Shown here one piece after another: positions 1 through 64,000 of a DNA stretch of 64,000 nt (its first letter is position 1; every line of letters begins with the position of its first letter). Under the pieces are notes generated by a model that saw only the letters and a program-made list of their open reading frames with translations, did no database searches and had not been told where the DNA came from. Location: contig OX485807.1 in assembly GCA_950295325.1 (NCBI GenBank), forward strand, positions 28,491,666-28,555,665, given 5' to 3'. Both the position numbers and the translations under genes were made by a program. The DNA comes from Polytrichum commune. Lineage: Eukaryota; Streptophyta; Polytrichopsida; Polytrichales; Polytrichaceae.

Positions 1-529
1 ATTCACCAAGTTGAGAATAATAATGAACATTGCCTTCTTAACAAACCTTTAGTATTCTTTTTTCACTTTCGGATTATCATTGGAAGGTAGTGTTGCCTCG
101 GATTCAACCACAATGTCCCAGAGATCCATGGAAATCAATCCCATTTTTTAATTTGGACTTCCAAAGATTGAAGTTCTCCCCATTGAACTTGTTAATAAGT
201 TTAGCATCCTCACCCTCAAGTGATGCCATGTTAAGCTCAAAGCTTGGGAATATATTTTCTATTAATTCAAATCAACCTTTCCTAAGCTTTTATATGTACT
301 CAAAGGCTTTACAACTTTCAATCAATCCCTCTAATAAAAAAAATACCCCTTATACCTCGATCCACTCAAGTTAGATCTTCTTGCTCTTAATCGACTTAAG
401 CTACATCCTCCTTGCACCCAAAAAAACCTTTGAATGACCAATCCACTCAAGTTAGGGTTTTTTGCTCTCAAATGAGCTTTGGCACACCCAATCCACTTGA
501 GTTAGATGTTTTAAAACTATAATGAATTC
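1..529. other. AT-rich unannotated stretch
   Basis: No RNA gene, terminal inverted repeat or credible coding frame was recognised. The right part already contains scattered ACTCAAGTTAG-type motifs that foreshadow the degenerate tandem array that follows. Confidence 0.5.
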
Positions 530-1320
530 CCTTGCTCTCAAAAATGCCTTTGCACCCTCCATCAACTCAACTAAGCCCACTTGGTCTCAAATGTGCCTTT
601 GCACCCTCAATCCAGTCAAATAAATCATTCTTAACTCAAATTTGCCTATGCACCTTCAAATCAATCAATTTAAGTTGTCTTCAACGCAAATGTGCATGTG
701 CACCCTTAAACCACTCAAATCAAGTCATTTTCAACTCAAAAATGGTTTTGGACCCTCAAATCAATCAAATTAAAACCCATGTGATTCTATTGTGCCTTTA
801 CACTCAAATGAAGCCCTCTTCAACTCAAATCTGCCTTTCCAAACTCAAACCACTCAAATCAGGTTTTTCTCAACTCACATGTGTTTTTTTACCTTCTCGA
901 ATTATTAAAATTAACTCCTCTTCAAGTCGATAATGCCCTTATACAACCTCAAATCATGTATTTAACAACCTCAAATCATGTCCTCTTCAACTCAAATAGT
1001 CTTAATACCTTCAAATGTGCACAATTCGCACTCAACACCCTGAAATTAGGTCCTCTTCAACTCAAACAAATGTAATACCCTCAAATATACATAATGGTAC
1101 TCAAACATCCCCAAACTAGAGCCTCTTCAACTCAAATGACCTTAGTACCCTCAAATGTGCACAATTGCACTCAACAACATCAAATCAAGTTCTTTATTCT
1201 CAAATGATCTTAAAACCTTCAAATGTGTACAATAGCACTTAACAATCTCAAATTAGGTCCTCTTCAATTCAAATGGCATTGCATACATTCAAATATACAC
1301 AAATGCACTCAATCAAGTCA
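530..1320. repeat. degenerate tandem array, 50-70 bp unit
   Basis: The phrase ACTCAAATGTGC...GCACCCTCAAATC recurs every ~50-54 bp in the left half. It lengthens to ~68-70 bp units of the form CCTCAAATGTGCACAAT...GCACTCAACAACCTCAAAT in the right half (for example near 1010, 1085, 1150 and 1220). Open frames across this array are a by-product of the repeat, which is poor in stop codons in some phases, and I do not treat them as genes. Confidence 0.75.
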
Positions 1321-2104
1321 AATCACCACTCAATTGCTTCAAATATATTCGAATCATTCGAATAAACATTCGAATCAATACTTACAACCTCTAAATGTGC
1401 ACTTCAACGCTTTAAATGCTCCAATCTCCAAACCTTCAAGCACCAACCGATGCTCCAAATGTGCACCAATTTACCTCCAACACAAAGGACCCCAAAAGCT
1501 CCTCCAAGCACTAAAACTTCTCAAGATCCACTCCCTAACTATAACCTATCAAATCTATAACTCTAGAACATGCGTGAGTGGGCCCATAACCTATTGGAAT
1601 AAAATAGAACTAGAGATCAAATTGCACAAGCAAATACACATACACAAAGGCATATGCACAATGCTTGGAGTGAGATGGTCACCTCCACCCATTGCCTTGC
1701 CCTTTATTAAATTTTTCTTCTTGGTTCATACAATGCATATGAGATATCTCAACTCCCACTTTCCACAAAACCAAATGGGTTTATTTAAACCTCATTCATT
1801 CTTATACCTTTAACAATCACAATCCTAAGACTATCAGCAAACTAATGCTCTATCTTGGACACAATCTAATCTCCTAATGCCAACATTGATGAAACAAGTG
1901 TACATTATGCACAATACAAAGAGTTCACACCAAAAGAATACCAAAAAGAAATTGTATTCATGAGGATGGTGTTTGGATACCAAAGTTACAATGCAAATTA
2001 GCAACATATGTTCATGATCAACTTTTCATTCCTCAATCGTAGCTTGGGCAAACCGGAGAGAGGGAACTATCACATACAAACGTACATGTCATTCATCAAC
2101 ATCA
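1321..2104. other. unannotated stretch
   Basis: Beyond the tail of the tandem array no repeat or gene family was recognised. A long frame that runs out of the array into this stretch to about 1813 has no recognisable domain. Confidence 0.4.
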
Positions 2105-2295
2105 AAACTTGACCCCCTATAGGTTTGTTGTTGATTAGATTAGACCTAGATTAGATTAATTCAAGGTCTTTAGGGCAAGTGCTAGTGTCAAATCAACTTA
2201 AACTACTAACCTCCAGGTTGCATACTATTTTAGGTTTTTTATGTTGGATGAATGAGAGGTATGCTTGTATGTGATAATTTCCTCTCTCCTAGCAA
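2105..2295. repeat. dispersed repeat, copy of 58960-59215
   Basis: Shares the order GACCCCTATAGGTTTGT, a spacer, CTCTAGGTTGTGTA-like, GAATGAGA and TTGTATGTGATCATTTCCTC with the segment near 58.97-59.21 kb in the same orientation. The copies are strongly diverged and the element class is unknown. Confidence 0.45.
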
Positions 2296-2509
2296 ACCCT
2301 TCAAAACACAAAGATTTGGTTATAGGACCAAAAAACCATACGTTCTAGCATTCCCTCTCTCCCGTGTGCTTTCTACTAACAAGGTAGACAACCGTTACTC
2401 AATATGTGGTTTAATGTGGCTCCAACATGTTCTTGAAAGAGTTTGGATTGCATGCTCAATACATGATATACATTCTAGGTTCAACAATCAACATAATTAG
2501 GGCCCGCGC

Positions 2510-2520
2510 GGGGGGGGGGG
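2510..2520. repeat. G11 homopolymer next to GC-rich cluster
   Basis: Eleven consecutive G follow GGGCCCGCGC in an otherwise AT-rich context. Similar G or C runs of about 10-13 occur at 6823-6833, about 26551, 35446-35456, about 37236, about 39867, 57659-57671 and 59426-59435. Confidence 0.8.
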
Positions 2521-2831
2521 CGACCTAAATGAGCATGAGAACCTTCACTATGAGATGAATAAGATTTTCATATGAGCTCCAAAAATAATGAGGAAAAATG
2601 ACTACAACCTCAATTTGGATTTGCTAACCATCTTGTCCTAATCACATGTATGAGAAATGGGCTCATCTAAAAGGGTAACCATTTAAGACCCATCTATCTT
2701 AGTCATTGTTATGCTAACTTGCTTCTATAGTTTGGTTGTTGGAATAGGATAAGGATCAAAGAACTTGACAAATACGCAATTGAAGATCAACAAATAGAGA
2801 CTTTATACATTTGAAAGGGGCAAGTCCTATT

Positions 2832-2930
2832 GACTCTTTAGAGGCATGTGGTAAAATTAGAATGATACAGAGAAGATTAGCATGGGCCTTGGGCAAGGAT
2901 GATGCACACAAACCGAGAAATGGTCCAAAG
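2832..2930 (+). pseudogene. diverged U6 snRNA-like sequence
   Basis: U6 is the catalytic-core snRNA of the spliceosome. This segment retains ACAGAGAAGATTAGCATGG (the ACAGAGA box and the AGC triad region) and a recognisable 3' end, GAGAAATGGTCCAAA, but differs from the canonical-looking U6 at 9421-9522 at many positions. The 5' stem reads GACTC-TTTA-GAGGC, a poor hairpin. There is no T-run directly after the 3' end (GATCTTCC follows), so normal Pol III termination is not expected here. A TTTATAC box lies about 30 bp upstream (2802-2808), where a plant U6 TATA box should be, which argues for a DNA-level duplicate of a U6 locus rather than a retrocopy. I read it as a pseudogene or diverged relic; a divergent expressed variant cannot be excluded. 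Confidence 0.8.
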
Positions 2931-3002
2931 ATCTTCCTCAAAATGGTATTAGACCTTCTCCTTCCAAATCACGGAACTCCAACCACTGCACAGGAAGACT
3001 AA

Positions 3003-4126
3003 GGGCCGGTTTACACTATGGACCATGAAGTTAGACCATGGAAGATGGCCTTTGTCAATGGTCCGACTTCCATGGTCCGACTTCATAAAAAAATAGTTTT
3101 GAGAGCCTTGGGCCCCTCACTAGGTGTAAACTAAATGTGGACCAAGAAGAATGACCACACACCAAAAAATGAAGGTGCTAATTTTTTTAATACATGCCCA
3201 AAAAGGGCAATTTTGAAAAAAAATTAAGTTTGATCATTCCTTGTCTTCTCTTGGGCTTCACTTGTCTTCACTTCTTGTTAAATGTGTCGAAGACGTGGCT
3301 TGCAAATCTTCTCACAACAATTTTTTTTAAATAAAATAAAATGAGCAATGTAATTTGTACATGCTCAATGTAATTTACATGTGACATGTACCTTGTGTTG
3401 TCACTACACTAAATAGGATATTTAGTGTTTGATTATATTTAATGTTGTTACCACCCTACCTTGCTCAACACTAATTTTCAATTCTTTGATAATTAATGTT
3501 AGAAGATTTCCCATTGCACTTCTTTTGAGTACCCTGATCTACAGTCACTAAACCACTACAGATTTTTCTTTCTTTTTTTGCAACTGCATTTTGTAAGCAT
3601 ATTGGGGTGTGTAATATACCGTTGGAAAGGTATTTTCAAGACCTTTCCAACGGTATATTACAAGCCCCAAAATTCCAAACATTGCATTTGGTAGACCAAA
3701 AAAACAAATCTGCACTTGAATTCTTGAATTCTAGATGTCCCACGTTGTTTGGTGAAACACGTGTGAGCCGGTTTAAGGGGTAGGGCAAGGTAGTGCTGGT
3801 ATGTCTCATGGGCTATAGTATAATTAAGGCACATAAAAGGTAGATTCATTAAAAATTTATTGAAATGGTATTTCTTTGACATGGGCACTTGCCTTTTCCT
3901 ACTATCATAGACCACCTCTCTTGCCTCTCTCAACGCAAAACCCGTTGGACCATGTCAGTGCATTTATTAGGCCTTAAAAATTATATTTTTGGGACCTCGA
4001 CCTCCATGGTCCTTCTGCCATTTTTTCTTAGTGTAAACCGAAGTTGTCCCGGGAGAACTTCAACAACCAATCAGCTGCCTTGCAGAGCCCTGGTCCAACT
4101 TCATGGTCCATAGTGTAAACCGGCCC
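3003..4126. mobile_element. PIF/Harbinger-type TIR element, family A copy 1
   Basis: The termini are inverted repeats starting GGGCCGGTTTACACTATGG, continuing into ACCATGAAGTTRGACCA. TAA flanks both ends (3000-3002 and 4127-4129), a 3-bp target duplication as in the PIF/Harbinger superfamily. A second copy in opposite orientation lies at 37907-39042. The 1124 bp interior carries a 21-bp perfect hairpin and no recognisable DDE transposase, so the element is probably non-autonomous. On the minus strand a 91-residue frame (3658-3933) has a close homologue in the other copy. It resembles no domain I know. Confidence 0.85.
3611..3661. repeat. perfect 21-bp inverted repeat inside PIF element
   Basis: Arms 3611-3631 and 3641-3661 (GTAATATACCGTTGGAAAGG plus T) are exact reverse complements around a 9-nt loop. 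The pairing continues imperfectly outward through GGGG/CCCC. The same hairpin with a differently oriented loop is present in the other copy at 38368-38418. Confidence 0.95.
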
Positions 4127-4239
4127 TAACTGATCCTAATCCAAGAGCAATTGAGCATCACGTACAATAAGTTGGGATGAATGTGACATTCTTGAGTTTG
4201 TAAGGTAAGTGGGCCTAAAACAGACACTCTCAGCTCTAC

Positions 4240-4370
4240 ACATGGTAGTCACATGGTCCAATCTCATCGTAACACTTGTCTTTTTAGTGTCCGTCCTTAA
4301 ATTCAAACCTTCTCATATGCATGTCAAATATAGGCTCACACACAATTCCTCTGTGTTTATTCTTATGACA
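4240..4370. repeat. dispersed repeat family R4, copy 1
   Basis: Contains CACATGGTCCAATCTCAT, a TGTC...AGTGTCCGT segment and a ...TGTCAAATATAGGCTC-like block. The same order recurs near 14997-15110, and partly at 26590-26665 and 58800-58925. The element class is unknown. Confidence 0.55.
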
Positions 4371-4401
4371 CCCTTGACGTCTTGTGATCCTCCTCATCTC
4401 A

Positions 4402-4751
4402 AGGCCGGTTCACACAGGGTCCCAAGTCCCAAGTCACTTGAGGTCAATCCATGCAACCTTAGTTGTTGAGAGCCATGGAAGTGCGGACTTACCACTTCAC
4501 ACAGGATCCCCAAGTCCCAAGTCCCAAGTATGAGATGGATGCCTACATGGCAACACTTTTTGGAGGTGAGGCTGGAGGCAAAAAGCTAGACGCAACTCTC
4601 AACACAAGTCCCATGGATATTTTTGCATAAAATAATCAAGACCCGACTTTAATGAGAAACAACCATATTTTAATGGTTTCTTGAAGCTCAAAAGTTGGGA
4701 CTTGCTAACATGAGTGAGACTTGGGACTTGGGACCCCATGTGAACCAGCCC
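4402..4751. mobile_element. MITE, PIF/Harbinger-like family B copy 1
   Basis: Inverted ends read GGCCGGTTCACACAGGGTCCC on the left and, reverse complemented, GGGCTGGTTCACATGGGGTC on the right, followed by the direct word CCCAAGTC. TTA follows the right end. The left flank is TCA, so the 3-bp duplication would have one mismatch. Family B shares the GGGCCGGTT(T/C)ACAC start with family A. A second copy is at 30492-30868. Confidence 0.7.
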
Positions 4752-6075
4752 TTAGTCAACTGAGATTGAAACATGAATGATTGTTGTAGAGATAATACCA
4801 ACACATCCACTTCAGTTCTTGTATTGGTGTTGCAACCATTATTCGAAAGACACAATTAATCTAGAAAGCATGTCACTTTGATTGCACTGCTCCCCACCAC
4901 AGTAGTGCTGGAATTTTGCTGTAGTGAGAAATGTGTTCAGAACATGGTAATTGACACCAAGAAATTGTTAGAGTTATTTGTAATGTAAAGCAAATGAAAC
5001 CACGGGTTTAGTCCCAAACCTTGCGTTCATGAGGACACAAAGTCACCCAAGTTTTCCTAATGCTTAAGTTTACCATACACAAAGAATGGTGGTGGGGTAT
5101 CAATAACTGGCTTTCTAGCTTGTCCTACTAGGGTGGGTCGGCCAAGCTAGCCTTGCGTAGGCTGATCTAGGATTTGGGACAATAGGTCTTATATCCTATT
5201 TTAGATCCTAAAAATTTGTTGAAGTTTGAGAGGTGGAAACAAGAAGTTCCAAAAGTTTCACCCAACTTTCAAAATAGGCTTCCATACACGATGAGCTAAG
5301 AAGCTTTTAATAGAAAGTTATATGAAAGAAGGATCAAACCAACGGTGTCGTTTCTCTTTGAGGGACTTTACGGATAACTCTAATATGATACAAAATGTTG
5401 GCTTCCTCTCTACCATGTCATGGGGAGGAGCAACTTGGAGGAAGTAATATAGAAATGAGAGGTGAAATTGGAGAAACTCCACTTGTTGCCTTCCTTAGGC
5501 CTGTAAATTATCGGACATGAGCCACAATGTGAAGCAAACAGATAAATTATAGAACAAAAGCTACTAGTAGAAAGCAATTGGGATAGGAAGAAGGAGGACG
5601 TTAAGTACCCCCCCACGAACTTGGGGGGGATATTCTGTCAGGGGTAGGGTTCGCCATTTTTTCTGCACCCGCCCGAAAACTGTTGCCCGCCCGCCCGATT
5701 TCAAAAAAACATTTGTACTTGGGTTTTTGAAGGCTACTTGTCCACAAATCCTATATTGAGTGCACTTCATTTTCAAGGTCTCAAATCCAATATATATGTT
5801 CACTTCCATTGAGTAAATAAGCAATTGACTAGATTTCATTCTCAAAATGAAACCGCCAATAAAGCATGTAATTAACTTGGAAATCAAAAATATTACAAAA
5901 TCCTCATTAGCACTGAGGTTATAATTGTTGTCACTTCCAATTCAAAGGGCCTTTGTCATTCTAAAATAAACTAAAATTAATGATTTATTTTTTATTTTCG
6001 AATAGTTTAATATAATATATAATATAGTTAATACCTTCTACTATCACAAAGTTTTCATATGAGTAATCAAATTTG
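4752..6075. other. unannotated stretch
   Basis: No gene or repeat assignment. A GC-rich patch (about 5600-5700) has opposing C- and G-runs and GCCCGCCCGCCCG within AT-rich DNA. It may be the end of an unrecognised element. Confidence 0.35.
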
Positions 6076-6078
6076 TGT

Positions 6079-6535
6079 TATGAGGGTTGGCTTGAGCTAT
6101 TTGTGGTATATATTGCTTTGTTGTATGTCAAGTTTGTGCATATTGCACACCTTCCGTCACAAGTTTTCAACTCCATGAGATCTAGTGCCACAAATTGCAA
6201 TGAAAATGGCTTTGGATGTTGGTGTTGCTTCAAGATACGACAAAATGGTGAATATGTGTTACGTTCTCAACATTGTTGTTCAAATTTGACATCAATATTG
6301 TGAATAGGTCCTAGCCTAAGCTATTTGTGGCATGAATTTCTTTGTTCTATGTCATGTTCGTGCATAGGGTACACCTCCACCACAAGTTTTCAATCCCATG
6401 AGATCCAGTGCCTTGAATTGCACCAAAAATGGCCTTGGATTTTGATAATGATTATGGGTACAATAAAATGTTCAATTTTTACAGCGTTCTTAATATTGTT
6501 GCTTAAACTTGACATCATCATATTGAGTTGATCCT
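6079..6535. repeat. two-copy tandem duplication (~228 bp unit)
   Basis: Units 6079-6304 and 6305-6535 share GAGCTATTTGTGG, TTTGTTGTATGTCA, CACAAGTTTTCAA, CATGAGATC and the closing TTGACATCA...TATTG in the same order. Both units carry short frames that are not conserved in length. Confidence 0.75.
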
Positions 6536-6822
6536 AGGCTACGCAAACCTGAAGTGGCCCAATCCGAGAGTCTTTCTCAACCTTTACAATAAGATGTGGC
6601 CATGGGGTGGTAAATCTTTCAAAAGCAACTCCTTATTGTTCCCTTCTAATGCATCTAAGAGTTTACAAATTGTTATTATGGAAAGACAAACAACATGCGT
6701 AGAAAGGGGACATGGAGAGGAATCCAATGACACTATAAATGTTAAAATCAGAAAAGTTTGGACCTCCAATTTTTTTTAAACTTATTATAAGTCATTTTTC
6801 TTATGCAGGGATCACTGTCAGA

Positions 6823-6833
6823 CCCCCCCCCCC
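6823..6833. repeat. C11 homopolymer
   Basis: Eleven consecutive C in AT-rich sequence. Confidence 0.85.
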
Positions 6834-8440
6834 AACTTTATATTTCCTTTGTTAGAATATTTATTTATTTAAATTTTTTGAAAAAATCTAAGGGCAATTT
6901 GCAGGGGGACTCAAGGTAGGGTGTAGGTCCAAGGTTTTAGGGCCACGAGGGGGCTCAGCCTTGGTGTTGTCAGTGTAGTGTGTGACCCGTGTGTGAGCGG
7001 GGCAAATGGCCATCTGCTTGAGCAATAGATTATGTCCCTAATGAGTCTAGATTATGGAGCAATAAATGAGCATAAACAACAATCACAAAACAAATCTTGC
7101 CTAAATTAGCTCATGAAGAAAACATGAGATCTTTTAAGTCTCATGATTCATTACCTCTAATCATGATGAAGTTGTTCCCAAGCTGTTTCTCTTGTAAAAC
7201 TTTAGAGTTGACTTCATAGGTGTATCTTCTTATATACCTTCACAACTCATGTTCGCTAGTCTTTTTCTCTTCATTTAAGTTTGAGCGCCTTGTAGATCCA
7301 AGTGAATCCAACCTTCACATATAAATATTATATCATATTATGGACGAGTATAGTGTCTTTGGCTTGTCTCTGCTTTTTAGATAGGTACAAAGGAGGTTGG
7401 AGATGACAATCTAATCTCATCAATCTAGAATTGCATGTCTAGTTCATTTCATATATTACATAAAAATTATATTGTAACTTTGGATTTGTAAATGAACATC
7501 AATTTGCATTTACACACCTCACCAATGTCATAATAATCCATCAAATTATAGTGTTTGATAAAGTCCAAGTCTAAACTTTTATGTATGCTCTACCTGGCTC
7601 AATGATTGTAGGTGTATATCAAACTCCCATGGAACTCATGTAACAACTTCAAGTGGACTAAGCATTTCTAAGTTGCAAGTCGTTCCCATGGTAAGCAAAT
7701 CATTTATAATTTATTAGAATTAGTAGGTGTAGCTCTTTTCTTCAAATCTTTTATTATAATTTATAATATGGTTACTATGATTTTTTGTATTATAAACTTC
7801 AGCTTCAATTCCTCTTCTTAAATAAATGACCCTTGCTTCTTATATAGGTGTTGCCAACTTGGGGATGTGGGTTGTTCCTCCAAACATTACTGTAGGCTAG
7901 TAGCAGGTTAGGCAATTTTTTACCAATTAGTAGCAGGTTAATTTCTTATAAAAGGCTTAGGTGGTCCGTGAAAACATTTATTTAAATTTAGGCACATATG
8001 TATATGTATATTTAATCATTTAGGCACATATCATATCCTACATGCAAATCCATGTAATGTTACTTAATTTTCATTCATACATGGCAACTAAATGCCCAAT
8101 GTTAGCCTTGAGGGTTTAGGTTAAGCCGTCTTAGTGTGCTAATTAGGGTTGTAAACTAATTACTCCTCCTCCTACATCAAACCCTTTCTCTCACTCTTGC
8201 TCCTACAGTAGTGTTATTTTTCAAACATTACCTCAACATCTTATCCATCAATGTGATCAAGGTCAGATTTGTTTGTATTATGTCATCAAGGTCAAGGTCT
8301 TCATTGTGATCAAGGTCACCTTATGGATCGAGGTCATATTTTGTGAGAGTGATATTAGAGCTAATTATTTTTGTAAGTACCTCAATAGCTAACCCTCATA
8401 CTTCTCCTCCGCAATTTTTTCCCACAAACCTCACCTCCTT
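6834..8440. other. unannotated AT-rich stretch
   Basis: No supportable gene. A short doubled phrase TAGTAGCAGGTTA occurs near 7897-7940. Confidence 0.4.
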
Positions 8441-8444
8441 CTTT

Positions 8445-8590
8445 GCAACTCCAAATCCACTCTTCCTTTTTCACAACTCCGGATCTCCTTGTGCAACTCC
8501 AAATCGCATTTTCCCCTCTTCACAACTCAGAATTCCTTGTGCAACTCCAAATTGCACCCTTCCCTCTTCACAACTCTAGATCTTCACCCA
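8445..8590. repeat. three-copy ~57 bp tandem repeat
   Basis: CTTCACAACTC...TTGTGCAACTCCAAAT is repeated three times with small changes. Stop-free frames in two phases arise from this repeat. Confidence 0.7.
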
Positions 8591-8599
8591 ACTATTTGA

Positions 8600-9400
8600 A
8601 TCAAACAAACCAAAGTCATATGTGCATTGTTATAGATAATATTCATTTTTTTGATTGTTGCATCATGCTCAAATGAAGCAAATGAAGGGTCTTCACCCAA
8701 GAACGACAAAGTTGTTACACCCACATGATACCACCTCCTCGTTGCATATTCACACACACCATCAAAACACCCTCACGAACCCAGACCTTCACAAGGCAAC
8801 ACCTCATCTTCACTCACATTTCTCTCCAAGACATCACATGCTCTTAAGCTTTTTATTGACTTGAATTTGAGAGCTTCAGTACCTAAAATATGAATATGAA
8901 GTTGACCCATGTGAATGCCACAATGAATGCGTGTGATGTGTTGTGTTGTCAATTGTGGATTATGGACTTTGGATTGAGTTGTTCCAACGCATCAAATTTC
9001 CTCAAATTTAGACATTTTGAAGATTATTTTTTCCTTTCATTTAGGCCATCTAACCCGATAATATCAACAACAACAACAAACAAAACAAAAAAAAGCTTAA
9101 ATATTTTGAAATATTTTCCGCCCAACCTGCTATTAACCTACAATAATTGCAGCGAATCAAAGTGCGAGGTTTGATCTTATGATTTGCTGCTGAAGCAATT
9201 TGTGCATATTGGGGTTGTCTATAGCGCAGAGACTCAAAATTAACAAGCTGAGGACTTGAGGAGATCCAGGACTCAAATGTTGTTGATTAAATGTGTTTGC
9301 TTTCCTAGTTGTGTTCTGGAAGTACTCGAAGCCTATGGGTCTCGAATTCATCTACTGTATGATGGGTTCCAGACAATCTCTGCGATTTGGGAAAACAGCA
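8600..9400. other. unannotated stretch
   Basis: Leads up to the 3' flank of the U6 gene. No coding or repeat signal was recognised. Confidence 0.4.
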
Positions 9401-9417
9401 CCCACAAACAATTTCAC

Positions 9418-9424
9418 AAAAAAA
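9418..9424 (-). terminator. Pol III T7 terminator of U6
   Basis: Seven consecutive T on the minus strand immediately follow the conserved U6 3' end. Confidence 0.9.
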
Positions 9425-9470
9425 TTTGGACCATTTCTCGATTTGTGCGTGTCATCCTTGCGCAGGGGCC

Positions 9471-9502
<32 letters not shown>

Positions 9503-9522
9503 TCAGATGTCTCCGAAGAGAC
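9421..9522 (-). ncRNA. U6: U6 spliceosomal snRNA gene
   Basis: U6 pairs with U4 and then U2 and forms the catalytic core of the spliceosome. Read on the minus strand, the RNA starts with the stem-loop GTCTC-TTCG-GAGAC and continues through GATAAAATTGGAACGATACA. It then has the ACAGAGA box (9481-9487), the conserved TTAGCATG region (9470-9477) and the GCGCAAGGATGACACGCACA block, and ends GGTCCAAA followed by seven T (9418-9424), a Pol III terminator. The length of 102 nt is normal for plant U6. The 5' stem differs from the usual plant GTCCC/GGGAC by a paired change (C to T with G to A), so base pairing is kept. A TATA box and USE-like element sit at the expected spacing. It looks functional. 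Confidence 0.95.
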
Positions 9523-9544
9523 AACAGTTGGCAGTCCCTCAGGA

Positions 9545-9550
9545 TTTATA
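9545..9550 (-). promoter_or_regulatory. TATA box of U6 gene
   Basis: TATAAA on the minus strand starts 28 bp upstream of the inferred U6 first base (9522), the position expected for plant Pol III snRNA promoters. Confidence 0.85.
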
Positions 9551-9576
9551 TTCTTCCTTTATACATCTCCTACAAT

Positions 9577-9587
9577 GCATATGGGCT
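9577..9587 (-). promoter_or_regulatory. USE-like element of U6 promoter
   Basis: AGCCCATATGC on the minus strand lies 26 bp upstream of the TATA box. It resembles the land-plant upstream sequence element RTCCCACATCG at about 7 of 11 positions. The spacing fits Pol III-type snRNA promoters, but the weak match leaves doubt. Confidence 0.5.
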
Positions 9588-9706
9588 CAAGTACACCAAT
9601 CCCCATCCCAAATACTCAACGCTACAATTGTATGTGCTATTTCATTCTCTCAGTGGCCTCTACTGCATGCAGTGTGTTGAATCTTTGTCGTGCTCTCCAC
9701 CTTCCC

Positions 9707-10283
9707 TTACATTACTTGGACGATTGGTATCGGTACAACAACATACTGAATTTTAGAGCACCAACAACCCAAAAGAAGTCCATTGCTGCAACTCATACGC
9801 TGCTTGAAAGCCTGGACAAGTTGAGGCCCTACTCCGATTGTCGCCAGCACAACTCCTTTTGTCTCTGCCATCTCAAAACCACCTCCATGACCGTCTGTAG
9901 TCAACCAGCATCCGAAATGCATTTCAACCGTAACATCAATCCCTCCAGCAGATTCAGAAGAAGATACATCCAAATGAGAGCCCAATAACGTCACGAATCC
10001 AAACAGGTAATAAACATCCAAGTGTACAAGCAGACTCTCTTTATACATTCCATCAATGATATATGCCATCCTGAGTTTATCTTCACTGGAAGGGAGCCGC
10101 ACAAACACAAGCTCCTGCTGTCACAAATTGCGACACACATGCCTCCCGTAGGAAGATACTAGAGTCAATCATCTCGAAGTGCAATGGGGTAGACTCCTCT
10201 ACGCCATCCAGCTTGATGTTCATGGATATACCCCACCCAGGAAAGTAAGTATCCGACCTAATGTTCAAGATTGAAGTCTTCAA
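9707..10283 (-). CDS. candidate broken coding segment, unknown protein
   Basis: I do not recognise a family. On the minus strand a 66-codon frame (10283 to 10083) overlaps a 133-codon frame (10108 to 9707) in a different phase. The amino-acid texture is protein-like across the junction: FVTAGACV from the first frame leads into FVRLPSSEDKLRMAYIIDGM in the second. This reads as one coding stretch with a 1-nt shift or a spliced junction near 10100; a CAG acceptor-like site is present there. Residues rich in G, D and E (for example DVSSSESAGGIDVTVEMHF) suggest a soluble domain. The segment has no detectable repeat partner in the window and lies just upstream of U6 on the same strand. It could be exons of a host gene or a decayed gene; chance open frames are also possible. 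Confidence 0.3.
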
Positions 10284-10289
10284 TGCCTT

Positions 10290-11635
10290 TCAAACGCAAT
10301 TTGGCCCTCCAAAATATACCTCTCTCAAAACAACCCTTCAAAATGCAACCCCAAATTGAAAATGAAGACGTCACTTGAAGTCCTCAATATAATCTGCTCA
10401 TCACAAGAACCAACAAGCATAGGGCATTGTCACTACAAGAAGTGGAGTTAGATAGTTGATTCTTATTCCTTCACATTGTACTGGAAACATGTACCATATA
10501 ATTCATGCACAAGTTTAATATGAGTTTTGCATTTTATTTCTATATTCTTGGATTGACGTCTTGGATTTGAACCAACCCTTCAACTGAAAGGCTGAAATTT
10601 GAGCCCTTCAAAATGAAACTCATATGAGAGCTTCAATCTTGAACACTGATCCAACCGCCGACCATTTTTGTTGAATGCCGTTTTGGCCCCCTCCATGGCC
10701 AATCCATGCGGGATTTGGATGATCATGTCAACCACACCCCTCCTTCCACGATTCTCTTCCTATCATCTCTGAGAGCCAATCCTTCAGCTTTCGGTCACAT
10801 GCATACGATCGGGAAAGAGAATCCTCGTCTTTTGCTTGATATCGCCTTCATTTTCTGTGGCTCATTGCCAGTTCTTCAGCGAGGAACTATTTTCGGGGAC
10901 AACCGACGGCTAGTTCATTATCAGCCGATGGATTTCCCCTCATGGCCGGTCCAAATTTCCAACCATCGGATGGCAATCCGACTGTAATTTTAATCCTCTG
11001 GCAATTAGCCGATGGACCAGAAAATGTCCCGGAAATGTAGCCGATTCCTCTTGTGAGTTACTGGATTTCAGCCAGAAGCATCCAGAGTTCTATTTGTCTG
11101 GGGCATCTGATGATACACTTGAGGAAGCACCCTTAACCTTGAACTTTTTGAATTATGCAACCTTTTCATGACCAAATCCAATTGCTTCTATGAAGAATTG
11201 GGGGACCCTTGGCCTTCAAGCGGTGAAGGCATTGCGAGGTTCAATTCCTGCCAAGGATATTAACTCTTCAAATTTAAAGTTTTGAACATGCCTTTCTTTT
11301 CACTTATTCAAGATTTTGTACTAAGAAATGATTTCTAATAAATTTTCATACATTTTTTAAACAATTAGTGCCGATATGAATTCCATTTAATCGGATATTG
11401 GCCAATGAAAATATGAAAATATAGGCAATTGGCCGATTGATTTTACAAAAGACCAGCTCTTGCCGATGTAAATTGGAAAAAATCCGACTCTTCGTAGCAA
11501 CTACCGGCAATTAGCCACTAAGGCTTCAAAAATTTCCCAAACTCTGGTGAGGAAGAGTGTCTTACCAGAGAAGAGAAAACAACCTCTAGCCATACATGTG
11601 CATATTTCAATTGCGACCATTTGCAGCTAATCCGA
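10290..11635. other. low-repeat stretch, GCCGAT-rich
   Basis: No gene was identified. The words GCCGATG, CGGCAATTAGCC and their reverse complements recur near 10900-11040 and 11370-11520, suggesting the remains of an inverted-repeat element. A frame at 10706-10987 has no recognisable domain. Confidence 0.35.
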
Positions 11636-11639
11636 AACT

Positions 11640-11850
11640 AGTCTTGCAAAGCCGTTGTCTTGGATCGGAGTTGAAAATGGACGATTCTACTCAAAAAAGA
11701 CAAACCAATCATGAAACCAAGCTCCTCAAGGTAAGCCACATTGTGAAGGCCAAAATTCTATTACCTTGGCTCACTGCACTCTGTTTTTGAGACCAATGTT
11801 TTTGAGCGTGTGTGGCCTTCACAATAGCTGCTCATACATTTTAAGAGTGA
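11640..11850. repeat. diverged half of foldback repeat family
   Basis: Shares TTGCAAAGCC...GGAGTTGAAAATGGACGATTC...GAAACCAAGCTCCTCAAGGTAAGC...GTGTGTGGCCTTC with the foldback units at 36.57-39.1 kb, in the right-half orientation of those units. Confidence 0.6.
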
Positions 11851-13080
11851 TTTCATGGATTGCGTTTCAAGAGTGTTGTCACATCAATCCTTCACTTTCT
11901 GCACAAGGTTGTTCTCATTGGATCACGAATAGACCATCTAGATTGAGTACATTTCCCAATCTTTGTGCAAACATAACATTACTCAACGTTCAATTCTCAT
12001 TTTGTGGGTCCTTAGAATATAACAATTGGATGCTCGAAAAGTTGCGCGAGACACATATTCAGACTAAGCTCCCAACATCCCACTCTTTTATTGTGAGGGC
12101 CCACGACATTGTGTTGTTATAGAATCCTGGGGAGAGCACAATATTAAGATGCTCTCTTGTTTAGAATTAACCCTTTTATTTACATCAAGTAACAACTCCT
12201 AATTTTGGTGCCCATTTGCAAGCATTGCTAGATGGGCCTTATTTGGTTATTTTTTGTTGTTTGTGAGGTTACAAATTTTGTGCGTCGGCAAATGTATGTG
12301 AAGAAGCCATGATCAATGACATAAAGTTTTGGAGCGATAAGAAGGTCACATACGTCCCCCCCAAATTTTGTTGACAATTGAACTTAAGATTGCCAACAAA
12401 TATAGTCCAATCTCTTTTAAACGCATGTAATTTTGGTGTTTGTCCTTGAGAGGAGGCAATACTTGACTAATTTAGACACAAAAGTAGGTGTCCAAATATT
12501 TACAGTAACCGAATTGGGCCTATCTACCTTAGGTCCAATTCTAACCCGAACTGACCCAAGATTTTGTCTTGAAAAAAAGATGGTTTGAATATGAGAAACT
12601 AAAGTTGGTTTCATTCGCATTCTTAATTCGAAACTTTGAATTCATATTGTGTCCAAAAACAACATGCTAAGGTGTGTTGAAATTATCTAAGTAAATCTCC
12701 TAAATGTTACAAGTGCTTAAGCGCTTTAAAAAACAATTACATGTATAGTCACCATAATTCACTAGAATTTTGTGTGGTGAAAATAACCCTACTCTTAAAC
12801 TCTTGCAAATGAATTATGTGATGTTTCTTTCACAAGAGTAAATATGCTCAAGGTTTCTTCTACCCGGTCATCTCCAAAGCCGCTAGAACATTCCTTGAGT
12901 CTTACCACGAATGGAATATTGACAACTCTTGTTACAATCACATGATTTCTCAAGCAGATATATCCACAACCAATATATAACCTGAAAAAACCAACGCTAT
13001 GTACCACCACCACGCATTTGACGCCCCAAATCTTTGACAGTAGTACGAAGTGTTGGGTTTATGTTCAGAGTTAGTTTTGG
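11851..13080. other. unannotated stretch
   Basis: No repeat partner or gene recognised. Confidence 0.4.
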
Positions 13081-13082
13081 AG

Positions 13083-13112
13083 ATATAGATAGATATATAT
13101 ATATATATATAA
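13083..13112. repeat. GATA/AT microsatellite
   Basis: A short (GATA)n tract runs into a pure (AT)n tract. Confidence 0.9.
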
Positions 13113-14145
13113 CTGTACCTACACAGAATATGAGCTTACAAAAGTATCTGAGTGACAGTTTTTTCCCACTTTGCTGTTGAATGACTGATTCAAGATCTGT
13201 TTCTGAGTGGGCTCCGTATGACTATGGGAATGAATTAGGTAGCCTTGAGGAAGTCGAAGCGTTGTAAGCCACTAGGTACATCCGACTTAGGTTGAATTCC
13301 CTTTTGTAGCAGGCTCCTAGACTGTAAGTAGATTAAGTACCACGGCAAGCTGCTCCTGGAGTACTGTGTTTGTCACCTTACAGACATGAAAACATAGCGA
13401 ATTTAATGGATCCATGGATGTCCATTCGGAAAGCTGTGCTATCTTTTCAACAAGTTAAAGGTAGGCCAAATAAGTGAAGCGGATGTGGACCTTGATCAGG
13501 TTGGCTGTGTATGTCTCTCATCAATATTTTTTCGACCATGGTGATTCAGGGTGTTGATACTCATCTCCTTATGAGGCCATGTTTTGCACTACTGAGTGAA
13601 CAAGGGCCATGAGAAAAAATGATTCAGAAGATATGAAGGTCATGATCCTTCCACATCACATTTTACAAGCTTTTGTCAGAGGACATGACATAAAACGAAT
13701 GGGCACATGTTTTTGGTAGGGATAACTTATGTCGTCGCAATATTCCAGTGACTGGTCACCAAACATTATCCATTTCAGAGTATGTAAGATTCATGTCATT
13801 TTTAAATTTGAGGCCTGAACATGATCAAGCTTAATTTTGACGGTCAGGTGTAAATTCAAGTGTAGACTGCCACTTACTTTTCAGCAAACGAGAGAACTTA
13901 GAAAGCGGTGGATAGGGTCCTTGGGCACTTCATAGTGTCAGCAGATCCTCATGTCCCCATGTAAATATGTTACGGAGTCTTTGTCAGCTAAGCCTTATCA
14001 CTTAGTACAAAGATCAAATCTCCCCAGGACTATTCTACAAACACTTTTACATACCCTGCCCGTCATGATCCCCACAAGCACTGGGTCTTGTTCACATTTC
14101 TATGGTACTGCCCAATGAACGGGGAGAACCGACCACTAGTTACAG
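13113..14145. other. low-repeat stretch, no gene recognised
   Basis: No repeat partners in the window and frequent stops in all phases. It could be intronic or intergenic sequence flanking the candidate exon that follows. Confidence 0.35.
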
Positions 14146-14461
14146 ATGAAGCGGTTGAGTTTGAGAAATAACCGGTTGAAGTTCGAGACATCAGGAAAAT
14201 CACCAATCCGTTTAGAGGAATCTGTAGAATGGATTTTAGATGAATTTCGAAAACCTGAAAGATGTCAACATGTAACCAGTTGGACTCGGAAACACTGGGA
14301 TCTTGACCGATTATGCCCAAAAATCACCCATGGACACTGGTACTGCCTTGTGTATTACTTTTGCAGACGCGACGCCCGAAAGCTGAGAAAACCTCTCTTT
14401 CCGTACCCACAGATAGAAGTTTGCAATTCTCCATGGCCAGGTCAGATGGATGTGTTCCAAG
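14146..14461 (+). CDS. candidate exon bounded by splice-like sites
   Basis: A 107-codon open frame begins directly after TTACAG (acceptor-like) and runs to CAAG|GTACGT (donor-like, GT at 14462). The frame then closes two codons inside the putative intron. The predicted residues are hydrophilic and protein-like. The stretch HGHWYCLVYYFCRRDARKL has an HW pair followed by an alternating hydrophobic strand, reminiscent of the catalytic-His strand of Ulp1/SENP-type cysteine proteases (family C48), but no catalytic Cys or Asp can be placed. A second donor-like site, CCAG|GTCAGA, lies inside it near 14440. The acceptor lacks a strong pyrimidine tract. A chance frame remains a real alternative. Confidence 0.3.
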
Positions 14462-14469
14462 GTACGTGA

Positions 14470-14995
14470 CCCTGATGTGCACATTCACAATTTTGGCTGT
14501 TGAGTCAGATTGGTAATCGTCTCATCCAGATATCATTTGCAAATCTTGAATTGATGTTAAGGTTTGTAATTTGGGTGTTATTCAATTATTGTTCTTAATC
14601 GGACACCTATATTTCATTAGGTGAAGATCGAAGATCAAACGTCATTAAGACACACGTATAGTAATACTTTGACTATGTCTTCAATTTTTGATGATCAACT
14701 CCACACTCAATAATGAACACACTCAAGAGGACTTACGTATTCAGTAAAGTAATCAACGAACATGCACTTCCGATTAACTATAACTAAATTGAGGGGGGTC
14801 CGATTTTTGCCGATGCTTCATCATAGACTTGCTGAGGCAACACAAGTTTCGTTGTGCAAATCTAATCGGTAAAAGTCTGAGAACATGAAAAACAAACAGA
14901 CTAACACCCACATGCCTTGGACTGTACAGTACAGTGAAGACCCTCCCAATCGTGTTAATTAACTAACGAACTTGGAACGATTCTTATATTTTTTG
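14470..14995. other. unannotated stretch
   Basis: No supportable feature. Confidence 0.4.
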
Positions 14996-14996
14996 A

Positions 14997-15110
14997 GCAC
15001 ATGGTCCAATCTCATTGTAACATGCGTCTATTCGAGTGTCCGTACTTTTAACCACAAGCCTCGCCACACGCCACTCAAATGCAGGCGTCAGACGAAGAAG
15101 AGTTTCATCT
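14997..15110. repeat. dispersed repeat family R4, copy 2
   Basis: GCACATGGTCCAATCTCATT, GTAACATGCGTCT, AGTGTCCGTAC, then CACTCAAATGCAGGCGTC follow the same order as the copy at 4240-4370. Confidence 0.6.
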
Positions 15111-15847
15111 TATTTCCTGGAGTTTCCCATCTTCGGACCAGCAGGATTTGGTACCTGGAACTCCTCCCTTGTCCCATATACATTTGTAATAAGGACAACA
15201 GATTTGTCTCAGAGAGCATCTGATCCGATAACTCTCGACACGATCGACCAGCTTGTGGAACTTGGAATTGAAGGCAGCATCTAACCTAATAATCTAATTG
15301 ATGAGGATGAACGAAATCGGCGCATGTCAGGGCGCTCAAGTTCAGTCGGGTTGGTAGAAGTGAAGAAGGTGAAGAGATTCTTGAGGGTTATTACGATACG
15401 GATAAAAATCGCATGATGTAAAGCTAAAGTGCTCGAGCTGAAGCCGCCCTTGTCTTGCCTTGCATGTGGAGGAGTACAGGGAGATGTTGAAGCTCTCTCT
15501 GGCTTGTCGCAGACTGGCAAGTGAGTTCAGCTTTTATTTGAGCTTCATGTGGATAGGATCCACATTAAAGGCATCAGCTCCTTTGCTTGCATTCATGCCA
15601 CGGCGTAGCCGTATGTAGACTTATGGAAGGTGGGTACACCTAATGTGGATAGTACATATTATGGTTCCTAACTTATTATACGTACATATCCAAATTCGAA
15701 ATGTGCATGTTTGAAAGAAAACTACAGTGTTATAGGTCCCTCATAAGTTTCGCGCGCTTAGTGATATGATTTTGTATTTGAGCTTCATGTGGATATGATC
15801 AAAACAAAGGCACCAGCCCTTTTGCTTGCATTCATGCCATGGTAGTA

Positions 15848-16232
15848 AGGTAGGGGTGGCTATTTCCGTCCAAATTTCAGATGTGCCTAGTTGGGATGCT
15901 GAAACTATTTTTTTATAAATTTTGAGCGCTCCGCAAAGCTGGTGCAAGAGCAACTATGAAAAAATCAAAAAAAATGAGCATGTTTATGATTTCCTACAAA
16001 TTTTTAAAGGAAACCTTGTAGAGTGACCAACACTCGCACATAGGGTACATGGTATATCCACAGGGTGGATTTCTAAAACCGACCGTTGGCAGCCAATGAA
16101 ATGTTGGCAGCGCTATGAACGGTAAAAACACCTTGATAGGTGCTTTTGTAAACCCAAGTAAAAGCACCTAAAAAGGTGCATCCGACATAGGGGTCGACTT
16201 TAGGACCCGCACGGAAATTGTCACCCCTACCT
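15848..16232. mobile_element. TIR MITE family D copy 1 (385 bp)
   Basis: Inverted ends AGGTAGGGGTGGC(T/A)ATTTCCGT, flanked by TA on both sides. The second copy is at 52515-52902. TA duplication would fit a Tc1/mariner-type element, but the flanking bases also extend the palindrome, so superfamily assignment is tentative. The interior contains paired GGTGCTTTT/AAAGCACC hairpins and no coding frame. Confidence 0.75.
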
Positions 16233-16302
16233 TATGTAGAGACTTATGTAATTAGGTGGGTAGACCTAATGTAGTTTATGACATATCCAAGTGTGAAATG
16301 TA

Positions 16303-16694
16303 CAGTAACCTCCCGCTTAAGTACGTAACTTGAACTTGTGCAGTTTGTGCGTACTTAGCTGGTAGGTGCATACTTTAGAAATGTTGGTTTAGAAAACGAA
16401 GTTATATTCCAGGGTTTTGACTATGTTTATAAGCATGTTGTCAACATCGAAGATCAGCTACTCTACCCTAAAGTTCAAGCAGAAGCATATGAAACATTCG
16501 ATGACCTTAAGAAATCGTTTGAATCATTTCAGAGCAAGATCCGAGCGGTCGGCCTCAAAGCCAAATGCAAAAAACTTCAAAACTTACGCCAAATGACGAT
16601 TCATGACATGTTCAACTAATAAACCTTGAAGCCTAATTTTTTTGCCAAAAAAATGCGTACTTAAACGGGTGCGTACTTAAGCGGGACGTGACTG
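16303..16694 (+). mobile_element. pogo/Tigger-type element, copy A
   Basis: Begins CAGTAACCTCCCGCTTAAG and ends with its inverse, GCGGGACGTGACTG, flanked by TA. The neighbouring tandem units show the empty site GAAATGTACATG, so the TA duplication is confirmed internally. CAGT...ACTG termini with TA targets are typical of pogo/Tigger elements. It encodes the small conserved frame at 16386-16619. Confidence 0.9.
16386..16619 (+). CDS. small pogo-element protein, start-less copy
   Basis: An open frame of 77 codons beginning GLENEVIFQGFDYVYKHVVN and ending MTIHDMFN-stop, with no ATG because the 5' part of the element is deleted. Residues ENEVIFQGF, IEDQLL, ETFDDLKKSFESFQSK and LQNL.QMTIHDM are shared with the copies at 48598-48837 and 51111-51375. 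The sequence looks helical with possible coiled-coil character (alternating hydrophobic residues with many K, E and Q). No domain recognised. It could be the surviving C-terminal part of a pogo transposase or an independent element protein. Confidence 0.55.
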   Translation, partial: GLENEVIFQGFDYVYKHVVNIEDQLLYPKVQAEAYETFDDLKKSFESFQSKIRAVGLKAKCKKLQNLRQMTIHDMFN

Positions 16695-17557
16695 TACATG
16701 CTTGAAAGAAGATTGTTATAGGTCATTTGTACATTTTGCAAGCTCGGTGAGTTTGAGTTTCATTTGAGCTTCATATGGATATGATCAAAACAACTTCTTT
16801 GCTTGCATCATGCCACAAGGTAGTATGTAGACCTATGTAAGGTGGGTACACCTAATGTGGATAGTGGACACATTAAGGTTTCTAACTCGCACATACAATT
16901 CCAAGCGTGAAATGTACATGTCTAAAATAAGATCGTTACATGTCATCTATAAGTTTTGCAAGCTCAAGGAGCTGAGTTTTATTTAAGCTTAATATGCATA
17001 TGATCAAATCAAGGCCATCAACTTCTTTGCTTGCATCATGCCCCAAGGTAGTATGTAGACCTATGTAAGGTGGGTACACCTAATGTGGATAGCGACATGT
17101 TATGGTTTCTAACTCGTATGTACATTTCCTAGCGTGAAATGTACATGTTAGACATAAAATCTCAATAAGTCATCTTAAAGTTTAGAAGCTCAATGAGTTG
17201 AATTTTAATTCAGCTTCACATGGATATGACCACATTAAAGGCATGAACTCCTTTCTTTGTATTTATGCCACGGTAGTATGTAAACTTATGTAAGGTGGGT
17301 ATACCTAATGATGACAATGACATATCTTGATTTCTAACCTCTATGGACATATCCAAGCTTGAAATGTACATGTTTTTTAAAAAATGAATAAATAAAAATT
17401 AGGTCATTCATAAGTTTTGTAGGTTAAGTAAGTTAAGTTTCATTGGACCTTCATATGGATATGATCGAATTAAAGCCATGGACTTCTTTGACTGCATTCA
17501 TGCCAAGAGGTATGTAAACTCATGTAAGGTGGGTACACCTAAAGTAGACAACTACAT

Positions 17558-17752
17558 TGTTTTGTCTCATTAGTGTGGGTTACCATTTGGAGTTACATAT
17601 TGCTATAACATTTTACTTAAATATCATGTTCTACCCAAGTAACATTAATACTTAGTATGCACACCAAAGAATAAGATATAACTTAGTCAGTAAAAACTTA
17701 TAGCAACACGTAACTTGAATGGTAACCCACACTAATTAGACAAAATTGTGTA
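17558..17752. mobile_element. MITE family E copy 1
   Basis: Left end TTGTCTCATTAGTGTGGGTT runs into ACCATTTGGAGTTAC. The right end is its inverse, with GTAAC...ATGGTAACCCACACTAATTAGACAA. The TIR is about 44 bp. It interrupts the tandem array. Relatives lie at about 18388-18592 and, more diverged, about 42008-42252. Exact ends are uncertain by a few bases. Confidence 0.75.
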
Positions 17753-17864
17753 CTTATAATGGTTTTAACGTATACAAATATATCCAAATATACAATATAC
17801 ATATTTGAAAGAACATTGGTAGAGGCCATCTATAGGTTCATTTCAATGTTCGATAAACTATTCA

Positions 17865-18385
17865 AATGAACTCTATATTTAGCAAGATTGTTTGTCATGT
17901 TCCTCAATTGGATTTGCCAATGTGTTCATGTGGATTTTACTTCTTCTTTTGTAATCATATTCCTTCATATTTTGAAATCCTCAAAGTGTCCGCAATTAGG
18001 TACACTCACCTTAACACTCATCAAGAGAGCCAAGTGTTGGTCACCGGTTGAAAATGGTGTGCTTTTCCTCGCAAGCTTTTCTTGGATTGGTTTGTCCTAG
18101 TTCAAAGCAAAGTTTTGTCGCTATCGAGGTTCAACCGGGTGTTGGTTACATAACGTGTATGGGTATAAAATATCTTTCAATACCAAAATTGATACCCGCT
18201 TGAAATTTGCACATACACCATTGCAAAATCTAATGGTTTCGTCTCTATACCTTCACATAAGTTATGAATATTTCAAGACCATGACCTAATGGTAGGCATG
18301 AAGTTGTAGGTCTTCTATGAGTATCCTTATCCACCACTACATGGGATAAGAAAAAGCACAGATAATATTGCCCAATAGTGCACCA
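17865..18385. other. unannotated stretch
   Basis: No supportable feature. Confidence 0.4.
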
Positions 18386-18387
18386 AT

Positions 18388-18592
18388 AAATAGTGTGTGT
18401 TACTATTTGGAGTCACGGGATGTTGTAAAAAAATTCATTTGGAAATTTCATTTTTATGAACAAATTATTAATGGTCATTTAATGTGCACACTGCTTGTTA
18501 TATCATGCTAGTAAGAATTGATATCCTTATTAAATTAAATAACACTGCGTCACTCCCAATATTAACCCACACTATTTAGCATGACCAATGTA
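18388..18592. mobile_element. MITE family E copy 2
   Basis: AAATAGTGTGTGTTACTATT...GAGTCACG on the left mirrors CGTCACTCCCAATATTAACC...ACACTATTTAG on the right. It is the same TIR family as 17558-17752, with a different interior. Confidence 0.65.
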
Positions 18593-18599
18593 GTTGAGC

Positions 18600-19250
18600 C
18601 CGACACCTAAATTTGTAATCATTGGACTATGGAATTCGACATGTTTGGAACTTGAAAACCTGTCCCCAAGAAAGCAAGGAACATCTCGAGATTTAAAACT
18701 CCACCATATCAGCCATATGTAAGGGCTTTAATTATGTTACCGTGGCCCACCATATGTGCAAGCTTATGCTTAATTAAGTTGTGGGAGAGAACGCCATGTT
18801 TGGCACCTAAGTTAATTAGGGGATCGCATGTCGGATTCAACTACATCGTTTATGATATTTAGTGTCACTCACTATTCAAAGGTACACAACACTATTTCTA
18901 TTTGCTAAGAATGTAGTTTTTACCAAGTAAAACCATTTACACTCTAACCTCCTTAATATCATGTCTATGACAACCAAAGTGCATGTGATGTCGAGGAGGT
19001 AGGTAGTGTTAACATGGAAGCATGATAATAGAGAATTAGTGTAGCATGTGACATAAGGAATAACACAAGTCATATTGCAATAATGACAACAATGACAATG
19101 ATGACAGGGAAATCTATGCGAGTGTGTGGTTTGAATACTTTGATGGATTATTTTAATTTCAAAACCTATAATATATGGGAGGTAAATGTAAATACAAGGA
19201 GGAAGATTTAAACTAAGCACATCCGTTCCCTAGGGTTTCAGGATATAAGA
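18600..19250. other. unannotated stretch
   Basis: Contains TAATATCATGTCTATGACAACCAAAGTGCATGTG, an inverted relative of CACGTGCACTTTGGTTGCCA near 63.84 kb. Otherwise nothing was recognised. Confidence 0.35.
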
Positions 19251-19261
19251 GAGGGAGTGAC

Positions 19262-19385
19262 CAGTCCGACATGACCCTAAACTATTGGATGATAGTGGAG
19301 AGGTACCCAAAACCAAATGGAGTGGTTGGAAATTCTCTCTACTAGACGGTAAAACTAGCCAAGTGGCCACGCGCCCCTTGTCTTC
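19262..19385 (+). pseudogene. recurrent coding relic, NYWMIVERYP type, copy 1
   Basis: Reads LNYWMIVERYPKPNGVVGN then LAKW in the plus frame. The same text appears as LNYGMMVERYPN...GCEISFLLDGKLARW at 48391-48520 and inverted near 32440-32600. It is probably a fragment of a repeated mobile element's coding region. The family was not identified. Confidence 0.5.
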
Positions 19386-19499
19386 CAGAGAAATTAATTA
19401 ATTAATTAAAAAAAAGGAGTGACATTACAAAGTGTGACATTACGGTGGTTAGGGTGTATGTTGTCTATCTTCCATACATAACAGAACTCATGCCCCAAT

Positions 19500-19650
19500 C
19501 ACACCAAACTTTCCGTCCATATTCAGCTGTGAAATTGTTGGGGATTATGTTGAGAAATAGATGTTGGCCCACCACTTTTCACACGATTACAACCGGAGAT
19601 GCCAACGGATGGTGTCATAACTGGCCGGTGTGATCATACCCTCAACCCCA
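19500..19650. repeat. dispersed repeat, partner at 37500-37640
   Basis: TTTCCGTCC...GTGAAATTGTTG, GGATTATGTTGAGAAATAGA, CCCACCACTTTTCA and CGGAGATGCC.ACGGATGGTG occur in the same order in both copies. Confidence 0.7.
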
Positions 19651-19677
19651 CGCTCCTACATTGTGGGGCAAGAATCA

Positions 19678-20170
19678 AGGTCGCTTCACACTATGGCCGT
19701 CCAAGTTGAGAGGTTGTGGGATTGAATGGCCAAACTTTGTTGAGAGTCCAAAAAAATGGGCTGAAAATAGCCAATAAAATATAGGAATTGGAGCCTTCAA
19801 CCAGGCATAGTGTGAAGCCTCCAAAGGCCAAGCCTAAAGTCCAAAGGAAGAAGGAGCATCCCACTTTATTCCCTACCCAAAACATCCCCTCCAATGTAAC
19901 GGCCAAGATCTTGTCAATATTTTATTTCTTATGGAAAAAAATCAATGGCCTCTCGACCATAGTTTGGGTTTCTATTCCTGCCCGACCCAAACTTCCTTTG
20001 AGAGTCCATCGCCTTGGTCAAAAAATATTGCCATATAGGCACTTTAGAGAGCGCTCTTTGGACTTTGGCCTCTAGTGTGAAGGGCCGAGAGGCCAAATTC
20101 TTGGTTTCTTGCAATTTGATTGGTGGAAATCAAGGGCCTCTCGACCTTTGGCCATAGTGTGAAGGGGCCC
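19678..20170. mobile_element. MITE, PIF-like family C' (~493 bp)
   Basis: Ends GGTCGCTTCACACTATGGCC and its inverse GGCCATAGTGTGAAGGGGCC, with TTA on the right and TCA on the left. Inner copies of the same word (AGGCATAGTGTGAAGCCTCC near 19810; CTCTAGTGTGAAGGGCCG near 20070) suggest a nested insertion. Confidence 0.65.
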
Positions 20171-20329
20171 TTAGTTCTAAATGATCCATCTACTATAATG
20201 CGTGAGACTCCCCAAATCTCCAACCACTCAAGCTGGAGCATTGTGGAGTATGCCTCCTTGTTTGACCAACACTTGTATGCAGACTCCATTGCCACCATCC
20301 TTGCAAAAACTAGCCCTTGCCCCATTGCA

Positions 20330-20607
20330 CGGGGTGGGTCTAAATACCCCCATCGAGCGTGGCTCAGAGGCCAGGTTCGGTGGGGTTCATTCTATTGGCC
20401 CTCCCCGTTTTGGCCCCTTGGGATTTTTTTTGGATTTTTTTTGCTAAATTTGGGTCTTGCGGCCCCAAATTACTCTAGGAAGCCCCCTATGAGATCAAGT
20501 AAGGCCCCACCCAATTAAAAAAATAGGGGGCAGGTTTTACCCCACCCCTGCCACCCCCTCCCGAACCTGGCCTCCAAGCCACGCTCGATGGGGGTATTTA
20601 GACAGAT
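20330..20607. mobile_element. MITE with ~45 bp TIRs and 9-bp flanking repeat
   Basis: Left arm TCTAAATACCCCCATCGAGC continues GTGGCTCAGAGGCCAGGTTCGG. The right arm is its close inverse, ending GGGGGTATTTAGA. CCCATTGCA flanks both sides (20321-20329 and 20608-20616). An 8-9 bp duplication fits hAT or Mutator-like elements. The outermost 5-8 bases of the two ends do not match, so the borders are approximate. The interior is purine/pyrimidine-biased and non-coding. Confidence 0.75.
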
Positions 20608-20619
20608 CCCATTGCATGG

Positions 20620-21050
20620 CACACTCAACCAGTTACATGAACCTTCTATCAAATCAACCCCGAACCCACCTCTGTCAGAGCTTACCCCAATATTATGGGT
20701 TCTATAGATAGAAAGAACTCGCTCTTATGTCGCTTATGCCCCCTTCCCACCCGACTTTAGCTAATAAGACTAAAAGTTGGTTCTAACAACCCGGCCTTCA
20801 CACCATCGACATTATCTAGTGCCAAGCCTAGTTGGCAAATGATGTGGCATGGCTTACAAGTGGAGGTTTTAAGCCTCATGCACCAACCCTCTCATCGGTA
20901 CCTAAACACGAGGCAAGAATATAGGAGCTTCAAAAGTGTTACCTCCCGCCCTTGTGATTGGTTGTTTTTTAGTCTTAGCTATGAGGCCACGAGGAGCTTC
21001 ATTAACAAAAACCGATGGAAAGATATGTTTTGACACTGTTGTCGATGACT
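20620..21050. other. unannotated stretch
   Basis: No supportable feature. Confidence 0.4.
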
Positions 21051-21054
21051 AAGT

Positions 21055-21270
21055 GTCCGTAGACTCAACCTCGTCTTTAGAGTGAAAAGATATATGTACA
21101 TAGAAAAGGAAACTTAAGTTTAAGATTAGTAAGACTTAAGACTTCTAAAAGTATCTCCTAGATACTATGGATAAAGAAGGATAAGACTATGAGTTCCTTT
21201 GGGATATAAAAGAGAGAGCTTGGAGGAAGAGCTCTCAAGGTTAATGCAATCTTGTTTTATATCAAGATAG
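21055..21270 (+). repeat. LTR-like fragment, inverted partner at 24100-24290
   Basis: Contains AAGACTTAAGACTTCTAAAAG, ACTATGGATAAAGAAGGATA and GGGATATAAAAGAGAGAGCT, then GGAAGAGCTCTCAAGGTTAATGCAATCTTG. A TATA-like box followed by a purine-rich leader resembles the promoter half of a plant LTR, and a minus-strand copy lies 3 kb away. I see no second direct LTR or primer-binding site. Confidence 0.5.
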
Positions 21271-21517
21271 ATGAGTAGTAAGGCATTTGGGGATAGGACA
21301 AAAACTACCCAACGTTCATTGCTTTGTAGATAAAACAATGAACATGTGTGAAAGCTACTTAACTAAAACCTACTTGACAATCTCCGGAGCAAGTTTTTGT
21401 AGGTGCGTTGGGATAACCGGATGCCTCCGCTATAACCAAGGGAGCTTTACCCAATTTTTAGGAAATACTTTGGGTCTTCGCTAAAGTCAGGTGGGAAGGG
21501 GGGCCTTAGTAATGTTA

Positions 21518-22086
21518 GGGCCACACTACACACACAAGACTGAAGGCTCGTGACCATTGCAATCTAAGAGCTCTCATTGGTTGAAAGGGCGGAGACTGTC
21601 CAAGTTCACTTCATACACGAAGGTGAAGACCTAAAGGCCCATAGAAGACTTCATGGATGAAAGGTCTACATGGAGTCCTACATGACGGACTATGGATAAG
21701 GTTTCATGGTCTCATGGAATTTTCGTCAGACCCACCTCCATGAGGTGTGTCTGACGAAAACTCCAGGAGACCATGACCTCTTTTAATAAAAAAAAATTCC
21801 AACATAACAAATTTCAGGACAATTTGCAAGGCAAATTCTAGGACAGACAAAAACTGCCCAAGTAACTCTCGTAAATTGATAGAGTTTGAGACAGTTTATA
21901 TTAAACCAAATTCTCCCCTCTTTTCCCGTCAATAAAATATGCAATGGTCCCAAAACATGGTCGATTCTCACTTCACACTATGCTTGAGGACCCGTGACTA
22001 CATAAAACGGCTTTCCCAACACCCATGGTACGTCCTTTGGATGAGAGTGAAGGGTCACGGCTCCTGGCTCATGTGTAAAGTGGCCC
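21518..22086. mobile_element. PIF/Harbinger MITE family C copy 1 (569 bp)
   Basis: Ends GGGCCACACTACACACACAAG and the inverse of GGGCCACTTTACACATGAGC, with a TTA duplication at 21515-21517 and 22087-22089. Related copies lie at 43045-43642 (opposite orientation) and 43646-44146. It carries a 33-nt-arm hairpin at 21706-21774. No transposase. Confidence 0.88.
21706..21774. repeat. 33-nt-arm hairpin in PIF family C
   Basis: Arms 21706-21738 and 21742-21774 pair with three mismatches around a 3-nt loop. The homologous hairpin at 43388-43456 has different bases in the stem, with matching changes in both arms. Confidence 0.9.
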
Positions 22087-22099
22087 TTATATACAACCT

Positions 22100-22540
22100 A
22101 TTTCCCTCTTCATTGAGAATAAGTAAAAACAAATCAGTAAGAAAATACAATAGCCTTGCGCACTTCCAAATAGGAAGTGACACTAAACACCATATACAAT
22201 GTGCTGAAGCCTTCAGCAGGCACAAAGCAAGAAAATAAGCAAGAAAGCAATAAAATAACATGCAGTCGAGCCTCGCACTATACTGTCATGCTAGCGGCTA
22301 TTATGGAGCTGGCATGGCCCACGGGTGGCATCATAAGCTAGACAAAGGCATGTGGTCTTCCCATTATTTTATTACAGCCCATCCAGAGGATTATCTTGTT
22401 GGTTGGCCTTTCTTTAGTAATACTACTGGACCACTGTATTATTATTCTTCCCCAGTCCTGAGCCCGCTCCTCATTGTTTCCCCGGCAAGGTGTAAGCTAG
22501 GCATTGGTGACAAGTGCCAAATTGTCAAAACCACCATTGC
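22100..22540. other. unannotated stretch with one 129-codon frame
   Basis: A plus-strand frame (22260-22649) runs from here into the tandem array. Its start has W/Y/H-rich text (GYYGAGMAHGWHHKLDKGMW), but no domain was recognised and its end lies in repeat sequence. I do not call it a gene. Confidence 0.3.
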
Positions 22541-22543
22541 CCA

Positions 22544-23400
22544 TGCACATTATAAGCTTATCCTCCTCCTCCTTTTCTCCTCGCAGTCGGAGGGACGTTC
22601 ACGCGCACTCATTGAAACTACTCCACCTTATACGGTGTACTTAGGGTGAGTTTCCATTGTAGGTTGTTTGTCCACCAGATTCTGGTGTGAAAAAAGGACA
22701 AACCCTGCCCGAATGTAGAAGGAATCTGGTGGGGTAGGGTTTGTATGTGCCAACTACACTCAATATGGTTTTTAATGTCACATGGTATTTTATGTTGATA
22801 TGGTAACTTTTCGGATGACACTTTTTGGATGCACATCATAAGCTTATCTCCTTCTCGTCCTTTCTCCTTGCAGTCGGAGGGAGGTTCATGCGCACTCGTT
22901 GAAACTACAACTCATACCGTATACTTAGGGTGAGTTTCCATGTAGGCCGCTTGTCCGTAGGATTCTAGTGTGAATGAGGACAAAACCTGCCCAAATGTAG
23001 AAGGATTGTGGTGAGGTAGGGTTTGCATGTGCCAACTACACTACATATGATGTTTACCATCATATGGTATTTTTTGTCACTATGGTAACTTTTTGGATGA
23101 CACTTTTCATATGCACATGATAAGCTTATCTCCTCCTCCTCCTCCTCCTCCTCCTCCTCCTCGCAGTCAGAGGGAGGTTCACGCGCACTCATTGAATCTA
23201 TAATTTAAACAATGTACTTAGGGTGAGTTTCCATTTAGGCCGCTTGTCCACCAGGTTTTAGTGTGAATAAGGACAAACCATGTCCAAATGTAGAGGGAAT
23301 CTGGTGAGGTAGGGTTCGTATGTGCCAACTACACTAAATATGATGTTTAGCATCATATGGTATTTTTTGTCACTGTGGTGACTTTTCGGATGACATTATG
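22544..23400. repeat. three-copy tandem array, ~284 bp unit
   Basis: Units start TGCACAT.ATAAGCTTAT at 22544, 22830 and 23112 (spacing 286 and 282). Each carries GCAGTCGGAGGGA.GTTCA, CTTAGGGTGAGTTTCCAT, a GGACAAACC...TGTAGA segment and GTGCCAACTACACT. The third copy holds an expanded (TCC)n microsatellite at about 23131-23161. The 3' part of the unit resembles the element ends at 40.8 and 58.05 kb. Confidence 0.85.
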
Positions 23401-23650
23401 AATAAGTGAACAAATATTGTTGTGGATGATGGATGAGTTCGTCCATTGGTCAAATCCCTACCTTCTCTTGTCAACATCATTTGATGAAATGTTGTCATGG
23501 ATGATTGAAATTTGGGTGAAAAAACACTTTGTAAGTGTTCGTAATTGCAACCCTGCAAATCTATAATCCCCCCAATAATAATAATAATAATAATAATAAA
23601 GGAATGACAAATAGTGTTGGGTTAACATTTAGTGTTGGGTTAATAATGGG
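23330..23650 (-). mobile_element. dispersed element family F, copy 1 (inverted)
   Basis: The reverse complement shares AATAATGTTGGGTTA-type, TTACAAAGTG..., GATGGATGAGTTCGTCCATT and the ACACTAAATATGATGTTTAG end with plus-strand copies at 40440-40815 and 57690-58070. An ATA microsatellite (23575-23600) lies inside. Confidence 0.65.
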
Positions 23651-24099
23651 TTGGCGGTGTTCTCATGTAAATAAGCACACGTTGCCAAAATCAAATTATG
23701 ATGGCTTACTAGAATGTGTAGGGTTGTGGACATGGGCCCCTAGACTTTCATGCGCCCACTAAAGCACTTTTTAACCTACAAGTGCCAATCACCAAAGGAT
23801 CGAAGACTAGTTTCAAAAAGAGGAGGAATAGTAGGTGGGCTCGGATTCGAGAACATGGGAGTAGCCAATTGGCACATACGAACCCCACCCCACTATATTC
23901 CATCTACATTTGGGCAAGTTTGTCCTTATTCCCACTATAGTAGAGGCACCTTATCCCAATTAGGTAATGTCACGTACCTCAATACAAGAACAATTACACT
24001 CCATAAAACAATTGTGAACTTTCAATGTAGTATATTATATAAAAAATCCCTTAACAAATACAACGTGCTTCTATAAGCTCAAACCACCCAACCATAGGA

Positions 24100-24290
24100 G
24101 GGAGACAAAAGATAGATCCCCTCTCCTCCCCCAAGCTCTCTCTTATATCCCCCAAAGGGACTCCTAGTCTTATCCTTCTTTATTCATAGTATCAAAGAGA
24201 TATTTTTAGAAGTCTCAAGTCTTACTATACTTAGACTCAAATTTCCTTATCTATATACATAGATCATTTCATTGTATGATCTTTTCTTAG
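24100..24290 (-). repeat. LTR-like fragment, inverted copy of 21055-21270
   Basis: Reverse complement of the 21.1 kb segment, including CAAGCTCTCTCTTATATCCC, TCTTATCCTTCTTTATTCAT and AGAAGTCTCAAGTCTTACTA. Confidence 0.65.
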
Positions 24291-24309
24291 CTTTTGGCTT
24301 GATCATAAT

Positions 24310-24955
24310 CTTCCACTTGGAACTGTCTAATTCCAACTTGATTCATCTATCCATTGAGAGTTGTCTAACTCCAATGAATAACATCCATCTGCTAGGAGTT
24401 GTCTAACCCCGATTCATATCTTCTAGTTGGAGTTGCCTAACTCCAACATAAAGATCTTCTAGAGGGAGATGTCTAACTCCTAGTTGGAGTTGTCTAACTT
24501 TAACGCAAAGATCTTCCATCAGGAGTTGTCTAACTCCCGTGCACAATAGGGGTTGTCACAGCGCTCTCCTCCCATTCTCCGAGGTCGGAGAATGGTGCCG
24601 TGGCAGCCTCTCCTTGAATGGCGGAGGGCCCATTCTCGGAGAATGGAAACCCTAACTTCTTCTCCTCCGCGGGTGAAGAATGGAGAATTCTCGGAGAATC
24701 ATTCACCCGAGGCCTCCTATTTCTCACCAACGGGGTTGCTTTTCTCCATTCTCCACTCTCCATTCTCCGAGAATGCCACAAAGGGGTGTCACACCTTTCT
24801 CCATGGAGAAGCTATCCTATTGGCTCCTCTTTTTCCTCATTCTCCATTCTCCGATAACCCATTCTCCGACCTCGGAGAAGGTGTGACAACCCCTAATATG
24901 TCCATGGGTTGTCTAGCCCATTTCTTCCTTTGGAGTTGTCTGACTCCAATCCCCA
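24310..24955. repeat. array of short palindromes (GTTGTCTAAC core), interrupted
   Basis: Nine palindromes of the type TTGGAGTTGTCTAACTCCAA have GTCT loops at 24325, 24363, 24401, 24435 (GCCT), 24471, 24492, 24528, 24911 and 24938. Spacers of ~15-20 bp are unalike, and the period is mostly 34-38. The stems differ between units, several with paired changes (GGAA/TTCC, GGG/CCC). An inverted-orientation array of the same motif is at 41781-42005. A TIR element (24547-24897) splits it. Confidence 0.85.
24547..24897. mobile_element. TIR element rich in CCATTCTCCGAGAATGG palindromes
   Basis: The ends AGGGGTTGTCACA and TGTGACAACCCCT are inverse. Just inside, CCATTCTCCGA.GTCGGAGAATGG appears at the left and its equivalent at the right. 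The interior has at least eight further GGAGAATGG/CCATTCTCC words. There is no clear target duplication and no gene. The frames here are by-products of the repeated words. Confidence 0.7.
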
Positions 24956-25089
24956 TATGCTCACATGCCAAATACATCAAAGCATGGTAAATTACCATTC
25001 TTTTTCAATTCATCAATCAAAAAATCTCTTAATTAAGGTACCACTAGGGCATATCACAGGTACCCATTGGCAATATGTAGGGTACCGTA

Positions 25090-25395
25090 ATTTTGATAAA
25101 TTTGGGACTCAATTTCGTTCATACTGAACCCAATAGTGCCATGACACATGTCTTGGTTTTGTGTGCTAAAGTGGGGAGGAATGAGCGGGTATGGTAGACT
25201 AGATATTAGTGATATGTTCGAGCCAACTTTTGGCTTCAAAAATTCACAGTTATTTCAGTTTAAGGAATTAAATTATCAAAAAAATTGCAATCCTCATGAT
25301 TTCTATCTTCCTACATGAGAAAAAAATACACCACCTTATACTTCTCTAGATCATGTGCAAAATCTCTTAAGTGATCGGTTATGGGCATGCCTCTA
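25090..25395. repeat. dispersed repeat R1 copy 1 (partner 32985-33275)
   Basis: GCCATGACACATGTC, GTGCTAAAGTG.G.AGGAAT, GCCAACTTTTGGCTT and AAATCTCTTAAGTGATCGGT recur in the same order at 33.0 kb, ~75% similar by eye. Confidence 0.8.
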
Positions 25396-25689
25396 TTCTA
25401 GAATATGGTGGGCAAGTGGCTTACATGGAAACTCACCCATATTGCATCATTTGTTTCAAGTTATGTGCACTTGACAGTGAGCGGTTTTTCATGCAAGTAA
25501 AATATATTAACTGAGGGAAAGTAAGTATCATGCACATAATTCAACATAATACCTAATGTCGCATCACGGTCACATGTGATCAACATAAGGTTAACGGGCA
25601 CACATTCATGCCGGTACTTGGATACATGCGTTACTTTTAAATTATTTATATTTTACACATAATTTGGCATGTGGGCACTTTTAAATCTA

Positions 25690-25965
25690 CAAATGGGTTT
25701 TGGCCATTGGATCAGCTATAGAATTGTCTCAACTTGCAGGTAGCGATTATGAATCACAAAGATTGTAGCTTCATTTAGTGTCAAAATCGAAGTTGAGATG
25801 AAGAAGTTATAGGAGGTCAAAGTGAAGATTCACATATTTTCTTGAGTGGTCATATAGGCCCTATTAATTGTATTCATAGTTGTATGAAGTGGTGTTTGTA
25901 TTTTGAGTACCTAGTTCAATCTCATTATCACATGTTTCTTTCTCGGGAGGGTCACTCCCTCTTAT
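25690..25965. repeat. dispersed repeat R2 copy 1 (partner 58615-58750)
   Basis: TTTTGGCCATTGGAT, AATTGTCTCA, ATTATGAATC.CAAAGATT and GTTATAGGAGGTCAAAGT align with 58.6-58.75 kb. Confidence 0.6.
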
Positions 25966-27504
25966 ATTTTGCATACACGTGCGCTCATGACCTATTTATT
26001 GGGGGGCTATTTACCTTGCATAAAAGATTATAAGGTATGGTACTTTTCAAAATAAAGGTAAATGCTTGTATTTTAAAAAACCCTATCAGTAAAGATAGTT
26101 TTTTGGGGGAATCATGTTAAAATACCTTATTTTACTTATACTACCAAAGAAATTTGGAAAGAAGATTGCAATTCAAATAACGCATTGACTCCCAACGCGT
26201 AGGTAGAGAACATTAAATCCACATTGGATATGATGGTTCTGTACCGTTCAAGCCAACCTACCTGCAAAGTCCTCCATCCAAGCTTTTCCAATAAAAAAAT
26301 TACCTCTTTTCATCCACTAGCAGATACCCTACCCTAGACCTACTACCCCTACTAATTGTTTCCAAGTTATTTTACATGTACATATTAGATGAAGGAGGCC
26401 ATTATATGTGATGGTACTTTACATGTAAACATGTTTCATTATTTAAAAAACCCCTATATTGTATGTATGTTTTTGGCAAAATTTATCTATAATGAATATA
26501 TTAGACCTTATTTTTTATCGCACGTTATTTCTACGATTTTTGCCAGTGACCCCCCCCCCCCGAGGTGTCTTTGTGGAGATTATTATTAACTATAAGTCTT
26601 ACCATAGACCACTCAAATATAGATGTCAAATCAAGAAGGATAAGCACATGAGACTCACATACCTTAACATTATTAAGCACTAGCTCCTTCAATTTGTGCC
26701 CCAAATAACTTTAAAACATCGTCAAGTGGTTGGAAGTGGGTTTCCTAACCCAAGCCTACTAACTCGGAGTAAATGGGCTGATTCTTTGGTTTTGATTATG
26801 AAAGTCCTTCACTTTAACAACAAGTTTCAATAACATATGACGTTGATGATGGCTACACTATTTATGATACTATTGTAGCCATACGTGTAGTGTGACTTCC
26901 CCTTCGATGCTCTATAGTGTGGCCCACAATGTACACCATTGTGCATTAAAATAACATGGAATCTTATGCTTGAGGGAATTTTTTTGCAACAATCTCTCCA
27001 CATGCCCAAGATTTACCGATATTCTATTTCTAGAAACACAATAGTCAACTCAAAATTTGGGAATAAGATTATTTTCAAATTGCTAGTAGTATATTTGTAG
27101 AAATAATAGAAATAATATAATATTATGTTCAAACCAACCAAGTAGTATAGATATAAATTAGACCTCACTTTGTTGGAAGTGTCTTAGTCACACATTATTT
27201 TTCCATCCAATAGAAATATTGTAACCTACAACATAGACATCCAAAGTTATACATTGTGGGTTGTAATATAATGTGCATCCACAACAATATCCCCAATATA
27301 GTGTGGGTTTCTTTGTGTATGGTGTGCCCCACAATGTTTACCATAAATAATGGAGTTTTAGTAACAAGATCGTTGACATGCGATTGATGCAAGGTGGTGA
27401 TCAAATAACCCACTTCAAGTAGAAAGGGTCAACATATGGGCGCATGAACATTCTTAAGCACATATATACAAAACAACAATTCTAAGGTAGACAATATAAA
27501 AAAA
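25966..27504. other. unannotated AT-rich stretch
   Basis: Contains a C-run at about 26551 and a partial R4 repeat copy (about 26590-26665: CCACTCAAATATAGATGTCA). No gene recognised. Confidence 0.4.
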
Positions 27505-28165
27505 CAATGAATGACCACTACAAGTGCACTAGACTAGGAGTAGTGAGATTCTTGTGTGGACCCAAAATATCTTAATGTGAAAGTGGTGGCCCAAAAAGGA
27601 TGTAATGATAGACCGGATAGGTCATGTTTCATGCCACCTAGGATCACTTTTGGGTGCCATCTTGTATGCAAGTAGTATAATATTTTGATGCTCAATTTAG
27701 GGAGATGCTATTGTACAAGTAGGGGAGTTTGACTTACTTGCCTCTTTGTGAAAATTGTAACTGATTATTTACAAGGAACCGAATTACTACACAACTTGCA
27801 TTCCTCTTCATTTCCTCTACTCCATCTCAAAAAAAAAATATTGCACAAATTCCAAGCCACTCTTTTTGGCCACGTCAACATATTTTCACCGTAAACTGTA
27901 TTTCTACCCAAACCCTTCGCAAAAAGTGCACTTATGTGAACATTAAAAACTCAGTGTCTAGGGAGATATTTGGGCACAATCAGACAAAATTGTAGTGTTC
28001 CCAAGTCCAAATGGTTACATGTTGGGATCTTTCGGTTTTTCTTTATTCGTTGTGAGGCATAGTCCATAGATTCTTCTAAAATGATGGGTAATTTTCATGA
28101 AGTCTTGAACTTCAACTGGTCATTTCTAATACCGAATTGGTTCATCTATAGCTGCATAATTTATG
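27505..28165. repeat. long dispersed repeat R3 copy 1 (partner 41045-41712)
   Basis: Both copies read, in order, GTGCACTAGACTAGGAGTAG-like, TTGTGTGGACCCAAAATA, AAAGGATG, GGCCGGATAGGTC-like, CACTTTTGGGTGCCAT, GTTTGACTTACTT.CCTCTTTG and TTTCCTCTACTCCAT. The last ~200 bp (27955-28165) is itself a diverged copy of the family G MITE. Confidence 0.85.
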
Positions 28166-28700
28166 GTAATTAGTGTCACATGCATAATAATGTCACTGAC
28201 CCTATTTTGAGGTGTACGCTAGGTTACACTAATGCTCAACAAGTGCACCATAAGTGTCATCTGATGACCCTTGGCGTTCAAGTGCGCTTACTAATATTGT
28301 GGCATGAGTATGTTCAATAGTATTGTCATGTGCATCCCCATGTTACACAATGGTCTACAAGTTGACTAAAGTGCACACAATTGACTAGTGTTCGGGATTG
28401 ATTTTTGGGGCATAATCGGTTGAGATCCTAGTGATTCCAAGACCAACCGGTCAGATGTTGACATCATTCAGTTTTTCTTCATTAAATTGAGGAATATTTG
28501 TAAACACCTTTCATCGGATCGGTAATTTACCTAAAGTCTTGACCTTGAACTGGTTATTTCTCAAACTCAACCGGTTCGTCTATAACTAGCGGTGAGTTCT
28601 CCCCACTCACTGCAATCGACTCTTGCCATTAGTACACTCCATAATATCTTCCCCTTGCATACTAAAACACAAGACTATCATCTAAAGTATCCCAACATGC
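28166..28700. repeat. repeat R5 copy 1, interrupted; inverted partner 46310-46600
   Basis: Outer parts (28166-28370 and about 28605-28700) match the reverse complement of 46.31-46.60 kb, for example GCGTTCAAGTGCGCTTACTAAT and CTTCCCCTTGCATACTA. The central ~235 bp is a separate insertion absent from the 46 kb copy, so the 46 kb copy serves as the empty allele. Confidence 0.75.
28371..28604. mobile_element. MITE family G copy (ACCGGTT-rich)
   Basis: Contains ATAATCGGTTGAGATCCTAG, CAACCGGTCAGATGTTGACA and CTCAACCGGTTCGTC, and ends in an inverted GGTGAGTTCTCCCCACTCACTG. The better-preserved copy at 42258-42508 has inverse ends CAGTGATCGGGGAGA / TCTCCCCGATCATTG. Copies also occur within both R3 repeats. 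Confidence 0.7.
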
Positions 28701-28973
28701 TACTCTAAAATGTCACGATGTATATATTTTCCCACTTAACGAAGTTACTTATGTCGACGAAAAGAACCATCTCGAAAATTAGCGGACGTGACAGTTTAAA
28801 ACTTCTAAGCATCTAGTTCATGCCCTTCACAAATAGTGTAGGTGACACTAAACACCATAAACGGTGTAGTGGTTGGTTCTCCCTTTCAATCACCGGAAAC
28901 CTTTATCCCATACTTGGTGACCTCACATAGCATGGGACGTTAGGAGTGTCGCCGCCCTCACACGATCACTAGC

Positions 28974-28991
28974 CTCTCTCTCTCTCTCTAC
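28974..28991. repeat. (CT)n microsatellite
   Basis: About nine CT dinucleotides. Confidence 0.85.
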
Positions 28992-29324
28992 CAATGCCAT
29001 GCCTGCATGTATGAAGAGTGCCACTTTCCTTCATTCCTTCTAATAATATTAAGTTACTCTGGCCATGAGCCCTAACTTGCTGGCTCCAACACCTCCTGAA
29101 TTGCGGGTGGTGCTGCCACGTGGCGGATGGAGGTATAGAATTAATAATGATAAGTTAATAATAGGAAGGCATGGCGGCTAGATTCAAGCTTGCTTTTCGT
29201 TGGATAAGCCACATATTGTATGTACTCATGGTGGCCACCTCATCACCGTCCGCCTCGTGCTTTAATGGATCCTTGGCCTACGAGTGGAGTGGCGTCGCGT
29301 CGAGCCAAGACTCTCCCAACTTGG

Positions 29325-30168
29325 CGGATTTGGGGGACCAACCCATACACTTGTTCCTTGTTGGATGCCTAAACCCTTGCCTCCAAGGAAGCAATGTACG
29401 GGTTGGTTCATCCCAATCATATTATCAGTCATATTGGTGTCGTTGTATTACTAGGATTTGGCAAACCAACCCACACACTCGTTCCTTGTTGGATGTCTAA
29501 AACCTTGTCTCCAAGGAACCAATGTACAGGTTGGTTCGCCCTAGCCGTATTACTAACCAAATTTGGCAAACCAACCCATACACTCGTTCCTTGTTGGATG
29601 CCTAAACCCTTGCCTCCAAGGAACCAGTGTAGGGGTTTCATCCCAGTCGTATTACCAGTCATATTGGTGTAGTTGTATTACCATGATTTGGCAAACCAAC
29701 CCACACACTCGTTCCTTGTTGGATGTCTAAACCCTTGCCTCCAAGGAACCAATGTACGGGTTGGTTCATCCCAATCATATTATTAGTCATATTGGTGTCG
29801 TTGTATTACCATGATTTGGCAAACCAACCCACACACTCGTTCCTTGTTGGATGTCTAAACCCTTGCCTCCAAGGAACCAATGTACAGGTTAGTTTGCCCT
29901 AGCCGTATAACTAACCAGATTGGTGTCGCTGTATTACCAGGATTTGGCAAACCAACCCATACACTCGTTCCTTGTTGGATGCCTAAACCCTTGCCTCCAA
30001 GGAAGCAATGTACGGGTTGGTTTGTCCCAATCGTATTACCAGTCATATTGGTGTCGCCGTATTACCAGGATTTGGCAAACCAACCCATACACGCGTTCCT
30101 TGTTGGATGCCTAAACCCTTGCCTCCAAGGAACCAGTGTACAGGTTGGTTCGCCCCATCCCAACTTGG
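29325..30168. repeat. seven-copy tandem array, 128 bp unit
   Basis: TTCCTTGTTGGATG recurs at 29354, 29482, 29587, 29712, 29840, 29968 and 30096 (spacing 128, 105, 125, 128, 128, 128). The unit holds GGCAAACCAACCCA and its near inverse GGGTTGGTT, and CCTTG...CAAGG. The copies are highly similar, so the array is recent. The unit lacks stops in several phases on both strands, giving overlapping repetitive frames (for example ...KPTHTLVPCWMPKPLPP...) that I do not call as genes. Confidence 0.95.
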
Positions 30169-30491
30169 CGTGGGTTCGGTTGGGTTGGTGTCAAGAGTCA
30201 CTTTTAATGTGGACAACTTGTTTGCGCATGTGAATTGGATTGTAGACATAATATTATTCAACTGAGTGACTAGGTTGGGTGGAGCCGAAAATATGGCACG
30301 TAAGGTGCTAAAATTAAAACTTATGGATGTTTGTTAGTAATTGAAATTCAACATGAAAAATGAGTGAGATTCGGGTGGAGCATTGTCGTTGAATATTATT
30401 TAAAAAAAAAGGGTTGGTAACAACTGAATGATGTTATGGAGCATGCACATCTTTGTAAACGGTAATTTCTAACATATCCCTTTGTATTTAA

Positions 30492-30868
30492 GGGCCAGTT
30501 CACACATGTTTCCAAGTCCTAAGTCCAAAGTCACTTGAGGTTGATTGGTGTGATCTCAGCCGTTGAGAGTATGGAAGTTGGGACTCACCACTTCATACGG
30601 GATCCCAAGTCCTAAATCCCAAGTATGACATGGGTGTCTACATGGCAACACTTTTGGAAGGTGAGGCTTGGGACTTGTCATGAGAGTTGGGTCCATAAAA
30701 TCAACACAAGTTCCGAGATGTTTTTGCATAAAAATAAAAAAGGATTTGACTTTAATGGACATAAACTGTACTTTAGTAGTTTTTTTAGGCTCACAAGTTG
30801 GGACTTTGCCTCCATGTGGGGACTTGCTAAGATGAGTGGGACTTGAGACTTGGGACCCCATGTAAACT
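30492..30868. mobile_element. MITE, PIF/Harbinger-like family B copy 2
   Basis: Starts GGGCCAGTTCACACATG after TAA and shares AAGTCACTTGAGGTTGAT, CAAGTATGACATGG.TG.CTACATGGCAACACTTTT and GGGACTTG...GGGACCCCATGT with 4402-4751. The last ~7 bp of the right inverted end is lost or mutated. Confidence 0.8.
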
Positions 30869-30869
30869 T

Positions 30870-31448
30870 CTTCCCATGCTTCATGAAACAACGTGGAAAA
30901 CTCCATACTTGTTAAAGTGATGTTTAGTATCAAGTGGCATTTTGAACGAAGTCATTCAAAACGAGACAGTGAGAAAAAGAAAAAGAAAAAAACATCTTAC
31001 ACCAAGCCCTTATGAGAATTGTGTGTAACCCATATGCTACATTCTCGCCCCTTTCACACCGTCCCCACCACTTCCTTTGCATTTTCAAGAATCTTATCCT
31101 TGTCAACTGGAGGCTATGATAAGAGGAAGTCTACCTATTTATTACGACCTCTTGCATACTCCACTGAATCGTCCACAAGAGGGAAAACATGTTGTCCTAC
31201 AATCCATTGGGCAACCTTGAGGCTAGTACATGGCGACCTCGCTAAACAAAGTCCATCTACATGGCCATAGTGTCCAACACTACAATGTCAATGCACTCTA
31301 CCTCAACACTTCCTAATGCTCCATTACATTCTTCCCCCTTTCGGAAACAATTCCATTGGAGTCTACTATGAGGCCACAATGAGATGATGGGTGTCGTATG
31401 TGCTTCCTTATTAATAAGACATTGTTAAGACTATTGGTGAGTTTTGTA
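30870..31448. other. unannotated stretch
   Basis: No supportable feature apart from the hAT target site at its end. Confidence 0.4.
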
Positions 31449-31859
31449 CACGGGTAGATCACTCCATTGTCAAGTTGAACACCACGTGCGACCCAAAAAA
31501 ATCTTCTTTTGGTAAGTTGCACCACCAAAATGGGTCAAATTTTTATCAAATTTTTATCATGAGTAGATATACACAGTACCTATGACATAGTCAAAAGTGG
31601 TAACTGAATTTGAAGATTTGTTTTTTTCATAAAACATACCGTTTCTAACTAGAATGACACAAAATTGAACTAAAAAATTTACTAAAAATAAATAAAGATG
31701 ACTGAAAATTTCAAAAAAGTATACAAAAGATACTATCAATGGTTATGTGTATGTAGAAAAAATATCATAAATTTTAAAATTATATATGACATGTAATATA
31801 GGGGTAGCAAACTTTGTCCGCACGTGGTGTCAACTTGACAATGAAGTGACCTCCCCGTG
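31449..31859. mobile_element. hAT-type MITE copy 1 (411 bp)
   Basis: Ends CACGGGTAGATCACTCCATT and the inverse of CACGGGGAGGTCACTTCATT; inverted homology extends ~45 bp through CACCACGTGCG. A perfect 8-bp duplication GTTTTGTA flanks it (31441-31448 and 31860-31867). The second copy at 49994-50401 is nearly identical. The interior is AT-rich and non-coding. The TIR contains a CACGTG G-box word. Confidence 0.95.
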
Positions 31860-31867
31860 GTTTTGTA

Positions 31868-32435
31868 GGTGGTTTTCTTTGGAGTTGATTAGAATTTGTC
31901 GGAGAGCATTGAGCTCCACAATATAAGGATGTTTTGGTAGTATGGGAGTCAAGCTATTATTTTGAGATTGTTTGAGGGGCTATGGACTCACAAAGTTGCT
32001 TTAGTGAAAGATTTCTTGGTTGTTGATCCATTCCTCAATGTAGCCGTGGGCATTGTCCATTTGTGGAGGTAGTATACATGGATAGTTGTTGAGCCCCATT
32101 CATCTTTCCTAGCTAATGTTCTATTGTTCATGACGGATGAAATTGGGATCTAAACCTTAGGTGTTTTGGGTGTTATTGTGACATTTTGAGATTGTTTTGA
32201 GGTTGTTGGTGGTTGTATTGGAGGGTTGTCTAATAGTTTATTGCAAGATTTTAAAATTTGACAATATTCTTATGGGATCGTTATTGCAGATTATTCCTTG
32301 TTTTGGATTTAAGAGAAATAAATATATAAATAACCAACGTTGGGTAATCCAACGTTAATTTGAGCCTGTTGGCCCTATCATGTTCAAGAATCCTCTTGGT
32401 GCAGGGTGGGGTTTACTGCCTACCTTACGGTGAGT
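31868..32435. other. unannotated stretch
   Basis: G/T-rich on the plus strand. Phrases such as TTTTGAGATTGTTT...GGGG and CATTCATCTTTCCTA...TGTTC recur loosely near 32.65-32.8 kb, suggesting an old tandem duplication. Confidence 0.35.
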
Positions 32436-32439
32436 GGGC

Positions 32440-32600
32440 TCTTGGCTTCCTACCTACTTAGCTAGTTTTTCCCTTCAAGTAGAGAGAATATTTCACAACA
32501 TGAATCAAACCGCTAACCACTCCATTTGGGAATGGGCACCTCTCCACTATCACCTGGAAGTTTAGGGGTCATCTCGGACCTGATTTAAGAGAAGGTTGTC
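32440..32600 (-). pseudogene. recurrent coding relic, VERYP type, inverted copy
   Basis: The reverse complement carries the elements seen at 48391-48520: CCGAGATGACCCCTAAACT, a GGAGAGGTGCCCATT segment and CTTGAAGGGAAAAACTAGC, here degraded by indels and stops. Confidence 0.55.
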
Positions 32601-32984
32601 ATGTTGTAGTTTAATAGTCTTATTACTTGCTTTCTTAAGTACCATGTTCAGCCCCATTTTTCTTTCCTACTTCTTGCTCTATCATTCACGATTCATGAAA
32701 TTGGGAAAAATCTTGATTGTCTTAGTTGTTGTTAGCAGCAGTATGAATTTGTGAAATAAGTAAGAGGCTGTTGGTGATTTTGGGTTTTGGGGGCAGGGGG
32801 GTTGATGAATTTTGGCATGGGTTCAAAATCAAGGCATAATTCTTATGGGATGGTTATTGTTCACTTTTCCATGTTCTGGATCTGAGAGGGGGTCATTGAT
32901 GATGTTGTGATATAGAGTAGAGGCGTCTAATTCCAATTAGGACCACATCGGGAATCTACAAGGTGCCATATTTTTTATCATGCT

Positions 32985-33275
32985 AGGACTGAATTTTGAT
33001 CAGGTCAGAATCAACATTGCCATGACACATGTCCCTGATTTGAGTGCTAAAGTGAGCAGGAATAAGTGGTTAAAATGAGTTGTTATGGCAAACGCTGGAC
33101 ATTGGTGATTTGTTAAGGCCAACTTTTGGCTTTGAAAAATCATAGTAATTTCAATGTAAGGAATAAAATTACCAAGAAAAAATTGTAGTCCTCCCGATCT
33201 CTATCCTCCTACACGGGGAAAATTTCCACCACCTTTTACTTCTTTAGATTTGGTGCAGAGTCTCTTAAGCGATTC
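32985..33275. repeat. dispersed repeat R1 copy 2
   Basis: Same-orientation partner of 25090-25395. Confidence 0.8.
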
Positions 33276-33937
33276 GTTATGGACGCCTTTCCTCTAGTTC
33301 AAGTAGTTATTTTCTTGAGTTTGTTTATAGGTCTTGGGGGAGGTTGTTGTAGTGTAAGCTTGAGAGCCATCCTTGATGGCCACGTGGCAATTGTCATATT
33401 TGAGTGTACCTCTCATCCATCCAAAATAGAAACCCAACCCGTGCAAGTTTGTAGTTGGTACATCTCAACTGACTTCGACCGTGGTCTTTGAAACTAATTT
33501 CAATGTCAATTCATTATTAGTAAAAAAAATAAAAAAATTGCATATGGATTGCATACCGTTCATCACATTTATGTTGGATGAATATAATATATGTTCATAT
33601 GCAACAACTCCCTCTTCTTTGTTTGACAAGGAGCATATTGTCATTGGCGGAGATGTGAATTCCAAAGTCAAACCTCGCTAGTGTGCAACCTTAAGCATGT
33701 TTCAATGGTGTTTTAGTTGTCCAAGTATATTGATTGTAGAGTCCGGAATGGTTGATAGAGCACATAACCCAATCCCTTTTGAACAAATGTCTTGTTGGGT
33801 TCCATTGTTAGATCTAGCCTAAGCACAATCTACTCAAATAAAGATGTCCAATCAAGAGAACAACCAAATAAGGCATGTGTACTTTAAAGTAAGCATGCCT
33901 ATAATAATTCCAACAGAACAAATAAAATTACAATCTA
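33276..33937. other. unannotated stretch
   Basis: No supportable feature. Confidence 0.4.
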
Positions 33938-33938
33938 T

Positions 33939-34500
33939 ATTAAAGAGGTGTGTGGTTAGATGTGTATCTACGAACAAACACCAAAAAGACACGTTTAAAA
34001 GAGAATGAACCATGTGCTCAAAATATGCTAACCATTCTCGACACAACATTCAACATGATTGGGAGATACCTATACGACCACTTAATGAACACAAGAATCT
34101 TCACTTCGATCATGAATACAAAGTTCCATTATCAAATCCATCATCTCTTACATAGAATTGCACGTTGCATATCCTCCAAGAAGTGGGTGCCGAGAGAAAA
34201 GTGAGTGTCCAAACAACATTAAAGGGGTATGTGGTTAGATGTGTATCTAAGAACAACCACCAAAAAGACACATGTTTAAAAGAGAATGAACCATGTGCTC
34301 AAAATACACTGACCATTCTTGACACAACATTCAACATGATTGGGAGATACCTATACGACCACTTAATGAACACGAGAATCTTGACTTCGATCATGAATAC
34401 AAAGTTCCATGATCCAATCGATCATCATCTTACATAGAATTGCACGTTGCATATCCTCCAAGAAGTGAGTGCCGAGAGAAAAGTGAGTGTCCAAACAACA
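33939..34500. repeat. two-copy tandem duplication, ~281 bp unit
   Basis: Copies at 33939-34219 and 34220-34500 are ~93% alike: GTGTGGTTAGATGTGTATCT, AGAATGAACCATGTGCTCAA, GATTGGGAGATACCTATACG and GCATATCCTCCAAGAAGTG occur in both, in order. A recent duplication. Confidence 0.95.
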
Positions 34501-34504
34501 CGCG

Positions 34505-36565
34505 TCAAAGGGACCTCCATACACATGGTAGGCCACCGTGAAGGAGGAGCTCCTTTCCTTCACCCCCTCGACGGGGATATTGATATGGGCCTAGTGCCAC
34601 TGACAGGTGTCCTGTGTACGAGAGGGGAGGAGGAGTTTATCCTCCTCTTTGGCAATGAGAGAGAGAGGAAAGGAGCAATCCAATGCACCCTCATCAGTCC
34701 TTGTTGAGGTAGCGATCCGTAATGGAGCCAACTACCTACTCCACTCAACCCACGCCAAGGGAAAAGGACTATCCACAATCCAATCCCCCGTGGTTTCTCC
34801 CACCCCCCATTGGTGGGCTTGACTCCAAGAAAAATATCTTGAGCTTCATACATCTCGAGTTTGTCCTTTGCCCAAAGGAAAACTAGAAACGAAGACGCAA
34901 AAAAAACAAACAAAAAAGAAGAAGAAAGAAACGGCGGTGTTCGATAACATTACTAAGTATCTACATGATGGTCTTTTCTGGAAAGAAAGAGGTTGCGATT
35001 AAAAAAACTTTGATGATATGTAGTTGTTTGTCAAGAAGTTCAAAGTGATCCACATAAATGGATGGAGCATCCCAAGCATAAGCAATGTTTGATAGCATCC
35101 CATAACATTGAAATGTGTAAGTTAGTTTATGGGATGACACAAACGAATAACGCAACTTGTCTCAACAACCAAGCAAAAATACAATCATATGTGACATTGA
35201 TGACCAAGGATCCCATGTGTGTGTGTGTGTTGGGGGGGACCAACACTAGCATATGTGTGAGTTTTTTTTTTTTTTTTTTTTTAAATTCGTTTTTTTCTTC
35301 CCAACATGTTATGTGTAGACCCTGGTTAGGAGGCATCAATATAAGGATTGAAAGTTGACGAGATTGATTGGAATTGCATGTACATTCTTGATAGGATGTT
35401 CTAAAAGGGGAGTGATTGATGCTTGCCTATATTGAATATACCCATCCCCCCCCCCCTTCCCCTCGTGCCACCAAGGGATGAAGTCCCACTCTGACACCCT
35501 TTTTATTTGACACTTCTACCCCCTTGTCTCTCAACTCCCTATGCTTATAAGGTGAACCATGCCCCTCCAATTCTTTCCACGGCCATGCTCATCACCCTAA
35601 TCCTAATCCCTCCACCCCACCGTAACATTTTCTCTCTATTTAATTATGCTTTTTGTGTTGATGTTGCCACAATTCCACCGTTGTTTTGCAATGCATGTTG
35701 CGTGGGCCCATGAGCATGTTATTTCACTACACATGTGTAGATGACACAACGCAAGATAATCTTACTCTTCATTCTCTTGGCAAGTACAACAATTTTATTT
35801 TTATTTTTAAACAAAGAAAAAAAGAAAAAATATATGCTCCCCCAACAATTAATGTTTTAAATGGCTTGCAATTTTACAAATGCATTCCCTAACCATTCAT
35901 TTGAGATTTGGACAAGTTGGTCCCATGCCGTAAGTGTTGGGCCCACCATCAATGGTGGGGATTTGAGATCCATCCCTCCCTTGCCCCACTTATGCCCTCA
36001 TGCCACCACCGTTAGGTAAAATATTACAATGACTATTGTTAGTCGCACTTGAACATAGGCTTCACATTTGCAAAGATTAGAATGGCATCATCCTATTGAA
36101 ATCATCAAAAATTTGATTTAAAAACACCAAATGAGCTTGTGGATCTTCTCTCAGCTTGTATTGTTGTACCAATTCTTTGCTCGTTGTGACACATGTAAAG
36201 AGGAAGCTCATCTGGCATCACGGCAATGAAAGAAGCAATGGCCACACACTACTATGAATTATGGAAGAAATGTTGGTGTTGGTGGTGGTAGTGGTAGACA
36301 TGGTACTTCATGGGGGCATGGTGGTTGGTCATGAGGGCTTATGAACTTGGACATGGGTATACATGCACATGATGGATACGCATGGGCATGGAGGCATATG
36401 GTTGCATGGGTGTATGGGCTTGAGTTTATCCGTGATATCAATTCATATGCACAGCTGCAAAAGGTTAAGACGACACATGTCCAAGCTAGTGAATCCTAAG
36501 ACATGCACAACAACTCATGTCCGAGGTTATGAATCTTAAGACAAGCGTGGCAACTCATGTGGAAG
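34505..36565. other. unannotated stretch with low-complexity tracts
   Basis: Holds a short (GT)n at ~35217-35230, a T20 tract near 35262-35282 and C11 at 35446-35456. A minus frame at 34560-34913 has no recognised domain. A G/T-rich (GGTGGTGGT) patch lies near 36268-36300. Confidence 0.4.
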
Positions 36566-36569
36566 CCAC

Positions 36570-36935
36570 ACACACTTGAGTACGCATCTTTTGAAATGGA
36601 GTTTGATAAGCTATGGTAAAGGAATTTTAGCCTTGACATGTGCCTAACTTCGAGGAGCTTGGTTTCGAGGTTATTTCTCTTTTATTGGGTATAAATATCC
36701 ATTTTCAACTATGAATCAAGATGGTAGTTTTGCAAGGCTTAAAACTTCGTTTCCGGTTGGAGTTGGAAATGTATGGTCCTAACCAAAAAAGAGGGACCAA
36801 ACGTGAAACCAAAGCTCCTCAAATTAAGCACATGTCTAGGCCGAATTTATTTTACCTTGGCTTACCAAACTCCATCGCAAAACTGGTGCTTTCAAATGTG
36901 TGTGGCCTCCCCTTCAAGATTGGTGTTGAGGGTGA
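36570..36935. repeat. foldback repeat unit 1
   Basis: Left half (GCCTTGACATGTGCCTAACT, TCGAGGAGCTTGGTTTCGAG) is mirrored by right half (GAAACCAAAGCTCCTCAAAT, TAAGCACATGTCTAGGCC), so the unit is a large imperfect palindrome of ~360 bp. Related units follow at 37110-37490 and 37650-39105. Confidence 0.85.
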
Positions 36936-37109
36936 TGCTAGCCAGTGCGACTGGTGCATCAGTTTGTGATATCAATGAATGGGGATGGGGATGGAACTTA
37001 TTTTTGGCTTTGTGGCAAAAAATGGCAAAGCAATAGTGGTGGTGATGGGAGCCCTTGTCCTAGCGTTTGTGTCATGTGCAATGGAAAAAAAGAGTTGTGA
37101 CTCATAAGG

Positions 37110-37490
37110 GGAGGCCACTCATGTTTGTAAAAATTGGTTTCAAAATAGAGTTTGGTAAGCCAAGGTAAAATAATTTTGGCCTTGACATGTGCCTAACTTC
37201 GAGGAGTTTGGTTTCAAGGTTGGTCCCTTTTTTTTTGGGGGGGGGGGGTTAGAATCGTTCATTTTCAACTCTGATCCAAGATGGTGTTTTGCAAGGCTTA
37301 AAGCCTTTGTTTATGATGGGAGTTGGAAATAGAGAGGTTTTAACCCAAAAAAAGAGGGGCCGACCTTGAAACCAAACTCCTTGAAGTTAAGCACATGTTA
37401 AGGCCAAACTTCTTGGCTTACCAAACTAAGTTTCAAAATCGGCGGTTTCGAATGTGTGTGGCCTCCCCTGTAGTGACATGAAGGCTTGTG
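37110..37490. repeat. foldback repeat unit 2
   Basis: Same palindromic structure as unit 1, with a G-run near 37236. Its right end, CCAAACTAAGTTTC...GTGTGTGGCCTCCCC, is the empty-site equivalent of the PIF insertion in unit 3. Confidence 0.85.
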
Positions 37491-37499
37491 CCTTGACTG

Positions 37500-37645
37500 C
37501 ACCGACGTTTCCGTCCGGTTGGAGCCGTGAAATTGTTGAGGATTATGTTGAGAAATAGATGTCGACCCACCACTTTTCATATTAGTACAGCCGGAGATGC
37601 CGACGGATGGTGCCAAAAGTAGCTGGTGTGATAAGCCCCTCAAGG
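37500..37645. repeat. dispersed repeat, partner at 19500-19650
   Basis: See 19500-19650. Here it sits between two foldback units and interrupts their spacing. Confidence 0.7.
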
Positions 37646-38146
37646 GGAGGCCACACACGTTCGCAAACACCGGTTTCAAAATAGAGTCTAGTAAGCCAAG
37701 ATAAACGAATTTGGGCCTTGACATGTGCCTAACTTCAAGGAGCTTGGTTTCAAGGTCGGTCCTTCTTTCTTGGGCAGAATCGTCCGTTTCCAACTGTGAT
37801 TGGAAACGATTTAACCAAAAACAGAATGACCAACCTTGAAACCATACTCCACGAAGTTAGGCACATGTCAAGGCCAAAATCCTTTCACCTTGGCTTGCCA
37901 AACTAAGGGGCGGTTTACACTATGGACCATGAAGTTGGACCAGGGCTCTGCAAGGCAGCTGATTGGTTGTTGAGGTTCTCCCGGGACAACTTCGGTTTAC
38001 ACTAAGGAAAAAATGGCAGAGGGACCATGGAGGTCGAGGTCCCCAAAATATAATTTTTAAGGCCTAATAAATGCACTGACATGGTCCAACGGGTTTTGCG
38101 TTGAGAGAGGCAAGAGAGGTGGTCTAGTAGGAAAAGGCAAGAGCCC

Positions 38147-38347
38147 ATGTCAGAGAAATACCATTTCAATAAATTTTTAATGAATCTACCTTTTAAGCAC
38201 CTTAATTATACCATAGCCCATGAGACATACCAACACTACCTTGCCCTACCCCTTAAACCGGCTCACACGTGCTTCACCAAACAACGCGGGACATCTAGAA
38301 CTCAAGAATTCAAGTGCAGATTTGTTTTTTTGGTCTACCAAATGTAA
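38147..38347 (+). CDS. conserved short frame in PIF family A (doubtful gene)
   Basis: 66 codons starting MSEKYHFNKFLMNLPF and including IAHETYQHYLALPLKPAHTC. The copy-1 homologue (3658-3933, minus) is extended N-terminally to 91 codons. The two differ at only a few residues, but the elements are so similar overall that conservation proves little. No known domain. It may be a relic of transposon coding sequence or chance. Confidence 0.25.
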   Translation: MSEKYHFNKFLMNLPFKHLNYTIAHETYQHYLALPLKPAHTCFTKQRGTSRTQEFKCRFVFLVYQM

Positions 38348-38367
38348 TGGTTGGAATTTTGGGGCTT

Positions 38368-38418
38368 GTAATATACCGTTGGAAAGGTCTTGAAAATACC
38401 TTTCCAACGGTATATTAC
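38368..38418. repeat. perfect 21-bp inverted repeat, copy 2
   Basis: Arms 38368-38388 and 38398-38418 are exact reverse complements; the 9-nt loop is CTTGAAAAT. Confidence 0.95.
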
Positions 38419-39109
38419 ACATCCCAAAATGCTTACAAAATGAAGTTGAAAAAGAAAAAAGAAAAATCTGTAGTGGTTTAGTGATTGTAGATCAGGGTAG
38501 TCAAAAGAAGTGCAATGGGAAATCTTCTAACATTAATTATCAAAGAATTGAAAATTAGTGTTGAGCAAGGTAGGGTGGTAACAACATTAAATATAATCAA
38601 ACACTAAATATCCTATTTAGTGTAGTGACAACACAAGGTACATGTCACATGTAAATTACATTGAGCATGTACAAATTAAATTGCTCATTTTATTTTATTT
38701 AAAAAAAATTGTTGTGAGAAGATTTGCAAGCCACATCTTCGACACATTTAACAAGAAGTGAAGACAAGTGAAGCCCAAGAGAAGACAAGGAATGATCAAA
38801 CTTAATTTTTTTTTTCAAAATTTCCCTTTTTGGGCATGTATTAAAAAAATCAACACCTCCACTTTTTGGTGCATGGTCATTATTCATGGTCCACATTCGG
38901 TTTACACCTAGTGAAGGGCCCATGAACCATGAAAACTAATATTTTAGTAACTCGGACCATGGAAGTCGTCCCATGAAGTCGTCCCACGCAAAATAAGCTT
39001 CTTACGTGGGACGACTTCATGGTCCATAGTGTAAACCGCCCCTAAGTGTCGAAACCGACGGACTCGATCGTGTGTGGCCTCCCCTTCAAAAGCCAAGATG
39101 GAGCAGCTA

Positions 39110-40435
39110 GGCTTGGCTGGATCATCAATGCCCCCGAGCGAGTGGATAACAAGTTGCTGATATTTTGGTCCTGCACTTCCATCATTCATCCTTATGAAAG
39201 TAGTTGACCAGTCATGCAGGATAGAGTGTTTGAAGGACTTATTAAAGCTATAAAGATCACCACGTTACATAAGTTCTTTATTATATATGTATGTAGCGTC
39301 TGGTCTGTCGATGTTCTCGCTCTTTGAACTTGCCAATTGGCACCCATCAACCTTACGTAGGTGAAAGTGCGGTCACCTAGACTATGACACAAATCTAATC
39401 TTATTATGTGAATCGATTCCACATTTACCATCGGAGGCCTGGCAATTAGTTTGGTAGGCTCCAATTGGGATGAATTAGCCACAAACTTATGGGGTGTAAG
39501 TGTTCATGTTTTTTTACCTCCTTCAAATTGGTGGTGGTGGCGGTATTGTGTGCTTCTCTTGGTGGTTTGGCGCTCTCTCTCTCTCCAAGCCTCTCTAGGT
39601 GTGGATGGTTACCTGGCTCTCTCCTCACTGCTATGAAAAGTATTTTCAATTATACACACCCACCGATCTTACCTAAGGCAAGAGGCAATCAACCCATATA
39701 CCACAAGAATGTCTTCCTTACTTGATTCAACTCCATATTATTTTATGAAGCCCCAAATGAAGATTCAGTTGGGTTAATTGATTCTCTATTGCCAACAAGA
39801 GTTCCATATTATTATTTTTTAAAAGAGAAGTCATAGTGGAGCCATGTCATGACTTCACATACACACCCCCCCCCCTCTCCCCCAAACGGGCACTTGGCAT
39901 GAAGATTTTTTAATGTTTCAAGAAATAAATTGGTGCAGGTTTCCTTTGATTTTGTGAAGGATAATGATCCTCCAAAGTTTTCATTTTGAAGCTTGTAGAA
40001 GGTCATTAATACTTGAAGGAGGAAACAATATCCTTGCTTGTGGGTGTTGCCCATTGCAAGGATCAACCATCTTTAGTATTGTGGGCAACCCCCTAAACCA
40101 AACGTGTTTCAAAATTAACATTTAAGCTCGTTGGGAGAGACACCCATCATTTGGCCAATCAACTTTGACCACCTCTAGAACACCCTCATCCATCTTGTCA
40201 CCCGAATTTTGAAGAAAACTACTAGCTGCTCCAACTTGAGAACTCCAACCTTGTGACCATTGCATCCTTTCAAATTTTGGACAAAGACACCCATCATTTG
40301 GTCAATAAACTTTGACCATCTCTACAATAGGTTTATGAAGTCAAACTTTCAAAATTCAACTTCCTACATATGTGTCTTCTATATAAAAAAATTGGGTATT
40401 TATTTGAGGACCCTTATCCATCCCATCATCCAAAT
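39110..40435. other. unannotated stretch
   Basis: No supportable gene. A C-run occurs near 39867. Phrases CACCCATCATTTGG.CAAT.AACTTTGACCA repeat near 40140 and 40290. Confidence 0.4.
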
Positions 40436-40439
40436 TTAT

Positions 40440-40815
40440 ATTGCACTAAACATGATATTTAGTGTCACCAATTCTAATTGTCTTGCGCAACACTAATTGT
40501 AAACCATGGTGTAGTGTCACCAACACTAAATATTAACCCAACATTATTTGTCATTCCTTGTAGACTTTTTGGGGGATTATAGATTTGCAGTTTTGCAATT
40601 ACTGTCACTTACCATGTGATTTTTCATCCAATTTTCAATCATCCATGGCAATATTTCGTCACAAGTTGTCGACAAGAGAAGGTAGGGTTTTGGCCAATGG
40701 ATGAACTCATCCATCACCCATGACAATATTTGTTCACTTATTCATAAGAAGTGTCGTCCAAAAAGTTACTGAAGTGACATAAAAAACCATATGACAACTA
40801 AATATCATACTTAGT
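40440..40815 (+). mobile_element. dispersed element family F, copy 2
   Basis: From CATGATATTTAGTGTCACC to CTAAATATCATACTTAGTG. Near co-linear with 57690-58070, and inverted relative to 23330-23650. The ends have inverse ACACTAAATATNATNTTTAGTGT character. The interior includes CAACACTAATTGTAAACC and GGATGAACTCATCCAT. Confidence 0.75.
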
Positions 40816-41044
40816 GTAGCTGCCCCAAACTCGAGAATTCCAACCTTGTGACTTTCACATTCTTTCAAATTTCATTGAAACAAAGATGATTTTCTTCCTG
40901 AAACTTCATAATGGAGTTGGTTTTCACATACAAGTGATCAACCATAACACATGTGCACTAGTCTAAATTGTCCTTGACTTTAAGGGTGGTATGAAGATTT
41001 CAAGTTCATTGGAATGCACCTAGTGACAAAAAGGTATAAAAAAT

Positions 41045-41712
41045 AGAAATTGGTTAATGACCACTTATGGTACACTAGACTAGAAGTAGAATGATACTTG
41101 TGTGGACCCAAAATAGCTAATTGTAAAAGTGTTGGCTCGAAAAGGATGCAGTGGTGATTGGCCGGATAGGTCCTATTTCACACCACTTGGGAACACTTTT
41201 GGGTGCCATTGAGTTAACCATCTTGTGTGCATGCGTCTGCAAAGTAAGATATTTTGACTCTCAAATCAGGAAGAGTCTACACTACAAGTAGGGGTTTGAC
41301 TTACTTACCTCTTTGAAAAAAATGTAAGTAATTATTAACAAGGAAAAAAATTACGAAACAACTTGCATTTCTCATGATTTCCTCTACTCCATGTTCGGGG
41401 GGAAAATGTGGAAAAATTCAAGCCACTCCTCTTGGCCAAATCAGCTTACTTCCACCATTTTCCATTGTTTTTGTACCTTAGAGGGCTATTGAGGTTAACC
41501 TTCAAAGAGCACGACATGTAGCCCTGGTCAACATATTTGGTATGTAAGCAAAGATTGGAATCATAACAAGTCATGATCCTAGTGTTCCAAGTCCAACCGA
41601 TTACATGTTGTAATCTTTCTGTTTTTTCAAATAACCCAACATATATTCCACAATTTATTTTAGAATGATGTGTAATTTTCTTGAAGTATTGAACTTCAAC
41701 CAGATTGTAAGG
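41045..41712. repeat. long dispersed repeat R3 copy 2
   Basis: Same orientation and order as 27505-28165, including the terminal family G-like segment. Confidence 0.85.
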
Positions 41713-41780
41713 TAACTAGAAATATTGATGAATAATTGAATATTCTAACCACATGTGCCAGTGTGTAAACAAAGGATGAC

Positions 41781-42005
41781 GAGAGCTAGACAACTCCCAG
41801 TTGAAGAGGAATGGACTGGAGTTAGACAACTCCAGATTGACAACATGTGCACTGGAAATAGACAACTCCGTATTTAGTGCATTGGAATTAGACCATTCCA
41901 TTTTGAGAACACGTGCATTTGAGTTAGACAACTCTCAATGAGGTGCACTGGAGTTAGACCACTCCAAATTTGGAAAGATGAATGTTATTCATTAGAGTTA
42001 GAAAC
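41781..42005. repeat. array of short palindromes (GTTAGACAAC core)
   Basis: Six palindromes with AGAC loops at 41788, 41824, 41860, 41890, 41926 and 41956 (period 36, 36, 30, 36, 30), plus a degraded seventh near 41999. The best unit is TGGAGTTAGACAACTCCA; others read TGGAATTAGACCATTCCA and TTTGAGTTAGACAACTCTCA, where both arms changed together. This is the reverse complement of the 24.3 kb array motif. Confidence 0.88.
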
Positions 42006-42007
42006 TA

Positions 42008-42252
42008 CATTGTTTTTTTTCTAATTAGTGTGGCTGAGAAATTCAAGCGGGTTGAAATTTAATGTGTCCCGCATTACTTTTACACTACTTGTCATGGTTT
42101 AAATTTGCCTTCAATTCTCATCCAAATATGCAGACGAAAAAACCCACGCTAAATTTCCACACCAAAATCACAGCGAACCACTTCAAACTATCGTCAAAGA
42201 GTAGCGTGGGAAATCCGGAATTAGTGTGGCCCACACTAAATTAGACCAAACT
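42008..42252. mobile_element. MITE family E copy 3 (diverged)
   Basis: TCTAATTAGTGTGGCTGAGA at the left, and GGCCCACACTAAATTAGACC at the right with an adjacent second ATTAGTGTGG word. It sits directly after the palindrome array. Confidence 0.55.
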
Positions 42253-42257
42253 GTGTA

Positions 42258-42508
42258 TCAGTCCAGTGATCGGGGAGATTTTTGGGCAGAATCGGTTGAG
42301 ATCCTAGTGTATGCAAGTCCAACCGGTTACATGTTGACATCCTCCGGTTTTCCTTTATTAAATCGGGGTATATTCTATAAATTCTTCTAAAATGATCGGT
42401 AGTTTTCCTGCAGTCTTGATCTTCAACCGGTTATTTCTCAAACTCAACCGGTTCATTTGTAACGAACTGCCGGTTCTCCCCGATCATTGTACCAGTCGGT
42501 TTCTCTTC
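42258..42508. mobile_element. MITE family G, best-preserved copy
   Basis: Inverse ends CCAGTGATCGGGGAGA and TCTCCCCGATCATTG. The interior has four ACCGGTT words (CAACCGGTTACATGTTGACA, TTCAACCGGTTATTTCTCAA and others). Exact borders and target duplication are unclear. Confidence 0.7.
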
Positions 42509-43044
42509 TCCCCGTTCATTGAAGGGGGACGTGCATATATAGAACTTTATAAGTTAAGTTCTGAAGTCGGTTGACTCTTTGGGCAATTATAGGAAGGGTG
42601 CCATTGAAAGCAGTGCATGCATGGATCCATGCATCCGTGTGGCCAAGCAAGCAAGCAAGCTCGCTCGATCACGTCTGTGGAATGTTGACTCTCTCTGTTC
42701 CCAAATTCCTATCCCCCAACCAAGTGGATAAGTGCAGTTGAAACTCCAGAGTTAGGTCATTATTGGGTGCAACTAAAGGCCCTGCCTGCCTGCAAACAAG
42801 CCAACCAACAACCCATGGAACAGCAGCCAGCCAGCCAGCACAGGCTGCTCTAGATCTATACGTCTGCCACTGCTCCCGCTAACTTGGTGTGTCGCGGAAA
42901 ACAACTGAGATTCGTATGTTCTTGGGCCACTAAATTGGTTGGTGGTATTTAGTGTATCGTATGTAGTGTCGCTTCCCATGTGTTTGAGCTCTAGTGTAGG
43001 TCCTACTAGTTGTCGTTGTTTCGAAACGCCCACCAAGACGGTAA

Positions 43045-43642
43045 GGGCCGCTTCGATTCACACATGAGCCAAGAGCCGTGACCTTGTAACGGTGAGGACC
43101 CTTGACTCTCATCCAAAGGCCGTACCGTGGATGTTGGGAAAGCCATTTTATGTAGTCTTGGGCCCTCAAGCATAGTGTGAAGTGAGAATGAACCATGTTG
43201 CGGGACCATTGCATATTTTGTTGGCGGGGAAAAAGAGGGGAGGATTTGGTTTGATATAATATGTCTCAGGTTTTATCAATTCAAGAGAATTACTTGGTGG
43301 TGTTTGTTTCTCCTGGAATTTGTTTTGGAATCTGCCGTGCAGTTTGTTTTGAAATCTGTCATGTTGGAAAATAATATTAAAAAAGTCGTGGTCTCCCGGA
43401 ATTTGCATCAGGCCCACCTCTTGGAGGTGGGTTTGATGCAAATTCCAGGAGACCATGCACCCTTATCCACAACTTGCCATGTAGAACTTCATGTAGACTT
43501 TTCATCCGCGAACTTTTCTTTGGGCCTTTAGGTCTTCACCTCCTAGTGTGAAGTGAACTTGGACGGTCTCCGCCTTTTTGGCCAATGAGAGCTTTTACAT
43601 TGCCATGGTAAGGGGCCTTCAACCTTGTGTGTGAAGTGTCCC
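43045..43642. mobile_element. PIF/Harbinger MITE family C copy 2 (598 bp)
   Basis: GGGCCGCTTCGATTCACACA at the left and the inverse of GGGACACTTCACACACAAGG at the right, TAA on both sides. Opposite orientation to 21518-22086, with the same internal hairpin. Confidence 0.88.
43388..43456. repeat. 33-nt-arm hairpin in PIF family C copy 2
   Basis: Arms 43388-43420 and 43424-43456. The stem core TTTGCATCA replaces TTTTCGTCA of the 21.7 kb copy on both arms. Confidence 0.9.
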
Positions 43643-43645
43643 TAA

Positions 43646-44146
43646 GGGCGGCTTCACACACGAGACTGCGAGCCCGTGACCGTCTACACTTCAAGCACTT
43701 TCATTGGTGGATAAGAATGGAGCCAGTCCAAGTTCGCTTCACACTACGCTTGAGGGACCAACGGAGTATGTAAATGCGAGATGGATGTGAAGTCTACATG
43801 GGTTCCTACGTGGCATCGAATGGATCGTGTTTCATGGTCATTGGGGATGTTTTCAAGAACTGCCTCTTGGAGGTAGGCTTAACACAAAACCGGGAGACCA
43901 TGGCACTCCAAACACTCACAACCGTTGTTTTTTCCTATTTTATCATGCGTGAGGACCTGCATGGGTAAAAATTGATTGAAATAGCATTTGGTTGAGGGCC
44001 CGGTCACATATAACTTCACAGTACACTTGAGGGTCCGTGACCACACTACATGATTTTGGAGGTGTGTTGGGAAGGCCGTTGGACACTTTCTTTTGGGCTC
44101 TCACAATTTCATGGTCACGGCTCTTGGCTCGTGTGTGAAGTGGCCC
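43646..44146. mobile_element. PIF/Harbinger MITE family C copy 3 (501 bp)
   Basis: GGGCGGCTTCACACACGAGA to the inverse of GGGCCACTTCACACACGAGC. TAA at 43643-43645 is shared with copy 2, and TAA follows at 44147-44149. It carries a more degraded version of the hairpin near 43826-43900. Confidence 0.88.
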
Positions 44147-44884
44147 TAAATGTAGTTGATTTCTAGAGTTATGTCATTATTGGGTACAAAGCACTGCAAA
44201 ATTTGAATGACAAGCTGCCATGGCCACTGCCACTTGTCATTGTTATAGTGGTTTAGTTTGTCATGGAAACCACCGAGATTTATAAGTTCATTGAAGCACT
44301 GAATTGTTTTGGGTGTTTAGCTTATACCCACTTACCATGTTGAAGTCTATGTATAGGTTAAAGTAATTGCCAACATGTTTCCAAGCTCCAACCACGCTTT
44401 ATAAGTGCAATTGAAAGCTATCAAGAGATAGGTCATTTATTGGGTGCAAACAACGAGGTGTCATTGCTTTTGTAGTGTGTTTGTGGGAAATGATTGAGGT
44501 TCATGTGTTTGTCGGGGACTTACATTATTTATGGTATTTAGTGTCACCAACCCAATAGTGTCACATATTCCAAACTGAAGTCTATGTGTGGGTTACAATA
44601 ATTCGTTGATATGTTTCAAGTCCCAACGAAGAGGATAAAGTGTAGTTAAATTTCATAGTCGGACCGTTATCAAGTGCAAGCAGCAAGTTATCACAAACTG
44701 TTGTTATGTGTATGGTGTTGTGGAAATGCTATGGAAACAACCAAGATTCATATGTTTTTAAGACACTACATTACTTGTGGTATTTCATGTTACTAGCCAA
44801 CATGTCATTTACCCTATGTTGAAATCTTCACATAGGTTACACTTTGTTAACCCACGATAAAAACGGAGTTAGTTACAAAAGAAA

Positions 44885-45330
44885 ACGGGTGATTTTGGAA
44901 AAGATAAGGGCAGAAATGTTGATTGGAGCATATGATTATGAGGATAGAAGTTGCTATGGGCATTTTAAGTAACTCAAAGTAGGAATAGGGTAGTGCCTTG
45001 ATGTGCAACAACAAACTCACTGGCGTATAACATGTCGACTAGGTTGTCTGGTAGGAACAAGTAGTTAATTAGAGGAAGGTCACAAATCATATTGTGTGGC
45101 CCCTCCCCATATTGTGCAATGAACAAGGTGTTGTGAACCCAATTTAGGAAACAATGTGTCACAGAATTGTCTACTGCAAGCTAAGGTTAAACATCGACTA
45201 GATGGCATCATTCATTGTGTCCCAGTGTTAAAGCTTTGTGGAACTTAACATTTTGACGACCATGTTGGGGGTGAACAACACAATCTAATGCATAATATTA
45301 ACCACACAAAATACCCAAATTGCATTAGCA
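44885..45330. other. unannotated stretch
   Basis: May contain retroelement leader sequence for the gag-like relic that follows, but no LTR border or tRNA primer site was recognised. Confidence 0.35.
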
Positions 45331-45333
45331 ATC

Positions 45334-45594
45334 ATGGCCGAAAACAAGTCTACTTGACCCGAAGAAACGGAAGATTCAGATGATAGTGAAACCATTGAAG
45401 ATGCAACCAAAGTAACTCCAGAACAAATGTTGGATGCTATGGAGTCTATGGCCGAACAATTCTAGAAACTCAGGCAAATGTTTGCTTGTTTAGGTAAAGA
45501 ATCTCCAAATGAAACGCCGAAACAACGATTATTCGGAATGCAAATGGGTGACAAAGATCTTGGGGGTGGATTCTTCATACCACATACGAACTAA
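45334..45594 (+). pseudogene. retroelement gag-like N-terminal relic
   Basis: One frame of 86 codons from ATG (MAENKST...) to TAA, broken by two in-frame stops (codon 8 TGA and a TAG after MAEQF). It reads through PEETEDSDDSETIEDATKVT, an acidic stretch, then EQMLDAMESMAEQF and KLRQMFACLGKESPN, a likely amphipathic helix. The composition resembles the start of plant Ty3/gypsy gag proteins, and the zinc-knuckle and RT relics at 47.8 and 53.0 kb support that. No frameshift is needed. Assignment is by texture, not by a diagnostic motif. Confidence 0.5.
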
Positions 45595-45824
45595 CATGAG
45601 TGTAAGAAGGGGTATTATTTGAGGTATTAGCGTACATGGTACACATAAAGGATAGATATTATTTTTCTCTAGTGTGTACATCTTGAAAGATTATTAACGT
45701 CTTTGAAAATAAAGGTAAATGTACAAAGGGGGGTCCTAAGGTTCAGGGGAAAAAAAATTGACAATGGTTTCATCCAATTCACATTTTCATCTATTGGTGT
45801 CATATGGCCATAGTATTAAAAGAC

Positions 45825-46245
45825 TACCATGTATGTTGTTAGGGTTTGCATTTGGGTTCTAGGTTTTTACAAGCTAGAGGCTCTTGGAGCGCTCATGGGC
45901 TTCCTTGAGTGTTGCTCTTTGGATCGTGGCTAACTTAGTGTGCTCTTGTCGTTGTTTGTTTGATACAATTGTGACTTACATACTATGGATGAAAAAATGT
46001 TCAATGACTTTCTCATTGGAAAGTGAAAGTGAATATTAAGTGTAATAAAGGATTATTTAATTCATGATTTATATTTTGTATATGTAGTGGAGACATTTAT
46101 CGCATTAAATTTGAAATGCTCAGTATAATACACAAGTCCATTTCCTAGGATGCCATCAGTATGTATACATTTGTTTTTCTCTACAAAGTTCTCAAATTAT
46201 GCATGGGGTTTAATTTCATAGTGACCCACACACGTCATTTAGGTC
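45825..46245. repeat. direct repeat R6 copy 1 (partner 46620-47045)
   Basis: ATGTATGTTGTTAGGGTTTG, GCTCATGGGCTTCC, AAAAATGTTCAATGACTTTCTCATTG, TGTATATGTAGTGGAGACAT and GTTTAATTTCAT.GTGACCCAC occur in the same order 795 bp further on. The intervening segment is a copy of R5. It may be an element with long direct ends, an LTR pair, or a simple duplication. Confidence 0.85.
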
Positions 46246-46309
46246 AACATCAGTAACTTCTCTAAGTGAAAAAATATCTACATGATGACATTGGGAGTAG
46301 CACATTGGA

Positions 46310-46600
46310 ATACTTTAGATGATAGTCTTGCATTCTAGTATGCAAGGGGAAGATATTCTTGAGCCTACTAATGTCAAGTGTCATTTGTGTACACTTTAGT
46401 CAAGTTATAAACCATTGTGTAACATAGGTATGCGCCTCGTAACATTATTGAACATGCTCATACCAAGATATTAGTAAGCGCACTTGAACGCCAAGTGTCA
46501 CGAGGTGATAATTATGGTGAAGTTATTAATCATCAATGTAACTTGGCATACGCCTCAAAGTAGGGTAAGTGACACTATTACGCATGTGCCACTAAATGTC
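46310..46600. repeat. repeat R5 copy 2 (inverted vs 28166-28700)
   Basis: The reverse complement matches both outer parts of 28.17-28.70 kb without the family G insertion. Confidence 0.75.
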
Positions 46601-46619
46601 ATAAATGGTGTCGTCCTCG

Positions 46620-47045
46620 ATGACTACAATGTATGTTGTTAGGGTTTGCGTTTGGGTTCTAGGTGTTTACAAAATGAAGGCTCTTGGAGTGCTCATGGGC
46701 TTCCCTTGCATTTTGTTCCCCATATTGTGGCTAAGCTATTATGCTTTTTATCTTTGTTTGTTTGATGCAAATTGTTGAGTTACATGCTATAAATGAGAAA
46801 ATGTTCAATGAATTTCTCATTGTAAAGAGATAGTGGAATTCATATGTAATAAATGTGTATGTAATTCATGATCTATGTCTTGTATATGTAGTGGAGACAT
46901 TTCTCACATTAAATTGGGAAGCTTAGTATATTTACATGAGTCCATTTTCTATCCTGCAATTTATACATATACATTTGTTTCCCTCTATAAACTTCTTGCA
47001 TATAGGGGGTTTAATTTCATGATGACCCACGCACATCATTTAAGT
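46620..47045. repeat. direct repeat R6 copy 2
   Basis: Partner of 45825-46245, about 80% similar by eye. Confidence 0.85.
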
Positions 47046-47059
47046 TTCCTATGGAGAGT

Positions 47060-47640
47060 CCACCCCCCAGGACGGAGATCCGTCTAGGGCAACTACGGCA
47101 CCGACATGTGAAACTCTCATAAACACCACCCCTTGTGCCTACAATCACCACCAATATGCCACCTACATGGGCACAAGGAAGCAATGTAATACCGCCTTAC
47201 CCTATGTACCCACTATGGCCATATCCACTTCCACCAAGACCACATAAGGCTAAACATCCATTTCCCGTATTTGATAACGCACAAGTTAAAGCTTTTACGA
47301 TCATAGCAAGAGCTAATGGTATCTTTGATGGAATTGAACTCAAACGTATTTCCGGTACCACGTTGAGGAGTACGGGTATGGCTAGTACATAAAATGCACA
47401 AGAAATGAGCTAGTCGTAGGCATTGACCGAATGCAATGCATGTTCCCCAAATAACTTCATAGCACCAAAACAGTTTATGAGATATTTCCAAAAATATCCA
47501 ATATCAAACAACTCCCAATTGAATCCGTTGACGAATATTATGGCTCATTTTTGCAAGATATGTGATGCATCAATTTGTGGCTTGAAGACGATATTTTCAT
47601 GGTATGATTCCGGGGTGGATCACATACCAAATTCCTAAAA
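47060..47640 (+). pseudogene. retroelement coding relic, proline-rich
   Basis: Frame from 47135 reads PPYPMYPLWPYPLPPRPHKA then HPFPVFDNAQVKAFTIIARA to a stop at 47390. Further fragments continue to ~47638 in other phases. The position upstream of the zinc knuckle and the Pro-rich to globular transition suggest gag. No diagnostic motif. Confidence 0.35.
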
Positions 47641-47759
47641 TTGTGGTCGCTAAGCCAAATAAACAAATTTGTAGCCATTTTGTGACTGTAAATCAAGCTG
47701 GTCAAAAGAACCGCAATCGACTTCAACTGCGGTATTTTGGTACATAGTTTTCTACTAGC

Positions 47760-48120
47760 GGTATTGACAAAGACATCGATTGTGATGCCATATCCTTGTC
47801 TAACCTGGCACACCGAGACGCTCGACCACCTACCTCGGGAATGAAATGCTTTGAATGTGGAGGGAATCATCACAATATAGAGTGTCCAATAGTGCACAAA
47901 TGATGGGAATGCTACAAACGACAACCCACGCCTCCAAGACGAGGATGAGTGATCGTTTCAAAGGATCCCCAAAAAACAATTCCCTCAAACACCATTCACA
48001 TTGAATGCTCAGTTCTTGTAACCCGTTCTAAAACATCCGATATGGCCAGCGAACCAAGTAAAGGTGAGAATCAACATACGAAGTATGATGCAAAGCACTG
48101 GACTCACATGGCCTAAACCC
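47760..48120 (+). pseudogene. gag zinc-knuckle relic of Ty3/gypsy-like element
   Basis: In one frame: SLSNLAHRDARPPTSGMKC runs into CFECGGNHHNIECPIVHK-stop, giving a CX2CX3HX4C zinc knuckle (codons from 47847), the nucleic-acid-binding motif of gag. After the stop, WECYKRQPTPPR continues and, further on, IHIECSVLVTRSKTSDMASE, a tail of the V-T-R-S-K type common between the knuckle and protease in plant Ty3/gypsy elements. Several stops make it non-functional. It lies in line with the gag-like relics at 45.3 and 47.1 kb. Confidence 0.7.
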
Positions 48121-48390
48121 TAAACCATGATGCACAATGAAATGTATGAAGTAACATTGGCCCATATCTACCTAACATCTCATGTGAAAGCACAGTTCAA
48201 ATTCCTCTAGGGACTTTGTTGCGACTGAGTCCAGGCCTAAAAGCATTCCTATGGGATGCTCTCAAACCCACCCCGACGTTGCCGTCCAATCTTTGGAATT
48301 GGACCATAATACGGTGATAATTCAAATCAAAATCAATCATCAAACACTTCAAAAAAACTGACGATCAACAGGGATCATAGTAGGTCCGAG

Positions 48391-48520
48391 ATGATCCTAA
48401 ACTATGGGATGATGGTGGAGAGATACCCAAATCTCAAAGAAGAGGTTGGCGATTTGATTCCCGGCTGTGAAATCTCCTTTCTACTTGACGGAAAACTTGC
48501 CAGGTGGTCAATTGCCTCTT
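48391..48520 (+). pseudogene. recurrent coding relic, VERYP type, best copy
   Basis: Reads MILNYGMMVERYPNLKEEVG, then a GCEISFLLDGKLARWSIASC stretch. It is cut by the pogo element copy B after CTCTTG. Related relics at 19262 and 32440 (inverted) show the same text. Family unknown; probably coding sequence of a repeated element rather than a host gene. Confidence 0.55.
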
Positions 48521-48523
48521 GTA

Positions 48524-48960
48524 CAGTAGCCTCCCGCCTAAGTACGCACCCGTTTAAGTACGCATTATTTTCCTAAAAAAATAGGGTTCAGATTTATTTA
48601 GTTCAACATGTCATGGATTGTCATTTGGCACAAGTTTTGAAGATTCATGCGTTTGGCTTTCAAGGTGACATCCCGGACCTTACTTTGAAACGATTCAAAC
48701 AACTTTCTAAGATCATCGAATGTTTCCTCAGCCTCTTCTCGAACTTCGGAGCAGAGCAACTGATCCTCTATATCAACCACTTGCTTATAAAGTGACTCGA
48801 ATCCCTTAAATACAACGGTGTTTCCTAATCGACTCATTGAGGCGTTTCCCGTTCGGTTTCTTCGACATTGCAGCCGAATCAAGCGATCATGAACCCTAAA
48901 CCCTAAAGTGCCGCACAATCCTCCCAGGTTCAAGTTGCGTACTTAGGTGGGAGGCTACTG
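48524..48960 (-). mobile_element. pogo/Tigger-type element, copy B (437 bp)
   Basis: CAGTAGCCTCCCGCCTAAG...TACGCACCCGTTTAAGTACG on one side and inverse TACTTAGGTGGGAGGCTACTG on the other, TA on both flanks (48522-48523 and 48961-48962). It encodes a small frame on the minus strand, preceded by a CCCTAAACCCTAAA telobox-like pair in its 5' region. Confidence 0.92.
48598..48837 (-). CDS. small conserved protein of pogo-type element
   Basis: 79 codons from ATG (MSRLGNTVVFKGFESLYKQ...) to MTIHDMLN-stop, with an upstream in-frame extension to 48933. Aligned by hand with the copy at 16386-16619, 46 codons differ and about 20 of these are synonymous, more than expected for drift, which suggests past selection on the protein. 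The sequence is charged and helical, with the conserved core EETFDDL.K.FESFQSK and a basic helix LKAK...LQNLCQ. A second upstream ATG (MSKKPNGKRLN...) matches the N-terminus of copy C but is out of frame here by an indel. Role unknown; candidates are an accessory or DNA-binding protein of the element, or a remnant of a longer transposase. Confidence 0.6.
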   Translation of the reverse strand: MSRLGNTVVFKGFESLYKQVVDIEDQLLCSEVREEAEETFDDLRKLFESFQSKVRDVTLKAKRMNLQNLCQMTIHDMLN

Positions 48961-49066
48961 TACTTTGGCGTTGGCATGTCGGCCTTCTATCTAAATAAAT
49001 AAATAAATAAAAAACAAACAAACAAAACAAACAGAGGATCAGAGTAAATTTAATGGCAGATTCACA

Positions 49067-49264
49067 TTAGGCATGGTGAATCATTCCAGCATCCACCTTC
49101 TCGGTGTTTCGTGAAATGTCCCTACACACATTAATGGTAGCTTCATCCTGATGGCTTATGCCATAGTCGATCTTCCCCGTGACAGTTCGTTTCTTGTCAT
49201 CCTTGAACGTCCATGGCAGTGTGTATGTTTGACAAAGTTTTTGCAAGTTTTTCACTTTTGACAT
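49067..49264 (-). CDS. possible terminal coding exon, unknown protein
   Basis: 65 codons ending ...CRDISRNTEKVDAGMIHHA-stop and including YTLPWTFKDDKKRTVTGKID. The residues look protein-like and hydrophilic, and no repeat partner was seen in the window. There is no recognised family. The start codon lies inside a 10-bp-stem palindrome (GCAAGTTTTT/AAAAACTTGC, about 49240-49280), so the true 5' boundary is unclear. Low confidence. Confidence 0.22.
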   Translation of the reverse strand: MSKVKNLQKLCQTYTLPWTFKDDKKRTVTGKIDYGISHQDEATINVCRDISRNTEKVDAGMIHHA

Positions 49265-49993
49265 GCAAAAACTTGCACAAATTTGTTTATTAGATATAAA
49301 AAATGCACATCAATTGACACGCACAATTTAGAAGTTGACACGTACTGTGACTTGTGAAGAAAAATCACTCATGTCAATTGACACACTGAAAATTGAAATG
49401 ACATGTATTACTAGGCAACTTACATACTATAAACTACAACTCAAGTATTCGGAAAACATATCCCATAATAGTAGGGGAGCTCTCTACACTCACTTACATA
49501 CTTAAGTTCAACCTTGTTCTTGTAATATCCTTTGTAACCAAGAAGGCTCCACAACTGAGACGGTGATAAGAGAGGTGGTGGAGGCTACGTATAAGGATGA
49601 CAAGACCACTGTTCTTGGTCCCTTGTGGATGTATTTCCATGATTTTTTTGTGCAAGTATGTGAATGAACAATTTGTCCCAACAGATCTCGAAGAGTGATG
49701 CTTTGGCTGGTTAAATATTGGGATAATTATGAGGCGTCTCAGCTTGACACTGGGATGGTTTGGGGGTAGACTTTGCATAGTGCATAGATCCCCTTCAAAT
49801 TGAGTTTAATGTACAGTGTACAATGTACAATTCATAATGCTTGAATTGAAGTTAGATTGGAAGCAATATTGTTGTTGGGTTCATGATTTGAATGCCATTA
49901 GCGTTCACAAGTCCCTAAAGTTCGTCACGTACTCTAAGCTAGCGGTAGATAATTCACTCTCACCAGTGGCATCGCCTACATCTGTGATAGATA

Positions 49994-50401
49994 CACGGGT
50001 AGATCACTTCATTGTCAAGTTGAACACCACGTGCGACCAAAAAAAATCTTCTTTTGGTAAGTTGCACCACCAAAATGGGTCAAAATTTTATCAAATTTTT
50101 TTCATGAGTAGATATACACAGTACCTATGACATAGTTAAAAGTGGTAACTAAATTTGATGATTTGATTTTTTCATAAAACATATCATTTCTAACTAGAAT
50201 GACACAAAATTGAACTAAAACAATTACTAAAAAATAAAGATGACTAAAATTTTCAAAAAAGTATACAAAAGATATTATCAATGGTTATGTATATGTAGAA
50301 AAAATATCATAAATTTTAAAATTATATATGGCATGTAATATAGGGGTAGCAAACTTTGTCCGCACGTGGTGTCAACTTGACAATGAAGTGACCTCCCCGT
50401 G
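49994..50401. mobile_element. hAT-type MITE copy 2 (408 bp)
   Basis: Nearly identical to 31449-31859. 8-bp duplication GATAGATA at 49986-49993 and 50402-50409, with the uninterrupted site visible in the neighbouring tandem unit (CTAGATACTCTGTTTTGGTC). Confidence 0.95.
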
Positions 50402-51019
50402 GATAGATACTTTTGTATGGTCAATTCCTAAGTCACTTAATTTGAAGTTTTGAAAATGGGAGGAGATCTAGAGTGCTTTGTTCAATTAAAAATTGGGGAA
50501 AGTAGCCATCTTAGCTCATAATGATTTGAATTTTGAGGTTTTGCATAGTGTAGAGATCCCCTTCAATTGAGTTTATTATACAATGTAAAATTCTCATTGA
50601 TTCAATGCAATGCTTGAGTTGATGTTAGATTGGAATCATTAGTGTTGTTGAGGATGTGAGTGGAATGTTATTAGTGTTCACAAGGCCTTGAAGTTCACCC
50701 CCTAAATATGTCCCGGTATCTAGGATAATGGTAGATATTCCACTATTACCGGTGGTACCATCTACATTCTTGCTAGATACTCTGTTTTGGTCAATTCCCA
50801 CCTAGTCCAATCTTTAGTTATTTAGGTTGATTAGTTGTCTCAGCTTGACATGATGATATGAGGTGGTAGACTTGCACAGTGCATGATCCCTTTCAATTGA
50901 GTTCAATGTATGATGTGAAAATCATACTGCTTCAATACAATGCTTGAATTGAAGTTCAAGGGATCACGTAGGATATGAAGAAAGAGGAGTCGTATGATTC
51001 TATCAGAGGGGGGAGAGTA

Positions 51020-51551
51020 CAGTAACCTCCCACTTAAGTACGCACCCATTTAAGTACGCATCCTGGTTAAGTACGCAATTTTTGGCAAAAAAATTAGGAT
51101 TCAAGATTTATTAGTTGAACATGTCGTGAATCGTCATTTGGCATAAGTTTTGAAGTTTTTTTGCATTTGGCTTTGAGGTTGACCGCTCGGATCTTGCTCT
51201 AAAATGATTCAAACGATTTCTTAACGTCATCGAATGTTTCCTCTGCTTCTGCTTGAACTTTAGGGTAGAGCAACTGATCCTTGATCTCAAAAACCTGCTC
51301 ATAAAGAGAGTCAAAACCTTGGAATATAACTTCGTTTTCTAAATTGAGATGCTTTCGATTGGGTTTCTTCGACATTGCAGTGAAACACAAGCGATTTGGG
51401 AAACCCTAAACTCTAAAGTACGCACGTACTGGCTATAGCGAAACACAAGCGATAGCGATTTGGAAACCCTAAACCCTAAAGTACGCACCTACTAGATAAG
51501 TACGCACAAACTGCGCAGGTTCAAGTTGCGCACTTAAGCGGGAGGTTACTG
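51020..51551 (-). mobile_element. pogo/Tigger-type element, copy C (532 bp)
   Basis: CAGTAACCTCCCACTTAAG at one end and inverse CTTAAGCGGGAGGTTACTG at the other, TA on both sides (51018-51019 and 51552-51553). Longest of the three copies; the 5' region of its minus-strand frame has a doubled GCACGTACT/TAAACCCTAAAG segment. Confidence 0.92.
51111..51375 (-). pseudogene. small pogo-element protein, broken copy
   Basis: Starts MSKKPNRKHLNLENEVIFQG and runs 58 codons to a TAG that replaces the CAG (Gln) of the other copies. The rest (SKIRAVNLKAK...MTIHDMFN) continues, but an extra A in an A-run shifts the frame. This copy shows the likely N-terminus of the family, giving ~87 residues in total. 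Confidence 0.65.
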
Positions 51552-51764
51552 TAGTAGTTGTGCACTTGGGTATGATATTGGACTTTTATCAATGTTCATA
51601 AGGCCCTGAAGTTCGTCACCTGATCCGTCCCAATGTCTAAGATGTTGGGAGATATTTCACTCTCACCAGTTTTACCCTCTACACCTATGGTAGATATTTT
51701 GTTGGGTCAATGACTAACTACATATTGTATAAAGTAGTATATACTATTAAACATATTAGTCAAA

Positions 51765-52510
51765 ATATTAGTTCTTCAAAAATATTATGTAACCTCATAT
51801 TGAGGTGACATTTCATAAGAGAATGTACACGTCAATTGCCATTCATTTTTGTTTTTTAAAACGTCACGTGACACTTTGGATTTGAAGTTGGACGTCAAAT
51901 GAAACTTGTCAAACATACACACTGGTTCATGGTTACGAGATAGCCAAGCAATGCATAACTGGGCTACGAATATCATAACCATTTGACACCACGACAAACA
52001 ATTACAAATACCCATAGAGGATAATGTGCCACCCGAAACCATGCAGAAGTTAAATGATACCCTAAACCATTAGGCAGCCATTATCAAGGATGAACCTCCC
52101 TGGGTGCATATATAACCTCGACCTCATACAGATAGCGGCATTCTAAATGAATGAAAATGAACACGGCAAGTCTTAATTCTATACCTACACTACACGTGGA
52201 CTAATGTAGAGGGTGCTAAAACCAACACCCCATCCAAAACCAACACCTATAAACGCCTCCCAATTGTCAACACTTTTTACTACCTTGAACCGTACCCGGC
52301 AGTGTAGGAGTGTCTAGGCCCATGGAGTGGCAGTTTGAGTGATGCCATCTCATAGCGGTCTCCACTACCTCCATGTAGGGTAGGTAACGGGCTTCACTCT
52401 ATCTCAGGTTGGTTCAAGGTGAGATTAGGGTGATTTGTCAATACCTATTCCAATCATTTTATTCACAACGCCAAGGAGGTAGGCCCACAAAGCACAACCA
52501 AATAGCCATA
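51765..52510. other. unannotated stretch
   Basis: No supportable feature. Confidence 0.4.
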
Positions 52511-52514
52511 TGTA

Positions 52515-52902
52515 AGGTAGGGGTGGCAATTTCCGTCCAAATTTCAGATGTGCCTAGTTGGGATGCTGAAACTATTTTTATATAAATTTTGAGCGCTCCG
52601 CAAAGCTGGTGCAAGAGCAACTATGAAAAAATCAAAATTTTCCAACATGTTTATGATTTCCTACAAAATTTTAAAGGAAACCTTGTAGAGTGACCAACAC
52701 TCGCACATAGGGTACGTGGTATATCCACAGGGTGGATTTCTAAAACTGACCGTTGGCAGCATTAAACCGACTGCTGGCAGCGTTGTGAATGGTAAAAGCA
52801 CCTTGATAGGTGCTTTTGTAAACCCAGGTAAAAGCACCTAAATAGGTGCTTCCGACATAGGGGTCGACTTTAGGACCCGCACGGAAATTGCCACCCCTAC
52901 CT
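52515..52902. mobile_element. TIR MITE family D copy 2 (388 bp)
   Basis: AGGTAGGGGTGGCAATTTCC and its inverse, TA at both flanks; ~94% similar to 15848-16232. Two consecutive hairpins lie inside: AAAAGCACCT-TGAT-AGGTGCTTTT (52794-52817) and AAAGCACCT-AAAT-AGGTGCTT (52831-52851). Confidence 0.85.
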
Positions 52903-53000
52903 TATGTGCAATAGCTTAAAGTGTTGGTGCCCGAGTATATTAATGTTAGTGAAACACTCGCATTGACCACACTCCAAAACACACGTGCCCACAACCAATA

Positions 53001-53285
53001 TGGGATGATTTCGATTTCGTCGATCTAAGTACCCCCGAGAATCCGAAATACGCTAAGATTGATCCTAAAGCGCCTCCTACAATTGAAAGAGCGACTCTCA
53101 AGGTTTTAAAGAACTATCGAAATATCTTTGCATGGGCTCCGGAAGACCTCAAAGTCATGCCCACGTCCATCGCAGAGCATCAAATCGGTTTACATATGAC
53201 CGGATGCCATATCCACTCAACAAATCAATTATCACATGAAACCTGGTTGTTATGCATCCATGGTGGGAAAATTTATAATTAGAGA
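53001..53285 (+). pseudogene. Ty3/gypsy pol relic, start of reverse transcriptase
   Basis: Open frame from 53013 (DFVDLSTPENPKYAKIDPKA) through LKVLKNYRNIFAWAPEDLKV and MPTSIAEHQIGLHMT. The NIFAW..EDL(K).MP.SI.EH.I signature marks the linker just before the reverse transcriptase of plant Ty3/gypsy polyproteins. After a frameshift, DRMPYPLNKSII is readable in another phase. The fragment is cut off near 53290, where a TIR element begins. The catalytic YXDD region is absent. Confidence 0.8.
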
Positions 53286-53293
53286 AGCTACTA

Positions 53294-53766
53294 CAGTCCA
53301 CCCTCGATAAATGTTACACTTATAAACGTTAACTCATTATATTTGTTAACAAAATCGTACTCCCCTCATATTGCTAACTAGAATGTTAACTATGTTAAAT
53401 GTTAACAATAATTTACTCCCCTCTTTGTTAATTTGCCACTTATAAATGTTAACCTACGAAATACATCCAATATTGTATGATGACATCCATTACATTGACT
53501 CACAACCTTTCAAAGTAGCAAAAGCCACCAAATTTGACTTTTGTGATCAAATGATTCATCTAGACTATATTGATTCTTATTTTGTTTCATAAAAATAAAA
53601 GATTGATTTGATACACATATTTTATATATGATAATTTTGCAAAACTCTCCCTCCATGAATTTGTTAAGCATTCAAAAAACTCCCTTTATAACTGTTACAA
53701 TGTTAACTCACTATAAATGTTAGGAAAATTTTACTCCAGTGCCTAACATTTATAGAGGGTGGACTG
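53294..53766. mobile_element. pogo/Tigger-like MITE family H (473 bp)
   Basis: CAGTCCACCCTCGATAAATG and inverse CATTTATAGAGGGTGGACTG, flanked by TA (53292-53293 and 53767-53768). The interior repeats TATAAATGTTAAC and ACTCCCCTC words. Non-coding. Confidence 0.9.
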
Positions 53767-53768
53767 TA

Positions 53769-54516
53769 CAGTCTAACCTCATTAATACAACACTCGTTTG
53801 TACAACACCCTCGATATTACGACGCGTTTTTGTGAGACCCAACTTCTTAGCCAAAACTCCCTCGCTTACACGACTACGAAACTCGATAAATGCGACATTT
53901 AGAATCTCCGTTTTCTCATATTAAAGAGGTGGTTAGTGTTGACACTCCTTTCATCTATCTTATGTACATCTAAAATGCATCCATTTTCACTTGGGAACTA
54001 CTTGGGAACTTCATGATAAATTAGGTTTACTAGCGTAGAATGGACATGGTTAGGGTTAGAGTGGCCTCTTGCCTAGTATGTTGCCTTTCACACAGGTGAT
54101 ATAGTATCACCAGTATCTTGATGCTAAACGTCATGCATCGTTGTTATCTAATTTCTTATTAGAGAATTTCTTATATTTTGGTGTTAATGAAATTATTAAT
54201 TTTCAAAAGTTAGTAGGGAAGTTAGATAAGATGACAGTTGCTAACTTGGGTAGGCAACACCAAAGATCTTTGGACTCGTATTTCAAGAGTTCTTGAGAAT
54301 ACTTATATTTGTTTGGAGTTATAAGTTATTATTTCATACCATCTACATTGCTTCAACTTGTTGTATATATTTTTAAGCTCATATTACTTATGTTTTCATA
54401 GTCCTTCAATAATACCACTACTTTACGCCACTTGTAATATTTATGAGAAGACGACACTTTGATAATATGACTTTTTTGGTGTTTCCCAAACGTGTCATAC
54501 TAAAGAGGGAGAACAA
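53769..54516. mobile_element. pogo/Tigger-like element family I (748 bp, diverged ends)
   Basis: CAGTCTAACCTCATTAATAC...AACACTCGTTTGTACAACACC at the left. The right end, reverse complemented, reads TTGTTCTCCCTCTTTAGTAT then GACACGTTTGG. TA on both sides; the left TA is shared with the preceding element. An ancient copy. Confidence 0.7.
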
Positions 54517-54519
54517 TAC

Positions 54520-56265
54520 ATGCCACCAAATGGAATGATTGTATTCGTAGTTTGGAAGGACAACTAGCCACCCCACATGCCAACACCAAGAACACAAAGA
54601 TTATTCAACTTTGTGACAAATTAACTATGGGGAAATTAACACATGTGGAAGACCTCAAGGTGGCTAACAAATTCCATAACAATCCAATTGAATTTGGTGA
54701 GTAGCAAGCTACTTGACATGCAACGTTGTTAAGCCGCACGATTGAAGAAAAATGACGCCACGCACAGAAATTGCAAACTCAAACAACACCCACACAACAA
54801 CTAGAAACACATGACAAAGGATTACAAGTGCATCTCCTCAACCTGCCACTCACTTCACTGTCCCACCAAGCTTTGGCAATCTGAAAAGTGCACATGCTAC
54901 CCCTAAATGAACCAACAAAATCCGACATCAACATAGTGGACCCCAAGGAAGAATTGGACTATAGGACATCACCCAATACAATTTTAAATCTCAAGGTTAT
55001 ATATATAAGTGTCCTATACTTTTAATGTGGTTCCCCATAATCTATCATCTTAAAAACTTTCCTAAACTTTCTTATGGAGTTAAGTGCCCAGGTTTGCAAG
55101 GTTATGCTCCCCCAAAACCCTAATGTTGAGGTTTATGATTTATTTTGGTATCAAGACTTTGTATGATGTGATGAGTGATTTAACCTTCTTGACGGCCTTC
55201 ATATGATTCACTTTGGAGCCCTCCCTTCCGAATGATGACCTTCACTCATCATATGCTTTTGGATTTTGGTGATTATTCTAACCATATCCCTTGAATCATT
55301 ATATGAACATACATTGGTGACGAACTAAGGTAATTGAGTCTCATGATCAATTGCAAGTGCTCTTTTTTTTTACTCAAAATTCCAAACATCAAAGTTTTGC
55401 GTTTACAAAATCCAAATTTCTTTATTTGGTAGAGGATCTTCTTTATTGATCCGGTTGATCAAGTCTTCATAAGATCTCTCTCAATTGATCCAATTGATCA
55501 ATTCTTTGTATTTTTTTAATTGTCTGGTTGGTCAATTTTCCCTTTGTCTTGCAAAGTGATTCTCTCTCTCGAGTACTAAATTGAAATGTGTAACAATTCA
55601 ATTTCTCTTTTTGGCTTTATTTCTTTGAGTTTTCAAGTTGTCTCAATTTGAACCCTGATTTGTCTTCAGTTTCTTGTAGTACATTTGAGCCTCAACGTGA
55701 TTTAAGTAACTCAATTTCCGAAGTGCTCTACAATCTGCCTTCACCTAAACAAATATTTTAAGCTTTGATATTGCTCCACAACTTTTCAAGCTACAAATTG
55801 CCTCATTTTGAGTAGTTTCTACTTCTACCTTTTAAAGTCTAGGGGCCTTAAAAAAAGTCCTAAGTTTGGGGTCTTCATTTTTGCTTGAAGATTGGGGGAC
55901 TTGATTCGTTGGTTGAAGACTAGGGTCTTGGTTCCCTTCAAGCTCCCCCCTCCTTCCCAAGACGATTGGGCGTTCCCATGGCCTTTAAGCTCCCTTCAAC
56001 ATTCCTTCAAGGGGAACCTCATCTTTCTCACACCCGCTCATGTTCCTCCTCATCTTCTCCTTGGTGTTCATTGTGGTCTTCAACAACTCAGTTTTTTGAC
56101 TTTCCTCGCAATCTTTTTGTGTTGGTCTTGTTGATGCTAGCTTCCAAACTCCATTGTGTGGTGGCTACAAAGACTAATATCAATGTCCATGCAGATGCGA
56201 ACGCTATAGGTCTAGAAGTAGTTGGTATTCCAAGGAGCTAGAGGTCCAATCTACACAATGCACAA
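54520..56265. other. unannotated stretch before transposase relic
   Basis: No family recognised between 54.5 and 55.85 kb. Frames at 55892-56241 may include decayed 5' transposon sequence but show no domain. Confidence 0.35.
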
Positions 56266-56268
56266 GCA

Positions 56269-57375
56269 TTGGGTGCATCAAGGGCCTACAACTCTACTCC
56301 ACATAGAGCAATGAACACACCCTCATCTCCCATCATCCAATTCGAGGTTAACTTGTTAGAGCATGCTCCACAAGGATGGGTGATCGATGGTCGGTTGAGA
56401 TTGACGGCCTTAACCGAATTTTGTATTCCAGTTAGTACATTGAGGAACCCACTTCTTTGGCACCACCATTGGGAAGAAGAGGGAGAAAAAGGAATCCTCA
56501 CCCCAATTGAGGAGATTGTGAATTTTGTGAAGAAGATGGCAAGCATTGGCTATCCAATGTCATTGGCTCAGCTCTAAGTCATAATGGCAGAGATCATTAA
56601 AGAGTGTCCAACACCATGGGGTGGATGCTTGCCGGGTTGGGATTGGGTGAAATAGTTCTGCATTTTTCACCCAAACCTCACACTACATGTGGCTCACAAA
56701 TTGGAGATGGGAATGGCAAGACGTTCATGTCCAGAGAATGTACAATCACTCTACAAGAATCTAAAGGAGAGGTTTGTGAAGCACAATTACCCACCCGATC
56801 AATTTTAGAATGCGGATGAATCCAGTGCCCAAGTAGGTTGCAATGAGGGTGCATGTGTGTGTTGCCTCTCATGGTGTGAGACAAGTGCAAACCATAACAC
56901 TTGATGAGCATGAACATCATTTGGTATTAAGTTGTATCAATGCCACCAATAATCCCAATTTTTACATCGTCAAGGGCAAGCAATCTAAACTAATAACATC
57001 AATTGTTGTGAAACCGGTGCTTGCATGGCCATGCAACCTAAGACATGGATGACCGCCTTTCTCTTCTCCAAATGGATGTCACAATTCATTGCATGTGTGC
57101 ATTCAAAAGGAGCCAACATGTCATGTATGAATCGTCATCCTTTCATAATGGATGACCATAATTTACGTGACACCATGGATATTATGTCACAAGCGCGTCA
57201 TGTGGGGTTGGATTTGGTGGCATTTCCTTCCCGCACTTCCCATGCACTCCAACTCTTGGATGTAGCAAGATTTAAGCCTTTCACATCGGTATTCTAAACA
57301 TGTAGGGACATTTGGTCTTTGGCCAACAAGGGCAAAGGGAACAAAGAAGGAGGACTTGGCAAAGGTGGGTGTTGT
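56269..57375 (+). pseudogene. decayed pogo/Tigger transposase
   Basis: Transposases of this class bind TIRs with N-terminal helix-turn-helix domains and cut with a DDE core. Visible in order: a psq-like HTH (LTALTEFCIPVSTLRNPL, about 56400-56455), a CENP-B/Tc5-type HTH (GILTPIEEIVNFVKKMASIG...), and the DDE region with NADESS (first D, codon 56815) and RHPFIMDDHN (second D). SHALQLLDVARFKPF follows, and then RDIWSLANKGKGNKE. The third acidic residue is beyond the truncation near 57.37 kb. The first and last thirds share one frame, interrupted by stops at 56575, about 56653 and 56806. Between ~56840 and ~57010 the homologous text (QTITLDEHEHHLVLSCINAT) is in a second phase, so at least two indels are present. 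Inactive. Confidence 0.9.
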
Positions 57376-57379
57376 GGGG

Positions 57380-57689
57380 GTTATACCACCAATCCAAATG
57401 GAATTAAAAATAAATAAACTAAATAAGCCAAAAGGTCGGTATAAGCACCGTTTACCTCAGCCCTCGGTAATGATTGGCATGTTGTGAACAAAACTCAAGG
57501 TTATACCATTCATTTTGGAAGGGAACCCCAAATAAGGGGGCATAATACTCACCCAACCACACATTGCATCGCCCTGCAACTGAGTAGTGTGATGAATGTG
57601 ACCTCACTAAATCATATGCATACCAATACACTAAACATATGATTTGTTGTACCTTCCTCCCCCCCCCCCCCGCTAATCACAATCAATGC
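57380..57689. other. unannotated stretch with C13 run
   Basis: Contains a run of 13 C at 57659-57671. Otherwise nothing recognised. Confidence 0.4.
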
Positions 57690-58070
57690 ACACTACACTA
57701 AATATGATATTTATTGTCACAAATTCTAATTGTCTTGCTCAATACTAATTTTGAACCTTGGTGTAGTGTCACCAACACCAACCCAACATTATTTGTCATT
57801 CTTCCTAAATTTTTGGGGGAGTATAGAATTATTGTGTTGCAATTACTGTCACTTACCACATGATTTCTCATCCAAAATTCAATCATCCATTACAATATTT
57901 CATCACAAGTTGTTTACAAGAGAAGGGAAGGCTTTGGCCAATGGATGAACTCGTCCATCATCCATGACAACACCTATTCACTTACTCATAAGAAGTGTCA
58001 TCCAAATTGTTACCAAAGTGACATAAAATACCATATCATACCAAACATCATAATTAATGTAGTTATCTTA
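57690..58070 (+). mobile_element. dispersed element family F, copy 3
   Basis: CACACTACACTAAATATGAT...TGTCACAAATTCTAATTGTC to ATCATAATTAATGTAG. Co-linear with 40440-40815 over ~370 bp, including CAACACCAACCCAACATTAT and GGATGAACTCGTCCATCATC. Confidence 0.75.
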
Positions 58071-58610
58071 CAGTCGCCGTAACTTCACTACATTACATCT
58101 AGTCAATAGTTAAAAGCAACGAAAAAGCCACACATATTAGTATAAAATTGTCCACTGGCTATGCCCACTAATAAGTGTAGGCAAGGCTTTAGAGGTGGCT
58201 ACCCTCATGTATGTGAGGGTATTGCTATGCATGTGGCTCTATTGAACTATGTACGTGGCAATCCAAGAGGACTCGCATGCGTTCATGGGGCCCATTGTGA
58301 CCGTTGGATCATGGCCGGTATTGCTATGGATATTCGCCATGTGGAAAATGCTCTAGATAGGGAGCTTTTCTTCTCAGGGTGGCTTTCAATATGCTCACTA
58401 GACTGCAATTACTTATTAATTGCAACGGACAACCCACTAAACCTTCTTTTTTGCATGCATCATTTCCCTTAGCCAACTTCCTTTAAGTTACAACTCAACT
58501 TCCATCTAGTTATGGCCGAAGTTGTTTCATAGCTTGTCCATTGCTCTTCAAGGCACCATCCAAAGGGTATGTGGGCCTACAATGGACACTTCCAAACTTC
58601 ACGTTTTATC
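58071..58610. other. unannotated stretch with a 103-codon frame
   Basis: The plus frame at 58161-58472 (text such as GGYPHVCEGIAMHVALLNYV) has protein-like composition but no recognised domain and no flanking gene signals. Confidence 0.3.
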
Positions 58611-58614
58611 ATTT

Positions 58615-58930
58615 TTTTGGCCATTGCATTTGATCATAATTGTCTCACCCAATTAGCAATTGTGAATCGTGAAGATTATCATTTCAAGTGTCAAAACTTG
58701 TATTGATATGCAAACTTATGGGAGGTCAAAATTATTTATTATTTAATAAAAATTGTGTACGGGAAAAGAGATGTATGATTCCTCCCAATTGTGTTAACTA
58801 TTGAACCTAGAATGGTGTCCAATCTTATCATAACAACACATATCATTTTGGCTTTCCAACTATAAGCTTTGCCATATACAACTCCAATATAGGTGCTCGA
58901 ATAAGAAGATCGACCACATAAGGTCCACAT
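58615..58930. repeat. dispersed repeats R2 copy 2 and R4 partial copy
   Basis: 58615-58750 matches 25690-25965. 58800-58925 matches the R4 family (TGTCCAATCTTATCATAACA...ACTCCAATATAGGTG). Confidence 0.6.
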
Positions 58931-58959
58931 ACCTCTCATCCATCCAATGTATGTAAAAG

Positions 58960-59215
58960 TTTGACCCCTATAGGTTTGTGACTAATGAATTGACCACAAA
59001 CCCATGGGGGGTCAAACTACTAGGTATTTGTTTAGGTTCCTATTTTTCAAAGGTCAACATAAGAATCTCTTAAACTAAATGTGAGGTTCTTAAAGGCAAT
59101 TATAGTGATTAATCAACTAGGAATAGTAATCTCTAGGTTGTGTATTGTTTAAGGGCTTTCACGAATGAGAATTACTCTTGTATGTGATCATTTCCTCTCT
59201 TCAAAACTTTTATGA
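58960..59215. repeat. dispersed repeat, partner of 2105-2295
   Basis: See 2105-2295. This copy has an internal GACCCC/GGGGTC inverted pair (58970 and 59005). Confidence 0.45.
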
Positions 59216-60500
59216 GACAAAAGGACTTGTTGCACATAAGGTAGATGAGGCTAATGTGGACACCTCCATCCTTATGGAATCATTTGGCCGAAGGATTCGA
59301 GCATTAGAAGCTTGAGCATGTTGGCAAATGCAAATCAATACTGAAGAATTTGAAATCAGAGTTGAGGAAGGTGTTGATCTTGGCTTTGAAAACAAATATT
59401 CCTTGTTTCCCAATATAGTGTTATAGGGGGGGGGGGACTCTTCCATCGTTCAATGTTGTGTAGCAGATTCTACATGGGTCATTTGCCATTAAAAACCAAG
59501 TTCATTGCCAATATTGATCGTGTCATGTCTCTAAAGTGGTCACGGGTAAGATAAAGTGTTGTTGAACTAGCTTTTCATCATAAAATAGCCACAAGACAAG
59601 TTGGTTGGCACCTCACAACCACATGCCACCTCCTAATTTGCCCCCTCACCCACAAAAGTCAAGTGTGTTTGTACTTAGGTTTTTGCTATAACTTAAATTC
59701 AAAACCCATGGTATAGACTCTCAAGGAAGGCTTTATTAGTATATATTACACGCATTTGTCACCTTGCAGTTCATTGATCAAATAATAGGGATGTTATTTT
59801 CACTCTAAAACATCATTCATTTATTTTTACTCTCATTTCTTTCAAGGTTTCCTCTCAATGTTTCTCATTCAATATTGTCTATGATTAGTGGGTTGTAGGT
59901 TTTCATCTCGCCATGAGATTGTAAAATAATAGTAATTTGAGAACAATAGTCTTTATGTATGACAATTGTCTTGGTAACTATTGGCCAATGCATATTCCAT
60001 TCATCACAAGTTCATTTCTTAATTGGTGGATGTTAATTCCAATGCAAGACAAATTGTTGATTTAATAACTTCAAGATTTAATCCTTACTCAAAACTTATG
60101 CAATTAATAACTAACACCAAGGTCAAGCTTTAGTCTTGGTTGCCTTGCACAACTTCCAACAACAACAACTAGGGTAACACACAAGACAATAATTAATCAT
60201 GTTAACTTGCATTTCATCCTTAAAGATCAAAGTCTCTAGATTATGTATCAATTTAATTTTTTAATTAGCTCTAAGATAACTCATGCCTTAATCTTCTTGA
60301 TAATCTAAAGTTCATCCCAACTCAAGTACACTTGATCACTCTTAATCTTTCATTTCCACTCCCATTCGACTAATCAAAGATATTTTCTCATCACATTCAC
60401 TTGATAGAGGGTTCTCTAATTCAACAAGCTTAGCAAATTTACAATCACAAAACTATGGTATTTCCTTTAACTATAATCATGAACTTGACCACATGATTTA
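59216..60500. other. unannotated AT-rich stretch
   Basis: Includes a G10 run at 59426-59435. No gene or repeat partner recognised. Confidence 0.4.
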
Positions 60501-62900
60501 TATTGTTTCCTTTCTTTTTTTCTCTTTCTCTTCCTCTCACATGCTTCAACAATTAATAGTTTCCTTCTCGGACTAATCCTCGACCTTCTAGTTTTTAATC
60601 GCTAAGATGCCTTTCACATGACTTACTCTCTCTCAAGCAGTTCCTATCTCATGCAACCTTTGAACGCTTTGTGCCACCTTCTCTCATGATGTTCAACTAT
60701 TTCATAATTTAACAATGGGCTTCGTCTAGGTTTCAACTCAATCACTCTACCATTCAAGTATGTCATGGTCGTTCAAGGACTCTACTCTCAGGCGATTCTT
60801 GTCTATGGTTAAACTAACTTCACTCTGGAGTGATTACTCCCTCACTCTTCTCTGTAGTAAGTTTTTGCTATGACTGAAAACAACAAACTTAGGGAACCAA
60901 GTCTCCAGGAAGACTGAGATAGTGTCTATAAGGGTTAATGTCACATTGGATTTAAGGATTGTAATAACAATTTAGGAGCTTTCTCTCTTTAATCCTTCAC
61001 TATTCCATTTATTCTCCTTATTCTCCACTCTTATGGTTCGTTCGTGCCTCTTTTGTCGTGAGTGATTATGTCCTATCTTCAGGGTATTTTCTATCACTCT
61101 ATGTTTGGACCTACTACAGTCGTGAAGCTCAATAGCTTTGGCAATAGTCTTTTCGGATCTTGGCCATAGTCTTCCAATGGATTTTCATCCTATTGGGGTT
61201 AGTCTCTTCTTCCTTCATTAATTGATCATTTGATGCCATCAATCATAATTCAAACTGTATTGCTCAAAGAATTTGTTCCTTCACTTTATTTCATTTATCA
61301 TTTATTAATTATAATTGAAATTCACTTATCTCGTGCTCTTCATTGTCACACAACACACAAAGGCTTGCTTTGATTCCTGTAACATCCTTACATAATCACA
61401 TAACTCAAAGGCTATAGCCATTAGATTCCAACACAATCTACTTCGATGGCTAGCCTAATTCCTCTCACATCAAACCATATCTTTCTCATCCCTAATCATA
61501 TCAAAGCACGCTCTTTGTTACTTAGATTACTTGTCGACTCGACACCATCATGATTCTCCAATTCTCATCATATCTCGGTAATTCCTCTAAACTTCTTGTC
61601 TTTCCTAGCAATAATCACTATAAACTACCTCATCACTTCGGTTCAGGTGGTTACTTAAGACATCTCTCTATCTTTCTCTCAGCCTCTCTGTCTCTACCAG
61701 TTTCATCTCTCACATGCTATAATTTGGTAAGGTGCCCTCGGCACTCGGCCATCGCCGCACCAAGCTCTTGGTTCTCTGTAGAATTTCTCACTCTGTTGTG
61801 CGTTAGTGTGACTTAGCCGTCTCTGAAGATCATTCATCTTTGTATTGATTCTCCTATCTTTACAATATTGGCCACATTATGACATTTTTGGCAATGTTCT
61901 AACGCTCTTGGCTATGGCCCATATCTTGTTTTTGTCTTGGGCGATAGTCCACGGCTCTTACAAGCTCTTCTTCAATTTCTCACACCAATGCTCCAGGCAT
62001 CCTATCAGTGCTACAGACTATGGCCCTTGCAATGATTTCTACTTAGGCTATAGTCAATCTTTCTTCTTTAGGAGTTTCTCTCTTGATTATGCTTCACGTT
62101 ATGATTATGTCTCTCTCCAACTATCAATTACTCTTAGGATTTCCCCGGCCGTGGCTGTAGCCTTCTTTGTGGCTTCGTGATTTAGTTCAAGCTCTCAGAA
62201 CTACGGCAATGCCTTCTTCAAACAACTTCTTTAAATTTCAATATACTTTGATCATTGAATTATGGTAGCACCAGCACTTACTCAACAACCTCTCACACTT
62301 GACTTACTTACTTCACTCGCATTGCATTCTTTCCACTCACTGGATTCATACATCTTCCTGTTATGCACTTGCTCAACCTTGCACTTCGGTCACAGACTAT
62401 TGCCAAACTCATATCCATAACATAATTACATTTACTCAATCAATTTTGATTAAACTTGTTTGTCTGCATCCCCCTACCACGGGCGGTGATGCTCCAACTC
62501 TAATCCTACTCACAAGCTAATACATTGGATTCAAACTCTAATGCCTATATCGCCTATATCACCCTTTATCGCATGCTTCGGCCAAGTATTTTACATATGC
62601 TCTTAACTCGAAGGGACAATTTGCCCATGGTTTGACTTGATCTCTTACTTTCAATTTTCTTATCAAATTCAACTGCATTTACTCAATACAACAATGTACT
62701 TTAACACAAAATGGTAATCTCACAATCATTGCGGTGATTACTCTCAGTTAACAAAATATAGTTTAACTACAACCTCACACACTCTTGGTGTTGAGAGAAA
62801 CAAACTACTTAGTTCAACAATGCTCTCAAGCTGCCTACAAATTGCTTGCTTCTTCCGACTCCCCTTGCCTCTTTGTTCTCGGCGGGGAAGATGATGATTG
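60500..62900. other. pyrimidine-rich stretch with recurring GGC.ATAGTC motif
   Basis: The plus strand is rich in TCTC, CTTC and CACTC words. Variants of GGCTATAGTC/GGCCATAGTC/GACTATGGCC recur irregularly (about 61142, 61163, 61409, 61909, 61939, 62016, 62043, 62147, 62396). Plus-strand frames at 61550-61816 and 61845-62180 show no domain and reflect the composition. It may be a very old tandem array. Confidence 0.35.
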
Positions 62901-63399
62901 AACTGTAACCAAATATGGGCTCCTAAGCTTGCGCCTATGGTTGTAACTACCTCTTATTGCATGTAGTTAACTATCTTCATCTACCTAAGCACTAACTTCA
63001 TTTACTTGCTTCCTATATGCCTATAGTGAAACTAGTTGACCAAAAATTTGGCTCACAATGTCATAGCTTAATAAATAGCACTCCTAATTATGGAGGATGG
63101 TGGGTGTAGTTTAGTTTTTGCGAAGGCGACCAACTCAAATATCATCAAGGTGGCAACTAAATCAAATATATTACTCTCCCACCAAATTAGAGTGACTCTA
63201 CTGCCAATTAAAAACCAAAAATAAGTGTCCTATTAAGGAAGCTAACTTGATTGGCCTCATCTACCTTACACACCTCGCACTAATCCAACATAAAAGCACC
63301 GAACTAATTTGAATCTCGTAGATTATTATTTGTAGTTGATACAACACTTGAAATAATCCAAGTCAGTTGAGATGAATCGGCCACAAACATGTAGGTCAT

Positions 63400-63890
63400 G
63401 TTTTTTCGTTCGTTTGTCTTAAAAACACACCCTAAACTCTGTAACATCAACCTCCGTAATGTCACTCACTCTCTAATATCTTGAAACCCTGGGGTATAGA
63501 TGTTCGTAGTTCAAATCTCACTCCTTAATGTCACATTTCTCTCCCTTATATCATGAATTTTGTCATTGATGCAAACCACCGATGAAGTCAACCCACACCC
63601 TCGCATTGCGCCATGTGTCAATATGTGGAGTGTCACCTTCTTATTCTTCTTCGTCATCTTTTGCCACTTGTTAATTATTGGTGCATGCATATGCCACATC
63701 GCCCAGGAAGGCCAAGTGGAGTGGACCACACCATACCATTCAAATAATACACTTTGTGCTATTCCATAATATCACATACGACACTAATTCTACAATATCA
63801 CGCATCCACGTTCACACTACAAAACTCCATAATATCACGTGCACTTTGGTTGCCACATGTGTGATACTACGGAGTTTAGAGGGGAAATGT
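63400..63890. repeat. region with repeated TCC.TAATATCAC words
   Basis: CTCCGTAATGTCACTC, CTCCTTAATGTCACATTTCT, TTCCATAATATCACATACGA, CTACAATATCACGCAT and CTCCATAATATCACGTGCAC are similar words in a ~450 bp region. A related inverted block is near 18.95-19.06 kb. Confidence 0.5.
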
Positions 63891-63905
63891 TGAATGGAGG
63901 AGAGG

Positions 63906-63921
63906 GTATATATATATATAT
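63906..63921. repeat. (TA)n microsatellite
   Basis: Pure alternating TA tract. Confidence 0.9.
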
Positions 63922-64000
63922 CCTTGGATGCATGCGTCAATTCCCTCTTCTCCACTTTTATGTCATAAATGCATCTCCATGTCGGCTCGGGTTCCGAGAG

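What the first reader, a model, noticed from the sequence alone, without database searches (positions are those of the whole stretch)
48524..51551. Small protein shared by three short pogo-type elements, with signs of past selection
Three elements (16303-16694, 48524-48960, 51020-51551) have pogo-type CAGT...ACTG ends, TA targets and lengths of only 392-532 bp, too short for a DDE transposase. All carry the same ~80-90 residue frame ending MTIHDM(F/L)N. Copies A and B are open over the shared part and differ at 46 codons, about 20 of them synonymous (hand count). That is more silent change than random drift gives, so the protein was probably under constraint. A short TIR transposon that keeps its own tiny non-transposase protein would be unusual. 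The plainer alternative is that this is the C-terminal end of a longer transposase kept in internally deleted copies.
Basis: partly seen in the sequence, partly recalled or inferred. Interest (0 to 1): 0.78.

Follow-up and report, generated by a model that had tools for sequence, protein, structure and literature searches.

The report
Cut-down copies of pogo-type transposon
The three short elements are ordinary cut-down leftovers of a known kind of jumping gene, and the small "protein" they share is just the tail of the missing enzyme, conserved because of what it did in the full-length element.

Summary
All three elements are where stated, with CAGT...ACTG-type ends and TA targets. Copies A and B differ at 45 of 76 codons, 20 of them silent, dN/dS 0.15.

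The same genome holds a 2,065-bp element with the same ends, and the frame is the C-terminus of its DDE_1 transposase (88% identical to B's, 70% to A's). Other related transposases end alike.

The short copies are internal deletions, with about 10 junction classes in the B lineage alone. The selection signal lies between transposase lineages. Within subfamilies, changes fit a neutral expectation: 145 missense, 73 silent, 16 stop, against 153, 67 and 13. A subfamily with a shared in-frame stop in 23 of 23 copies read still multiplied. Other derivatives with the same ends lost nearly all of the frame, and some kept the N-terminal piece instead.

This is a Lemi-like pogo element with MITE-like derivatives: a new member of a known kind.

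The parts
16303..16694 (+). Element A: 392-bp internal-deletion derivative; matches 5' bases 1-77 and 3' bases about 1741-2040 of the full-length element, then a diverged right TIR
   Evidence: TA on both sides
16386..16619 (+). C-terminal transposase remnant in A, open, ends ...RQMTIHDMFN stop; no in-frame ATG before the last nine codons
   Evidence: 70% identity to residues 298-374 of the 374-aa ORF
48524..48960 (-). Element B: 437-bp internal-deletion derivative, junction about 304|1744 of the full-length element; its two main pieces are each 92% identical to it
   Evidence: TA on both sides
48598..48852 (-). C-terminal transposase remnant in B, open, ends ...CQMTIHDMLN stop; the native ATG upstream is in another frame
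   Evidence: 88% identity to residues 291-374
51020..51551 (-). Element C: 532-bp internal-deletion derivative, right-hand match starts at about 1743, left-hand match ends at about 280-299
   Evidence: TA on both sides
51111..51345 (-). C-terminal transposase remnant in C, broken by a TAG and a 1-base insertion
16301..16322 (+). TA + left TIR of A
16675..16696 (-). right TIR of A + TA
48522..48543 (+). TA + left TIR of B
48941..48962 (-). right TIR of B + TA
51018..51039 (+). TA + left TIR of C
51532..51553 (-). right TIR of C + TA

Best explanation
A, B and C are non-autonomous, MITE-like internal-deletion derivatives of a Lemi-like pogo transposon. Shown: the shared 76-codon frame is the C-terminus of a DDE_1 (30 residues between the last two D) transposase present in the same genome inside a 2,065-bp element with the same ends; the short copies match its two ends and lack its middle; different subfamilies have different junctions; changes within subfamilies fit neutral drift; one amplified subfamily carries shared stop codons; other derivatives with the same ends have lost nearly all of the frame. 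Inferred: the deletions arose during failed repair after excision; the derivatives multiplied because a full-length element's transposase recognised their TIRs (and perhaps subterminal repeats) in trans; the low dN/dS between A and B was accumulated in two separate transposase lineages before each was deleted.
For: Full-length element L021 763-2827: TIR 20/20, TA on both sides. HTH_Tnp_Tc5 38.0 bits in the N-terminal ORF, DDE_1 120.5 bits in the second; the DDE_1 stretch and the frame lie in one uninterrupted 374-aa ORF. Two-piece matches of the short copies to the two ends of this element. ORFs of three other relatives carry RQMTLHDMFKK and RQMTLHDMFKQ at the end, or RQMTVFDFM 10 residues before it. 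Pattern of changes within subfamilies. Subfamily D with one stop in 23 of 23 and a second in 21 of 23 copies read. Of 25 short elements paired by exact TIRs alone, from the first 100 ends that one search listed, 4 have no frame hit; these 4 keep only about the last 10-26 codons. L083, L086, L087, L088 and L090 keep the N-terminal piece and only about the last 10 codons; L089 keeps the N-terminal piece and the last 40 codons.
Against: No intact autonomous copy of this family was found: L021 has its two ORFs in different frames and ATA where the short copies have the ATG. No full-length parent of the A/C/D lineage was seen (best full-length match to A is L021, 70% over the frame), and the genome search scores only the best candidates. 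Plain pairwise dN/dS within subfamilies is below 1 (A 0.45, B 0.70, C 0.60, D 0.34); I explain this by the excess of G>A and C>T changes, using an expectation built from the same changes, which is a weak control. In D, silent changes (27) exceed the expectation (20.3) although its copies share a stop codon. 21 of the 25 TIR-paired short elements keep at least 40 codons of the frame; I attribute this to a few amplified founders, not to need, without a formal test.
Confidence: 0.96

Rival explanations
1. The short elements encode a functional small protein (for example a repressor or clamp-binding helper made of the transposase tail) that is kept by selection.
For: A versus B dN/dS 0.15, and ratios of 0.34-0.70 within subfamilies; A and B are open; about 10 distinct B-lineage junctions keep roughly the last 68 codons or more; the tail ends in a motif resembling a PCNA-interacting box (QMTIHDMF), a feature reported for pogo, Tigger and Lemi1 (PMC5371812, passages seen).
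Against: Changes within subfamilies fit a spectrum-based neutral expectation. In-frame stops in 2 of 5 A, 9 of 30 B, 5 of 8 C and 23 of 23 D copies read. No common start codon among A, B, C. Derivatives that lost nearly all of the frame exist.
Confidence: 0.02
2. The 3' third (not its protein) is kept because it carries cis-acting DNA needed for efficient transposition.
For: Right-hand breakpoints of 8 of about 10 B-lineage junction classes lie between 1701 and 1768 of the full-length element.
Against: Elements that keep only about the last 120 bp (L083, L086, L087, L088, L090) or 150-170 bp (L082, L085) match both ends of the full-length element; for L082-L085 both ends with TA are exact. The copies are not independent.
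Confidence: 0.1
3. A separate, unrelated transposon family has captured a host gene fragment that happens to resemble the transposase tail.
For: None beyond the short length.
Against: Both ends, the subterminal part and the tail match one and the same 2,065-bp element in order.
Confidence: 0.005

Closest known systems
Lemi family of pogo transposons (land plants), with Emigrant MITEs of Arabidopsis as the classic derivatives
   Same: HTH_Tnp_Tc5 + DDE_1, and 30 residues between the last two D (Lemi: DD29-42D, PMC7386202, passages seen); short derivatives with the same TIRs. CAGT ends and TA target of Emigrant/Lemi1 are recalled, not from a call.
   Different: No direct sequence comparison with Lemi1 could be run here, so the placement in Lemi rests on domain make-up and spacing.
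Internal deletions of Lemi elements (Negoua et al. 2013; seen only as a reference-list entry in PMC7325037)
   Same: The title describes the same phenomenon.
   Different: Not read; details cannot be compared.
[quoted passage not shown] seen only as a reference-list entry in PMC12595863)
   Same: The title describes pogo-derived MITEs in a plant.
   Different: Not read; whether coding remnants are kept there could not be checked.

Membership tests
pogo superfamily, Lemi family (full-length element L021) | TA target-site duplication and short TIRs | tested here: met
   TA both sides, TIR 20/20 (that this defines pogo is recalled)
pogo superfamily, Lemi family (full-length element L021) | DDE_1 catalytic domain with 29-42 residues between the last two D | tested here: met
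   DDE_1 120.5 bits; 30 residues; range from PMC7386202 passages
pogo superfamily, Lemi family (full-length element L021) | DNA-binding part: HTH_Tnp_Tc5 alone or with HTH_ABP1_N | tested here: met
   HTH_Tnp_Tc5 38.0 bits over cut-off 22.2; CENP-B_N, which PMC7386202 gives for Tigger and pogoR, matches below its cut-off (18.4 of 21.2 bits)
pogo superfamily, Lemi family (full-length element L021) | Falls in the Lemi clade of a transposase tree | not testable with these tools
   no named plant Lemi transposase was at hand to build the tree
MITE-like internal-deletion derivative (A, B, C) | Short, same TIRs and TSD as a full-length element, collinear with its two ends | tested here: met
MITE-like internal-deletion derivative (A, B, C) | Multiple copies sharing one deletion junction (amplified after deletion) | tested here: met
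   A class 5 of 5; 344|1768 class 16 of 30 B-lineage copies; B's own class (about 304|1744) also L002 and L005; C class 7 of 8 (right end 1743)
MITE-like internal-deletion derivative (A, B, C) | No functional coding capacity | tested here: inconclusive
   sequence evidence points that way; expression was not tested
PCNA-interacting (PIP) box at the transposase C-terminus | Qxx[ILM]xxF[FY] | tested here: not met
   QMTIHDMF, QMTIHDML, QMTLHDMF and QMTVFDFM each miss at least one position; consensus as quoted in PMC5371812

The most novel reading that the evidence does not exclude
In the stop-free B-lineage copies the retained tail is expressed as a small protein with a degenerate clamp-binding motif that competes with, or assists, the full-length transposase at replication forks, so that at least some MITE founders spread better for keeping it.
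Probability: 0.02. Interest if true: 0.55.

Novelty: new member of a known kind. Interest (0 to 1): 0.1.

Why it matters
It closes the question posed: a low dN/dS between two short elements does not show that the short elements need a protein, since the constraint can be inherited from the parent transposase. The family is a clear worked example: a near-complete parent, many junctions, apparently neutral drift afterwards, a stop-bearing subfamily that multiplied, and sister derivatives that kept the other end of the gene.

Tried and rejected
Rejected: independent small protein; captured host gene. Not resolved: whether the crowding of right-hand breakpoints (B lineage, 1701-1768) is more than founder effects and similar repair-tract lengths; no formal test was run. 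Led nowhere: Pfam on the remnant frames alone (no family at E up to 1 for B; for A only MTR4-like_stalk at 14.9 bits, below its cut-off 24.2). dN/dS of the full-length frame against L076 and L077 is saturated at silent sites (pS 0.79-0.98, so the printed 0.00 is not an estimate); between L076 and L077 it is 0.75 overall and 0.57 over the tail, so these two copies look mostly neutral since they parted. Literature: four searches; the two works closest by title were seen only as reference entries.

Limits: the genome search scores only the best candidates, so copy numbers are lower bounds. The 66 copies of the codon analysis (5 A, 30 B, 8 C, 23 D) are a hand-picked part of the rows, all found through the tail or through the whole of B, hence biased to copies that keep it; none of the 66 was dropped. 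Group C is mixed: L067 has another junction and L069 carries both stops of D. The TIR-only set (26 pairs, one full-length) comes from the first 100 listed of 473 end matches, exact ends only. Junction coordinates are ends of blastn matches to L021, approximate for A, C and D. The first 9 codons were left out of the within- and between-subfamily counts because junctions fall there in the B lineage. In one search the program found no pair of ends for 15 loci (L010, L040, many D copies and others; several stretches were cut too short), and its pairs for L005, L009, L011-L020, L076, L077 and L079 are not real ends; some copies, such as L048 and L052, lack TA on one or both sides. L009-L020 (cut out) were not used further. 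TSDs of L086-L090 were not checked.

Full report
What was checked. The three elements are real and exactly placed: 16303-16694, 48524-48960 and 51020-51551, each with TA on both sides and 18-19 of 20 complementary terminal bases. A scan of the window finds these six ends and no others at up to 4 mismatches. The 22-base end occurs 473 times genome-wide at up to one mismatch; its reversed control occurs 0 times.

The codon count. Over 76 codons A and B differ at 45, 20 of them synonymous; dN/dS is 0.15 (NG86). C is broken by a TAG and one inserted base. The three copies share no initiator: A has no in-frame ATG before the last nine codons, B's native ATG is in another frame, C's is in frame.

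The parent. Among the listed rows, a DDE_1 search of the genome and a search with B's frame meet at one place, G000:C1:61204159-61205232, in one open frame of 374 aa. The stretch (L021) holds a 2,065-bp element (L021 763-2827) with TIRs matching 20 of 20 and TA flanks. Its N-terminal ORF has HTH_Tnp_Tc5 (38.0 bits; CENP-B_N is below cut-off), its second ORF DDE_1 (120.5 bits), with 30 residues between the second and third D. The second ORF ends with the frame of the finding: its residues 291-374 are 88% identical to B's, residues 298-374 70% identical to A's. The copy is broken: the two ORFs are in different frames, and ATA stands where the short copies have ATG. Three further relatives were found by similarity to this ORF: L076 (59% identity; also in the DDE_1 list), L077 (58%) and L078 (37%). 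Their ORFs end RQMTLHDMFKK, RQMTLHDMFKQ and RQMTVFDFMRKSNRSGKFS, so this is the usual C-terminus. A fourth, L079, matches to the same end with four stops.

The deletions. Aligned to this element, the short copies consist of its two ends. B has junction 304|1744. Other B-lineage copies have 344|1768 (16 of 30), 311|1748, 314|1758, 313|1705, 367|1752, 329|1765, 259|1724, 279|1579 and 288|1662. The A class has 77|1741 (5 of 5), C about 299|1743, and a class here called D about 391|1741. These are ends of blastn matches and approximate for the more diverged A, C and D. A, C and D are close to one another (window A versus window C: pS 0.14, dN/dS 0.51) and far from B (pS about 0.6), so there were two old transposase lineages; a full-length relative close enough to be the parent was found only for B's.

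Where the selection was. Between B and the A, C and D groups pooled dN/dS is 0.10-0.12; within A, B, C and D it is 0.45, 0.70, 0.60 and 0.34. The values within groups are below 1, which taken plainly speaks for some constraint. But the changes are mostly G>A and C>T, which are more often silent. Against an expectation built from the observed spectrum (itself taken from the same changes, so a weak control), the 234 distinct minority changes in 66 copies are 145 missense, 73 silent and 16 stop, with 153.0, 67.1 and 13.3 expected. D alone has 39, 27 and 5 against 46.4, 20.3 and 3.8, the largest departure. Yet D cannot make the protein: one stop is in 23 of 23 copies read and a second in 21 of 23. 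In-frame stops also occur in 9 of 30 B, 2 of 5 A and 5 of 8 C copies, and all 8 C-group copies carry inserted bases in the alignment. The low A-B ratio is therefore best dated to the transposase lineages, not to the short elements.

Is the tail needed? Copies found through the tail are biased to keep it, so I paired ends by TIR alone. The first 100 listed exact ends give 26 pairs under 4 kb: one full-length and 25 short. Of the 25, 21 have a frame hit or 16 and 4 do not. The four (L082-L085) keep only about the last 10-26 codons; L083 keeps the N-terminal piece instead (matches to 534, then from 1945). A search with the 5' 304 bp led to five more that keep the N-terminal piece: L086 and L087 (464|1943) and L088 and L090 (553|1948) with about the last 10 codons, and L089 (480|1852) with the last 40. 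Which piece of the gene survives is thus variable, although most TIR-paired copies listed do keep the tail.

How it works. Shown: non-autonomous derivatives of a pogo-type element, amplified after deletion. Inferred: deletion during failed repair after excision; mobilisation in trans by a full-length element. Known background: PMC7386202 (passages) reports one small clade of pogo elements in land plants, Lemi, in 23 eudicot species, with DD29-42D and HTH_Tnp_Tc5. The review PMC12595863 (passages) describes MITEs as relying on autonomous counterparts and gives mPing as a case of origin by internal deletion. PMC5371812 (passages) reports a PCNA-interacting box in pogo, Tigger and Lemi1. The tail motif here, QMTIHDM(F/L), resembles that box but does not meet its consensus.

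Verdict. New member of a known kind, low interest.

Noticed in passing
window 49991-50404: Another MITE-like structure between B and C: inverted arms of 33 nt (91% complementary, 348 nt apart) and 18 nt (89%, 313 nt apart).
   Followed up: no
L091 1103-3131 (G000:C3), L092, L093: A second, different pogo-like family (ends CAGTCTAACCTTGATAAT, TA flanks in L091) looks recently active: two copies 98% identical over 2,059 bp and a third 99% over 1,441 bp. In one search, 21 of 150 listed DDE_1 matches have a 397-aa frame without stop like that of L091; only L091-L093 were compared. The ORF of L091 holds QCDIRSFF near its C-terminus, which fits the PCNA-box consensus quoted in PMC5371812.
   Followed up: partly
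L021 824-1018: Five tandem 39-bp subterminal units that contain TTTAGGGTTTAGGG (plant telomere-like, recalled) and GTGCGYACTTT, which echoes the TIR; the number seems to vary among derivatives.
   Followed up: no
[quoted passage not shown]
   Followed up: no
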